The notes below the pieces were generated by a model, which saw only the letters and a list, made by a program, of their open reading frames with translations, had not been told where the DNA came from and made no database searches. A stretch of DNA of 64,000 nt from Formosa sp. Hel1_31_208 (GTDB taxonomy: Bacteria > Bacteroidota > Bacteroidia > Flavobacteriales > Flavobacteriaceae), in assembly GCF_900104785.1 (NCBI RefSeq), contig NZ_LT629733.1, positions 1,954,501 to 2,018,500 of the forward strand. Reading direction: 5' to 3'. The translations under genes were made by a program, and so were the position numbers. The first letter of the stretch is position 1. Each line of letters opens with the position of its first letter. Of the stretch, positions 1 to 64,000 are shown in pieces.

Positions 1-75
1 CATTCTCCAGCAGACTATCAAAAATACGGATTAGGAGCTACTGAGGTTTATATTCTACAGAATAAACCTAGTTAA
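1..75 (+). CDS. C-terminal end of an unidentified plus-strand gene (partial)
   Basis: The window opens inside a reading frame that stays open for 24 codons from base 1 and stops with TAA at 73-75, ending in ...VYILQNKPS. The frame converges on the minus-strand lipoprotein gene and overlaps its stop region by 8 bases. The length is too short to name a family, and an open frame of 24 codons can occur by chance in AT-rich DNA, so this is only a probable gene end. Confidence 0.4.
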   Translation, partial: HSPADYQKYGLGATEVYILQNKPS

Positions 76-991
76 AAATAGGTTCCCCAGATCGCGTATC
101 ACTAGTAATGCTTGTATCATCTAAAGTGCCAAAGTCGAAATTGTCTTGTGTTAGATTTGGTAATTGAATGTTTTCAACGAGAATACTAATAGTATACACT
201 TGGTTTATAGGATGTGCTATAAATGCCGTTGCAGGAACTGTAATACTGATATTGTCATTTAAATAATCAGCACCTATATCAGGCTCTGTTACATCATTAA
301 GCGGATTGTTATCTGCGTTAATACTTTCTTCATCTCTCGTGGCAACACCATCATTGTCGTCATCAGTGTCTAGATAGTCAGGAGTGCCATCATTATCAGT
401 GTCTTGAGCATCAATAAGTCCGAAATCTTCCGTATAATTGGGGTTTTCAGCGGTGGTTAAGACGTTGTCTCCATCATCATCTACATCTAAATAGTTTGGA
501 ATACCATCGTTATCTGTATCAATGGCATCTGGGTAAGTCCCATCTTCAGCCTGTTCACCTCGACCTTCAAATTCAGCAGGAATACCATCATTGTCATCTT
601 CAACTAAAACCGTAGTAATGGTTGCTGTACCTGAGGTGCTTTCGGCGTCGCTTAAAATATCGATACTTGCCGAAGGTATATCATTACAGAATACTAATAG
701 CGGATCAGGAGCTGCAGAATAGGTTCGGTAGTTGAAGGCGTTGTTAGTGCTTGAGAACTCAAATGCTTCTACATATATATTATTATCCTCTACTTCTAAA
801 AATTCATCTATTGTGCGCCCTATCAATTGTATCGATAAGGTTTCTGGAGGTGTATCTTTTGTTTTATAAAATACGAGATCACCACAGGTTTCAAAAGTAT
901 CATCAAATTCAAGCGTTACTTCAAATATATCACCATCATCACAGGAGCTAAATGATAATCCAAATAAAAAGATATAAAGTAGTTGTCGCAT
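68..991 (-). CDS. Surface lipoprotein with thrombospondin type 3-like Ca-binding repeats
   Basis: A 307-residue lipoprotein of unknown function. The signal peptide ends in a lipobox (FSSC) followed at once by DDGD. In Bacteroidota an acidic stretch right after the lipidated cysteine is a known surface-export signal, so the protein is probably displayed on the cell surface (inference). The central part, about residues 135-225, carries several DTDNDGIPNYLD-like Asp-rich repeats of the thrombospondin type 3 kind, which bind calcium in other proteins. The C-terminal about 80 residues resemble no family I recognise, and I see no T9SS sorting domain. ATG at 991 was chosen over the GTG at 994. The gene converges with a gene end at 75 and is divergent from the cysteine desulfurase. 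Confidence 0.8.
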   Translation of the reverse strand: MRQLLYIFLFGLSFSSCDDGDIFEVTLEFDDTFETCGDLVFYKTKDTPPETLSIQLIGRTIDEFLEVEDNNIYVEAFEFSSTNNAFNYRTYSAAPDPLLVFCNDIPSASIDILSDAESTSGTATITTVLVEDDNDGIPAEFEGRGEQAEDGTYPDAIDTDNDGIPNYLDVDDDGDNVLTTAENPNYTEDFGLIDAQDTDNDGTPDYLDTDDDNDGVATRDEESINADNNPLNDVTEPDIGADYLNDNISITVPATAFIAHPINQVYTISILVENIQLPNLTQDNFDFGTLDDTSITSDTRSGEPIFN

Positions 992-1076
992 CACTATAGA
1001 TTTTGAAACAAAAATAAAAGATTTGGGTATTTAACCCGTGGCTTTAACAAATTATTTTGTTGTTCGCTTTTTACAG

Positions 1077-1107
1077 TTTTGAAAACCCTAAGAATGTTGC
1101 ATCTTTG
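1077..1107 (+). promoter_or_regulatory. Candidate Bacteroidota-type promoter of the cysteine desulfurase gene
   Basis: TTTTG at 1077-1081 and CATCTTTG at 1100-1107 match the -33 (TTG) and -7 (TAnnTTTG) elements with 18 nt between them; the first -7 base is C instead of T. Transcription would begin near 1113-1115, upstream of the ATG at 1127 but downstream of the TTG at 1079, which supports the shorter protein. Confidence 0.45.
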
Positions 1108-1126
1108 TAGGACGATATTAAAAACT

Positions 1127-2269
1127 ATGAATACTGTTTATTTTGATAATGCTGCAACGACACAAATTCGTGATGAAGTCATTAATTGCATGAGCGATGT
1201 AATGAAAATTAATTACGGAAATGCTTCATCAACACATAGTTATGGTCGTCAATCTAAAGCATTAATAGAGTCATCTAGAAAGCGTATTGCCAGCCATTTT
1301 AATGTGTCTGCCGCAGAAATTGTTTTTACGTCTGGAGGTACTGAAGCTGATAATTTAGTATTGAGAAGTGCAGTTAGAGATTTGGGTGTTACCGAAATTA
1401 TTACCTCTAAAATTGAGCACCATGCCATATTGCATACGGTAGATGAATTAAAAAAAGAATTTAATATTTCAATCCAATATGTGAATGTTGATACGTACGG
1501 TGATATTGATCTCACTCATCTTGCAGAAGTATTGCAGTCCACTCATAAGCAATTAGTCACCTTAATGCATGTCAACAATGAAATAGGGAATAAACTGGAT
1601 ATTATTAAGGTAGCTCACTTATGTAAAGCTAATAACGCATTATTCCATAGTGATACCGTACAATCTGTAGGTCATTATCGTTTAGATCTCGAGACTATTC
1701 CTATTGATTATTTGGCTGCCAGTGCCCATAAGTTTCACGGACCAAAAGGCGTTGGGTTTGCATTTCTTCGGAAAAATAGTGGACTTCGAGCGTCGATTTT
1801 TGGTGGAGAGCAGGAGCGTGGGTTGCGAGCTGGAACAGAATCTATTCATAATATCGTAGGAATGGATGAGGCATTGCAAATGGCTTATGATAACTTGCAA
1901 AAGGAAAGTGCATACATATTAGATATCAAATCCTATTTTATCAATCAGATCAAAGCAACGTTTCCTCAGGTACGTTTTAACGGACAATCGGGAAATCTCG
2001 AAAACAGTACCTATACACTAGTGAACGTGTGTTTACCAATAGCTTCGGAGAAAGCAGGATTATTACAGTTTCAATTAGATCTAAAAGGCATTGCATGTTC
2101 TAAAGGAAGCGCATGTCAAAGTGGAAGTGCGCAAAGTTCTCACGTACTTACTGAAATATTAGATGAAGACCATTTGCAACGTCCTTCAGTGCGGTTTTCG
2201 TTTAGTCGATACAACACAAAGGCCGACGTAGATTATGTAATCGAAGTCTTAAAGGAGTTTATTGAATAA
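1127..2269 (+). CDS. Cysteine desulfurase (class V aminotransferase, NifS/IscS family)
   Basis: A 380-residue PLP enzyme that removes sulfur from cysteine, giving alanine and an enzyme-bound persulfide for iron-sulfur clusters or thio-modification. The N-terminus VYFDNAATT and the GNASSTHS motif are typical. The PLP lysine lies in SAHKFHGPKG (about K202) and the catalytic cysteine in SKGSACQSGS (about C330), with RPSVRFSFSRYN near the end. The longer frame starting at TTG 1079 adds 16 residues unlike the family and would start upstream of the likely transcription start, so ATG 1127 is preferred. The gene stands alone: it is divergent from the lipoprotein gene and convergent with the TonB-dependent receptor 11 bp downstream. 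No iscU or suf genes are nearby, so which pathway it serves cannot be told from context. Confidence 0.92.
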   Translation: MNTVYFDNAATTQIRDEVINCMSDVMKINYGNASSTHSYGRQSKALIESSRKRIASHFNVSAAEIVFTSGGTEADNLVLRSAVRDLGVTEIITSKIEHHAILHTVDELKKEFNISIQYVNVDTYGDIDLTHLAEVLQSTHKQLVTLMHVNNEIGNKLDIIKVAHLCKANNALFHSDTVQSVGHYRLDLETIPIDYLAASAHKFHGPKGVGFAFLRKNSGLRASIFGGEQERGLRAGTESIHNIVGMDEALQMAYDNLQKESAYILDIKSYFINQIKATFPQVRFNGQSGNLENSTYTLVNVCLPIASEKAGLLQFQLDLKGIACSKGSACQSGSAQSSHVLTEILDEDHLQRPSVRFSFSRYNTKADVDYVIEVLKEFIE

Positions 2270-2280
2270 TTGATATTCAA

Positions 2281-4764
2281 TTAAAATCGCGTACTCAGTC
2301 TCACATTAAATACACGAGGAGTCAAAAAGTTAGGAATGGCAAATTGTCGTTTGCTGTAGACATCTCTTACCCACGTATTGGTAATTGTGTTTTGGGCATT
2401 AAACATATTGAAGATTTCAACACCAATAGTTAATTCTTTGAATTTTCGTTTCCAACTTGAATTATAGGTTTTGTTTGGGTCAACCAAAACATATGACACA
2501 CCTAGATCTGCACGTCTATAATCTCGTAAACGCGTCTGAAAATCGTAAGGGTCTGCATAACTTGGAGAGCCCCCTGGCACGCCAGTATTGTATACTAAAT
2601 TGAGATACATTTTAAGTTCTGGAATATTTGGCACGTAATCTTGAAACAAGATTCCAAATTTTAAGCGTTGATCTGTAGGACGTGCGATGAAGCCTCTATC
2701 CTCGATATTTTCTTCTGTTTTTAAATAACCAAAACTAAACCAGCTTTCAGTTCCAGGTACAAATTCACCATTGAGTCTGAAGTCTAATCCGTAGGCATAA
2801 GCAGTTGCATTGTTTCCCGCTCTATAACGTATTCTTACATTTTCTAATGTATATGGATTCACATCTGTTAACCCTTTGTAGTACGCTTCGGAAACAAGCT
2901 TAAATGGACGATCCCACAGTTTGAAACTATATTCGTTTCCTATCACGATATGAAATGATTTTTGAGCTTTCACATTTGGTTGTACAATACCAGAAGAATC
3001 TCTTAATTCTCTATAAAATGGTGGCTGGTAATACAAGCCCCCTGCGACACGGAACAACATATCCTTTTCCCAATCTGGTTTTATTGCAAACTGTCCTCTC
3101 GGACTAAAAACTATCTGATTAGAACTAGACACACCATCTTGGTTAGGCACATCGCTATTCACATTCCAGCTGTGCACGCGAACGCCTGCGTTATAAAAAA
3201 CGTCGTTGTTACCAATAGTTGTGCGCTTACTCCATTGAGCATAAGCTTGAAGTCTGTCGATTTGAACGCCATTAGTTGCTCTCACATTTTGAAAAGCGAC
3301 CAATGGTCCTTCAAAAGGTTCATAAGGTTGGTTATTTGGAATATCAAAAATAGGAGGTCGTACCGAAAAACCAGCACTATCAATAACTTCCCATTCTACC
3401 AAACGATCCCTTATGTCTTCATGGGTGTATTTTAGCGACCATTCTAAGGTACTCTCGTCATCAATTTTATAATCTCCTTTATGTTCAACGTTTACAATAA
3501 GGGCATCTAAGTCATTTCGACCATGCGTTAGCTGTGAGCCAATGCCTTCAGAAAACTCCACCTCTCCTAAATTTTCGTCACCAATATTACTATTAACTTC
3601 TCCTAGTCGGTACTGTGCTAAAATATCAAAATACTCTTCTTCAGTTGTATGATAGGCAGATCCAATAAGTTTCAAGGTAAGGTCCTCATTGGCGAAGTAG
3701 TTAGCTTTAAATGCTCCAAATGCTGTTAAGTATTGATCTCTTTCTTGTCCATCATAAAAGACTAGTAAAGCAACTGGGTCATCCAGTGTTCCAAAATTTG
3801 TTTGTCTGTTTTTAGGTCGGAACGTATATTTATTCAGGGAAAGGTTTCCGAGGAAATTTAAATGAAACTTATCAGTAAATCGATAAGTTAAATAGGTTTG
3901 AGCATCAGCAAATACAGGCCTGACGTTGGTTTCAGTTTCTAAAGAATTAATCAATAAACTATTATCTCTATAACGCAGTCCGACAATCCCCGAAAACTTA
4001 GAATCTTTACTCACAGTTTCTACGGCAACAGAGCCTCCTAATAAACTAGCTTCTGCTCGAACTCCAAATCGAATAGGGGTTCTGTAGGTAATGTCTAAAA
4101 CCGAAGACAATTTATCACCATACTTTGCCTGAAAACCACCAGCAGAAAAGTCTACGTTTTGAACCAAATCGGTATTCACAAAACTTAATCCTTCTTGTTG
4201 TCCAGAACGAATAAGAAACGGACGATACACTTCTATTTCATTAACATAAACCAGATTCTCATCAAAGTTACCACCTCGAACCGAGTACTGTGTACTTAAC
4301 TCATTTGAAATGTTAACACTTGGCAATGTTTTTAAGATATTTTCAACACCAGGTTGAGCTCCTTTAATGGTTCGTAAAACTTCTGGTGTGATGGTGGTGA
4401 TACCATCGACAGTTTGTCGCGTATTGCTATTAATTACGACCACGCCAATTTGTTCAATATCTATTTTCATCACAGGATTGAATTCCAGTTCCTGACCGTT
4501 TTTTAGGTTAAAAACTTGTTCAACACGCTCATGTGATAAATGAGTGAAAACGACAATTACATCTTGGTTTACTGGGATTTTTAAAACATAAAAACCATTA
4601 GTATTAGTTGTAGTCCCTCTCTCTGATCCAGCGATTTTAATATTTACGCCTTCTATGGGATTGTTAGTGTCATCGAGAATGACTCCTTTAATGGTTGCGG
4701 TTTGTGCCGTTCCAAAAAACGCAAAACCTAACAAGGCGATAAGTAGTGTAATGTTTAGCTTCAA
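2281..4764 (-). CDS. TonB-dependent outer-membrane receptor with N-terminal CarboxypepD_reg-like domain
   Basis: An 827-residue outer-membrane receptor. After a signal peptide ending near TAQ comes a carboxypeptidase-regulatory-like beta-sandwich (about residues 22-100, with GVILDDTNNPIEGVNI and TNTNGFYVLKIP). The TonB plug follows (about 115-230, with VENILKTLPSV and YSVRGGNFDENLVYVNEIEV) and then a long beta-barrel ending in the terminal aromatic residue of RLSTRF. No SusD partner gene is adjacent, so it is not a standard polysaccharide-utilisation pair and its substrate is unknown. It lies 12 bp downstream of the M23 peptidase gene on the same strand, so the two are probably co-transcribed. 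Its end converges with the cysteine desulfurase gene. Confidence 0.93.
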   Translation of the reverse strand: MKLNITLLIALLGFAFFGTAQTATIKGVILDDTNNPIEGVNIKIAGSERGTTTNTNGFYVLKIPVNQDVIVVFTHLSHERVEQVFNLKNGQELEFNPVMKIDIEQIGVVVINSNTRQTVDGITTITPEVLRTIKGAQPGVENILKTLPSVNISNELSTQYSVRGGNFDENLVYVNEIEVYRPFLIRSGQQEGLSFVNTDLVQNVDFSAGGFQAKYGDKLSSVLDITYRTPIRFGVRAEASLLGGSVAVETVSKDSKFSGIVGLRYRDNSLLINSLETETNVRPVFADAQTYLTYRFTDKFHLNFLGNLSLNKYTFRPKNRQTNFGTLDDPVALLVFYDGQERDQYLTAFGAFKANYFANEDLTLKLIGSAYHTTEEEYFDILAQYRLGEVNSNIGDENLGEVEFSEGIGSQLTHGRNDLDALIVNVEHKGDYKIDDESTLEWSLKYTHEDIRDRLVEWEVIDSAGFSVRPPIFDIPNNQPYEPFEGPLVAFQNVRATNGVQIDRLQAYAQWSKRTTIGNNDVFYNAGVRVHSWNVNSDVPNQDGVSSSNQIVFSPRGQFAIKPDWEKDMLFRVAGGLYYQPPFYRELRDSSGIVQPNVKAQKSFHIVIGNEYSFKLWDRPFKLVSEAYYKGLTDVNPYTLENVRIRYRAGNNATAYAYGLDFRLNGEFVPGTESWFSFGYLKTEENIEDRGFIARPTDQRLKFGILFQDYVPNIPELKMYLNLVYNTGVPGGSPSYADPYDFQTRLRDYRRADLGVSYVLVDPNKTYNSSWKRKFKELTIGVEIFNMFNAQNTITNTWVRDVYSKRQFAIPNFLTPRVFNVRLSTRF

Positions 4765-4776
4765 AAGGTTGTTTTT

Positions 4777-6462
4777 TTACTTTCTAAAAAATGTTGCTTC
4801 AAATGTAGTATTATTTCCAACATTATCAGTAACAATTATTTTTAGATTGTTTTCGGTTTCTACACTAACGTTATCTTCAAAATTATAAGTTAGTGTGTCC
4901 TTCTTATAATCATATTCCATCAAAATCCATTTTCCATTAATGGTTGCTCTGTAGTTACTAATGCCAGAAAGGACGTCTTCTATTTTCACTTTTAAATAGT
5001 TAAGTTTACTCAGCCATTTCCCATCTTGGAAATTAACTGGCGTAATCGTTGGGGCTTCAATATCACTTGCTAGTGTGAAAGTCCCGAGTACTTTAGTTCG
5101 AGCAGATAATGAATTTCCGATACGTTTTGTACTGATATAACTTGGTTTTTGGTAATAACCATATAATTTAGCAATAAATAATTTGTCCTTATCAACCTCG
5201 GAGTAGTTGCTAATATCAAATTTAATAGTATAACTTTTTTTCAATGGCACTATATCTTTGTGAAGTTTGAGCGTATCATTAGTTACACTAAAATCCATAT
5301 GAAAATCTTCATAAAAGGTTTGCTTTGGAAAATAGACAGAAATATTATCTTTTTCTAATGCATTATCTTGATCGGCATATATATATGTAACTGGTTTTAA
5401 GTCTGGTGCTTCAAGAATTTCCTTGGCTGTTTTTCCTTTGATAGGGATAGTTAACCAGGTTTCGTTGCCTTTAAAGTCTCGTATACGTACTTTGTAAATA
5501 TTGTTGGTGCTATCTTCAATTCTCAGGTATCCATTAAAATCTACATCTTTTAACATGCTAAGTGTATTCCCAGTTTGAACAAAAAGCTTCTGAATTCTCG
5601 ATTTCTTTTCTTTGTAGATTTCAAAATCAATATACCTGTTGATATGTTTTGATTCATCAAACGAGAATCGTTTAAAATCCATTTCAAAGTTTTTGTTTCC
5701 ATTATAGAACGCCTGAATATTACTCACTCCATTTTTATTAGTTGCAAGGTCTTGTTGATCATAACTCACAATACCAAATCCGATTTCACCTAGTGCATTT
5801 ATGGGTTCTGTAGTATAATCACCATCTTTTTGAGGTATCAGGCGCAATTCTTTTCTCTTTTTGTTATTGTCAATATGTGACGATCTGTTTTTTGGATAGG
5901 CGTATACAGCCGATAAAAACGGAGGCTTGGTGTCTTTAATATCTATTCCAAATAACATTGGATTGATGGGGCGTTCTTGGTTATCTCGGATTTCAAAATG
6001 CAAATGTGGACCACCAGAACTTCCTGTATTTCCTGAAAAAGCTACTATTTCATCGGTTGTTATGACCAACTCCTCTGGAGATGGAAATACTTCAACTTCG
6101 TAACTCTCCTTATCATATTGACACGCTTTTATGTACTTTTCAATACGCGGTGAAAATTTACTCAAATGCGCATATACACTTACGTAACCATTTGGATGAG
6201 TGATGTAAAGTGCCTTTCCATAACCATAATGTGAAATCTTTATTCTACTGACATAGCCTTGTGCTACAGAATAAACATTTAAACCAGTACGCTGTTGTGT
6301 TTTTATGTCAAGTCCTGAGTGAAAGTGGTTAGACCGTAACTCAGCAAACGTCCCGGAAAGTACTAAAGTGACATCTAATGGATGTCTAAAATAATCTTGA
6401 GGATATGGCGATTGACTAAAGCCAAACTGAGAGAAAAAGACAACTACAATTAAATATTTCAT
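4777..6462 (-). CDS. Exported M23 (LytM-type) metallopeptidase
   Basis: A 561-residue exported protein with a peptidase M23 domain at about residues 30-160. Both zinc-ligand motifs are intact: HSGLD (H48, D52) and HLHFE (H153, H155), with the usual GYGKALYITHPNGY and GNTGSSGGPHLHF segments. M23 enzymes cleave peptidoglycan cross-bridges or small peptides in the periplasm; in Gram-negatives some are catalytic hydrolases and some regulators, and the intact ligands favour a catalytic one. The remaining about 400 residues are beta-rich and of no family I can name. The gene is first in an apparent two-gene operon with the TonB-dependent receptor, which suggests (inference only) a link between wall remodelling and the receptor. 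Confidence 0.9.
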   Translation of the reverse strand: MKYLIVVVFFSQFGFSQSPYPQDYFRHPLDVTLVLSGTFAELRSNHFHSGLDIKTQQRTGLNVYSVAQGYVSRIKISHYGYGKALYITHPNGYVSVYAHLSKFSPRIEKYIKACQYDKESYEVEVFPSPEELVITTDEIVAFSGNTGSSGGPHLHFEIRDNQERPINPMLFGIDIKDTKPPFLSAVYAYPKNRSSHIDNNKKRKELRLIPQKDGDYTTEPINALGEIGFGIVSYDQQDLATNKNGVSNIQAFYNGNKNFEMDFKRFSFDESKHINRYIDFEIYKEKKSRIQKLFVQTGNTLSMLKDVDFNGYLRIEDSTNNIYKVRIRDFKGNETWLTIPIKGKTAKEILEAPDLKPVTYIYADQDNALEKDNISVYFPKQTFYEDFHMDFSVTNDTLKLHKDIVPLKKSYTIKFDISNYSEVDKDKLFIAKLYGYYQKPSYISTKRIGNSLSARTKVLGTFTLASDIEAPTITPVNFQDGKWLSKLNYLKVKIEDVLSGISNYRATINGKWILMEYDYKKDTLTYNFEDNVSVETENNLKIIVTDNVGNNTTFEATFFRK

Positions 6463-6686
6463 ACGATATATACTACGTTAAAGAGTTTAACGTAAAAATA
6501 TTGATTTTAATTCAATATAGAAAATAATCTATACATAATAATTCCATATCATTCAGCGACAGAATGAATGAGTAAAAATAATAAAGAAAAGGAGAATAAA
6601 AAGCTCTGCTCTCATAATTTAAATAAGCTATTTATGAGGCTATTGCTGAGATTACTTCATTATTTTTAAAATTAACATCAAAACAA

Positions 6687-6717
6687 TTGTGATTTTTCAG
6701 TTAGTATGTTAACTTTG
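6687..6717 (+). promoter_or_regulatory. Bacteroidota-type promoter of the coiled-coil gene and zapA
   Basis: TTG at 6687-6689 and TAACTTTG at 6710-6717 (exact TAnnTTTG) are 20 nt apart. Predicted transcription start is near 6724, leaving a leader of about 18 nt before ATG 6742. The rest of the divergent region 6463-6686 holds no gene I can recognise. Confidence 0.6.
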
Positions 6718-6741
6718 TTTCATCAGTATTGAAATTTGTAA

Positions 6742-7032
6742 ATGAGTAAAATTGAAGATATTGTTGATTCTCTTGAGAATAAAATAAGTAAGGTTTTACA
6801 TAAACTTGAAGTTCTTAAGCAAACGAACACGAAATTGTCTCAAGAATTAGCAATACAACAACAGAAAAACATTCAGCAACAAGAAGAAATGAGTTCTTGG
6901 GTTGAAAAACACGAAGCGCTCAAAATGGCAAACTCTTTACTGGGCAGTGACGAGAATAACAGAGAAACAAAGCTCAAAATAAACACATTAATTAGAGATA
7001 TTGATTATTGTATAGCTCAATTGTCTGAATAG
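6742..7032 (+). CDS. Small coiled-coil protein encoded directly upstream of zapA
   Basis: A 96-residue soluble protein without signal peptide, almost entirely alpha-helical with heptad-like spacing (MSKIEDIVDSLENKISKVL, then a Gln-rich stretch), ending in a second conserved-looking segment KINTLIRDIDYCIAQL. It lies 16 bp upstream of zapA behind a shared promoter. The position, size and coiled-coil nature suggest a divisome-associated protein comparable in form to ZapB, but I see no sequence evidence of homology to ZapB. The functional link to cell division is an inference from the operon. Confidence 0.7.
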   Translation: MSKIEDIVDSLENKISKVLHKLEVLKQTNTKLSQELAIQQQKNIQQQEEMSSWVEKHEALKMANSLLGSDENNRETKLKINTLIRDIDYCIAQLSE

Positions 7033-7048
7033 TGTAAACGTATTGTAA

Positions 7049-7342
7049 ATGGCCGAACAGCTAAAAATAAAGCTTTCTATAGCTAATCGAGTGTACCCTT
7101 TAACAATTGCTCCTAGTCAGGAAGAAGGATTGCGCAAGGCTGCTAAAAAGATAGAAGCCATGATAAATCAGTTTGAGCAAAATTATTCTGTGAGAGATAA
7201 GCAAGATGTTTTAGCAATGTGTGCTTTGCAATTTGCCTCTCAAGTAGAGCAAAAAACAATAGATAAAGCCAATGTTAGTGAAGAAGTTGAAGAAAAGCTT
7301 GTAGCTTTAAATCAATTACTTCATGAACATATAAGTGCATAA
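7049..7342 (+). CDS. zapA: Cell division protein ZapA
   Basis: A 97-residue ZapA-family protein. ZapA binds FtsZ and promotes bundling of protofilaments at the division site. The N-terminal beta part (LKIKLSIANRVYPLTI), the EEGLRKAAKKIEAMINQF helix and the conserved DVLAMCALQFA segment match the family, and a C-terminal coiled coil follows. The size is normal. It follows the coiled-coil gene by 16 bp and precedes the 6S RNA gene; zapA next to the 6S RNA gene is also seen in gammaproteobacteria, so this is an old gene order. Confidence 0.9.
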   Translation: MAEQLKIKLSIANRVYPLTIAPSQEEGLRKAAKKIEAMINQFEQNYSVRDKQDVLAMCALQFASQVEQKTIDKANVSEEVEEKLVALNQLLHEHISA

Positions 7343-7370
7343 CGTTCTTTAAAATAAACAATAGGTTACT

Positions 7371-7577
7371 GCCTACATTAGTTATTATTTTTGATAAACT
7401 CAACGTTAATTCTTTAAAAAGGGTGAGTTGAAGTTGTAAAACCGTGCTGCTAGTGCTGTTCATGCTAAACTTGTTTTAGTATTCCAGTATTTTAGGCAGA
7501 TTTTTGATCAGCTTGTTAGCCCTAAACTTGTTTTTAAGGAGTTTATACAAAATCCACAACTGATGTAGGCTTTTTTT
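7371..7577 (+). ncRNA. ssrS: 6S RNA (Flavobacteria type), regulator of RNA polymerase
   Basis: The zapA-rny gap holds no convincing ORF but is bounded by a long closing stem: GCCTACATTAGTT (7371-7383) pairs with AACTGATGTAGGC (7558-7570) over 13 positions with one G-U pair, and seven T follow at 7571-7577. A closed stem of this kind, about 200 nt length, a largely unpaired centre and the location after zapA all fit 6S RNA, which mimics an open promoter and sequesters housekeeping RNA polymerase. Two copies of CTAAACTTGTTTT (7465-7477, 7522-7534) lie inside. I see no clear promoter just upstream, so it may be processed from zapA read-through. A covariance-model search would settle it. Confidence 0.75.
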
Positions 7578-7597
7578 ATATATAAATTTAAATAAAC

Positions 7598-9175
7598 ATG
7601 GATACGAACACAATTTTAATGATTGTTGGTGGCGTAGTACTAGGTATAGTACTCGGATATATTATTGCAAAAGGATTAGAAAAGAATAACGCATCTAAAC
7701 TTGTCAAGAATGCACAAAGCGAGGCCAATTCGATTTTAAAAGATGCAAAAAGCGAAGGTGAATCGATTAAAAAGGATAAAATCCTTCAGGCTAAAGAAAA
7801 GTTTATTGAACTAAAATCAGAACACGAGAAAGTCATTTTGTCTCGTGATAAGAAAATGGCAGAAGCCGAGAAACGCACTCGCGATAAAGAATCTCAAATT
7901 TCTGGCGAATTAGCAAAACAGAAAAAAGCAAATCAATCTTTAGAAGCTAAAATTAAAGATTATGACTTCCGTTTGGAATTTCTTGAGAAAAAGAAAGACG
8001 AAGTGGAAAAAGCACATAAGAGTCAGATCAAACAACTGGAAGTTATTTCGGGTCTGTCTGCTGAAGATGCTAAGGCACAGTTGGTTGAATCACTTAAGGG
8101 TGAGGCTAAAACTGATGCTATGAGTTATATTCAAGATAGGTTAGAAGAAGCGAAGTTAACGGCCCAACAAGATGCCAAGAAAATTATTATAAATACGATA
8201 CAGCGTATTGGTACAGAAGAAGCTATTGATAATTGTGTCTCTGTATTCAATATTGAATCTGATGATGTTAAAGGTAGAATTATAGGTCGAGAAGGACGAA
8301 ATATCCGTGCCATTGAAGCGGCGACAGGCGTAGAGATTATTGTTGACGATACACCAGAGGCGATTATTTTATCGTGCTTTGATTCTGTAAGACGTGAAAT
8401 TGCACGTTTATCATTACATAAATTAGTGACGGACGGTCGAATTCACCCAGCTCGTATAGAAGAGATTGTTAAAAAAACACAGAAACAAATTGAGCAAGAG
8501 ATTGTTGAGGTTGGTAAACGAACTGTAATCGATTTGGGGATTCATGGTTTACACCCTGAATTAATAAAATTAGTCGGACGAATGAAATACCGTTCGTCAT
8601 ACGGACAAAATTTATTGCAGCATTCTAGAGAAGTTGCTAAACTATGTGGCGTTATGGCAGCCGAATTAGGCCTAAATCCGAAATTAGCAAAACGCGCAGG
8701 CTTATTGCACGATATTGGAAAAGTACCATCTTCAGAAGCCGATATGGAGACCCCTCACGCTATTCTTGGTATGCAATGGGCAGAGAAACATGGAGAAAAA
8801 GCAGAAGTGTGCAACGCGATTGGAGCCCATCATGATGAAATTGAAATGACAACATTGTTAGCTCCAATTGTGCAAGTTTGTGATGCAATATCAGGAGCAA
8901 GACCTGGAGCAAGACGACAAGTGTTGGATTCATACATACAACGTTTAAAAGATTTAGAAGATGTCGCATTCGGATTCACAGGTGTTAATAAGGCCTATGC
9001 GATTCAAGCCGGGCGTGAATTACGTGTTATGGTCGAAAGTGAAAAGGTTTCAGATGAACAAGCTGCAAATCTATCCTTTGAAATCTCTCAAAAAATTCAA
9101 ACTGATATGACCTATCCAGGACAAGTGAAGGTCACTGTGATACGAGAAACAAGAGCAGTGAATATTGCTAAATAA
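7598..9175 (+). CDS. rny: Ribonuclease Y
   Basis: A 525-residue membrane-anchored endoribonuclease that begins mRNA decay. The N-terminal transmembrane helix (about residues 5-25) is followed by a long charged coiled coil (about 30-190), a KH RNA-binding domain (about 215-280, with [17 protein letters not shown]) and an HD metal-dependent domain with LLHDIGK (H371, D372) and the downstream AHHDE motif. All expected parts are present at normal length. The gene starts 20 bp after the 6S RNA terminator and ends at a terminator shared with the convergent xerD. Confidence 0.95.
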
Positions 9176-9196
9176 GTAATTGACAAAATTTTATTA

Positions 9197-9224
9197 AAAA
9201 GTACTCTACACGGGTACTTTTTTT
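9197..9224. terminator. Bidirectional terminator between rny and xerD
   Basis: A stem of about 10 bp (AAAAGTACTC with GGGTACTTTT, two wobble pairs) around a 5-nt loop, with A on one side and T on the other. It serves rny on the plus strand and overlaps the stop codon of xerD on the minus strand. Confidence 0.7.
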
Positions 9225-10131
9225 ATTTTCTAGGATGATAGCTCATCAATACCTCTTTTAAATGCGACCGATCTACATGCATATATATTTCCGTAGTTGT
9301 AATGCTTTCATGACCAAGCATGAGTTGAATTGCTCTCAAATCTGCGCCATTCTCGAGTAGATGTGTTGCAAACGAATGTCGGAAGGTATGAGGAGAGATC
9401 ACTTTATTGAGGCGGATCGCTTTTGCGAGATCTTTTATAATGGTGAATATCATAGCTCGAGTTAATTGCTTCCCTCTATTATTAAGGAATAAAGTGTCCT
9501 TATGTTCAGGATGAATGATGATGTGAGCTCTTATGTCTCTCCAAATATTGATATACTTTTGAGTATTTGGTCCTATAGGTACAAAACGCTGTTTGTCGCC
9601 TTTTCCGGTCACTTTTATAAAGCCTTCATCGAAAAATAAATCAGAAATTTTAAGATTTATAAGTTCACTCACGCGAAGGCCGCAGCTGTATAGGGTTTCT
9701 AGAATCACTCTATTGCGTTCTCCTATTCTAACACCATTATATGATTTGCTAAGGTCTATAGCGCCAATTAAGGCATCTATTTCCTCTAATGCTAAGGTGT
9801 CGGGAAGCTTTCTTCCAATTTTAGGAGATTCAATATGATCTAATGGGTTTGTTTTTCTGTAATCTTCAAAAACCAAATACGTAAAAAAACTTCGTAAACC
9901 TGATATTAAACGAGATTGTGATCTCGTGTTGAGCTCTTTTGATGTCTGATAAATGAATTGCTGAATGGTGTCATATTCTATATGAATAGGTGACAGATTG
10001 ATATGATGATTGTCTAAGTAACGTATTAATTTATCAATATCTAGGGCATAGTTTGTTATTGAATTAGAAGAAAGTCCCCGTTCAATTCTGAGGTAATATT
10101 TGTAATCATTAAGAGCATCTTGCCACTTCAT
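9223..10131 (-). CDS. xerD: Tyrosine recombinase XerD
   Basis: A 303-residue tyrosine recombinase that acts at dif to resolve chromosome dimers. The N-terminal SAM-like core-binding domain (about residues 1-90, with LRIERGLSSNSITNY) is followed by the catalytic domain. This has the first Arg in YSCGLRVSEL, the HTFRHSFATHLL box, LMLGHESITTTEIYMHV with the nucleophilic Tyr, and a short C-terminal tail. The start MKWQDALNDY at 10131 matches the family; the in-frame upstream start at 10158 adds nine atypical residues. No mobile-element genes are nearby, so this is the housekeeping enzyme. Confidence 0.92.
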   Translation of the reverse strand: MKWQDALNDYKYYLRIERGLSSNSITNYALDIDKLIRYLDNHHINLSPIHIEYDTIQQFIYQTSKELNTRSQSRLISGLRSFFTYLVFEDYRKTNPLDHIESPKIGRKLPDTLALEEIDALIGAIDLSKSYNGVRIGERNRVILETLYSCGLRVSELINLKISDLFFDEGFIKVTGKGDKQRFVPIGPNTQKYINIWRDIRAHIIIHPEHKDTLFLNNRGKQLTRAMIFTIIKDLAKAIRLNKVISPHTFRHSFATHLLENGADLRAIQLMLGHESITTTEIYMHVDRSHLKEVLMSYHPRK

Positions 10132-10382
10132 AGTCTTGTTTACGTGCTTATTAAACAAAAATAGGTTAAATATAACGTAAATAATAAGCTAAATAGGGCT
10201 ATTAGGTATACGTTATATGATGCATTTTTAATAAATTGTTAATAACTTAACATTTTAAATTACTGATATAGAGTGCTTTAAGATATTTTGTTTATAAAAT
10301 TGTTAATAAGATGTAAAAAAATGTTTACAAAATGAAAAAAAAGCACTTAGTTTGTATTTATCAATTTTAAAACTTTTTAATT

Positions 10383-10886
10383 ATGAAAAAATTAATGTTA
10401 TTAGCTGCGTTTGCAGTATTTGGATTAACTAGTGTAACTGCTCAAAATTTTTCTGCGGGAATAACTGCAGGTCTTCCAGTTGGAGATTTTGGAGATTTCT
10501 ACACATTTAATGTAGGTTTAGACCTTAACTACATGTGGGAAGTATCTGATTCTTTTGAAGCAGGTGTTGCTTCTGGATTTAATCAATCTTTTGGTGATGA
10601 GCAATCATTTACATTTTTAGGAACTACTGTTACTTCTGATGTTGAAGATTTTCAGTACATTCCTTTAGCTGCAGCAGGTCGTTTCAATGCGTCTGACGAT
10701 TTCCAAGTAGGAGCAGACTTAGGTTATGCAATAGCTGTTGGTGATGGTGATGGAGGATTCTATTACAGACCAATGGTAGGTTATAACGTAGCCGAAAACA
10801 CTCAAATCACGGTATCTTACAGAGGTATTAGTGTAGATGGTGGAAGCTTCTCAACTGTAAATGCAGGGGTGAACTTCGGATTCTAA
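10383..10886 (+). CDS. Small outer-membrane beta-barrel protein
   Basis: A 167-residue exported protein. The signal peptide (MKKLMLLAAFAVFGLTSVTA, then Q) is close to that of the next two genes. The mature part alternates polar and aromatic/hydrophobic residues as in an eight-stranded barrel and ends in a C-terminal aromatic residue (NAGVNFGF), the usual outer-membrane assembly signal. Function unknown; proteins of this kind are often structural or porin-like. A weak -7 element (TTAGTTTG, 10347-10354) lies upstream. The 250 bp between xerD and this gene are very AT-rich and hold nothing else recognisable. Confidence 0.8.
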   Translation: MKKLMLLAAFAVFGLTSVTAQNFSAGITAGLPVGDFGDFYTFNVGLDLNYMWEVSDSFEAGVASGFNQSFGDEQSFTFLGTTVTSDVEDFQYIPLAAAGRFNASDDFQVGADLGYAIAVGDGDGGFYYRPMVGYNVAENTQITVSYRGISVDGGSFSTVNAGVNFGF

Positions 10887-10908
10887 TCTATGTAATTATT
10901 AAAAAAAA

Positions 10909-10931
10909 GGAAGTCTTCGGGCTTCCTTTTT
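10909..10931 (+). terminator. Terminator after the first barrel gene
   Basis: A 7-bp stem (GGAAGTC with GGCTTCC, one wobble) capped by a TTCG tetraloop and followed by a T run; A residues upstream may allow use on both strands. Confidence 0.75.
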
Positions 10932-10996
10932 CATGTCGTAAACACGTTGAAATATCATTTTTTATCGATGAAATGCATAAAAATATGTTATTTTTC

Positions 10997-11027
10997 TTGT
11001 GAATTATAAAAAATACGATTATGTTTG
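10997..11027 (+). promoter_or_regulatory. Bacteroidota-type promoter of the second barrel gene
   Basis: TTG at 10997-10999 and TATGTTTG at 11020-11027 (exact TAnnTTTG) are 20 nt apart. Transcription would start near 11034, giving a leader of about 39 nt before ATG 11073. Confidence 0.65.
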
Positions 11028-11072
11028 CCGACTAATTTAAAATTATAAACCAAATTTTTAAACTTAATTATT

Positions 11073-11669
11073 ATGAAAAAAGTATTACTTATTGCTGCAG
11101 TTGCAGTATTCGGATTTACAAATGTAAATGCACAAGATGAAAACACTACTGGTGGATTCGCAAATGGAGATCTTTATGTTTCAGGTACTGTTGGATTCAA
11201 TAGTGCGTCTCAAGGAGATGCAAAAGCAAATGATTTAACTTTTTCTCCTACTGTAGGATACTTCATTAGTGAAAACATCGCTTTAGAATTTAACTTGTTA
11301 GTGGGTTCAGCTAAAGAAGAGTTTGGAAGTGCTGAAGATAAGTCGACTTCATTCGGAGGTGGTTTAGGAGCTACTTACTTCTTTACACCATCTAGTCAAT
11401 TTTCTTTTACTTTAGGAGCAGGAGTTTCTTATGTAAATAGCAAATTTGAACCAGCAGGTGGAGGAGAACTTAAAAACAATACATTTGCTATTGCTGTTGC
11501 GCCAGGTGTAAACTATTTTGTTTCTGATTGTTTCGCACTTAGAGCATCTATTGGAGCATTATCTTATGCAAGTTCTAAAGATGATTTTGATGGCGCTGAA
11601 GCTGTCAATTCTTTTGGATTAAATTTAGATTTATCTGACATCAACTTTGGTGTGACTTACAAATTCTAA
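11073..11669 (+). CDS. Outer-membrane beta-barrel (porin-like) protein
   Basis: A 198-residue exported barrel. Signal peptide MKKVLLIAAVAVFGFTNVNA then Q; the mature protein has alternating beta-strands (GYFISENIALEFNLLVG, GGGLGATYFFTPSSQFSFT) and a C-terminal LDLSDINFGVTYKF strand ending in Phe. The fold resembles OmpW/OmpX-like barrels found in many Flavobacteria. It has its own promoter and terminator and is therefore probably monocistronic. The signal peptide is close to those of 10383 and 11851, which suggests the three are paralogues. Confidence 0.85.
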   Translation: MKKVLLIAAVAVFGFTNVNAQDENTTGGFANGDLYVSGTVGFNSASQGDAKANDLTFSPTVGYFISENIALEFNLLVGSAKEEFGSAEDKSTSFGGGLGATYFFTPSSQFSFTLGAGVSYVNSKFEPAGGGELKNNTFAIAVAPGVNYFVSDCFALRASIGALSYASSKDDFDGAEAVNSFGLNLDLSDINFGVTYKF

Positions 11670-11693
11670 TTTTAGACATCATAAAATTATAAG

Positions 11694-11722
11694 AACCGAA
11701 GCTTACGAGCTTCGGTTTTTTT
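11694..11722 (+). terminator. Terminator after the second barrel gene
   Basis: A perfect 10-bp stem AACCGAAGCT / AGCTTCGGTT around the loop TACG, then a T run. The same CCGAAGC stem recurs after the next barrel gene at 12481. Confidence 0.9.
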
Positions 11723-11850
11723 GTGCTTAATAGTTGCCTTATAAATACTAAAGCGCTAGAAAACTGATGATTATCATTTTGTAAACTAATTATGAGATTT
11801 ACATTTACCAGTGTTATTTTATTTGTAAATAATTAATTAAACTATAAATC

Positions 11851-12459
11851 ATGAAAAAATTACTAGTATGTTTGTTTGTAACAGTATTTGCATTGGCATT
11901 TGTAAATGCCCAAAATACTAATGAGTCCGTAAAGTTTGGCGCTAAAGCAGGCGTGAATTTTTCAGATATTACTGGAGATGACGCTGATAGCTTTAAAGGA
12001 AGAACATCGTTTCACGTTGGCGGAGCTGTGGAAATCCCGATATCTGAGTCATTCTCTATACAACCTGAAATTCTCTATTCTTCTCAAGGATCAGACTGGG
12101 AAGAGATGTTTGAAGGAATGACATTTAGCGGTACTGTAAAAGCTGATTTTCTTAATGTTCCGATTATGGCTAAATATTATGTCGTCGAAGGTTTAAGTAT
12201 TGAAGCTGGACCGCAAGTTGGAATTCTTTTATCTGCTAAGGAAGAGACTGAAGGCGAAGAAGTAGATATAAAGGATGATCTTAAAGGCATTGATTTCGGT
12301 GTTAATTTTGGTTTAGGTTATCAACTAGATAATGGTATAAATTTCGCAGCACGATATAATTTAGGTCTAAGCGACCTTAATGATAATCCAGACTTTTTAG
12401 GAGAATCCTCTTATAAGAATAGTGTGATTCAACTATCCGTTGGTTACTTCTTTCAATAA
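11851..12459 (+). CDS. PorT-family outer-membrane beta-barrel protein
   Basis: A 202-residue exported barrel of the type annotated as porin family / PorT-like in Bacteroidota. Signal peptide MKKLLVCLFVTVFALAFVNA then Q; the mature start VKFGAKAGVNFSDITG, the motif SFSIQPEILYSSQG and the segment LNVPIMAKYYVVEGLSIEAGPQVG are typical of the family, as is the C-terminal strand IQLSVGYFFQ. Despite the family name this does not show that it is the T9SS component PorT. The genes at 13011 and 55708 share the same layout. Confidence 0.85.
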   Translation: MKKLLVCLFVTVFALAFVNAQNTNESVKFGAKAGVNFSDITGDDADSFKGRTSFHVGGAVEIPISESFSIQPEILYSSQGSDWEEMFEGMTFSGTVKADFLNVPIMAKYYVVEGLSIEAGPQVGILLSAKEETEGEEVDIKDDLKGIDFGVNFGLGYQLDNGINFAARYNLGLSDLNDNPDFLGESSYKNSVIQLSVGYFFQ

Positions 12460-12480
12460 ACTAAAGGTATAGTTTATAAA

Positions 12481-12510
12481 AAACCGAAGCATGTAGCTTC
12501 GGTTTTTTTT
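12481..12510 (+). terminator. Terminator after the third barrel gene
   Basis: A perfect 10-bp stem AAACCGAAGC / GCTTCGGTTT around ATGTA and then eight T. It is nearly the same as the terminator at 11694, and both are followed by GTGCT. Confidence 0.9.
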
Positions 12511-12536
12511 GTGCTAAAATTTAATATCTTTACTTT

Positions 12537-12956
12537 ATGAAAAAACTCATTATTATTAATGGCCCAAATATCAATTTATTGGGTAAACGAGAAACTAATA
12601 TCTACGGCAATCAATCGTTTACAGACTTTTTTCAAACCTTAGTCAATAAGTATCCCAATATCACGTTAGAACACTATCAATCCAATATTGAAGGAGAGCT
12701 CATTGATAAACTACAAGATGTAGGTTATACATATGATGGTATCATTTTAAATGCGGCAGCTTATACGCATACGTCGGTTGGAATAGGAGATGCTGTTAAA
12801 GCTATAAATACACCTGTAGTTGAAGTTCATATCTCAAATACATTTGCGCGAGAAGAATTTAGACACCAGTCCTTTATATCGCCAAATGCACATGGTGTAA
12901 TTTTAGGCTTCGGTCTTCAGAGTTATGCGTTAGCACTTCAAAGTTTCTTGGATTGA
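12537..12956 (+). CDS. aroQ: Type II 3-dehydroquinate dehydratase
   Basis: A 139-residue enzyme of the shikimate pathway that dehydrates 3-dehydroquinate to 3-dehydroshikimate. The full set of type II motifs is visible: KLIIINGPNINLLGKRE with the catalytic loop GKRETNIYGN, NAAAYTHTSVGIGDAV, and VEVHISNTFAREEFRHQSF with the catalytic His and Arg residues. Length is normal for the dodecameric enzyme. A TATCTTTA element (12525-12532) ends only 4 nt before the ATG, so the message may be leaderless. No other aro gene is adjacent. Confidence 0.95.
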   Translation: MKKLIIINGPNINLLGKRETNIYGNQSFTDFFQTLVNKYPNITLEHYQSNIEGELIDKLQDVGYTYDGIILNAAAYTHTSVGIGDAVKAINTPVVEVHISNTFAREEFRHQSFISPNAHGVILGFGLQSYALALQSFLD

Positions 12957-13010
12957 TTTAAGATTATATAGCAAAAATGCTAAGATCATTTCATTTAATT
13001 GATGTACCCT

Positions 13011-13493
13011 ATGAAACAGTTCGTATTTTTTTTAATTTGTATTCCATTTCTAAGTCTAAATATAGAGGCTCAAAATCAAACAACATTTGGCTTGAAAGGC
13101 GGTTTGAACCTCACATTCTTTCAAGTTGTTGAAAGTAATTTTGGACCGAGTACAGAAACAGAAGTTGGTTATTATGGCGGTTTTTTTGTAAATGTTGAAA
13201 TTGATGAAGGGTTTTCTATTCAGCCAGAATTTCTATATATAGGTTTGAGTGATTTTAAGTTTTTAAACGCACCAATCTATGTAAGCTATGAAGTTGTAAA
13301 TAATCTTAACATTTTAGTTGGTCCAAGTATGAATTATTTCTTTGACTTTTTTGTTAATAAGTTTAAAGTAAGAGGTGATATAAGCGTAGCTTTTCAACTT
13401 AGCGATATACTAGATGCTCATGTCAAATACACCTTAGGTTTCGAGGAACTTTCGCCTAACGGTTTGTTTTTTGGAGTAGGAATTCGTTTATAA
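13011..13493 (+). CDS. PorT-family outer-membrane beta-barrel protein, small
   Basis: A 160-residue exported barrel with signal peptide MKQFVFFLICIPFLSLNIEA then Q. It shows the family pattern TTFGLKGGLNLTFFQV, GFSIQPEFLYIGLSDFKFLN and INILVGP-like segments, ending GLFFGVGIRL. It is shorter than the gene at 11851 and lacks one strand pair in the middle. Start at 13011 was chosen because it gives a normal signal peptide; the frame also has ATG 13002 and TTG 12999, which add uncharged residues. It ends just before a terminator shared with lpdA. Confidence 0.75.
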   Translation: MKQFVFFLICIPFLSLNIEAQNQTTFGLKGGLNLTFFQVVESNFGPSTETEVGYYGGFFVNVEIDEGFSIQPEFLYIGLSDFKFLNAPIYVSYEVVNNLNILVGPSMNYFFDFFVNKFKVRGDISVAFQLSDILDAHVKYTLGFEELSPNGLFFGVGIRL

Positions 13494-13498
13494 AAAAA

Positions 13499-13528
13499 GA
13501 CGATTCAAAATTGAATCGCCTTTTTTTT
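13499..13528. terminator. Bidirectional terminator between a barrel gene and lpdA
   Basis: A stem of CGATTCAA with TTGAATCG, extended by one more pair past a mismatch, flanked by A on the left and eight T on the right; it lies between convergent genes. Confidence 0.8.
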
Positions 13529-13546
13529 ATTTATATTAGGTGTGTA

Positions 13547-14923
13547 CTATAAATGAATCACTTCATCATAAGCATCGGCAACGGCTTCCATTACGGCTTC
13601 ACTCATAGTAGGATGTGGATGTATCGCTTTTAATACTTCATGACCCGTAGTTTCCAGTTTACGTCCCAAAACAGCTTCAGCAATCATATCAGTCACACCA
13701 GCTCCAATCATATGGCATCCTAGCCATTCACCATACTTGGCATCAAATATGACTTTAACAAAGCCTTCTTTGTTACCACCAGCACTGGCTTTTCCAGAAG
13801 CTGAGAATGGGAATTTACCCACTTTAATCTCGATCCCTTGCTCTTTAGCCTGTTTTTCAGTAAGACCTACACTTGCAATTTCTGGAGAGCAATAGGTGCA
13901 CCCTGGCACATTTCCGTAGTCTAGAGCTTCTACATGCTGACCAGCAATTTTTTCAACACATAAAATTCCTTCGGCAGACGCAACGTGCGCCAAAGCTTGA
14001 CCAGGAGTGACATCACCAATAGCATAATATCCAGGAATATTAGTTTGATAATAATCATTAACTAATATTTTATCTCTATCAACTGCAATACCTACATCTT
14101 CTAACCCTATGTTCTCAATGTTTGATTTGATTCCTACAGCAGATAATACTATATCGGCTTCTAATACTTCTTCACCTTTTTTAGTTTTTACCGTGGCTTT
14201 TACACCTTTTCCAGTAGTATCTACTTTTGTCACTTCGGAAGAGGTCATAACTTTAATGCCACTCTTCTTGAATGAACGTTCTAGTTGTTTAGAAACGTCT
14301 TCATCTTCAACAGGAACAATATTAGGTAAGTACTCTACTACAGTCACCTCGGTGCCCATGGAATTATAGAAATAAGCAAACTCAACACCAATTGCTCCAG
14401 AGCCAACTACAATCATCTTCTTAGGTTGCTTCTCCAGAGTCATCGCTTGTCTGTAGCCTATTACTTTCTTACCGTCTTGAGGTAAACTAGGTAATTCGCG
14501 AGTGCGAGCTCCAGTGGCAATAATGATATGATCTGCACTATAGTCTTTGCCGTCTACTTCAACTTTTTTTCCCATTTTAAGCTTTCCAAAGCCTTCAATG
14601 ACATCAATTTTATTCTTCTTCATTAAGAATTTTACGCCATTACTCATACCATCAGCGACTCCACGACTTCGTTTTACTACTGCGTCAAAATCATGTTCAG
14701 CATCTTTTACTTTTAAACCATAATCTTCGGCATGCTTTAAATATTCAAAAACCTGAGCAGATTTAAGCAATGCTTTAGTTGGTATACAGCCCCAATTAAG
14801 GCAAACGCCACCTAAACTTTCCTTTTCAACGACAGCCGTTTTAAAGCCTAATTGTGATGCTCTAATTGCAGTAACGTAGCCTCCAGGACCACTACCAAGT
14901 ACTATAATATCGTATTTACTCAT
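13547..14923 (-). CDS. lpdA: Dihydrolipoyl dehydrogenase
   Basis: A 458-residue flavoprotein disulfide reductase (E3) of pyruvate, 2-oxoglutarate or branched-chain 2-oxoacid dehydrogenase complexes, or of glycine cleavage; it reoxidises dihydrolipoamide with NAD+. It has the N-terminal FAD motif GSGPGGYV, the redox pair in GGVCLNWGCIPTK (C41, C46), the NAD-binding GSGAIGVEFA, the second FAD motif YAIGDV, and the C-terminal HPHPTMSE with catalytic H437 and E442. All active-site parts are intact. It stands alone, with no E1 or E2 gene adjacent, so the complex it serves cannot be told here. Confidence 0.96.
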   Translation of the reverse strand: MSKYDIIVLGSGPGGYVTAIRASQLGFKTAVVEKESLGGVCLNWGCIPTKALLKSAQVFEYLKHAEDYGLKVKDAEHDFDAVVKRSRGVADGMSNGVKFLMKKNKIDVIEGFGKLKMGKKVEVDGKDYSADHIIIATGARTRELPSLPQDGKKVIGYRQAMTLEKQPKKMIVVGSGAIGVEFAYFYNSMGTEVTVVEYLPNIVPVEDEDVSKQLERSFKKSGIKVMTSSEVTKVDTTGKGVKATVKTKKGEEVLEADIVLSAVGIKSNIENIGLEDVGIAVDRDKILVNDYYQTNIPGYYAIGDVTPGQALAHVASAEGILCVEKIAGQHVEALDYGNVPGCTYCSPEIASVGLTEKQAKEQGIEIKVGKFPFSASGKASAGGNKEGFVKVIFDAKYGEWLGCHMIGAGVTDMIAEAVLGRKLETTGHEVLKAIHPHPTMSEAVMEAVADAYDEVIHL

Positions 14924-15242
14924 GAGTCTATTTTTGTCTGTTTTTTGAGGTTACGAAGTTACAAAACCAAATTGTAATATTAAAGGTCATCTGAAAAATG
15001 TCTACAGCCTTTTTATTCCAGACTTGGTTTATTAAAAACAGGCATAACAAAATGGAGATTTAAAAGCACATTTATCAATCTATGCAGACGGGCTAATCAT
15101 GTTATAAGATTGTATGAATTTTAGGACAATTTGGTGATTAATGTAAGAAAATTCAGTTATAAATGCCTGATAATCAATAAAAAACACGAAGAATTAACAT
15201 TTATTTTTTAAATTATAGTATTAACTAATCAATTTAAGTATT
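14924..15242. other. Intergenic region between divergent lpdA and an NTF2-like gene
   Basis: About 320 bp of AT-rich DNA between divergent genes. I see no ORF, tRNA or strong hairpin in it. On the minus strand a TAACTTCG element sits about 20 nt upstream of the lpdA start and could be a weak -7 box. It presumably carries the promoters of both genes. Confidence 0.5.
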
Positions 15243-16169
15243 ATGAAAAATTATTTAATCCTAACGATGATGATGTTCACTATCATCATGTTCCCCCAAA
15301 AGAAAAAAAATGGCACCATCTATGTTGATCATCCTTCTATAAAAATGGTAGAGGAAATGCAACAGGCTTATGTTAAAGGCGACACGATTAAAGTAGCAAG
15401 TTATCTTGCGGAAGACTTTAAAGCTTTTGATGGAATGGATACGGATCCCGATGATGAAGGTATGAACAAGAGTCAATTTGTAAGATCATCCATGGGTTGG
15501 CAGAATAACGTGGATTACTTAAGTATTTCAAGGTCTGGAGGTTATCCGGACGCGTTAGAATATAAAGATTCTGGGCTTTGGATTCAAACTTGGGATATGC
15601 TCAAAGGGGTGCATAAAGGTACCGGTGTAAAATTAAGTATGCCAATTCACAGAATGTTTAGAATAAATAAAGAAAACAAAATAGACATGGTCATCACCTA
15701 TGATGATAGAGGCGTTTGGGCTAAGATGAGAGACGCATTTAGTACAAGAAAAAACGGAACATTATATAATGAGCATGAAAATATCAATACCGTTCGTAAA
15801 ATGGTACGTGCTATGGAACATGGCGATCTAGAAAAGAGCTTCAGCTTTTTTACAGAAAAAGCGCGGTTTCGTAATCTTGACATGAAAGAGGATGAATTCA
15901 ATACCGTAGCTCAAGAAAAGGAAAATTTTCAAAAAATGTCAGAAGTTTGGGACATTGAGAGTATTGATGTGGTAGGGTATCCAGATTATTTAGAATACGA
16001 AGTGAATGATACTAGGGTTGTACAATCATGGTGGAATTTAAGACTTAAGCGGAAATCTGATGATAAACGCGTGAAAATACCTGTATTATTAATGCATCGA
16101 TTTGATGAAGACGGGAAAATATTTAATGAAATGGGATATTACACCGCCAGCACATTAATGGAAGACTAA
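15243..16169 (+). CDS. Exported protein with two tandem NTF2/SnoaL-like domains
   Basis: A 308-residue protein with a hydrophobic N-terminus (MKNYLILTMMMFTIIMF) that looks like a signal peptide or anchor. Two halves of about 130 residues repeat the same NTF2-like plan. The first has helix HPSIKMVEEMQQAYVKGDT, DFKAFDGMDTD and sheet GLWIQTWDML; the second has ENINTVRKMVRAMEHGD, ARFRNLDMKED and TRVVQSWWNLRLK. Each ends in a HRMF/HRFDEDGKI-like strand. Similar tandem proteins occur at 61181-62098 in this window. NTF2-like folds serve as enzymes or ligand-binding proteins; no catalytic set is evident, so function is unknown. Confidence 0.7.
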   Translation: MKNYLILTMMMFTIIMFPQKKKNGTIYVDHPSIKMVEEMQQAYVKGDTIKVASYLAEDFKAFDGMDTDPDDEGMNKSQFVRSSMGWQNNVDYLSISRSGGYPDALEYKDSGLWIQTWDMLKGVHKGTGVKLSMPIHRMFRINKENKIDMVITYDDRGVWAKMRDAFSTRKNGTLYNEHENINTVRKMVRAMEHGDLEKSFSFFTEKARFRNLDMKEDEFNTVAQEKENFQKMSEVWDIESIDVVGYPDYLEYEVNDTRVVQSWWNLRLKRKSDDKRVKIPVLLMHRFDEDGKIFNEMGYYTASTLMED

Positions 16170-16190
16170 TTAAAGTTTAAAATATGTTTT

Positions 16191-16222
16191 AAAACCTTCA
16201 AGTTAAACTTGAAGGTTTTTTT
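16191..16222. terminator. Bidirectional terminator between the NTF2-like gene and msrB
   Basis: A perfect 14-bp inverted repeat (AAAACCTTCAAGTT / AACTTGAAGGTTTT, one central base) followed by T; it lies between convergent genes. Confidence 0.85.
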
Positions 16223-16233
16223 ATTTAAGGTAG

Positions 16234-16716
16234 TTAGTCTTCGGGTACAAATTTCAATGCGACACCATTAATGCAATGACGCTTCCCAGTTGTAGCACGC
16301 GGACCGTCACCAAAAACATGCCCTAAATGTCCACCACAAGTAGCGCAATGCTCTTCAGTTCTAGCATAACCAAGGTTGTAATCTGTAGAAAATGCTACAT
16401 TACCCTTGATTTCTCTATCAAAACTTGGCCATCCTGTACCTGAATCAAATTTATGCTCGCTTTTAAATAAAGGTGTGTTGCATGCAGCACATTGAAATGT
16501 ACCTTTGCGGTATTCTTTGTTTAATGGACTTGAAAATGCGCGTTCTGTACCTTCCTGTCTCATGACATAATACTGTTCGCTTGTCAGTTCCTTTTTCCAC
16601 TCCGCTTCAGTTTTTGATATTGGGAATATTATGGTCTCGTTTGTTTCTTTTTTTTGTGCTGTAGAATTACAACTAAAAAGTAAATTAATGGTAAGTAATA
16701 ATAGTATCTTTTTCAT
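16234..16716 (-). CDS. msrB: Peptide-methionine (R)-S-oxide reductase, lipoprotein form
   Basis: A 160-residue MsrB that reduces the R form of methionine sulfoxide in oxidised proteins. The zinc cysteines are in FQCAACN (C76, C79) and HCATCGG (C124, C127); the catalytic cysteine is C148 in GKRHCINGVAL, and GTGWPSF is present. A lipobox (LLFSC, C16) after MKKILLLLTINL shows it is an exported lipoprotein, so it repairs envelope proteins. ATG 16716 was chosen because the 38 residues of the longer frame would bury the signal peptide. Confidence 0.95.
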   Translation of the reverse strand: MKKILLLLTINLLFSCNSTAQKKETNETIIFPISKTEAEWKKELTSEQYYVMRQEGTERAFSSPLNKEYRKGTFQCAACNTPLFKSEHKFDSGTGWPSFDREIKGNVAFSTDYNLGYARTEEHCATCGGHLGHVFGDGPRATTGKRHCINGVALKFVPED

Positions 16717-17137
16717 CGTATAAATATAATTGTTTTCACTTTTTTTTTGTCGAAGAAAAACTTTTTCATTACAACATCGTGTTAGTTTTAGTATTAGTTT
16801 AACATAATGTAATTGTGTATTGTCTTTCACTAATAATTAGTAAATTTAGACATTAATATTGAAAATTTTGAAATGAGAATAATGTAGGCTCATTTCAAAA
16901 CTTTGAATTGCAAATTTATGGACTTCCATTTGAAATCAAAGAATTGCAATTAGATAATTTAACTTGGCCTGTGCAACACATAACATAACAAAATAACCAT
17001 AGATAATAAGTTTGCAGAGTTGCATTATATTTGCAACTAAGACATGATATTTAAATGTGACAAAATTCTAAATATTGTGTCCAAGTAAAAAGAATCATTT
17101 TGTAAATTTAACTCACACTGAAAAAAATCAATAACAT
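16717..17137. other. Intergenic region with a strong inverted repeat upstream of the M48 gene
   Basis: About 420 bp between divergent genes, without a gene I can recognise. It holds a perfect 12-bp inverted repeat, TTTTGAAATGAG at 16866-16877 and CTCATTTCAAAA at 16889-16900, followed by smaller complementary pieces (CTTTGA 16901-16906 with TCAAAG 16937-16942). A TATATTTG box at 17026-17033 fits the -7 consensus but has no TTG at the right distance; it sits inside another inverted repeat, GTTGCA / TGCAAC, at 17019-17037. Confidence 0.5.
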
Positions 17138-17968
17138 ATGAGTATTAAAAATAAAGTAGTAGTAATAGGAGTGTTAGCGTTATTTCTATCCTGCGCTACG
17201 AATCCTTTTACAGGAAAAAAAACCTTAGCGCTTGTTCCGAATTCAGAGTTATTTCCAACAGCATTTGCACAATATGATCAGTTTTTAACTGAGAATAATG
17301 TGGTTACAGGAACGGCCGATGCAGAGATGATTAAACGTGTTGGTCAACGAATAGCTGTCGCTGCTGAACGCTGGTTGGATGCAAATGGACATCAAGGGTA
17401 TTTAAAAGATTATAAATGGGAGTATAACTTGGTAAATGATAAAACCGTAAATGCATGGTGTATGCCAGGCGGTAAAATTGTTTTCTATACTGGAATTTTA
17501 CCAATTGCTCAAAATGAAACAGGTATAGCAGCCATAATGGGTCACGAAGTAGCACACGCACTTGCGAATCATGGACAACAACGCATGAGTGCTGGGATGC
17601 TCCAACAACTAGGCGCTGTAGCCGGTAATGTGGCGATTAAAGATCAGCAAACTAGAGACATTTTCAATCAGGCTTATGGCGTTGGAAGTCAGGTTGGCGT
17701 TATGCTACCTTTTAGTCGAAGTCATGAAACGCAATCTGACGAAATAGGAATTGTTTTAATGGCTATAGCTGGATATAATCCAGATGAAGCATCGGAGTTA
17801 TGGAAACGGATGAAAGCTAATAGTGGGGGACAAGCACCACCTGAATTTTTAAGTACGCATCCATCTAATGATTCAAGAATAAACAATTTGCAACAATTAG
17901 CAGCTAAAGCAAAAGTTGAAGCCAAAAAGTATGGAGTAACAACATTTAGACCTTTAGGCAATTTTTAA
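17138..17968 (+). CDS. M48-family metallopeptidase, lipoprotein (LoiP/YcaL/BepA-like)
   Basis: A 276-residue zinc peptidase with a lipobox (LFLSC, C19) and the family start TNPFTGKKTLALVP. The active site is GHEVAHALANHG (H136, E137, H140) with a third ligand likely in HETQSDEIG about 65 residues later. The segment TVNAWCMPGGKIVFYTG is typical of the family. M48 lipoproteins of this size cleave misfolded outer-membrane or periplasmic proteins. The C-terminal STHPSNDSRI motif is also diagnostic. Bacterial homologues can carry a TPR domain, but this one stops after the peptidase domain. A terminator follows. Confidence 0.93.
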   Translation: MSIKNKVVVIGVLALFLSCATNPFTGKKTLALVPNSELFPTAFAQYDQFLTENNVVTGTADAEMIKRVGQRIAVAAERWLDANGHQGYLKDYKWEYNLVNDKTVNAWCMPGGKIVFYTGILPIAQNETGIAAIMGHEVAHALANHGQQRMSAGMLQQLGAVAGNVAIKDQQTRDIFNQAYGVGSQVGVMLPFSRSHETQSDEIGIVLMAIAGYNPDEASELWKRMKANSGGQAPPEFLSTHPSNDSRINNLQQLAAKAKVEAKKYGVTTFRPLGNF

Positions 17969-17999
17969 TTGCCATCCATAAAAATTATAGTATTTTAGA

Positions 18000-18028
18000 A
18001 GCTGTCCAATTATGGGCAGCTTTTTTTA
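18000..18028 (+). terminator. Terminator after the M48 peptidase gene
   Basis: A 7-bp stem GCTGTCC / GGGCAGC (one wobble) with a short AT loop, followed by seven T, 10 bp before the next start codon. Confidence 0.75.
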
Positions 18029-18038
18029 AATACACACT

Positions 18039-19373
18039 ATGGCTAACCTAGAAAAAGGAAGTAAAAAACTGCTCAATGCCTGGGCATTTTATGATTGGGC
18101 AAATTCAGTTTACACTCTAACTATTGCTTCTTCTATATTTCCAATATTTTATTCTGCACTATTTATTTCTCAAACAGAGAAAACGGTCCCTGCTTTTGGC
18201 ATGGTCTTTAAAAGTACTGCACTAATTACTTATATGACAGCGTTTACCTTTTTGGTAGTCTCGTTTACCTCTCCAATACTTTCAGGAATAGCAGATTATG
18301 TAGGGAATAAAAAGAATTTCATGAAGTTCTTTTGTTATGTTGGTGGTATCGGTTGTATTGGCTTGTATTGGTTTAGTTTAGAAAATATTCATTTAAGTCT
18401 GTTATTCTATTTCATGGGTTTAATTGGATACTGGGGAAGTCTCGTATTTTATAATTCGTATCTCCCAGATATTGCTTTCCCAGAACAACAAGATCGTATA
18501 AGTGCCAAAGGGTTTAGTATGGGATATCTGGGGAGTGTGTTTTTACTATTGGTAAATCTAGCGATGGTAATGAAACCTCACTGGTTTGGCTTCGATATCG
18601 GAAACACAGAAGAAAGTAAAGATCTAGCTTCATTTGAGGCCATGAAAGTATCCTTTATTACAGTTGGCTTATGGTGGATATTATTTAGTCAGTATACCTT
18701 TTATGTGCTACCAAAAGGAGTGTCCAATGGGCATAAAGTCACGAAAACCGTCGTGTTTAATGGTCTCAAAGAATTAAAACTTGTTTGGCTTCAGTTACAG
18801 CAAAATTTAAGATTAAAGCGCTTTCTATTAGCTTTTTTTGTTTTTAGTATGGCTGTTCAAACCATTATGTTAGTTGCTGTTTATTTTGGAGAAGAAGAGA
18901 TTGCATGGGGAAGTTCAGATGCTAAAACACAAGGTTTGATTGTCAGTATTTTAGTCATTCAATTAGTGGCGATTCTAGGAGCTGTTTTAACCTCACGAGC
19001 TTCGGCTAAATTCGGAAATATTAATACATTGATTTTTGTTAATGTTATTTGGATGTTATTGTGCGTGTATGCCTATTTTATGGAGACTCCAATTCAGTTT
19101 TATCTCGCAGCGTCATTAGTAGGACTCGTGATGGGTGGTATTCAATCATTGGCCAGATCTACATATTCGAAATTTTTACCAGATACAGAGGATACAACCT
19201 CATATTTTAGTTTTTATGATGTGGCCGAAAAAATCGGGATTGTTATTGGTATGGTTATTTTTGCGACCATCGACCAAATAACAGGTAGCATGCGAAACGC
19301 GATATTGTTCTTATTTATATTTTTCCTGATAGGAATTATTTTATTATCCAGAGTTCCGAAGGAAAACAAATAA
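18039..19373 (+). CDS. Major facilitator transporter, Atg22/UMF1 type
   Basis: A 444-residue inner-membrane protein with about 12 hydrophobic segments. The N-terminal signature LNAWAFYDWANSVYTLTI and the FYNSYLPDIA segment match the UMF1 (Atg22-like) branch of the major facilitator superfamily; the motif GGIQSLARSTYSKFLPD lies in the second half. Yeast Atg22 exports amino acids from the vacuole; the bacterial substrate is unknown. It starts 10 bp after the M48 terminator, so it probably depends on a promoter within or upstream of that region. A -7 box for the next gene begins 6 bp after its stop codon. Confidence 0.9.
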   Translation: MANLEKGSKKLLNAWAFYDWANSVYTLTIASSIFPIFYSALFISQTEKTVPAFGMVFKSTALITYMTAFTFLVVSFTSPILSGIADYVGNKKNFMKFFCYVGGIGCIGLYWFSLENIHLSLLFYFMGLIGYWGSLVFYNSYLPDIAFPEQQDRISAKGFSMGYLGSVFLLLVNLAMVMKPHWFGFDIGNTEESKDLASFEAMKVSFITVGLWWILFSQYTFYVLPKGVSNGHKVTKTVVFNGLKELKLVWLQLQQNLRLKRFLLAFFVFSMAVQTIMLVAVYFGEEEIAWGSSDAKTQGLIVSILVIQLVAILGAVLTSRASAKFGNINTLIFVNVIWMLLCVYAYFMETPIQFYLAASLVGLVMGGIQSLARSTYSKFLPDTEDTTSYFSFYDVAEKIGIVIGMVIFATIDQITGSMRNAILFLFIFFLIGIILLSRVPKENK

Positions 19374-19378
19374 AGTAT

Positions 19379-19386
19379 TATGTTTG
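19379..19386 (+). promoter_or_regulatory. -7 element upstream of lipoprotein gene 19410
   Basis: TATGTTTG is an exact TAnnTTTG match 24 nt before the start codon. A clear TTG at -33 is missing. The same TATGTTTGTA occurs before the related gene at 20121, which raises the likelihood that both are real. Confidence 0.4.
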
Positions 19387-19409
19387 TAATCTAACAAATC
19401 AATTTTATT

Positions 19410-19991
19410 ATGAAAAAACTTGCTTATTTATTCTGCTTATTTATGTTGTTATCGGCTTTCACTTGTGAAGATGAACCTTTAGAAGATGGCATCACTAATG
19501 AAGTAGCGTCAGATACCTCATCACTTATAGGGACATGGACATTAGTAAGTATGGAGGCAGATATTAATATCGATACGAATTTTGCAGGGATTGACTTCTC
19601 GTCAGAATTCAATGCCGAAGTAACCAATTCAGATTATAATTTGGTCTTTACTGCTGCTAACTATACAGTTTCTGGAGATTATGAAATGACAATAACATCA
19701 ACCTTTGAAGGTGAAACCACTAGCTATACAGATTCTTATACTGATGTTAGTGGCTCTGGTACCTATTCCACAAATGGAAATGTTATGACGATTGATGGAT
19801 CATTTATTGAATTTGATTTTGAAGGAATGCCTATGGATGTAGCTCAAGGTGAACAAACGGCGCAGTTTGAACTCAGTTCTGACGGACAAACACTGACCTT
19901 TCTTCAAGATGAGATACAAACACAAAATGAAGCTGGTTTAGTAGCTACAATAGCAACCGTATCTGAATCTGTTTGGCAAAAGGTTGAATAA
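19410..19991 (+). CDS. Lipocalin-like surface lipoprotein
   Basis: A 193-residue lipoprotein. Lipobox AFTC followed by EDEPLEDG: the acidic stretch after the cysteine fits the surface-export signal of Bacteroidota lipoproteins. The mature part begins with SLIGTWTLVSMEAD and contains beta-strands with TFTAANYTVSGDYEMT-like spacing and a late TAQFELSSDGQTLTF, the plan of lipocalin-like domains that bind small ligands or measure fitness of a beta-barrel fold. Function unknown. It shares the CEDEP start and the GTW motif with the next gene. Confidence 0.75.
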   Translation: MKKLAYLFCLFMLLSAFTCEDEPLEDGITNEVASDTSSLIGTWTLVSMEADINIDTNFAGIDFSSEFNAEVTNSDYNLVFTAANYTVSGDYEMTITSTFEGETTSYTDSYTDVSGSGTYSTNGNVMTIDGSFIEFDFEGMPMDVAQGEQTAQFELSSDGQTLTFLQDEIQTQNEAGLVATIATVSESVWQKVE

Positions 19992-20017
19992 TAGAAATTA
20001 AGTACGTTTATAATATT

Positions 20018-20047
20018 AAAAGACCAGAATTTATTCTGGTCTTTTTG
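20018..20047 (+). terminator. Terminator after lipoprotein gene 19410
   Basis: A 10-bp inverted repeat AGACCAGAAT / ATTCTGGTCT with a two-base centre, then a T-rich tail. Confidence 0.85.
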
Positions 20048-20089
20048 TTTTTAATAATCAGTTTATCATAAAAAGCTGTGATTATTTTA

Positions 20090-20097
20090 TATGTTTG
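20090..20097 (+). promoter_or_regulatory. -7 element upstream of lipoprotein gene 20121
   Basis: TATGTTTG, an exact TAnnTTTG match, 23 nt before the start codon; the -33 part is not clear. Confidence 0.4.
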
Positions 20098-20120
20098 TAG
20101 CACCTAAATATCAATGAATT

Positions 20121-20852
20121 ATGAAAAAAATATGCTTATATTTTTTATGTTTAGTAGGCGTTTTAGTTATATCATGTGAAGATGAACCTTTTGAAGATGA
20201 TATCCAAAACACAGTGACAACATGTGAAATCGCAATAGCAAATACAGCTCAAGCAGCTCTAAATTTCTTAGGAGTTAATGTAGATAATTACACACAATTA
20301 TGTACGGCATACCGAAATGCTTTACAAGCGCAAATTGATACCTGTGGTGATGCTGACGGATCGTTACAAGCTTCAGTAGATGGGCTAGGAGATTGCTCAA
20401 ATAATAATCAGCAGGCTGCAGAACTTGAAGGGACATGGTTATTAACGGCCTGGATAGGAGAGGAAGCTATCGACTTAAATAATGATGGCACTCCGAGTTT
20501 GAACTTTTTAGATGAATTAGATTGTTATGAAAATGAAACTATAGTTTTTGATAATGATGGGACAGCTGTGATTATGAGTACTTCATTTGCAGATATTTCT
20601 TTTGAAATCATTGTAGGAACAGAGGATGAATACAGTTACACTATAGCATGTATTGAGGAGCTTTTTAATTCAGATGTGACTTGGGCTCAAATTGAGAATA
20701 CAGTTACGATATCCGATGAAGGAATGGTGTCTGATTGGACTTTAAATGGAAATGAATTATCTACTTTGATTCCAGCTGGATTCTTTTCGTCTAATGAGGA
20801 TGGTAGCGTTATTATAACTCAGGATCTCATTTTAGTTTACACTAAGCAATAA
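20121..20852 (+). CDS. Lipocalin-like surface lipoprotein with cysteine-rich insert
   Basis: A 243-residue lipoprotein related to the preceding one. Lipobox VISC followed by EDEPFEDDI, then an insert of about 85 residues with four cysteines (TTCEIA, QLCTAY, DTCGD, GDCSN) that the neighbour lacks. After it comes ELEGTWLLTAWIGEEAIDLN, the lipocalin-like start. The cysteines could form two disulfides in the periplasm or on the surface. The end DLILVYTKQ parallels the other protein. Likely an old tandem duplicate that gained or kept a helical, disulfide-bonded module. Function unknown. Confidence 0.75.
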   Translation: MKKICLYFLCLVGVLVISCEDEPFEDDIQNTVTTCEIAIANTAQAALNFLGVNVDNYTQLCTAYRNALQAQIDTCGDADGSLQASVDGLGDCSNNNQQAAELEGTWLLTAWIGEEAIDLNNDGTPSLNFLDELDCYENETIVFDNDGTAVIMSTSFADISFEIIVGTEDEYSYTIACIEELFNSDVTWAQIENTVTISDEGMVSDWTLNGNELSTLIPAGFFSSNEDGSVIITQDLILVYTKQ

Positions 20853-20964
20853 CTCACATACACCAACGATGTTTATATTTGACATATAAGTATTGTCATT
20901 TTTTGAAGCTTTTAACAGCCTCAAGAAGTGTCTTTAGGAATTATAAATAGTAATTACGAGATAT

Positions 20965-20997
20965 AAAAAAAGCCACTCAAATCGAGTGGCTTTTTTA
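20965..20997. terminator. Bidirectional terminator between convergent genes
   Basis: A 7-bp stem GCCACTC / GAGTGGC with A on the left and T on the right. It serves the lipoprotein gene on the plus strand and the sigma-factor operon on the minus strand. Confidence 0.85.
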
Positions 20998-21011
20998 TTG
21001 TTTTCATATCC

Positions 21012-21728
21012 TTAGTTTTCAATACTTCCAGATCCTGAAACTTTCGTATCCTCAGTTTTTGGATTTCCCCTGTACTCAATATCACCGGAGCCTGTAACTC
21101 TAGCTTTAAAAACACCATTACAAACTACTTCAGCATCACCAGAACCTTTCACATAAACATCTGTATTAGTAGATTGAAGATTAAATCCGTGGAAATCTCC
21201 AGATCCTGTTACACCGGCTTTTAAATCGGTAGTACTGCCTTTTAGAGTTAAATCCCCAGACCCTGTAACCTTTCCTGTAACACGCTGAGTTTGAATATCA
21301 AGAACAATATCACCTGAACCAGATAAAGACACGTCAAGAGTGCTGGTTGAAATACGATCTTTATTCCATAAATCTCCTGAACCTGACAACGAGACATTGT
21401 CAATATCTTGGAAGGGTATCGTGATTGTAATGGTTTTATTCCAGCTCGTACTCAAGTTTTTACCCTTTTGTGTTTTCACGTGTAAGGTGCCATCTTTAAC
21501 TTCTGTAACAATATGTTCTAATAAGTTGGATTCGCCTTCAATAGTGATGTTACCTTCTGTTCCAGAGACTAGTATATAATCAAAGCTTCCAGCACATTTA
21601 ATAGCATCATAATCTCCCGTCGATCTCTTTTGCTTCGTCATTTCACCGTTTCCTTTTACTTTTTTCCATTGGGCTTGTGATATTGAGAAGCATAACAAGG
21701 CTATTACTAATACAAGTGATTTTTTCAT
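21012..21728 (-). CDS. GIN-domain (DUF2807) exported beta-helix-like protein
   Basis: A 238-residue exported protein. After the signal peptide (MKKSLVLVIALLCFSISQAQ) it has a head GIN / DUF2807 region with KCAGSFDYILVSGTEGNI. The rest is built of short rungs that end in G-S-G-D (SLSGSGDL, SLSGSGDI, VTGSGDL, VTGSGDF, VKGSGDA, VTGSGDI, VSGSGSI), seven in all, as in a right-handed beta-helix. Such proteins are thought to be adhesins or lipid-interacting envelope proteins. It is the last gene of an operon with an ECF sigma factor, its likely anti-sigma and another repetitive protein. Confidence 0.85.
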   Translation of the reverse strand: MKKSLVLVIALLCFSISQAQWKKVKGNGEMTKQKRSTGDYDAIKCAGSFDYILVSGTEGNITIEGESNLLEHIVTEVKDGTLHVKTQKGKNLSTSWNKTITITIPFQDIDNVSLSGSGDLWNKDRISTSTLDVSLSGSGDIVLDIQTQRVTGKVTGSGDLTLKGSTTDLKAGVTGSGDFHGFNLQSTNTDVYVKGSGDAEVVCNGVFKARVTGSGDIEYRGNPKTEDTKVSGSGSIEN

Positions 21729-21753
21729 AATATTTGGTTTTTATTTATTGCTT

Positions 21754-22842
21754 TTAGTTTTGTTTAAAGGTGACACTCCCGTAGTCAGATTTTATTCTAA
21801 TCATATTACCACTACTCGAATTTCCGCGGTACCCTTGATAATACTTATCTGATGATTCAATACGCTTCTTAGTGAATTCAAAATCGTCTGCATTTCTCAA
21901 AGAGGCGTATTCAAGATCAATGTCAAAATTAAAATTATAACCACTATCGTAGCCTATGGTAATACCATTATAATCAGATTCTATGTCAATATTCTCCGCA
22001 TTTGCAGCCATGTTTTCAATTTTAATAGACCCATAATCAGCTTTGATATTAACGTTTTTGTAAATGGTGCCTAAGCGAAGTGTTAAGTAATCTCCATTCC
22101 CTTCCACATTGTTAGCATTATTAATCTTCATTGAGCCATAATCACAATTGTAAGCAATACCTTCAGCTATTTCGATTTCAGATTTAGTATAGTCGGCATT
22201 AATATCTAATGATTTTGTTTTTCCAACCGTATAGCTGCTGTAGTCGGCATTTATTTTCCCACTATTAATATATTCAAAGTAGCAGTTGTTCGTATAATCA
22301 AATGTGATTGAATTATTGGTAGCCATAAGTTCTTTAGTTGTAATCTTTCCGTAGTCGCAATTAATATTTGCGCGTCCCTCAAGCTTGTCAAGGTCAATAC
22401 TCCCATAATCATTGTTCAAATCCACATTATTAGTGATCGGCATTTTAATCACATAATTGATTTCCATATTGACATTGTTGTTTTTCCCCCAATTCCACCA
22501 AGATTTAGATTTGCTTTTACTGAACAAGGTTTTAGCCGATACCATGGCGTTAGACGCATTAAACTCTACAGTAATATCATCTAATTTTTCTTTGACTTTG
22601 TCTAAGTCATTGCCATTAGTTTTAATGTGTACTTCAAATGAAATTGTAGAACCTTCATAGGTAGTAATATTAATGTTTCCGTAGCTATTATCTACTTTTA
22701 AAGTTGCATTAGAATTAACGTTAAATTCTTTTTTAATCGTTTTTTCTTTAGTGTGTTGCCCTTTCCATCCTTCAGATGTGTTTGCCAATACTAGTGATGG
22801 TAATAAGGCAATTGTGAATACTAATTTATATAGTGTTTTCAT
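21754..22842 (-). CDS. DUF4097-like exported protein with repeated DYG rungs
   Basis: A 362-residue exported protein (signal peptide MKTLYKLVFTIALLPSLVLA). From about residue 135 it consists of beta rungs carrying an x-DY-x motif at roughly 20-25 residue intervals: NNDYGSI, NCDYGKI, NADYSSY, NADYTKS, NCDYGSM, NGDYLTL, KADYGSI, ESDYNGI and at the end KSDYGSV. This is the plan of DUF4097-like beta-helix proteins. The first 16 bp overlap the 3' end of the anti-sigma-like gene, so translation may be coupled. Role unknown; the operon suggests it is an envelope target of the sigma factor. Confidence 0.8.
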   Translation of the reverse strand: MKTLYKLVFTIALLPSLVLANTSEGWKGQHTKEKTIKKEFNVNSNATLKVDNSYGNINITTYEGSTISFEVHIKTNGNDLDKVKEKLDDITVEFNASNAMVSAKTLFSKSKSKSWWNWGKNNNVNMEINYVIKMPITNNVDLNNDYGSIDLDKLEGRANINCDYGKITTKELMATNNSITFDYTNNCYFEYINSGKINADYSSYTVGKTKSLDINADYTKSEIEIAEGIAYNCDYGSMKINNANNVEGNGDYLTLRLGTIYKNVNIKADYGSIKIENMAANAENIDIESDYNGITIGYDSGYNFNFDIDLEYASLRNADDFEFTKKRIESSDKYYQGYRGNSSSGNMIRIKSDYGSVTFKQN

Positions 22843-23407
22843 GTTGGTATTGTTTTAAATTTTTTACTTCTTCGATATGTTCTAATAGGGTTTTTAAAAT
22901 GTCTATTCTATTTTGAAAGTTGTTGATCATCGCATAAATAACGCGTTTGTCATTACCGCTTTCTGTTAAATCCACTTTCAATGTTTGATATTCTGTTTCT
23001 AAAACTTTAAGTGATTTCAGAGCATCTTCAATCATGTCCTTTGTTTCCGGAGAACGCTGTGCTTCTATGGCTGTAATTTCTTGTTCAATAGCACTTACGA
23101 AAAAGGATTGTGTCTGTGATAATTCAGGTGATACATTTGCCAAGTCTCTTAATTCTGGTTCTTGCTGTTGTATTACAGTAAATACACTGAAGCATAATAT
23201 AATGGTAGCCGCTACAGCTAAAAATGGTCTCCAATAATTAAAAGCGTTGAACTTACCAACAATAACAGGATTTTGCTGAGTCTTTAATTTATCTAAAAAC
23301 CGATGCTCATGACCGGCACTTGGCATTTCTATATCGAAATCATCTTGCATATGCCGAAATAAATCATTCATAGTATTTTTTTTCATCCGTTGTATCTTAT
23401 TGCTCAT
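22826..23407 (-). CDS. Probable anti-sigma factor, single-pass membrane protein
   Basis: A 193-residue protein with one transmembrane helix at about residues 62-80 (FLAVAATIILCFSVFTVI). The N-terminal about 60 residues are cytoplasmic (LFRHMQDDFDIEMP, FLDKLKTQQ). The outer part has two helices of coiled-coil type (QSFFVSAIEQEITAIEAQR, IEDALKSLKVLETEYQTL). It lacks an obvious zinc anti-sigma motif. The position, 13 bp after the sigma gene, and the topology make it the likely partner that holds the sigma factor at the membrane. ATG 23407 is used; ATG 23386 is an alternative. Confidence 0.75.
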   Translation of the reverse strand: MSNKIQRMKKNTMNDLFRHMQDDFDIEMPSAGHEHRFLDKLKTQQNPVIVGKFNAFNYWRPFLAVAATIILCFSVFTVIQQQEPELRDLANVSPELSQTQSFFVSAIEQEITAIEAQRSPETKDMIEDALKSLKVLETEYQTLKVDLTESGNDKRVIYAMINNFQNRIDILKTLLEHIEEVKNLKQYQHENTI

Positions 23408-23420
23408 TTTGAGCTTTACG

Positions 23421-23981
23421 TTAATACTGAACCAAGGGCTCTAATTTTTTTCTTAGACTGTCTTTTGCTCTCGACATCATTGTTCTACAATTGGCAGGCG
23501 AGATCTCCATGATATCGCAGATTTCATCATAATCATAGCCTTCAATTAAATGAAGCGTTAAGCACATTCTATAATTACCTTTGAGTGACTGCATTGTTTT
23601 CAAAACCTGCCGCGCCTTAAGATTTGTAAAGTCTGAATCTTCAGGTACTCCAGAATGATCTTCAACTTTATATAACACATCATCTAAAGGAACGTCTTGA
23701 TATTTATTGTTTTTTTTATAGTGATAGATACTGTTATTTACGACTATCCGCTTTAACCAAGCTCCAAAAGTTTTAAGTTCTTTCAAACTATGTAACTTCA
23801 TGAATGCTGTTAAAAAAGAATCTTGCATGATATCCTCAGCTTCAAAACTGTCTTTTACAATTCTCAAGGCTGTATTATACATGGCTTTGTAATATCTATT
23901 ATAGACTTCCATTTGCGCGTGCTGGTTGCCTGATTTACAAAGCTGTAATAACTGCTCTATATTTTGATTGGTTAGTGTCAA
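23421..23981 (-). CDS. ECF RNA polymerase sigma factor (sigma-70 family)
   Basis: A 186-residue sigma factor with region 2 at about residues 20-90 (YYKAMYNTALRIVKDSFEAEDIMQDSF, then FGAWLKRIVVNN) and region 4 at about 125-180 (HLIEGYDYDEICDIMEISPANCRTMMSRAK). The only starts in frame before the conserved part are TTG (23981) and ATT; no ATG fits, so the TTG is taken. It heads a four-gene operon: sigma, anti-sigma, DUF4097-like and DUF2807-like proteins. The last two are likely regulon members, a common self-contained envelope-response arrangement in Bacteroidota. Confidence 0.9.
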   Translation of the reverse strand: MTLTNQNIEQLLQLCKSGNQHAQMEVYNRYYKAMYNTALRIVKDSFEAEDIMQDSFLTAFMKLHSLKELKTFGAWLKRIVVNNSIYHYKKNNKYQDVPLDDVLYKVEDHSGVPEDSDFTNLKARQVLKTMQSLKGNYRMCLTLHLIEGYDYDEICDIMEISPANCRTMMSRAKDSLRKKLEPLVQY

Positions 23982-24112
23982 AAAACAAATGCTTTATTAT
24001 AGAGATGACTTGAGGAATGTAATGTTACACTTTTAATAAAAAAAGTTTTTATAGGAATCATAGGTAATGGCATAACTATTGAAATTATATAAAGGTATGT
24101 AATAACTTTTAG

Positions 24113-24135
24113 ACTGTATAGTATTGATATACAGT
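24113..24135 (+). promoter_or_regulatory. Inverted repeat upstream of lon, possible operator
   Basis: ACTGTATA at 24113-24120 and TATACAGT at 24128-24135 are perfect complements around GTATTGA, about 77 bp before the lon start codon in the lon-sigma divergent region. It has the size of a regulator binding site. A TAGTATTG sequence (24119-24126), one mismatch from the -7 consensus, overlaps it. Confidence 0.4.
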
Positions 24136-24211
24136 AATATGAGTTGTTTTTCAAAGAATTATAAATCTATAAGTCTGTTCATTTTAATGACAGATTGACT
24201 AAAAAAATAAT

Positions 24212-26665
24212 ATGGCGAAGTCTAATTTTTTAAAGCTTGACAGTTTGTCATTTCAGGATTTTGATGAAAATTCAGAATTAATTCCTTTAATGACACCCGA
24301 AGATGAGGCAGAAATAAATAATGAGCTCCTTCCTGAATCACTGCCTATTCTTCCTTTGCGAAACACGGTTTTATTTCCAGGAGTAGTGATTCCAATTACT
24401 GCAGGTCGAGATAAATCAATAAAGCTCATCAATGATGCTAATAATGGAAGCAAGGTAATTGGTGTGGTCTCTCAAAAAGACGAAGTAGTTGAAGATCCTT
24501 CAGCAAAGGATGTTTTTAAGAAAGGAACTGTTGCAAGAATCTTAAAAGTTCTTAAAATGCCTGATGGTAATACGACCATTATCATTCAAGGAAAGAAACG
24601 ATTTGAAATACAAGATATTATATCCGAAGACCCTTATTTAACAGCTTCGGTTAAGGATGTTCCTGAAGCTAAACCAGCGGTTAATAATGAAGAGTTTTCT
24701 GCAATTATTGAGTCTATAAAAGATCTTTCACTACAAATTATAAAGGATAGTCCTAATATCCCAACCGAAGCTTCTTTCGCAATTAAAAATATTGAAAGTG
24801 ACTCATTCTTGGTAAATTTTGTCTCTTCTAACATGAATCTTTCTGTTAAAGAAAAGCAAGAATTACTTGAGATTAATGATTTGAAAGAACGTGCTCTTGC
24901 AACCTTAAAATTTATGAATGTTGAACTTCAGAAATTGGAGCTTAAAAATGATATTCAATCTAAGGTTCAAAGCGACATGAACCAACAGCAGCGCGAATAT
25001 TTCTTGCACCAACAGATGAAAACTATTCAAGAAGAACTTGGTGGAGGAGTCTCATCTGGTGAAGAAATTGAGGAGATGCGTCAAAGAGCCAAGAAGAAAA
25101 AATGGGATAAGAATGTTTCAGATCATTTTGATAAAGAATTATCTAAAATGCAACGCATGAACCCACAAGTGGCTGAGTATTCGATACAGCGTAATTATTT
25201 GGATCTATTTTTGGATTTACCCTGGAACGAGTTCAGTGACGATAAATTTGATCTCAAACGTGCGATGCGAATTCTAGATCGTGATCATTATGGCTTAGAT
25301 GATGTCAAAAAGCGTATCATCGAATATCTTGCGGTTTTAAAATTGCGCAATGATATGAAATCACCAATTTTATGTTTATATGGTCCTCCTGGCGTAGGTA
25401 AAACATCATTAGGTAAGTCTATTGCCGAGGCTTTAGGTAGAGAGTATGTTCGTATGTCATTAGGAGGATTGCGTGATGAGGCCGAAATTAGAGGGCATCG
25501 AAAAACGTATATAGGAGCGATGCCAGGACGAATCATTCAGAGTCTGAAAAAAGCAGGAACATCAAATCCAGTATTTGTACTTGATGAAATTGATAAATTA
25601 TCTAACTCACATCAAGGCGATCCATCTTCAGCCTTATTAGAAGTTTTAGATCCAGAGCAGAATAGTGACTTTCATGATAACTTTCTTGAAATGGGATTTG
25701 ATTTATCAAAGGTCATGTTTATTGCGACATCAAATAGTTTAAATACTATTCAACCAGCATTAATTGATCGTATGGAAATCATTAATGTTACTGGGTATAC
25801 GATTGAAGAAAAAGTAGAAATAGCAAAACGTCATTTGTTACCAAAGCAACTTAAAGAACACGGCTTAACCGATGTACATCTTAAAATTGGAAAGCCACAA
25901 CTCGAAAAGATTGTAGAAGGCTATACAAGAGAGTCTGGAGTACGTGGATTAGAAAAACAAATTGCTAAAATGGTACGTCATGCCGCCAAGAACATAGCAA
26001 TGGAGGAAGATTACAATCTGAAGGTCACCAATCAGGATGTGTTGGATGTTTTAGGCTCACCTCGATTAGAACGTGATAAATATGAAAATAATAATGTGGC
26101 GGGTGTCGTTACTGGTCTAGCGTGGACTAGAGTAGGTGGTGATATTTTGTTTATTGAATCTATTTTATCTAAAGGAAAAGGGAATTTAACAATTACTGGT
26201 AACCTCGGGAAAGTGATGAAAGAGTCGGCGACTATCGCTATGGAATACATTAAGGCGAATGCTGATGATTTTGGAATAGAACCAAAAGTTTTTGAAAATT
26301 ATAATGTCCATATTCACGTTCCAGAAGGTGCAACTCCAAAAGACGGCCCAAGTGCAGGTGTAACAATGTTAACTTCTTTAGTATCTTTGTTTACACAACG
26401 TAAGGTCAAAAAGAGTTTAGCAATGACTGGTGAGATTACTCTAAGAGGAAAAGTGTTGCCTGTTGGAGGAATTAAAGAAAAGATTCTCGCAGCAAAACGC
26501 GCGAAAATTAAAGAGATTTTACTTTGCGAAGATAATAGACGCGATATTGATGAAATTAAAGCAGAGTATTTGAAAGGACTCAAATTTCATTATGTCAAAG
26601 ATATGAGTGATGTTCTAAACATAGCACTCACCAATCAAAAAGTTAAGAATGCTAAAAAACTTTAA
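24212..26665 (+). CDS. lon: ATP-dependent protease Lon
   Basis: An 817-residue cytoplasmic AAA+ protease that degrades misfolded and regulatory proteins. In order: the N-terminal substrate-binding domain (about residues 40-240, starting [18 protein letters not shown]), coiled-coil region, AAA+ module with Walker [10 protein letters not shown] and the FVLDEIDKL Walker B, and the C-terminal Ser-Lys protease domain. The last has the catalytic Ser in [11 protein letters not shown] and Lys in [17 protein letters not shown] 40-residue extension precedes the N-domain, as in other Bacteroidota. The LysM gene begins inside its last codons. Confidence 0.97.
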
Positions 26666-27293
26666 AGTATTTATATCCGTGATAATGGTAGTAACTTCTG
26701 TTTATGGAGTTACTGCCCAAACGGATACTTATAAAGAGGTACTATTAGATGGTAAACCAGCTAGACTTAATCTGGTAACTGGTGAAGTCACTTTAATTCA
26801 TGCTAAAAAAGTAAATGCAATAAGTACAGCACAAAGTAAAGTTGCAAAGGATTCTGTTTTAATGTCTAAAGAGAAACAGATTCCTGTAGTTGATATGAAA
26901 TCTGAGCGGGAAAAACATAAAGTTGCGGGCTCTACAATAAAAAATACAGCTATGGTCTATGACATAGGGCAACCCACGACTGCAAATAATATTACTGATT
27001 TCCATACCGTTCAAAAAGGCGAAACACTTTACGGCTTATCCAGACGATACCAAACTACATTAGGGGCATTAAAAACTGCGAACAATTTAGAAACAACGCT
27101 CATCAAAGTTGGTCAGATTTTACGAGTTAGTAATTTTGACGCTCTGTATAATAATGAAACGTGGACCGTTTCAAAAGGAGACACCTTATATAGTATTGCT
27201 AAAAAAGCAAATACTACTGTTGAAGCTATAAAAGCGCGAAATAGATTAACAAGTAATCTTATTAAGGTTGGGCAAATCCTTCGACTAAAATAG
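26649..27293 (+). CDS. Exported protein with two LysM domains
   Basis: A 214-residue exported protein: signal peptide [20 protein letters not shown] then VTAQ, a linker of about 90 residues, and two LysM domains (about residues 117-160 [17 protein letters not shown], and 170-214 [17 protein letters not shown]). LysM modules bind N-acetylglucosamine of peptidoglycan. No catalytic domain is attached, so it is a wall-binding or adaptor protein. It overlaps the end of lon by 17 bp, so it is probably translated from the same message. It lies 73 bp upstream of porQ. Confidence 0.85.
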
Positions 27294-27366
27294 AAAACAT
27301 TCTTTTCAAAAAATAAAATACACATACATTCGTTTTAAGATAGATTTAGTTACTTTGCAAACTTAT

Positions 27367-28386
27367 ATGCTAAAGAAAATTGCTACGATTTTTTGTCTGT
27401 TATTGACAACAACTTTGATTGCCCAAGTTGGTGGTGAATCTACATATCAATTTCTAAATCTTATAGCCTCACCAAGACAAGCAGCCTTAGGAGGAAAAGT
27501 AATCACTAATTATGATTATGATGTTACTGGCGGATTATTTAATCCGGCAACTATCAATTCAGAAATGGATAATCAATTAGCTGTAAACTATTCCAGTTAT
27601 TTGGGTGGAATTAGTTATGGTACAGCTGCCTATGCTTATACATGGGATAGGCATGTACAGACCTTGCATATTGGAATGACTTACATCAACTACGGAAGTT
27701 TTGATGGCTATGATTTGAATGGTGTTTCTACAGGAACATTTACAGGAAATGAAGCTGCCTTATCAGCTGGATATGCTTATCAAATTCCATTTAGTGATTT
27801 TTATATAGGTGCCAATTTGAAACTCATTACATCAAAGCTTGAAATTTATAATTCTATAGGTGTTGCAGCCGATTTTGGAGCGATGTATATTAATGAACGC
27901 CTAGATTTTCATGCGGCATTGACTGTTAGGAATCTTGGAACTCAAATTGTCACTTATGCAGGCTTAAATGAAAAGTTGCCGCTCGAAATAAACTTAGGCT
28001 TATCACAAACCTTAGAAAATATGCCACTGCGTTGGCACTTGACATTTGAAAACTTACAGACTTGGCCAGTAGGCTTTTCTAATCCGGCAAGAGCAACAAC
28101 AGATCTAGACGGTAATCAAGCTCAAGAAGAAGCTAGTTTCTTTAATGAATTATTAAGACATACGATTATTGGAGCTGAGTTATTTCCGGACCGTGGATTT
28201 AACATTAGAATGGGCTATAACTTTAGAAGAGCAGAAGAATTACGTATCTTAGAACAACGAAATTTTTCAGGATTGTCATTTGGAGTGGGTATAAAGTTAA
28301 ATAAACTACGCTTTAGTTATACCCATGCCAGATATTCGGGAGCCTCTAATGCTAGTTTCTTCGGATTACAAATTGACTTGAGATAA
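27367..28386 (+). CDS. porQ: Type IX secretion system protein PorQ
   Basis: A 339-residue outer-membrane beta-barrel of the PorV family that T9SS uses in sorting and attachment of cargo. The mature start QVGGESTYQFLNL, then SPRQAALGGK, is the PorQ signature; DVTGGLFNPATI and GISYGTAAYAY follow, and the end FFGLQIDLR fits a barrel. ATG 27367 was chosen over the TTG at 27355. A TTACTTTG box at 27350-27357 ends only 9 nt before this ATG, so a leaderless message is possible. Its last base is the first base of cmk. Confidence 0.88.
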   Translation: MLKKIATIFCLLLTTTLIAQVGGESTYQFLNLIASPRQAALGGKVITNYDYDVTGGLFNPATINSEMDNQLAVNYSSYLGGISYGTAAYAYTWDRHVQTLHIGMTYINYGSFDGYDLNGVSTGTFTGNEAALSAGYAYQIPFSDFYIGANLKLITSKLEIYNSIGVAADFGAMYINERLDFHAALTVRNLGTQIVTYAGLNEKLPLEINLGLSQTLENMPLRWHLTFENLQTWPVGFSNPARATTDLDGNQAQEEASFFNELLRHTIIGAELFPDRGFNIRMGYNFRRAEELRILEQRNFSGLSFGVGIKLNKLRFSYTHARYSGASNASFFGLQIDLR

Positions 28387-29081
28387 TGAATACAATTACT
28401 ATAGCCATTGACGGATTTTCATCTACGGGCAAAAGCACAGTAGCTAAACAGCTCGCGAAAGCTTTAGGTTACGTGTATGTCGATTCAGGCGCAATGTATC
28501 GCGCAGTAACGTATTTCGCTATGCAGAAGGGATTTATTAAGACCGATTGCTTTGATGAAGAGGGCCTAATCTCCCAATTAGATCAAATAAAGATTAGTTT
28601 TAAATTTAATCATGAACTAGGATTTGCAGAAGTGTTTCTTAACGGTGAAAATGTTGAAAAAGCCATAAGAACGCTTGAAGTTTCTCAATTTGTTAGCCAA
28701 ATTGCAACCGTTTCAGAAGTAAGAGAACAACTGGTGAAACAGCAACAAAATTTCGGAAAAGACAAGGGTGTAGTTATGGACGGTCGAGATATTGGCACTG
28801 TGGTATTTCCCGATGCCGAATTGAAATTATTTATGACAGCTTCCGCAGAACAAAGAGCACAACGCCGTTACGATGAGCTGATAGAACGTGGTGAAGACGT
28901 GAGCTATGAGGATGTATTACTTAATGTGCAAACACGTGATTATATCGATTCTAACCGAGAAGATTCACCGTTAACCATCGCAAAAGATGCTATTGAAATT
29001 GACAATTCTAATATGACGCTGCAAGAACAATTTGAACTGGTACTTAAACTTTCAGAAGATAAAATAAACTTAGAAGCATAA
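28386..29081 (+). CDS. cmk: Cytidylate kinase
   Basis: A 231-residue kinase that phosphorylates CMP and dCMP with ATP. The P-loop IDGFSSTGKSTVAKQLA, the family segment YVDSGAMYRAVTYFA, the CMP-binding GVVMDGRDIGTVVFPDA and the lid region (RAQRRYDEL, RDYIDSNREDSPL) are all present. Size is normal. It overlaps porQ by one base (TAATG), so the two are translationally coupled, an arrangement that links nucleotide metabolism to T9SS only by position. A bidirectional terminator follows. Confidence 0.96.
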   Translation: MNTITIAIDGFSSTGKSTVAKQLAKALGYVYVDSGAMYRAVTYFAMQKGFIKTDCFDEEGLISQLDQIKISFKFNHELGFAEVFLNGENVEKAIRTLEVSQFVSQIATVSEVREQLVKQQQNFGKDKGVVMDGRDIGTVVFPDAELKLFMTASAEQRAQRRYDELIERGEDVSYEDVLLNVQTRDYIDSNREDSPLTIAKDAIEIDNSNMTLQEQFELVLKLSEDKINLEA

Positions 29082-29108
29082 AAAAAAGCGACCCTAAAGT
29101 CGCTTTCA
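29079..29108. terminator. Bidirectional terminator after cmk
   Basis: An 8-bp stem AAAGCGAC / GTCGCTTT with loop CCTAAA, flanked by A on the left. It serves the minus-strand BON-LysM gene well and cmk less strongly. Confidence 0.7.
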
Positions 29109-29125
29109 TAAGTTTATCCACCAAT

Positions 29126-29503
29126 TTATAAATTTGGTATGATTAATTCTTGATCTGGATGAATTAGGTCTGGATTTTTTAAGATATCCGTATTTGCCGC
29201 AAATATGTCTTTATATTTCATTGCATCACCATAATACTGTTTTGCAATTTTACCTAAAGTTTCACCGCTTTTAACAGTATGCCTGTGAAATACAGACTCA
29301 TCAGCAACTTTAATATCTGCCATGATGTCTGATGGACTATCACCCCCAACTGCTTTAATTTCATCCCAGATCAGGTTCTTTTCATATTGTGTTTTTGCAG
29401 TTCCTGTAACCTTTAAAACACCATTCTCTTCTTTAACATCACCATTTTCGATGTTTAATTTTTGTCCTAGGTCTAATACGCTTTGGTATTTTGATTTTAC
29501 CAT
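29126..29503 (-). CDS. BON-LysM protein (Kbp/YgaU-like)
   Basis: A 125-residue protein without signal peptide: an N-terminal BON domain (about residues 10-65, with ENGVLKVTGTAKTQYEK) and a C-terminal LysM domain (about 75-123, HTVKSGETLGKIAKQYYGD and HPDQELIIPNL). This is the layout of E. coli Kbp (YgaU), a cytoplasmic potassium-binding protein; whether this one binds potassium is inferred from that. ATG 29503 was chosen; the longer frame adds 28 atypical residues reaching back to 29587. It is convergent with cmk. Confidence 0.88.
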   Translation of the reverse strand: MVKSKYQSVLDLGQKLNIENGDVKEENGVLKVTGTAKTQYEKNLIWDEIKAVGGDSPSDIMADIKVADESVFHRHTVKSGETLGKIAKQYYGDAMKYKDIFAANTDILKNPDLIHPDQELIIPNL

Positions 29504-29641
29504 AATAATATTCGTTTTTAATTTAGTGTTAATACTATTGTAAATATACCAATTAATGTGCCAAAAACTCAAACGAGGTGACATCATTTTTTTAGTTTTT
29601 TAATTTCTGAAAGTCAATAAGTTATACAATTAGGTAATAAT

Positions 29642-29672
29642 TTTGTTTTAATGCAAATAATATGTATTTTTG
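29642..29672 (+). promoter_or_regulatory. Bacteroidota-type promoter of rpsA
   Basis: TTTG at 29642-29645 and TATTTTTG at 29665-29672 (exact TAnnTTTG) are 19 nt apart. The start would be near 29679, giving a leader of about 110 nt before the ATG at 29792, unusually long for this genome. Confidence 0.6.
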
Positions 29673-29728
29673 CGCTCCTTTTGGCGGAATATAGAGAGAT
29701 AAAAGGACGATATAAACAACAATAACAC

Positions 29729-29771
29729 TTCTGTGTGTGAGCGCTTAAATCTTTCTAAATATCACACAGAA
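29729..29771 (+). promoter_or_regulatory. Stem-loop in the rpsA leader
   Basis: TTCTGTGTG at 29729-29737 pairs perfectly with CACACAGAA at 29763-29771, 9 bp closing a 25-nt loop, 20 nt before the start codon. E. coli S1 controls its own synthesis through leader structure; a similar role here is inferred. Confidence 0.45.
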
Positions 29772-29791
29772 TACAAATTTTAATTCAGCAC

Positions 29792-31627
29792 ATGTCTGAA
29801 AAAGAAACAAAACAAGCTGAAGTAGCAACTACTGAAGCTCCTAAAACTGAAGCTCCTCAAGTATCTGAGGCTCAGGCAAACCCAGAAAAATTCTTAGAAG
29901 ATTTCAATTGGCACAATTACGAAGAAGGAATTGACCCTGTCGATGACAAACAATTAGAAGAATTTGAAAAATTAGTATCTGAAAATTTTGTGGATACCTT
30001 AGATGATGAAGTCGTAGAAGGTGAAGTAATCCATCTTACTGATCGTGATGCTATCATTGATATCAATGCAAAGTCTGAAGGTGTAATCTCTCTTAATGAG
30101 TTCCGTTACAATCCAGATTTAAAAGTTGGTGATAAAGTAGAGGTATTAATCGATGTGCGTGAAGACGCTACAGGTCAGTTGGTATTATCGCACAGAAAAG
30201 CACGTGTAATTAAAGCATGGGATCGTGTAAACAATGCTCATGAAACTGGTGAAATCGTTAATGGTTTTGTTAAATGCAGAACCAAAGGTGGTATGATCGT
30301 TGACGTATTTGGTATTGAAGCATTCTTGCCAGGTTCTCAAATTGATGTTAAACCTATTAGAGATTACGACCAGTACGTAAATAAAACAATGGAATTCAAA
30401 GTGGTTAAAATTAATCACGAATTCAAAAACATTGTGGTCTCTCATAAAGCACTTATCGAAGCTGATATTGAAGAGCAGAAAAAAGAGATCATTAGTCAAT
30501 TAGAAAAAGGTCAAGTATTAGAAGGTATCGTTAAGAATATTACATCTTACGGTGTGTTTATTGATCTTGGTGGAGTTGACGGATTAGTTCATATCACAGA
30601 TTTATCTTGGTCTAGAATTAATCATCCAAATGAAATCGTAGAATTAGACCAGAAATTAAACGTAGTGATCTTAGACTTTGATGAAGATAAGTCTAGAATC
30701 CAGTTAGGTCTGAAGCAATTAAGTAAACATCCTTGGGAAGCTTTAGGTGATACTGTAAAAGTTGGTGATAAAGTAAAAGGTAAAGTAGTTGTAATTGCAG
30801 ATTACGGTGCATTTGTTGAAGTAGAAGAAGGTGTAGAAGGATTAGTTCACGTGAGTGAAATGTCTTGGTCAACACATTTACGTTCTGCTCAAGATTTTGT
30901 ATCTGTCGGAGATGAAATTGAAGCAGTTATTTTAACTTTAGATAGAGAAGATCGTAAGATGTCTCTTGGGATTAAGCAATTAACGCCAGATCCATGGACA
31001 GATATTACATCTAAATACCCAGTAGCTTCAAAGCACTCTGGTATCGTACGTAACTTTACTAATTTTGGAGTATTTGTAGAATTAGAAGAAGGTATTGATG
31101 GATTGATTTATATCTCTGATTTATCTTGGACTAAGAAAATAAAACACCCAAGTGAATTCTGTAACGTAGGTGATACGCTTGACGTGGTAGTATTAGAATT
31201 AGATGTTGAAGGACGTAAATTATCTTTAGGTCATAAACAAACTACTGATAATCCATGGGATAAGTATGAGACTGAGTTCGCCTTAGGAACTACGCATAAT
31301 GCTGAAATCGCAGAAATCGTAGATAAGGGTGCGACTATCAATTTTAATGAAGATATCGTTGCTTTTGTACCGTCTCGTCACTTAGAAAAAGAAGATGGTA
31401 GCAAGCTTAAGAAAGGTGAAGCTGCAGAGTTTAAAATCATTGAATTTAACAAAGAATTTAAACGTGTAGTAGCGTCACATACAGCAATCTTCAAAGAAGA
31501 AGAAATGGCAAATGTAAAAGCAGCTGTTAAAAAGCAAGAAGCTCAGGCAGCAGAAGCAAAACCTACTTTAGGCGATGCTAATGTAGCTTTACAAGCGCTT
31601 AAAGATAAATTAGACGGGAAGAAATAA
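29792..31627 (+). CDS. rpsA: 30S ribosomal protein S1
   Basis: A 611-residue S1 that holds mRNA on the 30S subunit. After an acidic, Ala/Pro/Thr-rich N-terminal tail of about 60 residues typical of Bacteroidota come S1 OB-fold repeats. The clearest are at about residues 245-315 (GVFIDLGGVDGLVHITDLSW), 330-400 (GAFVEVEEGVEGLVHVSEMSW) and 415-485 (GVFVELEEGIDGLIYISDLSW); the others, two before and one after, are more diverged. The tail is charged (KKQEAQAAEAKP). It has its own promoter, long leader and a strong terminator. Confidence 0.96.
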   Translation: MSEKETKQAEVATTEAPKTEAPQVSEAQANPEKFLEDFNWHNYEEGIDPVDDKQLEEFEKLVSENFVDTLDDEVVEGEVIHLTDRDAIIDINAKSEGVISLNEFRYNPDLKVGDKVEVLIDVREDATGQLVLSHRKARVIKAWDRVNNAHETGEIVNGFVKCRTKGGMIVDVFGIEAFLPGSQIDVKPIRDYDQYVNKTMEFKVVKINHEFKNIVVSHKALIEADIEEQKKEIISQLEKGQVLEGIVKNITSYGVFIDLGGVDGLVHITDLSWSRINHPNEIVELDQKLNVVILDFDEDKSRIQLGLKQLSKHPWEALGDTVKVGDKVKGKVVVIADYGAFVEVEEGVEGLVHVSEMSWSTHLRSAQDFVSVGDEIEAVILTLDREDRKMSLGIKQLTPDPWTDITSKYPVASKHSGIVRNFTNFGVFVELEEGIDGLIYISDLSWTKKIKHPSEFCNVGDTLDVVVLELDVEGRKLSLGHKQTTDNPWDKYETEFALGTTHNAEIAEIVDKGATINFNEDIVAFVPSRHLEKEDGSKLKKGEAAEFKIIEFNKEFKRVVASHTAIFKEEEMANVKAAVKKQEAQAAEAKPTLGDANVALQALKDKLDGKK

Positions 31628-31653
31628 TTCCTTGAAATTTTTTAATATTTAAA

Positions 31654-31681
31654 GCCTCTCAGAAATGAGAGGCTTTTTTTG
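31654..31681 (+). terminator. Terminator after rpsA
   Basis: A perfect 8-bp stem GCCTCTCA / TGAGAGGC with a GAAA loop and eight T. Nearly the same sequence recurs at 32703 after the next gene. Confidence 0.92.
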
Positions 31682-31738
31682 TTAATGAATTCAAATATTT
31701 GCTGTAACTTGAAATACGATAATTTAAAAACCAACCAC

Positions 31739-32680
31739 ATGAAAAAAATTACTATTTTAATTGTTTTACTGTGCAACTTCACTTTTGCGCAAAACCCTAC
31801 AAGCTATTTAGACGTCTCTACTGAAAATTCAGTTGTAATTTCAAACACAGACAATCCCGAAGCTCCTATGGAAATAAGTGAAAATAGCCAACTGCAGATT
31901 ATAGGAACCTATACCACATTAGGTGATTTTAATGCAGCCGTTATTGCAAACTGCTCGGATACGACCTTAAGTTCTGAAGATTTCACAAATGGTCCAGTTG
32001 GAATAACAGATTGTGGTGTTTCCGTAAGTAGTGCAGGTGATGGATGTTTTGTGGCTGGAGAATTAGCTGCTGGTTTTAGTGTTGAAGCTTCCAATAGCAC
32101 TACCATTATTAATATACCTCCTGGGGTGATAGGTAATATTGATTCATTAATAGGAGCCACTACATTTGCAGAATATACAATTATTAATTTTTCTCCAGAT
32201 GTGTATTCAGTAGCAATGGACATATGGGAAAATAACGATCCAACAACGGTTGTTAGAGTATTTGGTGTTGCTGGAGTATTGATCGATACTTTTAATGTGA
32301 ATACACCTGTTAATTCTCAAACATTTTTTGGAGTGATTTCTGATGAACCCATTACTGCAATTGAGCTAGAGGGTTTAAATGGAAGCGGTGAGTTATTTGG
32401 AAATTTTTTGTTTGGTGCCGATTGTATGTTGTTGTCAGTTGAAGATAATTTACAAGAGCTAATTAGTATTTATCCTAATCCGATAGAAGACACCCTTTTT
32501 CTTAATGTTCCTTCATTCATAACCATTAGTGATGTGAAAATTTATGATGCCTTAGGGAAGTCAATATCTGTAAATATACGCAACAATCAAATTGATGTAA
32601 GTGCTTTAAACAGTGGTTTATATTTTATGAAAATTAATGCGCTTCAAGGGACATTAACTAAGAAGTTTGTAAAAAAGTAA
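31739..32680 (+). CDS. Secreted protein with T9SS type A sorting domain
   Basis: A 313-residue secreted protein. Signal peptide MKKITILIVLLCNFTFA then Q; a central beta-rich part (about residues 45-230) of no family I recognise; and a C-terminal type A T9SS sorting domain of about 75 residues (ISIYPNPIEDTLFLNV, VKIYDALGKSI, IDVSALNSGLYFMKI, KKFVKK). It should therefore cross the outer membrane through T9SS and be attached or released. ATG 31739 was chosen for the signal peptide. It is flanked by two near-identical terminators. Confidence 0.88.
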   Translation: MKKITILIVLLCNFTFAQNPTSYLDVSTENSVVISNTDNPEAPMEISENSQLQIIGTYTTLGDFNAAVIANCSDTTLSSEDFTNGPVGITDCGVSVSSAGDGCFVAGELAAGFSVEASNSTTIINIPPGVIGNIDSLIGATTFAEYTIINFSPDVYSVAMDIWENNDPTTVVRVFGVAGVLIDTFNVNTPVNSQTFFGVISDEPITAIELEGLNGSGELFGNFLFGADCMLLSVEDNLQELISIYPNPIEDTLFLNVPSFITISDVKIYDALGKSISVNIRNNQIDVSALNSGLYFMKINALQGTLTKKFVKK

Positions 32681-32702
32681 AATTTTATTATTTATACATC
32701 GA

Positions 32703-32729
32703 GCCTTTCAGAAATGAGAGGCTTTTTTT
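32703..32729 (+). terminator. Terminator after the T9SS substrate gene
   Basis: GCCTTTCA / TGAGAGGC with a GAAA loop and seven T: the rpsA terminator with a single base change, which leaves a G-U pair in the stem. Confidence 0.88.
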
Positions 32730-32840
32730 GTGATCGGGATAAGCAGGTTTTTACATTGTAAATATTGAAATAGAAGGTGCGTCAATTATTTAAAAAAGTA
32801 TTTTGATTTAGTCACTTTAGCAATATGTGATTTTATAGAA

Positions 32841-32871
32841 TTGCAAACCCTAATTATTTAACTTAACTTTG
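32841..32871 (+). promoter_or_regulatory. Bacteroidota-type promoter of the pyrR operon
   Basis: TTG at 32841-32843 and TAACTTTG at 32864-32871 (exact TAnnTTTG) are 20 nt apart. The start would be near 32878, about 20 nt before ATG 32898. The leader is too short for the PyrR-type attenuator known from Bacillus. Confidence 0.65.
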
Positions 32872-32897
32872 TCCACCAAATCCGTTTGGAACATCCT

Positions 32898-33437
32898 ATG
32901 AGTCAAAAAGTGTTACTTAATGCTAAAGAGTTAAACATCATTCTTCATCGATTGGCTTGTCAACTTATTGAAAATCATAACGACTTTACAAATACCGTTC
33001 TCATCGGGTTGCAACCTAGAGGAAAGTTTTTAGCTAATCGATTAGCGGAAATGCTAAAAACCGAGTATAAGATCAAGAATATTCAATTGGGGCATTTAGA
33101 CATTACGTTCTATAGAGATGATTTCCGAAGAGGAGAAAAGATTTTAGAGGCAAACACAACTGAAATAGATTTTATTGTGGAAAACAAAAACATTGTGTTC
33201 ATTGATGATGTGCTATATACTGGTCGCAGTATTAGAGCAGCACTCACGGCAATACAGTCTTTTGGAAGACCAAACGAAATTGAATTATTAACTTTAATTG
33301 ATCGCCGTTTTAGCAGACATTTACCCATTCAGCCAAATTATAGAGGGAGACAAGTAGATGCTATCAACGAAGAAAAGGTAAAAGTGAATTGGGTCGAAAA
33401 TGAAGGTGAAGACTCAGTATATTTGATAAATAGTTAA
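32898..33437 (+). CDS. pyrR: PyrR: pyrimidine operon regulator / uracil phosphoribosyltransferase
   Basis: A 179-residue PRTase-fold protein. The PRPP-binding loop NIVFIDDVLYTGRSIRAAL, the segment VLIGLQPRGKFLANRL and the end GRQVDAINEEKVKVNWVE match PyrR. In Bacillus PyrR binds leader RNA when UMP is high, and many have UPRTase activity. Here the leader is only about 20 nt without an attenuator, so its regulatory mode, if any, must differ or it acts as an enzyme. ATG 32898 was chosen over TTG 32886. pyrB follows after 5 bp. Confidence 0.93.
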   Translation: MSQKVLLNAKELNIILHRLACQLIENHNDFTNTVLIGLQPRGKFLANRLAEMLKTEYKIKNIQLGHLDITFYRDDFRRGEKILEANTTEIDFIVENKNIVFIDDVLYTGRSIRAALTAIQSFGRPNEIELLTLIDRRFSRHLPIQPNYRGRQVDAINEEKVKVNWVENEGEDSVYLINS

Positions 33438-33442
33438 CAATT

Positions 33443-34372
33443 ATGAGCGAATTAAGTGTTAAGCACTTGCTGGGAATTAAATATCTAAATAAGAAAGATA
33501 TTCAATTGATTTTTGAAACTGCCGATCATTTCAAAGAGGTGATTAATAGACCAATTAAAAAAGTGCCCTCACTTAGAGATATTACCATCGCTAACTTATT
33601 CTTTGAAAACTCCACGCGCACTAAATTATCCTTTGAACTCGCAGAAAAACGATTGTCAGCTGATGTGATAAATTTTTCAGCATCGCAATCATCTGTGAAA
33701 AAAGGGGAAACATTAATAGATACAGTTAATAATATTTTATCCATGAAAGTGGATATGGTGGTAATGCGTCATCCAAACCCTGGAGCCTGTGTGTTTTTGT
33801 CAAGACATGTTGATGCCAGTATCATTAATGCTGGAGATGGAGCGCATGAACACCCTACACAGGCATTACTAGATAGTTATTCAATACGCGAGAGGCTTGG
33901 TGAAGTAAAAGGAAAAAACGTGGTTATTGTTGGCGATATTTTACATAGTAGAGTAGCGCTCTCTAATATCTATGCCTTGCAATTACAAGGCGCTAATGTC
34001 ATGGTGTGTGGACCAAAAACTTTATTGCCAAAATATATTAAAGACTTGGGGGTGCTGGTGGAAACAGATTTGCGAAAAGCTTTAAATTGGTGTGATGTGG
34101 CAAATATGTTACGAGTACAAAATGAACGCATGGATATTAGTTATTTCCCCACTACTAGAGAGTATACGCAACAATACGGCGTAAATAAGGCCTTATTGAA
34201 TTCTTTAGATAAAGAGATTACTATTATGCATCCTGGGCCTATAAATCGTGGCGTTGAGATTACTAGCGATGTAGCAGATTCAGATCAGGCGATAATATTA
34301 GATCAAGTTCAAAATGGTGTAGCCATAAGAATGGCAGTCATTTATTTGTTGGCATCCAAAATTAAACATTAG
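33443..34372 (+). CDS. pyrB: Aspartate carbamoyltransferase catalytic chain
   Basis: A 309-residue enzyme that joins carbamoyl phosphate and aspartate in the second step of pyrimidine synthesis. The carbamoyl-phosphate motif is FFENSTRTKLSFELAEKRL, followed by SSVKKGETLIDT, the GDGAHEHPTQALLDSY site and HPGPINRGVEI for aspartate binding. The size is that of catalytic chains; no pyrI regulatory chain is adjacent. It lies in a tight operon with pyrR (5 bp before) and the next gene (3 bp after). Confidence 0.96.
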   Translation: MSELSVKHLLGIKYLNKKDIQLIFETADHFKEVINRPIKKVPSLRDITIANLFFENSTRTKLSFELAEKRLSADVINFSASQSSVKKGETLIDTVNNILSMKVDMVVMRHPNPGACVFLSRHVDASIINAGDGAHEHPTQALLDSYSIRERLGEVKGKNVVIVGDILHSRVALSNIYALQLQGANVMVCGPKTLLPKYIKDLGVLVETDLRKALNWCDVANMLRVQNERMDISYFPTTREYTQQYGVNKALLNSLDKEITIMHPGPINRGVEITSDVADSDQAIILDQVQNGVAIRMAVIYLLASKIKH

Positions 34373-34375
34373 CAT

Positions 34376-34708
34376 ATGATTTTTGATAAAGACGGAAATA
34401 CAACGATTATTACTCAAGAAAATGAGTCAATTATAGAATTGATAAAAAAAGTAGAGGTGTTATATAAACGCTATAAAAATAATAACATTATCATCAGTTT
34501 GACCACTTTAAATCGAGTGACTTTACTTGAAATCGTTGAGTTCTTGCAATTATCTAATACACATAGAAAAGCAAAGCATTCATTTGTTATAGTTACAGAT
34601 AAAGCAAATCTGGAGGAAACTCCAGATGAAATTATTGTCGTTCCAACACTTCAGGAAGCCTATGATATCATTGAAATGGAAGACATTGAGCGCGACTTAG
34701 GATTTTAG
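34376..34708 (+). CDS. Small conserved-looking protein between pyrB and rnz
   Basis: A 110-residue soluble protein. Its fold signs are beta-strands and helices in turn: TTIITQENESIIELIKKVE, NNIIISLTTLNRVTLLEIV, KHSFVIVTDK, DEIIVVPTLQEAYDIIEME, then an acidic end. The order strand-helix-strand-helix and the phrase VPTLQEAYDIIEMEDIER recall STAS-like anti-sigma-antagonist folds, but no phosphorylatable Ser motif is evident. It sits 3 bp after pyrB and 5 bp before rnz, so it belongs to the operon. Function unknown. Confidence 0.7.
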   Translation: MIFDKDGNTTIITQENESIIELIKKVEVLYKRYKNNNIIISLTTLNRVTLLEIVEFLQLSNTHRKAKHSFVIVTDKANLEETPDEIIVVPTLQEAYDIIEMEDIERDLGF

Positions 34709-34713
34709 CATCT

Positions 34714-35622
34714 ATGAAACTTACCATTTTAGGCTGTTATAGTGCCACACCAAGAACGACTACGAATCCTACTTCCCAGGTATTAGAGATAAAAAATAAC
34801 ATGTTTCTTATTGATTGTGGTGAAGGAACTCAGGTTGAATTGCGACGCAATAAAATTAAGTTTAGCCGTATAAAACATATTTTTATTTCACATTTGCATG
34901 GTGATCATTGCTTTGGGTTAGTCGGTTTGATCTCGACTTTTAGACTTCTAACTCGCGAAACCGATTTACACGTTTATGCGCCTCAAGGATTAAAAGAAGT
35001 GATAACACTTCAAATGAAATTATCAGACTCATGGACGAATTATAAACTTATCTTTCATGAATTAACATCAAAAACCTCAGATTTGATCTATGAAGATGAT
35101 AAAGTTGAAGTGCATACCATTCCATTAGATCATCGTATTTATACCAATGGTTTTCTATTCAAAGAAAAGATAGGCGATCGTAAATTAGACATGAATGCTG
35201 TTCTTAACGCCGATATCGATGTGGCTTATTATAGGAAATTAAAGCAAGGTGGTGATGTGCCTGATAAAGCGGGTCATATTATAAAAAATGAATCTGTGAC
35301 TACAGATCCTAAACCCCCAAAAAGTTATGCCTTTTGCAGTGATACGGCTTATAATGAGGATATGATTCCTCTCATTAAGGACGTAGATGTTTTATATCAT
35401 GAGTCTACATTTCTAGAAAAAAATGAAGCATTAGCAGCACCAACAAAACATTCAACGGCCAAACAAGCCGCAACAATTGCAAAAAAAGCGAATGTAGGTC
35501 AACTTATATTGGGTCACTATTCTACCAGATATGACAATTTAAGTTTGTTTAAAACTGAAGCGGAGACTGTTTTTAAACCCGTGTCACTGGCACAAGACGG
35601 TAAAGCTTTCAATTTCGATTAG
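34714..35622 (+). CDS. rnz: Ribonuclease Z
   Basis: A 302-residue metallo-beta-lactamase-fold nuclease that trims tRNA 3' trailers. The metal site is FISHLHGDHCFGL (H-x-H-x-D-H), a later His is in DHRIYTNGF, Asp is in CSDTAYNE, and the end has LGHYSTRYDN. An exosite-like insertion (about residues 155-200) fits the short, dimeric bacterial form. It closes the pyrR-pyrB-unknown-rnz operon. Its last 4 bp overlap the end of the convergent gene at 35619. Confidence 0.93.
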   Translation: MKLTILGCYSATPRTTTNPTSQVLEIKNNMFLIDCGEGTQVELRRNKIKFSRIKHIFISHLHGDHCFGLVGLISTFRLLTRETDLHVYAPQGLKEVITLQMKLSDSWTNYKLIFHELTSKTSDLIYEDDKVEVHTIPLDHRIYTNGFLFKEKIGDRKLDMNAVLNADIDVAYYRKLKQGGDVPDKAGHIIKNESVTTDPKPPKSYAFCSDTAYNEDMIPLIKDVDVLYHESTFLEKNEALAAPTKHSTAKQAATIAKKANVGQLILGHYSTRYDNLSLFKTEAETVFKPVSLAQDGKAFNFD

Positions 35623-36041
35623 ACTTGTGATTTAAATTCTTCTAGTTTTAACATCCACTCAATGGCTTCTTCAAGACTATGGCAGCGTTTTAAACTTTTT
35701 TGAAAAAAATGCTTTTCTATACTCGAGTTTATGTAGCTAAAATTGGTGTATGATACAATGGCTGTAGCAATTAAAAAGTCATATTCATTATTGAAATCTA
35801 ACCATAATTGAGGGTCAAAAGAGTAGGAGTTGATTCTATTAGCGATATAACCTATTTTAACCCCATTTCTTATTTCTTCTGTAAATCTGCCAATAAGCTC
35901 ACCTGCAACATCGTAATCTACATGAATGCCTTCATTTAATTCAGAAATAATAAATTGCTTAGTGGTATAAATTGTACCGAATGAAAACTCTATGGTTTTA
36001 TACTCTAGTAGTTGGGAATATTTGCTGTCTGTGAATTTCAT
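35619..36041 (-). CDS. Unknown soluble protein, possibly SpoIIAA/STAS-like
   Basis: A 140-residue protein without signal peptide or membrane helix. It begins with KTIEFSFGTIYTTKQFIISE, continues with helix and strand in turn (ELIGRFTEEIRNGVKIGYIANR, then DFLIATAIVSYTN) and ends in CHSLEEAIEWMLKLEE. The last segment and the alpha-beta order resemble SpoIIAA-like or STAS-type proteins, but I cannot place it firmly. It converges on rnz with a 4-bp overlap, so any terminator would have to lie inside a coding sequence. Confidence 0.7.
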   Translation of the reverse strand: MKFTDSKYSQLLEYKTIEFSFGTIYTTKQFIISELNEGIHVDYDVAGELIGRFTEEIRNGVKIGYIANRINSYSFDPQLWLDFNNEYDFLIATAIVSYTNFSYINSSIEKHFFQKSLKRCHSLEEAIEWMLKLEEFKSQV

Positions 36042-36123
36042 TAGTAGGGATTATTCCTTAAATTTATAGGAAATATTCGAAGCTAAAAAAGAATAGGAGC
36101 ATAAAATCATTTAATTAAGACTA

Positions 36124-36771
36124 ATGAATACAGACTTAGGAGATTACAGGAAATCATACGAGAAACAAGAACTACTTGAAAGCAATGTAAGTGATAATCC
36201 TATGGAATTATTTCAAAAATGGTTTCATGAGGTCGATGAAAACTTTAATGTAGGAGAAACGAATGCCATGACGATAAGTACATTGGGATTGGATGGGTTT
36301 CCAAAAAGCAGAGTAGTTTTACTTAAAAAGTATACCTATGAAGGCTTTATTTTTTATACTAATTATAATAGCGAAAAAGGTAAGGCCATCCTTAATAATC
36401 CAAATGTTTGTCTTTCCTTTTTTTGGCCTGCTGCAGAGCGACAAATTATCATAAAAGGCTGCGCAGAAAAAATAGCTGAAAATCTTAGTGATGGCTATTT
36501 TGAATCCAGACCGAGAGGAAGTCAGCTCGGTGCAATCGTATCTAATCAAAGTAAGGTGATTGAGAACAGAGAGGTACTAGAGCAGCGCCTTAAAGACTTA
36601 GAAGTAAAATATGAAGGTAAGGAAATTCCAAGGCCTGATTTTTGGGGCGGATTAATTGTTAAGCCGATAGAAATTGAGTTTTGGCAAGGAAGGCCTAATA
36701 GACTTCATGATAGATTACGCTTTCATTTGGACGACGATTACAATTGGATTCTCGATCGTTTGTCACCTTAA
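36124..36771 (+). CDS. pdxH: Pyridoxamine 5'-phosphate oxidase
   Basis: A 215-residue FMN enzyme that oxidises pyridoxine or pyridoxamine 5'-phosphate to pyridoxal 5'-phosphate. Family marks: NAMTISTLGLDGFPKSRVVLLK, FYTNYNSEKGKAILNNP, LSFFWPAAERQIIIKG and the C-terminal signature FWQGRPNRLHDRLRF. Size is normal. It stands alone. A 9-bp inverted repeat (TCGACAAAA 36870-36878, TTTTGTCGA 36887-36895) lies about 100 bp downstream and may terminate it, though it has no T run. Confidence 0.96.
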   Translation: MNTDLGDYRKSYEKQELLESNVSDNPMELFQKWFHEVDENFNVGETNAMTISTLGLDGFPKSRVVLLKKYTYEGFIFYTNYNSEKGKAILNNPNVCLSFFWPAAERQIIIKGCAEKIAENLSDGYFESRPRGSQLGAIVSNQSKVIENREVLEQRLKDLEVKYEGKEIPRPDFWGGLIVKPIEIEFWQGRPNRLHDRLRFHLDDDYNWILDRLSP

Positions 36772-36969
36772 TCAAAGTTTCGTATTATCGATGAAGCGCT
36801 AAAAAACTTCGCTCAAATACTAATAATTGAATTCTGAAACCGCATTTCATCGATGATTTACATAAAAAATCGACAAAATACATGCGTTTTGTCGAATTTA
36901 ACATATCGTTAACAGTTTTTACATAAAGAGGACTCTATTTTAGTAATCCCAAATCTAAATAACCCTCTT

Positions 36970-37464
36970 ATGAAACCAATTAAATTATTGCCTATCATGG
37001 TATTAGTGGCTCTGCTAACGTTCTCATGTTCAACGGAAAAATTTCCAGATGAGACCATAAATAGTATGTCTTTGCCTTCGGCACCATCAGCTAAGGCCAT
37101 TGAAATTGAAATTTTAGAATTAATTAATGCCCATAGAATTACTGAAGGTCTAACACCATTAAATAACCACGATGTTATAAAGTCGGTTGCGTTCACACAT
37201 ACAGATTATATGGTAGAAGTTGATAATGTTTCTCACGATAATTTTTTCCAACGTAAAAACAGTTTAATTGAGAATACATCAGCGATAAATGTTTCTGAAA
37301 ATGTAGCTTATGCTTTTAGTTCAGCAGAATCTGTGGTTAATGCTTGGTTAAACAGCGATGGTCATCGAGAAAACATTGAAGGTGACTATACAGATTTTGA
37401 TGTTTCAGCAGAACAGAACGCAGAAGGAAAGTGGTATTTTACCAATATATTTATTAAAAAGTAA
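36970..37464 (+). CDS. CAP-domain (SCP/PR-1) lipoprotein
   Basis: A 164-residue lipoprotein: lipobox LTFSC, a linker, then a CAP domain (about residues 40-164) with ILELINAHRITEGLTPL, SVAFTHTDYMVEV, VSHDNFFQR, SENVAYAF and WLNSDGHRENI. The two His and the Glu that line the CAP cavity are present (H in FTHTDY or SHDNF, H in DGHRENI, E in SENVA). Bacterial CAP proteins are secreted or surface-bound and of unclear function. A strong terminator follows. Confidence 0.9.
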   Translation: MKPIKLLPIMVLVALLTFSCSTEKFPDETINSMSLPSAPSAKAIEIEILELINAHRITEGLTPLNNHDVIKSVAFTHTDYMVEVDNVSHDNFFQRKNSLIENTSAINVSENVAYAFSSAESVVNAWLNSDGHRENIEGDYTDFDVSAEQNAEGKWYFTNIFIKK

Positions 37465-37500
37465 ATGTAAAAATTGATTAATAGCAAATCAATAATTTTT

Positions 37501-37526
37501 AGCCACAGTTTTACTGTGGCTTTTTT
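37501..37526 (+). terminator. Terminator after the CAP-domain gene
   Basis: A perfect 9-bp stem AGCCACAGT / ACTGTGGCT around TTT with five T after it. Confidence 0.88.
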
Positions 37527-37880
37527 GATTCCTTTTTTTATACTTAGATTGAATAATTTAGGTTTGAGATAGATTTTGTATAAATGTTCATGTTTAATAG
37601 GATGACACCTCTAAGTTCATTTAAAACACATTCTATATAAAAGCCTCACTTATATGATTTCTCCTTTTAATAGTATTAAAGAGTGGCTTACGCGTTTACT
37701 GTTTATTTATACCAACCTACACAGTTAACTTATTCACGAAGCTACCATATCGTTTCTTTTTCATGTAACTCTCAATACTTTTTAAATATTTTCAGCAAGT
37801 GGTTTCAAATTAACGTTTTATTCAAGTGTCTTAGATGTAATGGCAATAATAATTTTTACTGTATGAAGAACGCTAAATAT
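37527..37880. other. Gene-free stretch between two terminators
   Basis: About 350 bp lie between the terminators of convergent genes. A reading frame of 91 codons crosses it on the plus strand but runs into the end of the OmpA-family gene and has a composition unlike coding DNA here. I see no RNA structure or family match. It may be decayed sequence. Confidence 0.45.
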
Positions 37881-37912
37881 AAAAAAAGCAGACCTGTTAA
37901 AAGTCTGCTTTT
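37881..37912 (-). terminator. Terminator of the adhesin / PorP / OmpA operon
   Basis: AAGCAGAC / GTCTGCTT form a stem around CTGTTAAAA; read on the minus strand it is followed by seven T. It lies 27 bp past the stop of the OmpA-family gene. Confidence 0.85.
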
Positions 37913-37939
37913 CAAATTTAGTTTAGTAGAGAGTAATAA

Positions 37940-39874
37940 TTATTCTTTTAAAATATAGAAGTAAGAGCGTCTGTTCAACTGATGCTCTTCTTTGGAGCAT
38001 TTTACACCATTAGAACATTTGTTAAGTAACTGTGACTCTCCATACCCTATAGCGCTTTCTATGCGTTCTGGAGCAATACCTCTGGATAGAATATAATCTT
38101 TGGTTGATTTTGCTCTTCTATCTGATAATTTCATATTGTAACTGTCACGTCCACGGCTATCTGTATGCGCTTCAATTTTAATTACCATACTTGGGTGAGC
38201 TCTCATCACATCAACAATGTTCTCTAATTCGTATTGTGCATCTGTTCTGATGTTCCATTTGTCAAAATCAAAGAAAATAGGATTAATAACTATTTGATTG
38301 TCTTTAATTAAGGGTTCTAAATTAAGATCTACTTCAGTAGTTTTCTCATTTTCATTATCGGTGACCACTTTCTGCTGATCATCTTTATAGTCTTTTTTAC
38401 TACCAATTACAGTGTAATTTGTATTACAATCTGCCGAAAATTCATAATTTCCGTTGTCATCGGTTTCAACTTCTGCAATTACTTTTCCAACCTCATTGAT
38501 AAGTTGTACGGTCGAACCAGATAATACTTGACTCGTATTTAAGTCTCTTACAACACCTTCAATTTTTTGAAGGCAAATAGAAGCGTCAAAGCTGTAGATG
38601 TCATCACTACCTTGACCATCAGGGCGATTAGAAGAGAAATAACCTGAATTATCATGCTCCGAGTCTGAAGTATTTCGGAAATAAGCAAAATCATCAAAGC
38701 CACTATTATAGGGCGCACCTAGGTTTTCAGGCATTGCATTTTCATCCTTTAAAATATCAGATTTAAAAATATCTAAAAAGCCTAAGTTTAAATGTCCGTC
38801 AGAAGAGAAGTAAAATACACCATCTGCTGCAACAAAAGGGAACATTTCTCTTCCTTCAGTGTTGATTTTGTCTCCAAGATTTCTGGGTTCTGAGTAGTTG
38901 TCTCCGTCTATATCAACGACATAAATATCTGTATTTCCAATACCTCCTTCGCGATCTGAAACAAAATATAATTGTTTATTGTCGGGACTTAATGCAGGGT
39001 GACCTGTTGAAAAGATATCATCGTTGAAAGGTAACTCAACAACATTAGTCCATTGTTCACCTACAAATGTTGCTTTATACAATTTGAGGTGTGTGGTACC
39101 TTTTTTATCGTACTTTAATTTTTTATTATTCTTACTCACATTATCTCTTGTGAAGTACATGGTTTTACCATCTTTAGTGATCGCAACCGAAGCTTCATGA
39201 AAGTCTGTGTTTACTTTTTCAGCAGAAATAAAACCAACTGAACCATAAGCCGTGTCGTTTGTTGCATCATCAGTAACTTCAACTTGATAGATGTCTAGAA
39301 ATGGTTCTTGGTTCCAATTGTATAATTTTTTTTCATCAGTATTTCTTGACGATGCAAAGTATAATTGTCCGTCATGAATGTAAGTTCCAAAATCTGAATA
39401 CTTTGAATTAAAAGGCAAATTTTTAAGCTTTACAACTTGATTCTTTTCACTACTTGATAATTCGTCATATTTTGCTATGTTTTCAGGGTTATAACTCTTA
39501 TTTCTAGAGTCATTGTTCTGAATCGCAGTGAATTTTTTCATCCATAAATGAGCATCTTCAAATTTGCTTTGACTTCTTAAGGACTGAATATGCTTGTAGA
39601 TATATTCTGGGTGAAGCTCTTGCTCACCATACTTATCTAAAGCTAAATCATACCAATATGCCGCTTTCTCAGATTTAGAATTATTGTAATAACAATCTCC
39701 TAATCGTGTTAGAACATGTAGGCTTGTGTCTCCTTTTTTAAGAACTTCTTCGTAAAGTTCTGTGGCTTTAATATACCCAAAATTGCTAAAAAACTTATCA
39801 GCAAGCTTTTCTTGAGCAACCATAAATGTGCTACTAAACACAAATAATAAGATTAAAAACTTTGATTTCATCAT
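37940..39874 (-). CDS. TPR-PD40-carboxypeptidase-regulatory-OmpA protein (PorE-like)
   Basis: A 644-residue exported protein. In order: signal peptide (MMKSKFLILLFVFSSTFMVA then Q); TPR-like helices (about residues 25-130, YIKATELYEEVLKKGD, AAYWYDLALDKYG); PD40 beta-propeller blades (about 155-430, YFASSRNTDEKK, LSPDNKQLYFVSDREGG); a carboxypeptidase-regulatory domain (about 440-510, GVVRDLNTSQVLSGSTVQLI); and OmpA C-terminal domain (about 530-644, FFDFDKWNIRTDA, KIEAHTDSRG, LSDRRAKSTKDYIL). PorE of the T9SS has this order and links the machine to peptidoglycan. It is the last gene of the operon. Start 39874 avoids overlap with the barrel gene. Confidence 0.88.
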   Translation of the reverse strand: MMKSKFLILLFVFSSTFMVAQEKLADKFFSNFGYIKATELYEEVLKKGDTSLHVLTRLGDCYYNNSKSEKAAYWYDLALDKYGEQELHPEYIYKHIQSLRSQSKFEDAHLWMKKFTAIQNNDSRNKSYNPENIAKYDELSSSEKNQVVKLKNLPFNSKYSDFGTYIHDGQLYFASSRNTDEKKLYNWNQEPFLDIYQVEVTDDATNDTAYGSVGFISAEKVNTDFHEASVAITKDGKTMYFTRDNVSKNNKKLKYDKKGTTHLKLYKATFVGEQWTNVVELPFNDDIFSTGHPALSPDNKQLYFVSDREGGIGNTDIYVVDIDGDNYSEPRNLGDKINTEGREMFPFVAADGVFYFSSDGHLNLGFLDIFKSDILKDENAMPENLGAPYNSGFDDFAYFRNTSDSEHDNSGYFSSNRPDGQGSDDIYSFDASICLQKIEGVVRDLNTSQVLSGSTVQLINEVGKVIAEVETDDNGNYEFSADCNTNYTVIGSKKDYKDDQQKVVTDNENEKTTEVDLNLEPLIKDNQIVINPIFFDFDKWNIRTDAQYELENIVDVMRAHPSMVIKIEAHTDSRGRDSYNMKLSDRRAKSTKDYILSRGIAPERIESAIGYGESQLLNKCSNGVKCSKEEHQLNRRSYFYILKE

Positions 39875-39884
39875 GATTTGTTTT

Positions 39885-40802
39885 TTAGAAGTATCTAGGG
39901 GATTTAATACGTTTACTTTTAAATATTTCAAACATTAGTAAGACTTCATGAGTACCACTCGTATATGGTCTTAAATCGGAAATAGGATATTCATAGGCAT
40001 AGCCTATTCGTAACTGTTTTGAAACTTGAAAGTCTGCTATGCCACTGAAGGCAGCTGCTCGTTCGTTAATTCGGTATCCAGCACCAACCCAAAATTTCTC
40101 ATAGAATAAAAAGTTTGCAGTCATATCAAATGACAATGGTGCGCCATTAGTGGCTTTTAATAAAGCTGCTGGTTTGAACATTGTATTCTCACTGAGTTTA
40201 AAAACATAACCTCCAGTGAAATAATAGCTTATTCGTTCTAAAGATTGAAATTCTGCATCACCTGTATAATCGGTGTTTAGAAGTCTTGGAGCAGAAAGAC
40301 CTATATACCATTTATTACTATGCCAGTATATACCAGTTCCAATATTAGGCTTCCATCGATCTTCAAAGCCGAAAATCACGGGGTCATTGGCTTGTGATTG
40401 TTGGAAATCAGCATCTAAACTATAACTTGTGAATCCTGCTTTTAAACCGAAAGCAAGCTTGCTATTCTCACCAGTAGGTATGGTGTATGAAAAATCACCA
40501 TACAAATAAGAGAAGTTCTGATAACCGAGTTCATCATTTACAAAAGATAACCCTAGACCAACTCTCTCATTTCTCATTGGGGCATGTATAGATAACGTTT
40601 GGGTTTGTGGACCTCCTTCAAGACCAACCCATTGGCTTCTATGTAAACCAACAACACTTAGCGTCTCTCTACTTCCTGCATAAGCGGGATTTATAGAAAT
40701 AGTATTGTACATATACTGCGTAAACTGCGGAAGTTGCTGTGCTACTCCCATCCAGCTACTGAACAGTATAAATGCTATTATATTAAACTTGACTAATTTC
40801 AT
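39885..40802 (-). CDS. PorP/SprF-family outer-membrane protein
   Basis: A 305-residue beta-barrel with signal peptide ending GVAQ and the family opening QLPQFTQYMYNTISINPAYAGSR (positions 22-44). Then come VVGLHRSQWVGLEGGPQTQTLS and barrel strands up to HEVLLMFEIF. In Flavobacterium johnsoniae SprF is needed to export the adhesin SprB, and each T9SS type B substrate tends to have its own PorP/SprF partner. Here it lies 12 bp after the giant adhesin gene, so it is very probably the specific partner for that protein. It precedes the PorE-like gene by 10 bp. Confidence 0.93.
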   Translation of the reverse strand: MKLVKFNIIAFILFSSWMGVAQQLPQFTQYMYNTISINPAYAGSRETLSVVGLHRSQWVGLEGGPQTQTLSIHAPMRNERVGLGLSFVNDELGYQNFSYLYGDFSYTIPTGENSKLAFGLKAGFTSYSLDADFQQSQANDPVIFGFEDRWKPNIGTGIYWHSNKWYIGLSAPRLLNTDYTGDAEFQSLERISYYFTGGYVFKLSENTMFKPAALLKATNGAPLSFDMTANFLFYEKFWVGAGYRINERAAAFSGIADFQVSKQLRIGYAYEYPISDLRPYTSGTHEVLLMFEIFKSKRIKSPRYF

Positions 40803-40814
40803 ATAGGTTAAGAT

Positions 40815-43800
40815 TTATTTTGTTGAAACGTAGATTGGTCCTGTAATAGGCTTTAGTCCACTATTCTTAATATTTATAACGTAATAATATGTTCCTGTTG
40901 GCACATAATCTGAACGTCCAATAGAGGCATTCGAAGCTGTACCATTCCAATCATTTTGATAATTGAAGTTTTCATATATTTTAGCACCCCAACGGTTAAA
41001 GATTTGTACTTCAAATACGAATCCACACTCTTCAACACCCGTGATGGTAAAGAATTCATTAATACCATCAAAGTTCACTGTGACAGCTTTAGAGATAATT
41101 AGATCATCTTCTCCGCAAGGTAAAACGACACAATCATCATTAATGTTAATTATGACAGTTACACTTCCTGGGCATTCACCACCGTAAGTATAAGTAAACT
41201 CATAATCACCTAATTGATCTTCTGTAAAATTATCATCTGTATCTAATAATGATGACGGGTTAAAGAAGCTTCCATTAATAGTAGCATCACCAGAGGTTAC
41301 TGTCCAAATACCATCTACATCGTAATCTCCAAGCAATAGATCGAATAGATCAAAATCAAAATCTTCAGTAATACAAAGTGTAGCGTCATCAGTTGGTATA
41401 TCACTTTCTACGGAAACGATAATGGTTTGAGTAAAAACGGATTCATTTCCACATTCATCTGAAACAAACCAATCTCTAATAATTTCATAGTCTGTAGCTG
41501 TTCCATCTGCAGTTGACGTTTCATTGAAAACAACAGTGATATTAGAAGAACAAGCATCTTCAAATACTAATTCTGGAACCTCAGGAATCTCGCTACATAC
41601 AACATTGATTACATCTTCTAAATCACCTACAAGAGCAGGTGGTGTATTGTCTTCAATAGTAATAGTTTGAACAAATGAAGTTGCGTTATCACAATCGTCA
41701 GTTAAGGTCCATACTCGCGTAATTAAAGCTTCACCTGGACAATCACCATCAGTAACTGTATCCACAAAAGTAGCTTCAAGACCAGTTGAGCAGTTATCCG
41801 CTTCATCAGTAACATCACCAGTTAAGGTAAGGTCAGAAGGATCTTGATCACACTCAATAGTGATATCAGCAGGTACCGTAAAGGTAGGTGGTGTTGTATC
41901 TTCAACAGTAATGGTTTGAACAAGTGTTGTTGTATTATCACAATCGTCAGTTAAAGACCAAGTTCTAGTAATTACAGATTCATTAGCACAAGCGCCATCA
42001 GCCACTGTATCTACAAAAGTAGCTTCAAGACCAGTTGAGCAGTTATCTGCTTCATCAGTAACATCACCAGTTAAGGTAAGGTCAGAAGGATCTTGATCAC
42101 ACTCAATAGTGATATCAGCAGGTACCGTAAAGGTAGGTGGTGTTGTATCTTCAACAGTAATGGTTTGAACAAGTGTTGTTGTATTATCACAATCGTCAGT
42201 TAAAGACCAAGTTCTAGTAATTACAGATTCATTAGCACAAGCACCATCAGCCACTGTATCTACAAAAGTAGCTTCAAGACCAGTTGAGCAGTTATCTGCT
42301 TCATCAGTAACATCACCAGTTAAGGTAAGGTCAGAAGGATCTTGATCACACTCAATAGTTACATCAGCAGGTACCGTAAAGGTAGGTGGTGTTGTATCTT
42401 CAACAGTAATGGTTTGAACAAGTGTTGTTGTATTATCACAATCGTCAGTTAAAGACCAAGTTCTAGTAATTACAGATTCATTAGCACAAGCGCCATCAGC
42501 CACTGTATCTACAAAAGTAGCTTCAAGACCAGTTGAGCAGTTATCTACTTCATCAGTAACATCACCAGTTAAGGTAAGGTCAGAAGGATCTTGATCACAC
42601 TCAATAGTGATATCAGCAGGTACCGTAAAGGTAGGCGGTGTTGTATCTTCAACAGTAATGGTTTGAACAAGTGTTGTTGTATTATCACAATCGTCAGTTA
42701 AAGACCAAGTTCTAGTAATTACAGATTCATTAGCACAAGCGCCATCAGCCACTGTGTCTACAAAAGTAGCTTCAAGACCAGTTGAGCAGTTATCTGCTTC
42801 ATCAGTAACATCACCAGTTAAGGTAAGGTCAGAAGGATCTTGATCACACTCAATAGTGATATCAGCAGGAACCGTAAAGGTAGGTGGTGTTGTATCTTCA
42901 ACAGTAATGGTTTGAACAAGTGTTGTTGTATTATCACAATCGTCAGTTAAAGACCAAGTTCTAGTAATTACAGATTCATTAGCACAAGCGCCATCAGCCA
43001 CTGTATCTACAAAAGTAGCTTCAAGACCAGTTGAGCAGTTATCTGCTTCATCAGTAACATCACCAGTTAAGGTAAGGTCAGAAGGATCTTGATCACACTC
43101 AATAGTGATATCAGCAGGTACCGTAAAGGTAGGTGGTGTTGTATCTTCAACAGTAATGGTTTGAACAAGTGTTGTTGTATTATCACAATCGTCAGTTAAA
43201 GACCAAGTTCTAGTAATTACAGATTCATTAGCACAAGCGCCATCAGCCACTGTATCTACAAAAGTAGCTTCAAGACCAGTTGAGCAGTTATCTGCTTCAT
43301 CAGTAACATCACCAGTTAAGGTAAGGTCAGAAGGATCTTGATCACACTCAATAGTGATATCAGCAGGTACCGTAAAGGTAGGCGGTGTTGTATCTTCAAC
43401 AGTAATGGTTTGAACAAGTGTTGTTGTATTATCACAATCGTCAGTTAAAGACCAAGTTCTAGTAATTACAGATTCATTAGCACAAGCACCATCAGCCACT
43501 GTATCTACAAAAGTAGCTTCAAGACCAGTTGAGCAGTTATCTGCTTCATCAGTAACATCACCAGTTAAGGTAAGGTCAGAAGGATCTTGATCACACTCAA
43601 TAGTGATATCAGCAGGTACCGTAAAGGTAGGCGGTGTTGTATCTTCAATAGTAATGGTTTGAACAAGTGTTGTTGTATTATCACAATCGTCAGTTAAAGA
43701 CCAAGTTCTAGTAATTACAGATTCATTAGCACAAGCGCCATCAGCCACTGTATCTACAAAAGTAGCTTCAAGACCAGTTGAGCAGTTATCTGCTTCATCA

Positions 43801-46800
43801 GTAACATCACCAGTTAAGGTAAGGTCAGAAGGATCTTGATCACACTCAATAGTGATATCAGCAGGAACCGTAAAGGTAGGTGGTGTTGTATCTTCAACAG
43901 TAATGGTTTGAACAAGTGTTGTTGTATTATCACAATCGTCAGTTAAAGACCAAGTTCTAGTAATTACAGATTCATTAGCACAAGCACCATCAGCCACTGT
44001 ATCTACAAAAGTAGCTTCAAGTGTACTAACAGAACAGTTATCTGCTTCATCAGTAACATCACCAGTTAAGGTAAGGTCAGAAGGATCTTGATCACACTCA
44101 ATAGTTACATCAGCAGGTACCGTAAAGGTAGGCGGTGTTGTATCTTCTATAATAAGCGTTGTACTAAGTGTAGCAAAGTTACCACAGTCATCAGTAATTG
44201 TGTAAACCACAGCAATTGAACCAGCTTGTCCACAAGAAGGCACTAGATTTCCAAAGTTATAATTAGAGGTTACGGTAATACTTATGTCGTCAGAACAATT
44301 TTCAAGAGAAGTGATATTAGCTGTATTCCAAATATTAGCTAATTGTTCGTTATTGTCACCTTCACATTCAATTGTTTCATCAGTTAAAGTACAGTTTGAT
44401 AAATCAGGAGTTGTACCATCGTCGAATGTTAGAGTGGCGGATATAGTTGAACTATTACCGCAATCGTCAGTAACGGTATACGTAACAGTTATATTTCCAC
44501 AAGGTCCACATATCGTATTCAGATTATTAAAATCGTAATCAGAAGTTACTTGACCTGTTAAATCAGTATCACAATTATCAGTAGCGCAAGCTTCTAATGT
44601 AGCAATGTTAGCAGCATTCCAAGCATCCGCCAATGATTCATTATCAGTATCAGAACATTCTAGAACTGTATTTTCTAATGTACAGTTTGAAAGGTCTGGC
44701 GGTGTTGTATCTTCAACAGTAATGGTTTGAACAAGTGTTGTTGTATTATCACAATCGTCAGTTAAAGACCAAGTTCTAGTAATTACAGATTCATTAGCAC
44801 AAGCGCCATCAGCCACTGTGTCTACAAAAGTAGCTTCAAGACCAGTTGAGCAGTTATCTACTTCATCAGTAACATCACCAGTTAAGGTAAGGTCAGAAGG
44901 ATCTTGATCACACTCAATAGTGATATCAGCAGGAACCGTAAAGGTAGGCGGTGTTGTGTCTTCAATAGTAATGGTTTGAACAAGTGTTGTTGTATTATCA
45001 CAATCGTCAGTTAAAGTCCAAGTTCTAGTAATTACAGATTCATTAGCACAAGCACCATCAGCCACTGTATCTACAAAAGTAGCTTCAATACCAGTTGAGC
45101 AGTTATCTGCTTCATCAGTAACATCACCAGTTAAGGTAAGGTCAGAAGGATCTTGATCACACTCAATAGTGATATCAGCAGGTACCGTAAAGGTAGGCGG
45201 TGTTGTATCTTCAACAGTAATGGTTTGAACAAGTGTTGTTGTATTATCACAATCGTCAGTTAAAGACCAAGTTCTAGTAATTACAGATTCATTAGCACAA
45301 GCGCCATCAGCCACTGTATCTACAAAAGTAGCTTCAAGACCAGTTGAGCAGTTATCTGCTTCATCAGTAACATCACCAGTTAAGGTAAGGTCAGAAGGAT
45401 CTTGATCACACTCAATAGTGATATCAGCAGGTACCGTAAAGGTAGGCGGTGTTGTATCTTCAACAGTAATGGTTTGAACAAGTGTTGTTGTATTATCACA
45501 ATCGTCAGTTAAAGACCAAGTTCTAGTAATTACAGATTCATTAGCACAAGCACCATCAGCCACTGTATCTACAAAAGTAGCTTCAAGTGTACTAACAGAA
45601 CAGTTATCTGCTTCATCAGTAACATCACCAGTTAAGGTAAGGTCAGAAGGATCTTGATCACACTCAATAGTTACATCAGCAGGTACCGTAAAGGTAGGCG
45701 GTGTTGTATCTTCTATAATAAGCGTTGTACTAAGTGTAGCAAAGTTACCACAGTCATCAGTAATTGTGTAAACCACAGCAATTGAACCAGCTTGTCCACA
45801 AGAAGGCACTAGATTTCCAAAGTTATAATTAGAGGTTACGGTAATACTTATGTCGTCAGAACAATTTTCAAGAGAAGTGATATTAGCTGTATTCCAAATA
45901 TTAGCTAATTGTTCGTTATTGTCACCTTCACATTCAATTGTTTCATCAGTTAAAGTACAGTTTGATAAATCAGGAGTTGTACCATCGTCGAATGTTAGAG
46001 TGGCGGATATAGTTGAACTATTACCGCAATCGTCAGTAACGGTATACGTAACAGTTATATTTCCACAAGGTCCACATATCGTATTCAGATTATTAAAATC
46101 GTAATCAGAAGTTACTTGACCTGTTAAATCAGTATCACAATTATCAGTAGCGCAAGCTTCTAATGTAGCAATGTTAGCAGCATTCCAAGCATCCGCCAAT
46201 GATTCATTATCAGTATCAGAACATTCTAGAACTGTATTTTCTAATGTACAGTTTGAAAGGTCTGGCGGTGTTGTATCTTCAACAGTAATGGTTTGAACAA
46301 GTGTTGTTGTATTATCACAATCGTCAGTTAAAGACCAAGTTCTAGTAATTACAGATTCATTAGCACAAGCGCCATCAGCCACTGTGTCTACAAAAGTAGC
46401 TTCAAGACCAGTTGAGCAGTTATCTACTTCATCAGTAACATCACCAGTTAAGGTAAGGTCAGAAGGATCTTGATCACACTCAATAGTGATATCAGCAGGA
46501 ACCGTAAAGGTAGGCGGTGTTGTGTCTTCAATAGTAATGGTTTGAACAAGTGTTGTTGTATTATCACAATCGTCAGTTAAAGTCCAAGTTCTAGTAATTA
46601 CAGATTCATTAGCACAAGCACCATCAGCCACTGTATCTACAAAAGTAGCTTCAATACCAGTTGAGCAGTTATCTGCTTCATCAGTAACATCACCAGTTAA
46701 GGTAAGGTCAGAAGGATCTTGATCACACTCAATAGTGATATCAGCAGGTACCGTAAAGGTAGGCGGTGTTGTATCTTCAACAGTAATGGTTTGAACAAGT

Positions 46801-49800
46801 GTTGTTGTATTATCACAATCGTCAGTTAAAGACCAAGTTCTAGTAATTACAGATTCATTAGCACAAGCGCCATCAGCCACTGTGTCTACAAAAGTAGCTT
46901 CAAGACCAGTTGAGCAGTTATCTGCTTCATCAGTAACATCACCAGTTAAGGTAAGGTCAGAAGGATCTTGATCACACTCAATAGTGATATCAGCAGGAAC
47001 CGTAAAGGTAGGTGGTGTTGTATCTTCAACAGTAATGGTTTGAACAAGTGTTGTTGTATTATCACAATCGTCAGTTAAAGACCAAGTTCTAGTAATTACA
47101 GATTCATTAGCACAAGCACCATCAGCCACTGTATCTACAAAAGTAGCTTCAAGACCAGTTGAGCAGTTATCTGCTTCATCAGTAACATCACCAGTTAAGG
47201 TAAGGTCAGAAGGATCTTGATCACACTCAATAGTGATATCAGCAGGTACCGTAAAGGTAGGTGGTGTTGTATCTTCAACAGTAATGGTTTGAACAAGTGT
47301 TGTTGTATTATCACAATCGTCAGTTAAAGACCAAGTTCTAGTAATTACAGATTCATTAGCACAAGCGCCATCAGCCACTGTATCTACAAAAGTAGCTTCA
47401 AGACCAGTTGAGCAGTTATCTGCTTCATCAGTAACATCACCAGTTAAGGTAAGGTCAGAAGGATCTTGATCACACTCAATAGTGATATCAGCAGGTACCG
47501 TAAAGGTAGGCGGTGTTGTATCTTCAACAGTAATGGTTTGAACAAGTGTTGTTGTATTATCACAATCGTCAGTTAAAGACCAAGTTCTAGTAATTACAGA
47601 TTCATTAGCACAAGCACCATCAGCCACTGTATCTACAAAAGTAGCTTCAAGACCAGTTGAGCAGTTATCTGCTTCATCAGTAACATCACCAGTTAAGGTA
47701 AGGTCAGAAGGATCTTGATCACACTCAATAGTGATATCAGCAGGTACCGTAAAGGTAGGCGGTGTTGTATCTTCAATAGTAATGGTTTGAACAAGTGTTG
47801 TTGTATTATCACAATCATCAGTTAAAGTCCAAGTTCTAGTAATTACAGATTCATTAGCACAAGCACCATCAGCCACTGTATCTACAAAAGTAGCTTCAAG
47901 ACCAGTTGAGCAGTTATCTGCTTCATCAGTAACATCACCAGTTAAGGTAAGGTCAGAAGGATCTTGATCACACTCAATAGTGATATCAGCAGGAACCGTA
48001 AAGGTAGGCGGTGTTGTATCTTCAACAGTAATGGTTTGAACAAGTGTTGTTGTATTATCACAATCGTCAGTTAAAGACCAAGTTCTAGTAATTACAGATT
48101 CATTAGCACAAGCGCCATCAGCCACTGTATCTACAAAAGTAGCTTCAAGACCAGTTGAGCAGTTATCTGCTTCATCAGTAACATCACCAGTTAAGGTAAG
48201 GTCAGAAGGATCTTGATCACACTCTATAGTGATATCAGCAGGTACCGTAAAGGTAGGTGGTGTTGCATCAACGACTGTTATGATTTGATCTATAGAGACA
48301 GAATTACCACACTCGTCAGTAGCTGTCCAAGTTCTTGTAATTGTTTGAGTATTTCCACAACCAGGCACTGAAGTATCTGCATAAGTTACTGTAGCATTAC
48401 CACAAGTGTCTGAAGCAGTAGCACTTCCTGTTTCAGCTGGATCAGCACTCTCTGTGCATTCTATAGTGGTATCTGCAGGAACACTAAGGGTTGGTTCAGT
48501 GGTATCAACCACAGTTATGATTTGATTTTCAGAGACAGAATTACCACACTCGTCAGTAGCTGTCCAAGTTCTGGTATATATATGTGTAAAACCGCATTCA
48601 TCTGTCAATGAATCTGTATATTTAATATCGACAACACCACAATTGTCACTTCCAGTCGCATTACCAGTAGCTGTAGGATTAATTGGGTCAGTACATTCTA
48701 CAGTAACATCTGCAGGTATGGTTAAAGAAGGAGGAGTGGTGTCAACTACAGTTATGATTTGATCTTCTGAAACCGAATTGTCACAATCGTCAGTCGCCGT
48801 CCACGTTCTAGTAATAATTTGAGTATTTCCACAACCAGGAACTGAAGCATCTGCATAAGTTACTGTAACATTACCACAGGTATCAGCAGCAGTAGCACTT
48901 CCAGTATCAGCTGGATCAGTACTCTCTGCACATTCTATAGTGACATCTGCAGGAACGACAAGTGTTGGATTTACAGTATCTACTACTGTGATAGTTTGAT
49001 CATCAGATTCAAAGTTACCGCAGTCATCAGTAGCTGTCCATGTTCTAATTATAATTACGGCATTACCGCAAACAACCGTTGTATTATCGGTGTACGTTAT
49101 TGTGACATTACCACACGCTTCTGTTGCCGTTGCTTGACCAGTATTTGATGGATCTGTACTTTCAGTACATTCGATATCAATCTTTGAAGGAATCGTCAAT
49201 TTTGGATCAGTGGTATCAACTACTGTTATAATTTGATCTTCAGAGACAGTATTACCACAATCATCAGTGGCTGTCCATGTTCTAGTAATAGTTTCTGTAT
49301 TTCCACAACCAGGAACCGAAGTATCAGCATAAGTCACTCTAGTATTACCACAGTTGTCAGTAGCAGTAGCACTGCCAGTATCAGCTGGATCGGTACTTTC
49401 CGTGCATTCTACTGTCGTATCAGCAGGAATAGAAATAGTTGGTGGTGTATTATCAACAACCGTAATCACCTGAATATATGCATCAATAGTGGTATTACAG
49501 GCATCAGTAAACGACCAAGTATTCGTATAAGTCCCGTTAGTAGGACAACTAGGATCTGGCACAAATGGACCGGATGTTTTAGTTAAAGTGAAATCACATT
49601 TATCGGTATCCGGTTCTAAATTCTGGGCGTTTTCTAGTGCGATAGAATCTGAACAATCTACAGTTGTATCTAATTCTCCTGGAGCATTACTCCATGAAAC
49701 TATAGGTTGATTAACTTCAACTATTAATGGAAGTTTGTTACCTATATTACAATTGTCAAGAGCAGCTGAGCTTAATGAATTTTGATTATTTGGATTTTGT

Positions 49801-51311
49801 ATTCCATTATAGTTTGCGGTAAACTGCAGGTCAAAATTTAAGTCACAATCGTCTTCTAAGAAATAACATTCATCTTGAATAACAACATCAAAATCTACAT
49901 TTAATGCTGGATCACCCACATCGGTGTAACCGTCTTCAATAAAAAATTCCAGCAAATTGGTTGTAGGATTAAAATTATAAGTGACACCCGTAGGCGTGTT
50001 AACCATATTAACTGCAGCTATTTGAGGCGGTAATGTTGCCGAAATAGATAAATTTACAGCACTATCATTTCCTTTATTAACAATATTAAAGTTAAATCCT
50101 AATGAACTACCAGCATTTGTAGGTGTTGAACCAGTATCCATTATAATTTCAATTGGATCTAAATCTGGGGCCCACACGTCAACACAAAGACCGACAAGAA
50201 ACAAGCCGTATGTCTCCTGATTTGATGTCAGTCTTAGGGTTGCAGATGTTTGATTATTAGCGATAATATTGTTTCCAGTATTGTCTAAATTAAATACAGC
50301 TGCATCAAAACCAAGTGTATTTTGACTGGCTGGATTCCGATCTAAAAAATCAGAATTCCCTATAGTTATTCTACTATTAAAGAAATTGTTGCTTGTTCGT
50401 TGTGGAGCCGTGATACTAACAAAGTTGTTATTTGTGTCTCTGATTTGTAATTGATCACCACTTAAGTCTCTATCACCTTCAAGAGACCCGATAATAACAT
50501 TTGTATTAACATCTCCTGTAGGAACTGTTTGAAATCCTCCAAACGTAATATCAAAATTATTGATAGCACTTGTCACATTGGCATAACCATCAAAAAGACT
50601 AATGTTTTTAGCTGGTAATTTCGGACTTTCGTATACAAATACAATTTGCCATCCTCCTGAGGTTCCAATATTTCCACCACCATGCCCTATAACGCTTCCA
50701 AGTTTTGCTTCAACATTTGCAACTTGGTAAGTTCCATAAGGATCAACGAGTCCAGTGACTTGGTCTGTAATATCTTTAAAACAGATATAAGGATCATTAT
50801 TGATATGAAAATTTCTACCTCTATAAATAACATCATCCGCTGTAAGTGTTGTATACTGGGTTTGTCCAGGTAACATCAACATAATATCATTATAATTCCA
50901 ATTCGGTTGATTCTCAGAAGTTGGATCCGTAGTGGGTTCTCTATCTGCTGCAGCCCAATATAAGTAGGCTTTATACATCGAAAGACAGGTAAGTTGTGGT
51001 TCAGGATTTGAAAAATTAGCACTACTCGAGTTAAAAGTGTCGTCAATATTGTCATTATTAATATCAACGAGACCGTCAATGTCAACATAGACATTATTAT
51101 TAAATGAGTGGTTACCTGATCCTCCGTTATAGTTATCGGTAGCGGTTCTTGATAACATATTGTTAGCGACCATAGTAACATCACCATTAACAGTCTCATT
51201 AAATCGAGGCGTAAAGGCGTCTAATACTTGAGCATTAACAAAACTTCCTACCAAGATCATTGTAATCAGGCAGGCGTTTCTAAGTGTTTTATGATTAATA
51301 GCAGTTTTCAT
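40815..51311 (-). CDS. Giant HYR-repeat adhesin with T9SS type B sorting domain
   Basis: A 3498-residue secreted protein. Order: signal peptide ending FVNAQ; N-terminal beta region (about 25-560, with [18 protein letters not shown] and [11 protein letters not shown]); five diverged HYR-like repeats of about 78 residues (about 620-1015, [21 protein letters not shown]); and 22 near-identical repeats of 83 residues (about 1016-3220, [16 protein letters not shown] to TITVEDTT), each with four Cys, probably two disulfides. Two copies of a pair of different repeats ([18 protein letters not shown]...) interrupt the array at about 1684-1870 and 2204-2394. A last Ig-like part and the gliding-motility-associated C-terminal domain follow (about 3400-3498, [28 protein letters not shown]). 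It should be exported by T9SS with its PorP/SprF partner just downstream. Function as adhesin is inferred from architecture. Confidence 0.92.
41640..48250 (-). repeat. Array of 22 near-identical 249-bp coding repeats
   Basis: Inside the adhesin gene a 249-bp unit recurs 22 times in phase with the reading frame. For example, the stretch GTAAAGGTAGG followed by TGGTGTTG recurs 249 bp apart at 41879 and 42128. Most units differ by only a few bases at the same sites, mostly silent third positions. One unit type carries an extra 6 bp (SVSTLE instead of STGLE). Two 570-bp insertions of a different sequence break the array at about 44130-44698 and 45696-46264. Identity at the DNA level points to recent amplification or gene conversion. 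Confidence 0.95.
43885..46882 (-). repeat. Recent 1566-bp tandem duplication inside the adhesin gene
   Basis: The segment 43885-45316 recurs at 45451-46882, a shift of 1566 bp (522 codons). I found no mismatch by eye over about 1.43 kb, including the unique insertion, while the flanking repeats on both sides do differ (for example an A/T change near 43866 and 45432). The duplicated unit equals four HYR repeats plus the PPDLSNC pair. The event keeps the frame and is therefore tolerated. Confidence 0.9.
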
Positions 51312-51345
51312 AAGTAACGGTTTGTAAAGAAATTAGTCTAAACGA

Positions 51346-51795
51346 CTAATTAAAATTTTGTGGGTCAGGGACTAAAGATTTTATTATAAGTGAATTGCTG
51401 ATGTTATTATTGTTTCCAGATAGGACTTTAACTTCAGTACAATTCCATTTACCTAATGGGGTAGTTGCGTCACGAGATATTTTAACAAAAAAATCTAATG
51501 AACTATTCGCTCCAACAGTACCAGATTCTATGGTTTGTGTTTTTTGTGAATTAAGAACTTGTCTTTTTAGATGTATTTGCTTGTTTTGAGCAATACCATT
51601 ACAGACTTGATCACTAGTAACAATAGTAAAGTCTTTGGGGCTATTAGATATATTTGTGATTTCAATCAAATACAAGTGCTCCTGAGCTGTAATTGGCAAA
51701 TCTGACGATTTTTTAATTTTGAGCTCTAGTGACTGTTGTCCGTAAGAACATAGTGTTGCTAGACAAACTAGCATTACCAAAGTAATTCTTTTCAT
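51346..51795 (-). CDS. Small exported protein encoded upstream of the giant adhesin
   Basis: A 149-residue protein with signal peptide MKRITLVMLVCLATLCSYG then QQ. The mature part is beta-rich, with LYLIEITNISNSPKDFTIVTS, a Cys in DQVCNGIAQ and another in KWNCTEVKV, and ends DPQNFN. The pattern TNISNSPKDFTI resembles a FN3/CARDB-like domain, which binds or caps other beta domains. It lies 34 bp upstream of the adhesin gene on the same strand, so it is likely in the same operon. Function unknown; a chaperone or accessory surface role is only a guess. Confidence 0.75.
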   Translation of the reverse strand: MKRITLVMLVCLATLCSYGQQSLELKIKKSSDLPITAQEHLYLIEITNISNSPKDFTIVTSDQVCNGIAQNKQIHLKRQVLNSQKTQTIESGTVGANSSLDFFVKISRDATTPLGKWNCTEVKVLSGNNNNISNSLIIKSLVPDPQNFN

Positions 51796-52101
51796 AGTAC
51801 TATATTTAACTATAATCTCGCTAAGCGATGTGTTTTAAAAAATTAATTCCTCTGAATATTGCTTGTTGGGGCGCCTTCAGAGATTTAATATGTTGTGAGG
51901 GAAGAACATTGGTAACCAATGTTTGATATATGGATATATTAATATATTTTTGATTTGGGGTCATTAAACATTAATTTAACACAACAAATGAACTCATAAC
52001 ACTTATGTTAGACAAATTTAAATGTTGAATAGGCTAAAATAATCGTTAAAACGGAATTATGCAACATATTATCGATAAAATATGCGTTTAATCGAAGACT
52101 T
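51796..52101. promoter_or_regulatory. Divergent control region of the adhesin and polyphosphate operons
   Basis: About 306 bp between divergent operons without an ORF. It holds the palindrome AACATTGGT / ACCAATGTT with one central base (51905-51923), a typical size for a dimeric regulator site, and close by the perfect 14-bp palindrome ATATATTAATATAT (51934-51947). I did not find a clear TAnnTTTG box for either operon. Confidence 0.5.
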
Positions 52102-52593
52102 ATGAAAAATATTACAGTAATTAGACATGCTAAATCTTCTTGGGAATTTGACGTTAGCGACAAAGAACGTCCTCTTAAAAAACGTGGTTTGAATGATGCT
52201 GAACTTGTTTCGAAAGCATTCAAGAATAAAATGATAAATCCAGATGCTGTTTTTTCAAGTCCGGCTAATCGAGCGCTATCTACCTGTCATTTATTTTTAA
52301 AAAATTTAGAAGTTTCATTGGGTAAATTAAAAATTGAGGAGGATTTATATGATTTTGGTGGTCAACAGGTGATAAGCTTTTTAAAAAATTTAGATGACAA
52401 TTATAAAAATGTTATGATTTTTGGTCATAATCATGCATTCACATCTATTTGCAATATATTTGGTGACAAATTTATTGATAACCTTCCAACTAGTGGTTTA
52501 GTAGTGATTGCTTTTGAAACAAATACTTGGAAGAATATCGAATTCGGTACTACTAAAATGACACTCTTTCCAAGAGATTTAAAATATGACTAA
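52102..52593 (+). CDS. sixA: SixA-type histidine phosphatase
   Basis: A 163-residue member of the histidine phosphatase (phosphoglycerate mutase-like) superfamily. The RHG-type motif reads VIRHAKSSWEFD, with catalytic His and Arg, followed by KERPLKKRGLNDAE, SSPANRALSTCHLF and a second His in IFGHNHAFT. SixA removes phosphate from phosphohistidine in signalling or PTS proteins in E. coli. Here it overlaps ppk1 by 8 bp, so it is tied to polyphosphate metabolism; a role in reversing histidine phosphorylation of Ppk1 is a possible but untested idea. Confidence 0.88.
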   Translation: MKNITVIRHAKSSWEFDVSDKERPLKKRGLNDAELVSKAFKNKMINPDAVFSSPANRALSTCHLFLKNLEVSLGKLKIEEDLYDFGGQQVISFLKNLDDNYKNVMIFGHNHAFTSICNIFGDKFIDNLPTSGLVVIAFETNTWKNIEFGTTKMTLFPRDLKYD

Positions 52594-54640
52594 AGACAAA
52601 AACAGCTATATAAATAGGGAGTTAAGTTGGCTCCAATTTAATGAACGCGTATTACAGGAAGCCGCAGATGAAAGTGTTCCGTTGATTGAGCGCTTTCGAT
52701 TTTTAGGGATTTTCTCAAATAATTTAGATGAATTTTTCAAGGTACGTTATGCTACTATTAAACGTATTGATGAGGCGGGAAAAGGCGGTAAAAGTGAGCT
52801 AGGTATTAAAGCCTCAGAACTTTTAGATTTGATTACGCAAGTAGTTATCAAACAGCAAAGTCAAAGTCTAGATATCTTAAGTAATATTCAAAAAAAATTA
52901 GAACTGGAAAACATTTTCATTATCGATGAAACACAAGTAGATAATGACCAACATGACTTTATAAAGAATTACTACTTACAACAGGTCAGTCCTGCACTTG
53001 TAACTATTATATTAAATGATGCTGTAGATTTACCTTTACTGAAGGATAGTGCTGCTTACCTTGCAGTTAAAATGGAATTAACTAATAATTATAAACAATT
53101 CGCTTTAATTGAAATCCCCAAATTTATTGATCGTTTTGTTGTACTTCCTGAAAAGGATGGGAGGAATTTTATTATGATTTTAGATGATGTCATAAGATAC
53201 TGTTTAAATGATATTTTTAATATTTTTAGTTATACCCATATCACAGCTAATATGATAAAAATCACTAGAGATGGTGAATTAGATTTTGATAGTGACTTAA
53301 GCAAGAGCTTTATTGAAAAAATATCTGACAGTGTCAAAGATAGGCAAATAGGTGACCCAGTGCGTTTTGTGTATGACAAAACCATTGATAGTGAAACCCT
53401 AGAATATTTGATGTCTAAGATGGGCATTAATTCAAAAGATAGTGTGATTCCAGGCGGTAGATACCACAATAGAAGAGATTATATGGACTTTCCTAGTTTA
53501 GGTCGAACCGATTTATTATATGAAAAAATTAAACCTTTAGAAATTAAAGGATTAAGCCTTAAATCTAGTATTTTTAACACAATTTCAAATAAAGATTATC
53601 TGCTTCATACACCTTATCAAACGTTTTCATATGTTGTTAAATTTTTGAGAGAAGCGGCACTTGACCCTCAAGTTAAATCCATTAAGATTACCATATATAG
53701 ACTCGCTCAAATTTCTCATATCGCGAGTTCCTTGATTAATGCAGCAAAAAACGGAAAAAAAGTAGTTGTAGTGATTGAATTGAGAGCCCGTTTTGATGAA
53801 CAAGCAAATATTGATTATGCAGAGCAAATGCAGGATGAAGGTGTTCAAATGCTCTTTGGGGTTACGGGTCTAAAAGTGCATAGCAAAATATGCCTTATTG
53901 AACGAGAAGAAGAGAACTCTATAAAACGATATGGATTTATAAGCACAGGGAATTTTAATGAATCAACAGCAAAAATATACACCGATTTTACTTTATTTAC
54001 GGCAAATCAAAAAATTCTAAAAGACGTAAATAAGGTATTTAGTTTCTTTGATACAAACTATCGTATTCACCGATATAAGCATATTATTACATCACCACAC
54101 TATTCAAGGTCAAAATTATTTGCCTTGATAGACACTGAAATAGAAAATGTAAAACTAGGCCAACCAGCATTTATTAAACTTAAATTAAATAGTATATCAA
54201 GTTATAAAATGATAGATAAGCTGTACGAAGCAAGCAGAGCTGGCGTAAAAATTCAAATGATTGTTAGAGGCATTTGTTGCTTAGTTCCAGGTGTTAAAGG
54301 TATGAGTGAAAATATTGAAGTTATTAGCATTATTGACAAATTTTTAGAGCATACCCGACTATTTATGTTTTGTAATAATGATGATACGATAATGTATATT
54401 TCTTCAGCCGATTGGATGACGCGTAATATTGAGAATAGAGTAGAGGTAAGCTGTCCGATATATCAAGAAGACATTAAACAAGAACTCATGGATGTATTTG
54501 ATATTTGTTGGCGTGATAATGTTAAAGCTAGGCAAATTGATGCATCTCAAAATAATACCTATCGAACTAATAACAACCCTAAAGTAAGAGCGCAATTCGC
54601 TCTGTATGATTATTATAAAGAAAAACTAAACGCATCATAG
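52586..54640 (+). CDS. ppk1: Polyphosphate kinase 1
   Basis: A 684-residue enzyme that makes polyphosphate from ATP. The N-terminal domain begins INRELSWLQFNERVLQEA; the head domain follows. The first catalytic domain holds the autophosphorylated His in LKVHSKICLI (H432), with STGNFNESTAKIYTDF after it. The second has IKIQMIVRGIC-like and SSADWMTRNIENRVE motifs with the second catalytic His region changed to LEHTRLFMF. Size and order are normal for Ppk1. It starts 8 bp inside sixA and ends one base before ppx. Confidence 0.95.
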   Translation: MTKDKNSYINRELSWLQFNERVLQEAADESVPLIERFRFLGIFSNNLDEFFKVRYATIKRIDEAGKGGKSELGIKASELLDLITQVVIKQQSQSLDILSNIQKKLELENIFIIDETQVDNDQHDFIKNYYLQQVSPALVTIILNDAVDLPLLKDSAAYLAVKMELTNNYKQFALIEIPKFIDRFVVLPEKDGRNFIMILDDVIRYCLNDIFNIFSYTHITANMIKITRDGELDFDSDLSKSFIEKISDSVKDRQIGDPVRFVYDKTIDSETLEYLMSKMGINSKDSVIPGGRYHNRRDYMDFPSLGRTDLLYEKIKPLEIKGLSLKSSIFNTISNKDYLLHTPYQTFSYVVKFLREAALDPQVKSIKITIYRLAQISHIASSLINAAKNGKKVVVVIELRARFDEQANIDYAEQMQDEGVQMLFGVTGLKVHSKICLIEREEENSIKRYGFISTGNFNESTAKIYTDFTLFTANQKILKDVNKVFSFFDTNYRIHRYKHIITSPHYSRSKLFALIDTEIENVKLGQPAFIKLKLNSISSYKMIDKLYEASRAGVKIQMIVRGICCLVPGVKGMSENIEVISIIDKFLEHTRLFMFCNNDDTIMYISSADWMTRNIENRVEVSCPIYQEDIKQELMDVFDICWRDNVKARQIDASQNNTYRTNNNPKVRAQFALYDYYKEKLNAS

Positions 54641-54641
54641 T

Positions 54642-55547
54642 ATGTTAAGTATAAAAAAATACGCAGCCATAGATATTGGATCAAACGCGGTAAGACTTTT
54701 AATTTCTAATATTATTGAACAAAAGGGGCAACCTGTAAAGTTTAAGAAAAGTTCTCTAGTTCGTGTTCCTATTCGTCTTGGATCAGATGTGTTTTTACAT
54801 GGCAAGATTTCCGAAGAAAATAAACAACGCATGTTAGATACCATGACAGCTTTTAATCTTTTGATGAAATCTCATAAAGTAGTAACCTATAAAGCTTGTG
54901 CTACCTCTGCGATGCGAGAAGCTGAAAACGGACACGCTATAGCAAACCTGATTGCTAAAAAAGCCAAAATCGAAATTGATATCATTGATGGTGAAGAGGA
55001 AGCAGCAATAATTGCGGCTACAGATTTACATTCATACATACATGAAGATAAGACCTATTTATATGTTGATGTAGGAGGTGGGAGTACAGAGTTTTCAGTA
55101 ATACATCATGGTAAAACGGTTGTATCAAAGTCTTTTAAATTAGGAACCGTAAGATTGCTTAATGACATTGTGAAAAAAGAAACTTGGATAGAGCTCGAAA
55201 ACTGGATCAAAACCCATACGAATGAGTATGATAAAGTAGACCTTATAGGATCTGGTGGAAACATTAACAAGATTTTTAAAATCTCAGGAAAAGCACTCGG
55301 TAAGCCACTAACATACTTCTATTTAACTACTTATTATAATAAATTGCAGACTTATTCATACGAAGAACGTATTACGGAATTAGAACTTAATCAAGATCGT
55401 GCAGATGTTATTATTCCGGCTACTAGAATATATTTGTCGGCTATGAAATGGAGTGGGGCTAAAGACATCTATGTTCCAAAAATTGGTTTGTCTGATGGGA
55501 TTATTAAAAGCGTCTATTACAACACAGTTTCTAGCGTAAACATTTAG
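54642..55547 (+). CDS. ppx: Exopolyphosphatase / Ppx-GppA family
   Basis: A 301-residue ASKHA-fold phosphatase that removes phosphate from polyphosphate ends, or hydrolyses pppGpp in related enzymes. The phosphate loops AAIDIGSNAVRLLISNI and YLYVDVGGGSTEFSVI, and the GSGGNINKIF motif, are present, with DGEEEAAIIAATD between them. It is the short form that lacks the C-terminal HD domain of E. coli Ppx. It lies one base after ppk1, so synthesis and breakdown of polyphosphate are encoded in the same operon. The 160 bp after it hold no clear terminator. Confidence 0.93.
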   Translation: MLSIKKYAAIDIGSNAVRLLISNIIEQKGQPVKFKKSSLVRVPIRLGSDVFLHGKISEENKQRMLDTMTAFNLLMKSHKVVTYKACATSAMREAENGHAIANLIAKKAKIEIDIIDGEEEAAIIAATDLHSYIHEDKTYLYVDVGGGSTEFSVIHHGKTVVSKSFKLGTVRLLNDIVKKETWIELENWIKTHTNEYDKVDLIGSGGNINKIFKISGKALGKPLTYFYLTTYYNKLQTYSYEERITELELNQDRADVIIPATRIYLSAMKWSGAKDIYVPKIGLSDGIIKSVYYNTVSSVNI

Positions 55548-55707
55548 ACACGAGTTAATTTGGCGGGTTTTTGAGCGTAACATCCAATTTTTATGTTGTT
55601 TTTTTAATTTTCATCCTATATTAGCCACCTCAAATCTTTGCTACTAATTAGTCTAGTTTTGATAGGCATCACCTGTGTGATGTTAACCCAATAAACTATT
55701 TATAATT

Positions 55708-56241
55708 ATGAAATCAACTATACTTACACTTTTATTTGTAGCCTTTACATTCTTATCGTTTTCTCAAGAAACTAGTTATGGTGTAAGAGGCGGACTCAAT
55801 ATTTCTAATTTAGATTTTGAACCTGATGCGACCTTCAATAATCAACATAGAAATGGTTTTGCCTTCGGAGGCTTTGTAGATCTCGGTATTACTGAAACGT
55901 TTTCAACTATGATTGAATTTCAGTATTCTGCTGAAGGTGGTAAAGCAGATGATCTGAGAGCAGACTATATTCAAATGCCTATCATGGCGCGTTTTACTTT
56001 AGCTGATAAATTCACAGTGGGTGTTGGACCAATGGTAAGTCTAAAAACATGGAAAGATCAAGATGCGTTTTCAACGTTTACGTTTTCTGGCATAGGCGGT
56101 ATTGAGTATATGATTAATGACGAATTATTCGTCGATGCTCGCATCCACTATGGTTTAAGTAATATTCTTAATGAAGATATAAGTGGAGATTTGGAAGCGC
56201 AAAATACGACCTTTCAATTTGGGTTTGGAATAAAGATTTAA
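55708..56241 (+). CDS. PorT-family outer-membrane beta-barrel protein
   Basis: A 177-residue exported barrel: signal peptide MKSTILTLLFVAFTFLSFS then Q, YGVRGGLNISNLDFEPD, GGFVDLGITETFSTMIEFQYS, DYIQMPIMARFTLADKFTVG and the end NTTFQFGFGIKI. It has the same plan as the genes at 11851 and 13011, so it is one of several paralogues in this window. It has its own terminator. A role in the T9SS is not implied by the family name alone. Confidence 0.85.
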   Translation: MKSTILTLLFVAFTFLSFSQETSYGVRGGLNISNLDFEPDATFNNQHRNGFAFGGFVDLGITETFSTMIEFQYSAEGGKADDLRADYIQMPIMARFTLADKFTVGVGPMVSLKTWKDQDAFSTFTFSGIGGIEYMINDELFVDARIHYGLSNILNEDISGDLEAQNTTFQFGFGIKI

Positions 56242-56268
56242 GTCACAATCAACATAAGATATATGATG

Positions 56269-56296
56269 AGCTTCAGTAACTACTGAAGCTTTTTTT
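56269..56296. terminator. Terminator after the barrel gene, before miaE
   Basis: A perfect 10-bp stem AGCTTCAGTA / TACTGAAGCT with a 2-nt centre and six T. It lies between convergent genes and overlaps the last codon of miaE by 2 bp. Confidence 0.85.
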
Positions 56297-56876
56297 AGCC
56301 ATGAATCGTCTCGGTTTTACTCAAATCTTTCATGATTTGAGCCTCAAACTGTAATAGTGATTGCCATTTTTGATCGACTTCGTTTCGTTCTCCATATTGT
56401 CTGGCAAAAGCAAGAAACATGGTGTAGTGATTGGCTTCACTGACCATCAATTTTCTATAAAATTCAGCAAGCTCTCTATCTTTTAATTCTTCTGAAAGTA
56501 ATCTGAAACGCTCACAACTTCTAGCCTCAATTAGCGCTGCATATAATAGGCGATGCACGAGTTGGGTGGTTCTGCTACCTCCTTTTGGAAAGAATTTTAT
56601 AAGCTGAAGCACATAGTCATCCTTGCGGTCACGTCCTAAAACCCAGCCATTCGCAATAATCTTGTCATGTACCATTTTAAAATGGCTTATTTCTTCTTTC
56701 ACTAAAGCTGTCATTTCAGTCACTAACTCAGTGTACTCCGGAAAGCTCACAATAAGAGAAATTGCCGTACTCGCGGCTTTCTGCTCGCAATAAGCATGAT
56801 CTGTTAGAATATCCTCAATATTTTTTTCAACAATATTCACCCATCTTGGGTCTGTTGGTAGTTTTAAACCTAGCAT
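56295..56876 (-). CDS. miaE: tRNA-(ms2io6A)-hydroxylase MiaE
   Basis: A 193-residue ferritin-like diiron oxygenase that hydroxylates the isopentenyl side chain of ms2i6A37 in tRNA. It has paired E-x-x-H motifs: EEISHFKMVHDKI and SEANHYTMFLAFA, with EARSCERFRLL contributing another Glu. The opening LGLKLPTDPRWV and the end fit MiaE. It lies one base after the lipoprotein gene and, with dnaX, seems to form a three-gene operon. MiaE has a scattered distribution, so acquisition by transfer is possible; base composition looks like the neighbours. Confidence 0.93.
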   Translation of the reverse strand: MLGLKLPTDPRWVNIVEKNIEDILTDHAYCEQKAASTAISLIVSFPEYTELVTEMTALVKEEISHFKMVHDKIIANGWVLGRDRKDDYVLQLIKFFPKGGSRTTQLVHRLLYAALIEARSCERFRLLSEELKDRELAEFYRKLMVSEANHYTMFLAFARQYGERNEVDQKWQSLLQFEAQIMKDLSKTETIHG

Positions 56877-56877
56877 T

Positions 56878-57441
56878 TTAACTGTGATCTTGAATTAGTA
56901 TAATTTGTTCATTTCCATTGGTGTCAATCAAAAGTTCATATAACTTAAAGGTATCATCTTTCGGATTGATAAACGAAACACCTAAGGATAATTGAGAGTT
57001 GTTTGACATGTTTTGGTTAACCCATACGTGTTCTAAGGTTGCATTTGTCCAGAATGTAGATTTTGTAAATTCGCCAAAACCTTTTGCGGAAATGTGCTTT
57101 TCAAAAATAATATGGTCTGAAACAGCCACAATAACATCTGACGCGAATAGGCGATGATATTCTGTTGTTTTTTTATCATTAATCACAGATTGATTTAACA
57201 GAATGCCGTGGTCGCTAGTGGCATAATTCTTTATGCTCACTTTAAAAGTATGCCCTACAATAGAATCAGTTTTAATCTCGGTGTAACTTTCTGGATAGTA
57301 AAGGGTTGAGTTGATTGATCTCTGGTCATTATTGAACTGAATTATAGCGTTTTTAAGTCGTTCTTTTTTGGTTTCACCATGAGAACAAGCTAATACTGTG
57401 AGTATTAGAATACACGAAATTATTGCAAGAATTCTTTTCAT
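56878..57441 (-). CDS. Unknown lipoprotein between dnaX and miaE
   Basis: A 187-residue lipoprotein with lipobox LTVLAC after MKRILAIISCILI; SHGETKKERLKN follows, so it lacks the acidic surface signal and probably stays on the periplasmic side. The mature part is beta-rich (SYTEIKTDSIVGHTFKVSIK, TFKLYELLIDTNGNEQIILI). DUF4738-like proteins look like this but I cannot confirm it. It lies 9 bp after dnaX and one base before miaE. Confidence 0.65.
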   Translation of the reverse strand: MKRILAIISCILILTVLACSHGETKKERLKNAIIQFNNDQRSINSTLYYPESYTEIKTDSIVGHTFKVSIKNYATSDHGILLNQSVINDKKTTEYHRLFASDVIVAVSDHIIFEKHISAKGFGEFTKSTFWTNATLEHVWVNQNMSNNSQLSLGVSFINPKDDTFKLYELLIDTNGNEQIILIQDHS

Positions 57442-57450
57442 AAGAGTAGC

Positions 57451-59166
57451 TTATAAATCTAGTCCAAAAGTCTTTTTTAAGAGTGCGATAGTTGGGTTTT
57501 TCTCTTTTAGTTTTTCATATTTTTCTTGAGCCGTAAACGCATATTTTCTAGAAATTTCTTCATTTACATTTATTTCTAATTTTAATTTATAGTTTTTTAA
57601 TGTTTTACGCAAATATTCCATCAATGGATGCTGGGCGCGTTCCAATTCTATTTTTAAGGTATCATTTGGGAATTCAAGGAGAATATCAGTTCCACGTATA
57701 CTAGGATCACTCATTTCGAGTATAGAAGCCATTATTTTTTCACCTTTTTTATGCAGTTGTTTGATATAACTGTCCCAAGTTTCTTTAAAGGCTTCAATAG
57801 TAAAGTCGTCTTCAGGTAAGTCTTCCAGATCTATAACAACCTCCATTTGTTTAATTTGGTGTTCTTTTTTTGCTCGAATACTTTTGAGTGATAAACCTGA
57901 AGTGCGTTCATCTTTCTTTAAATCTAAAATAGGTCTTGGAAGTTTAGAAGTTATGGGATTATCCATAGCGGTTTTTTGTGCTATAGTTTTTTCTTCAGAA
58001 TCTTGAACAATCACTTTTGGATTTGGAATTTCAACAGGAATTGGTGTGATTCCTTTTGCCTTGAAATACGAGGGAGGGATTATGTAATGTTTGCTATTTT
58101 TTTTTTCTCCATCAAAAGTGATAGAGGCAAGTTGCATAAGACAAAGTTCAACCAAGAGTCGTTGGTTTTTACTGCTTTTATATTTTAGGTCACAATCATT
58201 AGCGAGTTCAATACCTTTTATTAAAAATGCATGTGGCGCTTTTTTGGATTGTTCGAGATACTTTGTTTTAGTATCATCACCAACTTCAAGCAGTTCGATG
58301 GTTTTTTCATTTTGACAAACCAATAAATCTCTAAAGTGAGATGCTAACCCAGCAATAAAATGATGACCATCAAAACCTTTTGAGAGCGTTTTATTAAACT
58401 GAATCAGTAATTCGGGTATCTTATTCTCTAAAATAAAGTCTGTGCTTTTAAAATAGGTTTCGTAGTCTAATACGTTTAAGTTTTCGGTAACGGCTTCTCT
58501 CGTAAGTTCTTTTCCTGAAAAACTAACAACACGATCAAAGATGGATAACGCATCACGCATCGCACCATCAGCTTTTTGTGCTATAATATGAAGGGCATCA
58601 TCTTCGGCATTAATGCCTTGTTCCTCGGCAATATATTTCAGATAATTCTTAGCATCTTTAACTGTAATGCGTTTAAAATCAAAAATCTGACAACGTGATA
58701 AGATGGTTGGTATAATCTTATGTTTTTCAGTAGTTGCTAAGATAAAAATGCAGTGTTTTGGAGGCTCTTCAAGCGTTTTTAAAAACGCATTAAAGGCTGC
58801 CTGTGAGAGCATGTGTACCTCATCAATGATATACACCTTGTATTTGCCAACTTGAGGTGGAATACGCACTTGATCGGTTAAACTTCTAATATCATCCACA
58901 GAATTATTTGAAGCTGCATCTAATTCAAAAATATTAAATGCGAAATCTTCATCTTCAGTTTCTGTACCATCACTATTGATCATTTTAGCTAAAATACGAG
59001 CGCAGGTGGTTTTACCTACACCACGCGGACCAGTAAACAAAAGTGCTTGTGCTAAATGATTATTTTCAATGGCATTAAGTAAGGTATTCGTAATAGCTTG
59101 CTGACCCACAACATCCTTAAAGGATTGGGGTCTGTATTTACGAGCCGATACTACGAAATGTTCCAT
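57451..59166 (-). CDS. dnaX: DNA polymerase III subunit gamma/tau, without zinc module
   Basis: A 571-residue clamp-loader ATPase. AAA+ motifs: Walker A TGPRGVGKTTCARIL (about 45-59), Walker B YIIDEVHML, sensor 1 ATTEKHKIIPTIL and the clamp-loader SRC motif LSRCQIF. Domain III follows at about 230-340. The tail (about 430-571) resembles a tau-type region. Most bacterial DnaX proteins have four Cys that bind zinc between the Walker A and the DAASN motif; here that segment reads KMINSDGTETEDEDFAFN with no Cys, followed by IFELDAASNNSVDDI. The fold of that module must be shortened or altered. Confidence 0.95.
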   Translation of the reverse strand: MEHFVVSARKYRPQSFKDVVGQQAITNTLLNAIENNHLAQALLFTGPRGVGKTTCARILAKMINSDGTETEDEDFAFNIFELDAASNNSVDDIRSLTDQVRIPPQVGKYKVYIIDEVHMLSQAAFNAFLKTLEEPPKHCIFILATTEKHKIIPTILSRCQIFDFKRITVKDAKNYLKYIAEEQGINAEDDALHIIAQKADGAMRDALSIFDRVVSFSGKELTREAVTENLNVLDYETYFKSTDFILENKIPELLIQFNKTLSKGFDGHHFIAGLASHFRDLLVCQNEKTIELLEVGDDTKTKYLEQSKKAPHAFLIKGIELANDCDLKYKSSKNQRLLVELCLMQLASITFDGEKKNSKHYIIPPSYFKAKGITPIPVEIPNPKVIVQDSEEKTIAQKTAMDNPITSKLPRPILDLKKDERTSGLSLKSIRAKKEHQIKQMEVVIDLEDLPEDDFTIEAFKETWDSYIKQLHKKGEKIMASILEMSDPSIRGTDILLEFPNDTLKIELERAQHPLMEYLRKTLKNYKLKLEINVNEEISRKYAFTAQEKYEKLKEKNPTIALLKKTFGLDL

Positions 59167-59194
59167 TTAGAATTAACTGAATTACAAATTTAAA

Positions 59195-59235
59195 AAAACA
59201 AGGCTCAAATTAGTTTCTAATTTGAGCCTTGTTTT
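59195..59235 (-). terminator. Terminator of the exported-protein gene 59261
   Basis: A perfect 16-bp inverted repeat AACAAGGCTCAAATTA / TAATTTGAGCCTTGTT with loop GTTTC; read on the minus strand it ends in a run of T. It lies upstream of dnaX, and its right flank overlaps a possible -7 box of dnaX (TAAATTTG on the minus strand at 59192-59185). Confidence 0.85.
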
Positions 59236-59260
59236 ATTTAGTTATTAACAAGATAAGGAA

Positions 59261-60118
59261 CTACATTTTCATTACTTGAAGTAACATTTCTAAATCTCTT
59301 ACATCAACTTTATCACCTGGTCCAGTGCCTCCTATCAGTTTTAAATCCGCTGCTCTATAAATCATTTTTAATCTAAAATGCATACTTGCGGTTTCGCTAT
59401 TACCAGTATTAAATTTTGTTTTTGTTGTTGGTCTTTGCGCTTTAACAAATTCTCTAATAAATAAAACATCCGGATCCTTATTTAAAATTGCTTCATTTAT
59501 GTCTTCATGACTAACCAATTTAAAAGGATAAGAATATACGTCATCTATTTTTTTTAAAAGCTTTTTAGTGGCGAGATTTTTGTTAATATATAATGTCTTA
59601 TGAGGTAACGAATCTTTTATGTATTGCATATATTCAACACGTTGTTCATTAACCACTTTTTTATAGTTATTACCAATCGCTAAATCTAATTGTAAGTTTT
59701 TTAGGCTTAACATAAGGTCTGCAGCGCCTGTATTTGGAGTAAAGACAAAATGTATTGAAACTTTATTTTCTAATAAACCTATCACTAAACTATGATTTGG
59801 AGCATTAGCATTAAGCATCTTTACTGTATAATATAAATGGGCATATTTAGAAGACTCTTCTTTGTCTTTAGATAATTTTCGCCATTCATCTTTGGTGACA
59901 TATACAATTTCTGACGAAAATGTCCATACTTCATCAATAGCTTTTTTGATATTTTCGTTGTAGCCATCTAATTCACCTTCTTCCCATAACACTACTAGAA
60001 GAGGTCTTTCTTTTAGTATTTCTATCTGTTTAGCGGCTTTTTTACCTAAAACTCCCATTTGTGCATTTATACCAAGGGAAAACAAAATGATGAAAGCATT
60101 TAAAATTATCTTTTTCAT
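59261..60118 (-). CDS. Unknown exported protein
   Basis: A 285-residue exported protein with signal peptide MKKIILNAFIILFSLGINA then Q. The mature part is alpha-beta: KERPLLVVLWEEGELDG, VWTFSSEIVYVTKDEWRKL, NHSLVIGLLENKVSIHFVF, YPFKLVSHEDINEAILNKD, DVLFIREFVKAQRP, then a basic segment and MHFRLKMIYRAADLKLIGG. The opening LLVVLWEEGE could belong to a Rossmann-like or thioredoxin-like fold, but no redox Cys pair is present. No family recognised. It stands alone with its own terminator and is divergent from rnpB. Confidence 0.65.
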   Translation of the reverse strand: MKKIILNAFIILFSLGINAQMGVLGKKAAKQIEILKERPLLVVLWEEGELDGYNENIKKAIDEVWTFSSEIVYVTKDEWRKLSKDKEESSKYAHLYYTVKMLNANAPNHSLVIGLLENKVSIHFVFTPNTGAADLMLSLKNLQLDLAIGNNYKKVVNEQRVEYMQYIKDSLPHKTLYINKNLATKKLLKKIDDVYSYPFKLVSHEDINEAILNKDPDVLFIREFVKAQRPTTKTKFNTGNSETASMHFRLKMIYRAADLKLIGGTGPGDKVDVRDLEMLLQVMKM

Positions 60119-60187
60119 TAATAAGATTTTATATTTATAACTAATATATAAAAATATTTCAGGAATGCTGTACTTTTACCATTAGTA

Positions 60188-60455
60188 AATTGCCTTATCG
60201 CTGTCCTGATTTGTCGGGATGGAGGAAAGTCCGAACACCATAGTGCAATCATAGTGGTTAACAGCCATCCACCGCGAGGTGAGGAAAAGTGCAACAGAAA
60301 GAATGTACAGGTTATGCTGTAGTGAAATCAGGTAAACTCTCTGAGGTGCAATGCCATGTAAACTAGTGCTTGAGCGTACACGCGCGATGCTAGAGGGTAG
60401 GCAGCTAAAGTTTGCTGGCAACAGTAAACGCAGATAAATGATAAGGGCTTTTCTT
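60188..60455 (+). ncRNA. rnpB: RNase P RNA
   Basis: The catalytic RNA of RNase P, which makes the 5' ends of tRNAs. Recognised from GAGGAAAGTCCGAACACC (60223-60240), ACAGAAA (60294-60300), the GGTGCAA segment (60346-60352) and the 3' conserved CAGATAAATGATAA (60431-60444). The closing helix P1 is formed by GCCTTATC at 60192-60199 with GATAAGGGC at 60440-60448. Length about 270 nt is rather short for this RNA. Exact ends are not visible; a palindromic terminator follows at 60521. No gene product overlaps it in the sense direction. Confidence 0.92.
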
Positions 60456-60520
60456 TTTTAAAATTTAGTTTTTTGAAAAGAAAACGCACAGAATTCGGCT
60501 TATAGATTTACTTTAACATA

Positions 60521-60552
60521 AAAACCCTTTACAATATTGTAAAGGGTTTTTT
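60521..60552. terminator. Palindromic terminator between rnpB and a convergent gene
   Basis: A perfect 30-bp palindrome, AAAACCCTTTACAAT / ATTGTAAAGGGTTTT, at 60521-60550; it can serve rnpB on the plus strand and the NTF2-like gene on the minus strand. Confidence 0.85.
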
Positions 60553-60568
60553 AATACTTAACAGCATG

Positions 60569-61102
60569 TTACTGTTTGGGAGGTGTCAATGTAAAGCCTT
60601 GACTCTCCATTATATTTAGCATGTCATAAAAGTAGCGCATCCAGACAATTTTATCTCCTTCAATCATGGACACTGAATGATAAGGAATTTCGATTGTTTT
60701 CCCCGTTTTTTTGTCGGTTACAGTATTTGTTCCCCATGACAATAACCATTCTCCTTCATTCCAGTTGTCTTCAACTTTAACAGGCAGATACAAATCACCA
60801 GATATTGAATGTTTATATTGATTAGTACTGTTGGTAAAGTACGCTTTGTGCTGTTCAACGTTTAAAGAGTCTAAACCGCCTCCTAGGCCGTAAATCATAG
60901 CTTTCTCATGAAGCTGGGCATTCATTTTATCAACATCACCTTCTTGCAACGCAGCCGTGTAATTACGTATGAGTTCATTTGCTTTTGCTGCATTCTCGAA
61001 TTCTAATGATGTTTTTGGTTTGGCATCTTGAGCTATTAAAAGCATTGGTAATAAAATTAGTGCAGCAACACATGCTAACGAGGTGTTTTTAAAAAATTTC
61101 AT
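60569..61102 (-). CDS. Exported NTF2/SnoaL-like protein
   Basis: A 177-residue exported protein: signal peptide ending LLIA then QDAKPKTSLEF, followed by a single NTF2-like domain (AKANELIRNYTAALQEGDVDKM, then EKAMIYGLGGGLDSLNVEQHKAYF, EDNWNEGEWLLSWG, IPYHSVSMIEGDKIV). It ends GFTLTPPKQ, and the next protein ends GYTLTPPNMK, so the two are clearly related at the C-terminus. NTF2-like exported proteins of this kind have unknown roles. It is last in the series of three minus-strand genes. Confidence 0.78.
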   Translation of the reverse strand: MKFFKNTSLACVAALILLPMLLIAQDAKPKTSLEFENAAKANELIRNYTAALQEGDVDKMNAQLHEKAMIYGLGGGLDSLNVEQHKAYFTNSTNQYKHSISGDLYLPVKVEDNWNEGEWLLSWGTNTVTDKKTGKTIEIPYHSVSMIEGDKIVWMRYFYDMLNIMESQGFTLTPPKQ

Positions 61103-61180
61103 AAATATTGATTTTGGTTAGTATTACTATAAAAAGACCTCAAAAGATTGCTCTAAAGAGGTCAGATAAATTAAATTGAT

Positions 61181-62098
61181 TTATTTCATGTTGGGCGGTG
61201 TTAACGTATAACCTAATTGAATATTCATACCATTTTGATCAAAATATGCCTCTTCATGAGTCGCTTTTCCTTCGCTATCAAACGACCAGATAGCATAACC
61301 ATCAATACTGATGTCATTGTTAGATGCTGGAAGTCCTTCGGTGTCTTTAGTATGTTTTCCTGAGAAGGTCCATTTAATATGAACTTTATTGCCTACTAAA
61401 GACATATCATTCATAACAATATTGATATTAGACAACATATCATGATTGGACTGCACCATATCAATATATTCTTGACAATTATTGACTTCTTGTACCCCGT
61501 TGGTACTTCTAGTTAAGTTTTCATTCGAATAACTTCTGAATAGTTCAGCATCATTATCAAGCCAAGCTTGATGAAGGTTATTCATACTGTTTTGAATGGC
61601 CTTGTCCATGCCAGACATATTGGCAATGGCAGACATTTCATTAGACATTTCCGTGGCATCAAAATAAATATGTTCTTCTACGATTTTGCCATCAATAAAT
61701 TGTACGGCTAAATGCACAGGGAAAGACAATTGCTTATTATTTTCAGCAAAAGTTCCATTATGTTGTGCCCAATAATACACCCACGTTTCTTTTTCTTTAT
61801 CTATTACCATTTCTACGTATTCGTCTTCTCTATCGAAACCGTAAGATGAAAACGCTGAAGTCGTACTCTTTAAATTTGCCAATCTGTCGGCAACAGACAT
61901 ACCATCCTTAGAGTTTACATAAATTTTAGCGGTATCGGCAAAATGGCTTTGCCATTTTTCCCAATCTCCAGATTCATAGGCGTCAATGCCAGCCTTTAGT
62001 GTTGCTGTTTCGGCTGAATCTGCAAAATAACGTTGTTCCTGCTGCCCACATGATGTTAATAATACTATGGCTAGACTGTAATATATTAGAGTTTTCAT
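61181..62098 (-). CDS. Lipoprotein with two NTF2/SnoaL-like domains
   Basis: A 305-residue lipoprotein (lipobox LLTSC after MKTLIYYSLAIV). Two NTF2-like halves are seen: TLKAGIDAYESGDWEKWQSHF with KETWVYYWAQHNGTF and HLAVQFIDGKIVEEHIY; then NNLHQAWLDNDAELFRSYS with KVHIKWTFSGKHTKD and AIWSFDSEGKATHEEAYF. The layout matches the protein at 15243-16169 and the C-terminus matches the downstream single-domain protein. Co-directional spacing (15 bp to the gene before, 78 bp after) suggests a shared operon. Ligand unknown. Confidence 0.78.
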   Translation of the reverse strand: MKTLIYYSLAIVLLTSCGQQEQRYFADSAETATLKAGIDAYESGDWEKWQSHFADTAKIYVNSKDGMSVADRLANLKSTTSAFSSYGFDREDEYVEMVIDKEKETWVYYWAQHNGTFAENNKQLSFPVHLAVQFIDGKIVEEHIYFDATEMSNEMSAIANMSGMDKAIQNSMNNLHQAWLDNDAELFRSYSNENLTRSTNGVQEVNNCQEYIDMVQSNHDMLSNINIVMNDMSLVGNKVHIKWTFSGKHTKDTEGLPASNNDISIDGYAIWSFDSEGKATHEEAYFDQNGMNIQLGYTLTPPNMK

Positions 62099-62113
62099 TG
62101 TTTTTAGTGTTTA

Positions 62114-62878
62114 TTAGTTAGAAGCTGGTAAATAACTTAAATCAGGTCTCATATTTCCTTCCACCTGATCATATTTACTGGCAAGTTTTATAACTTCGTA
62201 AAGCGCCGCTTGACCTTCATCTCCCATAAGCTCGTTGTTTGATTTACCGCCTTGTGCAATTGCCATAGCGTCGGTTCCTGAGATAGCAACCATAAAATAG
62301 CTCTCGTCGTCACCAAAACCACTATGATATACTTCATAACCGTTTTTAATATTCTTTGATTTGAACATTTCTTTCACACCCGCCATTGCCTTATTCATCG
62401 CAGCACTGTTACGAGGTGCATAATATAAGAAGTGGTATTCACGATAGTTTTTACCTTCTGTAGAGTAACCTTCAGGCATATAAGATAAATCATCTAAACG
62501 ATGTACGATGTTGTCATGATGGTTATCATAGCAATCATCCATTTTAGAGAACATGGCTGCAAATTTCTCTTCACCTACTTTTTCATATAGGTCAGCCATC
62601 GGATTTTTGTCAAGGTCAGCCATGCTTGAAATTGGAGACACATAAACATACCTTCCGTCTTCAATGCTGAGTGTTGTGTAATAGCCATCTTTGATCTGAT
62701 GTTTTTCCATAAGATCTCTCATTTCTTTTGCAACTTCTTCATACTGTTGCATTTTATCAAATTTTACATGATCAGTATGAACAACAAACATAGTTGGTGC
62801 TTTGTCTTGCGCCATAGCGAAGTTCATAAATAGTAGTAGGGTAAGAAAGGGCAAAAATTGAAATTTCAACGTTTTCAT
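62114..62878 (-). CDS. Exported protein with tandem ferredoxin-like (dimeric barrel) halves
   Basis: A 254-residue exported protein: signal peptide ending MNFAMA then QDKAPTMFV. Two halves look alike: MFVVHTDHVKFDKMQQYEEVAKEMRDL and, after about 110 residues, EYHFLYYAPRNSAAMNKAMAGVKEM. Each pairs a strand with a helix and a GYYTTLSIEDGRYVYVSP-like or GYEVYHSGFGDDESYFMVA-like strand pair, as in dimeric alpha-beta barrel (Dabb/ABM-like) folds. No catalytic set is evident. It is first in the three-gene series, followed by two NTF2-like proteins, so the three may handle a common small molecule outside the cytoplasm (inference). Confidence 0.7.
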   Translation of the reverse strand: MKTLKFQFLPFLTLLLFMNFAMAQDKAPTMFVVHTDHVKFDKMQQYEEVAKEMRDLMEKHQIKDGYYTTLSIEDGRYVYVSPISSMADLDKNPMADLYEKVGEEKFAAMFSKMDDCYDNHHDNIVHRLDDLSYMPEGYSTEGKNYREYHFLYYAPRNSAAMNKAMAGVKEMFKSKNIKNGYEVYHSGFGDDESYFMVAISGTDAMAIAQGGKSNNELMGDEGQAALYEVIKLASKYDQVEGNMRPDLSYLPASN

Positions 62879-63106
62879 AATGATTGGTTTTAAGTTAATA
62901 TGTTGATTGCTAAATAGCCAAACTCAAACCATAATCATTTCATAGGTTGTCAAAATGAGGTATAATTCTTAAAAAAAGTAGATATAAAGATTCTAGGTAA
63001 TAAACTGTGGAGTTAGTGAAAGATAAAAAAAAAATGTTAACAAACCAATTCTTACAATTAGAAATGGAAATATAATGTATTGAATTTATGGTAATTATGC
63101 CTCCCT

Positions 63107-63640
63107 TTAGTTAAAGAAACTGAAGACATTTCCACGATAAATTTTAGAATGCGAATACCTGCTAATCTCAGATAAGTTCGTGTGTTTTGAATGTTCAATA
63201 ATTAATAATCCTTCTGGTAAAAGTATATCGTTATTAAAAACAAGTTCCGGCAGTTTAGAGAATAATTCTACAGAGAAATCATAAGGCGGATCAGCAAAAA
63301 TGATATCATATTTATGTTGAGTATTTTCCAGAAATTTGAATACATCACTCTTTATGGTAATAATATTCATATCAAATTGTTTTGATGTTTCAGAAATAAA
63401 CTTAATACAAGCATAATGGCTGTCAACTGCCGTAATATCTTCTGTGCCTCTCGAGGCGAATTCATAACTAATATTTCCTGTACCGGAAAAAAGATCTAGA
63501 ACATCAATCTCATCAAAGAAATAGCTATTATTAAGAATGTTAAATAAGGATTCCTTAGCCATATCAGTGGTTGGTCTGACCGGTAATTTTTTAGGAGCTG
63601 TGATTCGTCGTCCTTTATATTGTCCTGAGATAATTCGCAT
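63107..63640 (-). CDS. rsmD: 16S rRNA (guanine966-N2)-methyltransferase RsmD
   Basis: A 177-residue SAM-dependent methyltransferase that modifies G966 of 16S rRNA. Marks: MRIISGQYKGRRITAPK, RPTTDMAKESLFNIL, the SAM motif VLDLFSGTGNISYEFASRG and the catalytic DIIFADPPYDF. Size is normal. It overlaps the end of the upstream DUF3822-like gene by one base, so the two are translationally coupled. Confidence 0.95.
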   Translation of the reverse strand: MRIISGQYKGRRITAPKKLPVRPTTDMAKESLFNILNNSYFFDEIDVLDLFSGTGNISYEFASRGTEDITAVDSHYACIKFISETSKQFDMNIITIKSDVFKFLENTQHKYDIIFADPPYDFSVELFSKLPELVFNNDILLPEGLLIIEHSKHTNLSEISRYSHSKIYRGNVFSFFN

Positions 63641-64000
63641 TAGTTAAAACTGTTCAGTAAGATGAAATTATTATGTGCATTATGCTTTTTAATTGAATCA
63701 ACAAAACCGTAATTATATGTTGGTTCTAGAATTGCGACATTTCTAATATATTTATAAACGATTTGATAGAGTTCATAGTCTTCCTCAATTAGACCGCTTA
63801 GCTCAGTTACTATAGTTTCAGGATTAAGTTTTAATTGCTCAATAGTAAATAAAATATAATAGATAAAATCTTCTTTGGTTGAATACTCAAATGTATTATA
63901 ACAGATGAGTTGTCCATTCTTGACGCATATAATTTCAAAACTTGAGGTATTGACGTTGATGTGCATGCGCTCTTGAGTACTTTCATTGACGGATTGCAAC
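63640..64000 (-). CDS. DUF3822-like protein (cut by the window edge)
   Basis: The visible 119 residues are the C-terminal part of a protein that continues past the right end. Segments HINVNTSSFEIICVKNGQLI, YNTFEYSTKEDFIYYILFTI and VTELSGLIEEDYELYQIVYKYI fit the Bacteroidota family DUF3822, an actin-like-fold protein of about 270 residues usually encoded next to rsmD. The reading frame is open to the window edge and its apparent start is only a TTG there, so the true start is outside. Function unknown. Confidence 0.8.
   Translation of the reverse strand, partial: LQSVNESTQERMHINVNTSSFEIICVKNGQLICYNTFEYSTKEDFIYYILFTIEQLKLNPETIVTELSGLIEEDYELYQIVYKYIRNVAILEPTYNYGFVDSIKKHNAHNNFILLNSFN

Follow-up and report, generated by a model that had tools for sequence, protein, structure and literature searches.

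The window, the whole stretch of 64,000 nucleotides analysed here, carries on its minus strand the gene of a long repetitive adhesin, with the genes of a PorP/SprF-family carrier and of a PorE-like protein on its downstream side. Table 1 gives the layout of the locus. The Pfam profile HYR_4C (PF23237) matches the adhesin in 23 stretches with a score of 458.2 bits, for a cut-off of 27. The sorting domain scores above the Pfam cut-off for CHU_C, and reaches 38.7 with TIGR04131, for a cut-off of 35 (32.9 when the whole protein is scanned). On the evidence of this domain, the protein is a T9SS type B surface protein, in agreement with the original prediction of a T9SS adhesin.

Table 1. Features of the adhesin locus, in window coordinates.
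Feature	Position	Strand	Remark
149-aa protein, upstream of adhesin	51346..51795	-	upstream in 8/17 relative loci
Adhesin gene, 3498-aa ORF	40815..51311	-	frame open across 10.5 kb
Unique N-terminal domain, aa 28-538	49698..51230	-	served as orthologue probe
Five A modules, 79 aa each, diverged	48255..49439	-	silent divergence 0.535
B units 1-8	46263..48254	-	
Exact 1436-bp direct repeat, copy 1	45448..46883	-	
Insert 1, 567 bp, two C-type domains	45696..46262	-	
B units 9-12	44697..45695	-	
Exact 1436-bp direct repeat, copy 2	43882..45317	-	
Insert 2, 567 bp, identical to insert 1	44130..44696	-	
B units 13-22	41637..44129	-	
B unit 22, second half diverged	41637..41885	-	
T9SS sorting domain, C-terminal, CHU_C / type B	40827..41099	-	
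PorP/SprF-family carrier, no cysteine	39885..40802	-	directly downstream of adhesin
PorE-like protein: beta-propeller, carboxypeptidase-regulatory and OmpA domains	37940..39931	-	listed ORF, start codon provisional

Divergence of the repeated units

Twenty-two in-frame HYR_4C units of 249 base pairs, the B units, lie in the single open reading frame from position 48254 down to position 41637, a count taken from one single-contig assembly. Units 9 and 13 have one extra codon each, which is excluded from the pairwise counts. Units 1 to 21 comprise 14 distinct sequences and vary in 20 of the 249 columns: over the 210 pairs, the mean number of differences is 4.9, and 10 pairs are identical. Each pair has on average 1.85 replacement differences over 187.9 sites, and 3.08 silent differences over 61.1 silent sites, a silent divergence of 0.0505 that bears out the claim that silent sites, too, are almost unchanged. 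The original prediction, 22 near-identical repeats, was right about the number of units and about the near-identity of the first 21, but unit 22 is diverged. It has 30 differences from the consensus, one in the first 122 base pairs and 29 in the last 127; a junction lies inside the unit. We considered the second half of unit 22 as an old terminal anchor common to the species, and dropped the idea because this half is about equally close to the last units (0.67) and to the inner units (0.68) of other species.

The distances between species are of another order. Silent divergence between these B units and the B module of other species is 0.49-0.75; the corresponding values are 0.535 within the set of five A units in this gene, and 0.645-0.741 for the N-terminal domain compared over nine species. 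Since the divergence inside the array is 0.05 against 0.49-0.75 between species, the B units must have been amplified or homogenised recently, as had been proposed, and all 22 of them form one clade, with support 0.994, in a tree of 146 units. Near-uniform silent sites inside the array could also be maintained, in the absence of any recent amplification, by selection on the DNA, the RNA or the codons. Such selection is contradicted by the silent divergence of the same module across species and by the grouping of units by genome, and we find it hardly credible.

The five repeats nearer the N-terminus had been taken as a picture of older copies. They form a separate, conserved module of 79 amino acids, which in relatives, too, precedes the other modules, and therefore give no picture of older copies of the 83-residue unit.

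Inserts and duplicated blocks

The array, first described as unbroken, is split into 8, 4 and 10 units by two identical inserts of 567 base pairs (46262-45696 and 44696-44130). The two copies of the exact 1436-bp direct repeat are offset by 1566 base pairs, and each contains an insert. A second repeated pair, 1141 base pairs long with one mismatch, is found within units 2-7 and 14-19. Adjacent units have a mean of 5.7 differences, versus 4.9 overall: because neighbours are no more alike than average, slippage of single units is rejected as the main mode. The most similar units, among shifts 1 to 14, are those that are four apart, with 3.35 differences. When the order of units is shuffled, 132 of 2000 orders hold a four-unit run that equals or exceeds the similarity of units 6-9 to units 10-13, and the evidence from the order of units is, by itself, weak. 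The B module has multiplied recently to 22 copies, and blocks of several units have been duplicated.

The units are mosaics of a few common variants, a pattern that, with the junction within unit 22, would fit gene conversion homogenising an old array of fixed unit number. A fixed number, however, does not account for a whole insert present twice in an exact 1436-bp repeat, nor for module numbers that vary widely across species, and we consider this explanation unlikely. Gene conversion may operate alongside amplification.

Turnover in relatives

Among the relatives, represented by one genome per species, the module order A-C-B is kept and the amplified module varies: the single-contig genome G002 has 27 C modules, and G007 has 10 A modules. 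Species thus differ both in the number of units and in the choice of the module that is amplified. In the unit tree, the B units from G004 and from G006 fail to group by species; homogenisation of units is not universal. The nearest relative, G022, with a frame of 1508 amino acids, was left out as a case of a short array, its array having a gap of 9 N bases.

A rival explanation is that an assembler wrongly expanded the array, or duplicated the 1566-bp block. Arrays of this kind do break assemblies: of the 14 orthologues in the genus, 10 lie on contigs that stop inside the repeats and another is interrupted by an N gap, a warning that draft genomes cut or collapse such repeat genes. Yet the genome studied here is a single contig, the frame is open over 10.5 kb, the units hold distinct variants, and arrays are present in the orthologues of other single-contig genomes, for example G002 and G006. 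An assembly artefact is, in our opinion, quite unlikely.

Anchoring and the stalk

The carrier encoded next to the adhesin has no cysteine, and therefore no CXC tail; such a tail is absent from the carrier of the adhesin operon in this genome and in 21 relatives. The PorE-like protein scores 337.7 with the NCBIfam PorE model, under the cut-off of 600, and Pfam finds no TPR domain in it. The operon, formed by the adhesin, the cysteine-free PorP-like carrier and the PorE-like protein, points to a match with static, wall-anchored T9SS adhesins, not with SprB. A type B sorting domain and a carrier of the PorP/SprF family would also suit a gliding adhesin that is moved along a track, as SprB is. 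That role is very unlikely for this adhesin: its carrier lacks the CXC tail, a PorE-like gene comes next, and CXC tails are found on two other carriers of this genome.

The AlphaFold2 model of the stalk has a pLDDT of 79 and a pTM of 0.52. Its best Foldseek matches in the PDB are elongated tandem beta-sandwiches, namely the tandem extender repeats of an RTX adhesin and cadherin ectodomains, with low TM-scores, at most 0.34 among the 50 matches listed, so that an elongated rod with its termini at opposite ends, the shape of Periscope Proteins, is at most a tentative reading. A sequence search of the PDB returns cadherins only, with E about 0.06.

We propose, with a probability of roughly 0.72, that the product of this gene is a static T9SS adhesin anchored to the cell wall, whose periscope-type stalk can evolve in length. 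The duplicated blocks would stem from unequal homologous recombination between near-identical units; as these units are in frame, copy number would shift without frameshift, and the stalk would become longer or shorter. Judging from relatives, the T9SS would export the adhesin, the sorting domain would stay attached to the PorP-like barrel encoded downstream, itself linked to peptidoglycan through the PorE-like protein. The number of repeats would then set how far from the cell the N-terminal domain is held. Taking about 4 nm per domain, the 31 domains of the stalk would give a reach of roughly 120-140 nm.

Anchoring class and exact repeats

In a survey of 21 single-contig genomes, restricted to adhesins of at least 1400 amino acids and to exact repeats of at least 60 base pairs, exact repeats were found in 30 of 46 PorE-linked adhesins and in 0 of 23 with a carrier bearing a CXC tail, the track-linked type; in a kinship-aware test the two types are separated only once on the carrier tree, so that the comparison amounts to one independent contrast and carries no significance. 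Fisher tests on these counts take no account of kinship, and we place no weight on them. One exception is a shorter adhesin that has an array, and whose carrier bears both marks.

These counts suggest that easily resized stalks are found mainly on adhesins fixed to the cell wall, and less on those that move the cell. We are evenly divided on a stronger reading, in which flavobacterial T9SS type B adhesins fall into two mechanical classes, one static and resizable, the other gliding and locked in length. The static class would be tied to peptidoglycan through PorP and PorE, with near-identical repeats, so that recombination resizes the stalk; the gliding class, driven along a track, would be equally modular, with domains of about 40% identity and a locked length. 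Such a division would make it possible to predict from sequence which surface proteins of flavobacteria differ in length from strain to strain and which do not. It also has a bearing on a view cited in PMC8201768, in which adjacent domains in a protein chain have to diverge if misfolding is to be avoided: the gliding class would follow it, and many static adhesins would not. A literature search, limited in its terms and coverage and to the titles and opening abstract lines listed, found no paper joining repeat arrays with PorE-type anchoring.

Comparison with known systems

According to the parts of the cited papers available to us, SprB with its carrier SprF resembles the window adhesin in its type B sorting domain, its PorP/SprF-family carrier and its many repeated domains (PMC9143113, PMC12635249). 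In contrast, SprF ends in a CXC tail that is bonded to GldK (PMC12635249), and it has no PorE-like neighbour in the account of PMC9143113, whereas the carrier of the window lacks cysteine and is encoded next to a PorE-like gene.

A gliding-motility-associated repeat protein of Flavobacterium psychrophilum has 35, 55, 69, 87 or 88 repeats depending on the isolate, in the portion of PMC8400371 available; it is a possible parallel to the window adhesin in its repeats. The closest gene order is Fjoh_3952-3951-3950 of Flavobacterium johnsoniae, a substrate, a PorP/SprF-like shuttle and a PorE homologue, and this substrate forms static foci only, as far as the accessible text of PMC12618676 goes. 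The window operon has the same order, with a PorE-like gene in third place. The same text describes no repeat array for the F. johnsoniae system, unlike the window adhesin.

Finally, the Periscope Proteins SasG, Rib, Sgo_0707 and CdrA share with the window adhesin a stalk of tandem domains encoded by near-identical DNA, a likeness in which the DNA identity is observed and the folding of the domains comes from a model. Recombination has been proposed as the cause of their changes in length, in the parts of PMC8201768 and PMC9704523 available, and the string 'bacteroid' has no occurrence in the main texts of these two papers. Periscope Proteins are attached by sortase or through an autotransporter barrel, whereas the window adhesin would depend on the T9SS and a PorP-PorE-like anchor. 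Our reading would place periscope-type stalks of evolvable length in the T9SS world, and tie them to static PorP-PorE adhesins.

Organisation of the array

The original prediction described 22 near-identical 249-bp repeats in the adhesin gene. These are real, but the description was incomplete: two inserts, each encoding two C domains, break up the B units, so that TRF reports three arrays (10.1, 4.1 and 8.1 copies) instead of one, and unit 22, with a single difference from the other units in its first 122 bp, has 29 in its last 127 bp.

Features of the adhesin gene, in window positions
Feature	Position	Strand	Remark
Adhesin open reading frame, 3498 aa	40815-51311	minus	
22 B units, 83 codons each	48254 down to 41637	minus	units 9 and 13: 84 codons
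Insert 1, 567 bp	46262-45696	minus	sequence identical to insert 2
Insert 2, 567 bp	44696-44130	minus	sequence identical to insert 1

Among units 1-21, 20 of 249 columns are variable, the mean pairwise difference is 4.9, and 10 of the 210 pairs are identical. The C modules of this genome are two pairs, both within the B array; its HMM count of B modules is 24, including two weak matches outside the array. Directly upstream of the adhesin, window positions 51346-51795 encode a 149-aa protein, probably secreted and without NCBIfam match, a homologue of which is found at the equivalent place in 8 of 17 relative loci.

Age and mode of amplification

The recent amplification or homogenisation proposed for the array is supported: pS is 0.0505 within units 1-21 (pN 0.0098; Nei-Gojobori proportions, 210 pairs), against means of 0.49 to 0.75 when the units are compared with B units of 25 gene sets from relatives. 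For the gene's own five A modules (79 aa each) pS is 0.535 (Nei-Gojobori); the N-terminal domain compared with nine species gives 0.645-0.741, and the C-terminal region compared with nine gene sets, 0.470-0.629. Elsewhere, 13 gene sets have four or more B units, and their within-species pS runs from 0.233 (single-contig relative G002) to 0.599. Silent sites differ between species, which argues against the DNA as such being constrained. All 22 B units of the window genome fall into a single clade (support 0.994) of a tree built from 146 such units, and same-species clustering is high in relatives G013 (16/16), G020 (14/15) and G002 (10/11), and low in G004 (1/8) and G006 (2/7). Homogenisation is strongest in the window genome, and not universal.

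The longest exact self-repeat spans 1436 bp with an insert inside, its copies being offset by 1566 bp; in a second pair, offset by 4128 bp, matching stretches of 698 and 442 bp are separated by one mismatch. Adjacent units have a mean difference of 5.7 and units four apart of 3.35, the minimum over shifts 1-14; at shift 15 the mean is 2.83 (6 pairs). These patterns fit duplication of multi-unit blocks, presumably by unequal recombination, better than single-unit slippage. Unit order on its own is weak evidence of block growth: among 2000 shuffled orders, 132 contain four consecutive units that match as well as the observed run. Recent amplification in blocks is well supported, and stalk length probably varies within the species.

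Related genes and other arrays

An N-terminal orthologue (65-80% identity) is present in 14 of the 22 other genomes of the genus. The contig ends inside the repeats in ten, an N gap interrupts one (G022), and three are unbroken (open frames: 3789, 4084 and 3729 aa). Where traceable, the module order A, C, B before the C-terminal domain is kept; the amplified module differs by genome (27 C in G002, 10 A in G007, 22 B here), and orders are mixed in G013 and G020, for example AACCB repeated. In the single-contig relative G006 (L143:10150-11770), a different module is amplified, as 474-bp dimers of a 237-bp unit (3.4 copies, 99% match). In 21 of the genus's 23 genomes, all but G003 and G021, a paralogue with 36-40% similarity at the N-terminus has a 2707-2761 aa open frame.

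Arrays also occur outside type B proteins. In the window genome, a second array of near-identical HYR units lies in an M14 zinc carboxypeptidase bearing a type A T9SS tail (locus L055, C1:1626455-1634251, minus strand). It comprises 31 units, each 225 bp long, with 12 distinct sequences, a mean of 2.3 differences and three 92-aa inserts. Its opposite strand is open for 1703 aa (L055:6304-11412), probably a side effect of the repeats, and annotation might mistake this frame for a gene. Another locus of this genome has a 321-bp repeat (L057:368-1633, 3.9 copies, 99% match) within a 3392-aa ORF.

Anchoring of the adhesin

The adhesin is followed by a PorP/SprF-family carrier, then by a PorE-like gene whose product has beta-propeller, carboxypeptidase-regulatory and OmpA domains and scores under the NCBIfam PorE cut-off. 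The carrier sequence has zero cysteines; those of 21 relatives all end in KSKRIKSPRYF, without CXC, and one has a single cysteine elsewhere. A Cys-Xaa-Cys motif in the SprF tail is reported to form a disulfide with GldK of the gliding track (PMC12635249), nonmobile type B proteins are postulated to be anchored via PorP-PorE-like pairs (PMC9143113), and Fjoh_3952, whose operon is described with the same order as the window operon, is reported in static foci only (PMC12618676). From these facts, the cysteine-free carrier and its PorE-like neighbour, we infer that the adhesin is most likely static. CXC tails are found in two of the six carriers of the window genome, one of which adjoins the constant-length paralogue, and in the paralogue's carriers in 14 of 14 genomes examined.

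Repeat arrays and anchoring class

Do exact repeat arrays go with anchoring class? We surveyed 21 single-contig genomes from 18 genera: the window genome, the eight other family members from the N-terminal orthologue search, and the 12 lowest-numbered with a strong CXC-type match (E below 1e-100), passing over G119, G147, G160 and G173, with weak CXC-type matches only. Of 139 PF11751 carriers (6 + 47 + 86), 113 were examined; the 26 left out (14 with long frames, 1 fragment, 11 others) are all from the 12 genomes. A carrier is CXC if that motif lies within its last 60 residues, and PorE-linked if the downstream protein scores >100 bits (phmmer) to the window's PorE-like protein; an array is an exact direct DNA repeat of at least 60 bp. 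For thirteen of the first 107 carriers examined (9 CXC, 2 PorE, 2 neither), no adjacent upstream gene of 300 aa was found. Some giant genes reach past the stretch analysed.

Arrays are found in 33/57 PorE-linked cases, 0/18 CXC cases, 1/18 with neither mark and 1/1 with both; this last (L277, 1300 aa) speaks against a strict class rule. Among these 18 CXC cases, L279 (1259 aa) is alone in having a sorting domain that resembles those of PorE-linked proteins. With six further CXC loci added, the counts are 30/46 versus 0/23 for substrates of at least 1400 aa, and 22/26 versus 0/23 (17 + 6 loci) for at least 2000 aa; when the threshold is lowered to 24 or 30 bp, 1/23 CXC genes has a repeat. For the longest exact repeat per gene, the median is 188 bp in the PorE-linked class and 17 bp, with a maximum of 34, in the CXC class. 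Protein-level domain repeats are present in 45/46 PorE-linked and 17/17 CXC substrates, with a median best identity of 74% versus 40%. Both classes are present in 15 genomes: an array is PorE-linked in 14 of them and CXC-linked in none, and G003 lacks both kinds. The two classes form one split on the carrier tree, and the contrast could therefore be due to kinship alone; on the PorE side of that tree, arrays are gained or lost at least 8 times.

The PorE-linked adhesin of L196 (genome G047), at least 5296 aa within the stretch analysed, contains a 2871-bp direct repeat that is exact. L246 and L247, two PorE-linked loci near opposite contig ends in G101, have identical carriers; their substrates (1950 and 1955 aa) differ in their tails. 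The two look like recent duplicates of a carrier locus.

Fold and known systems

Insert 1 together with units 9 and 10 was modelled from an alignment of four sequences (pLDDT 79, pTM 0.52); the predicted structure is strand-rich, with one long helix in each of the two insert domains. By Foldseek, the best PDB matches are RTX adhesin tandem extender repeats (6xi1) and cadherin ectodomains; over the model, none of the 50 matches listed exceeds a TM of 0.34. A link of repeat arrays to static PorP-PorE anchoring was not found in the literature searched, and the link rests on a single contrast. The kind of system is already known, from the description of periscope stalks (PMC8201768), and repeat-number variation is reported in F. 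psychrophilum (PMC8400371).
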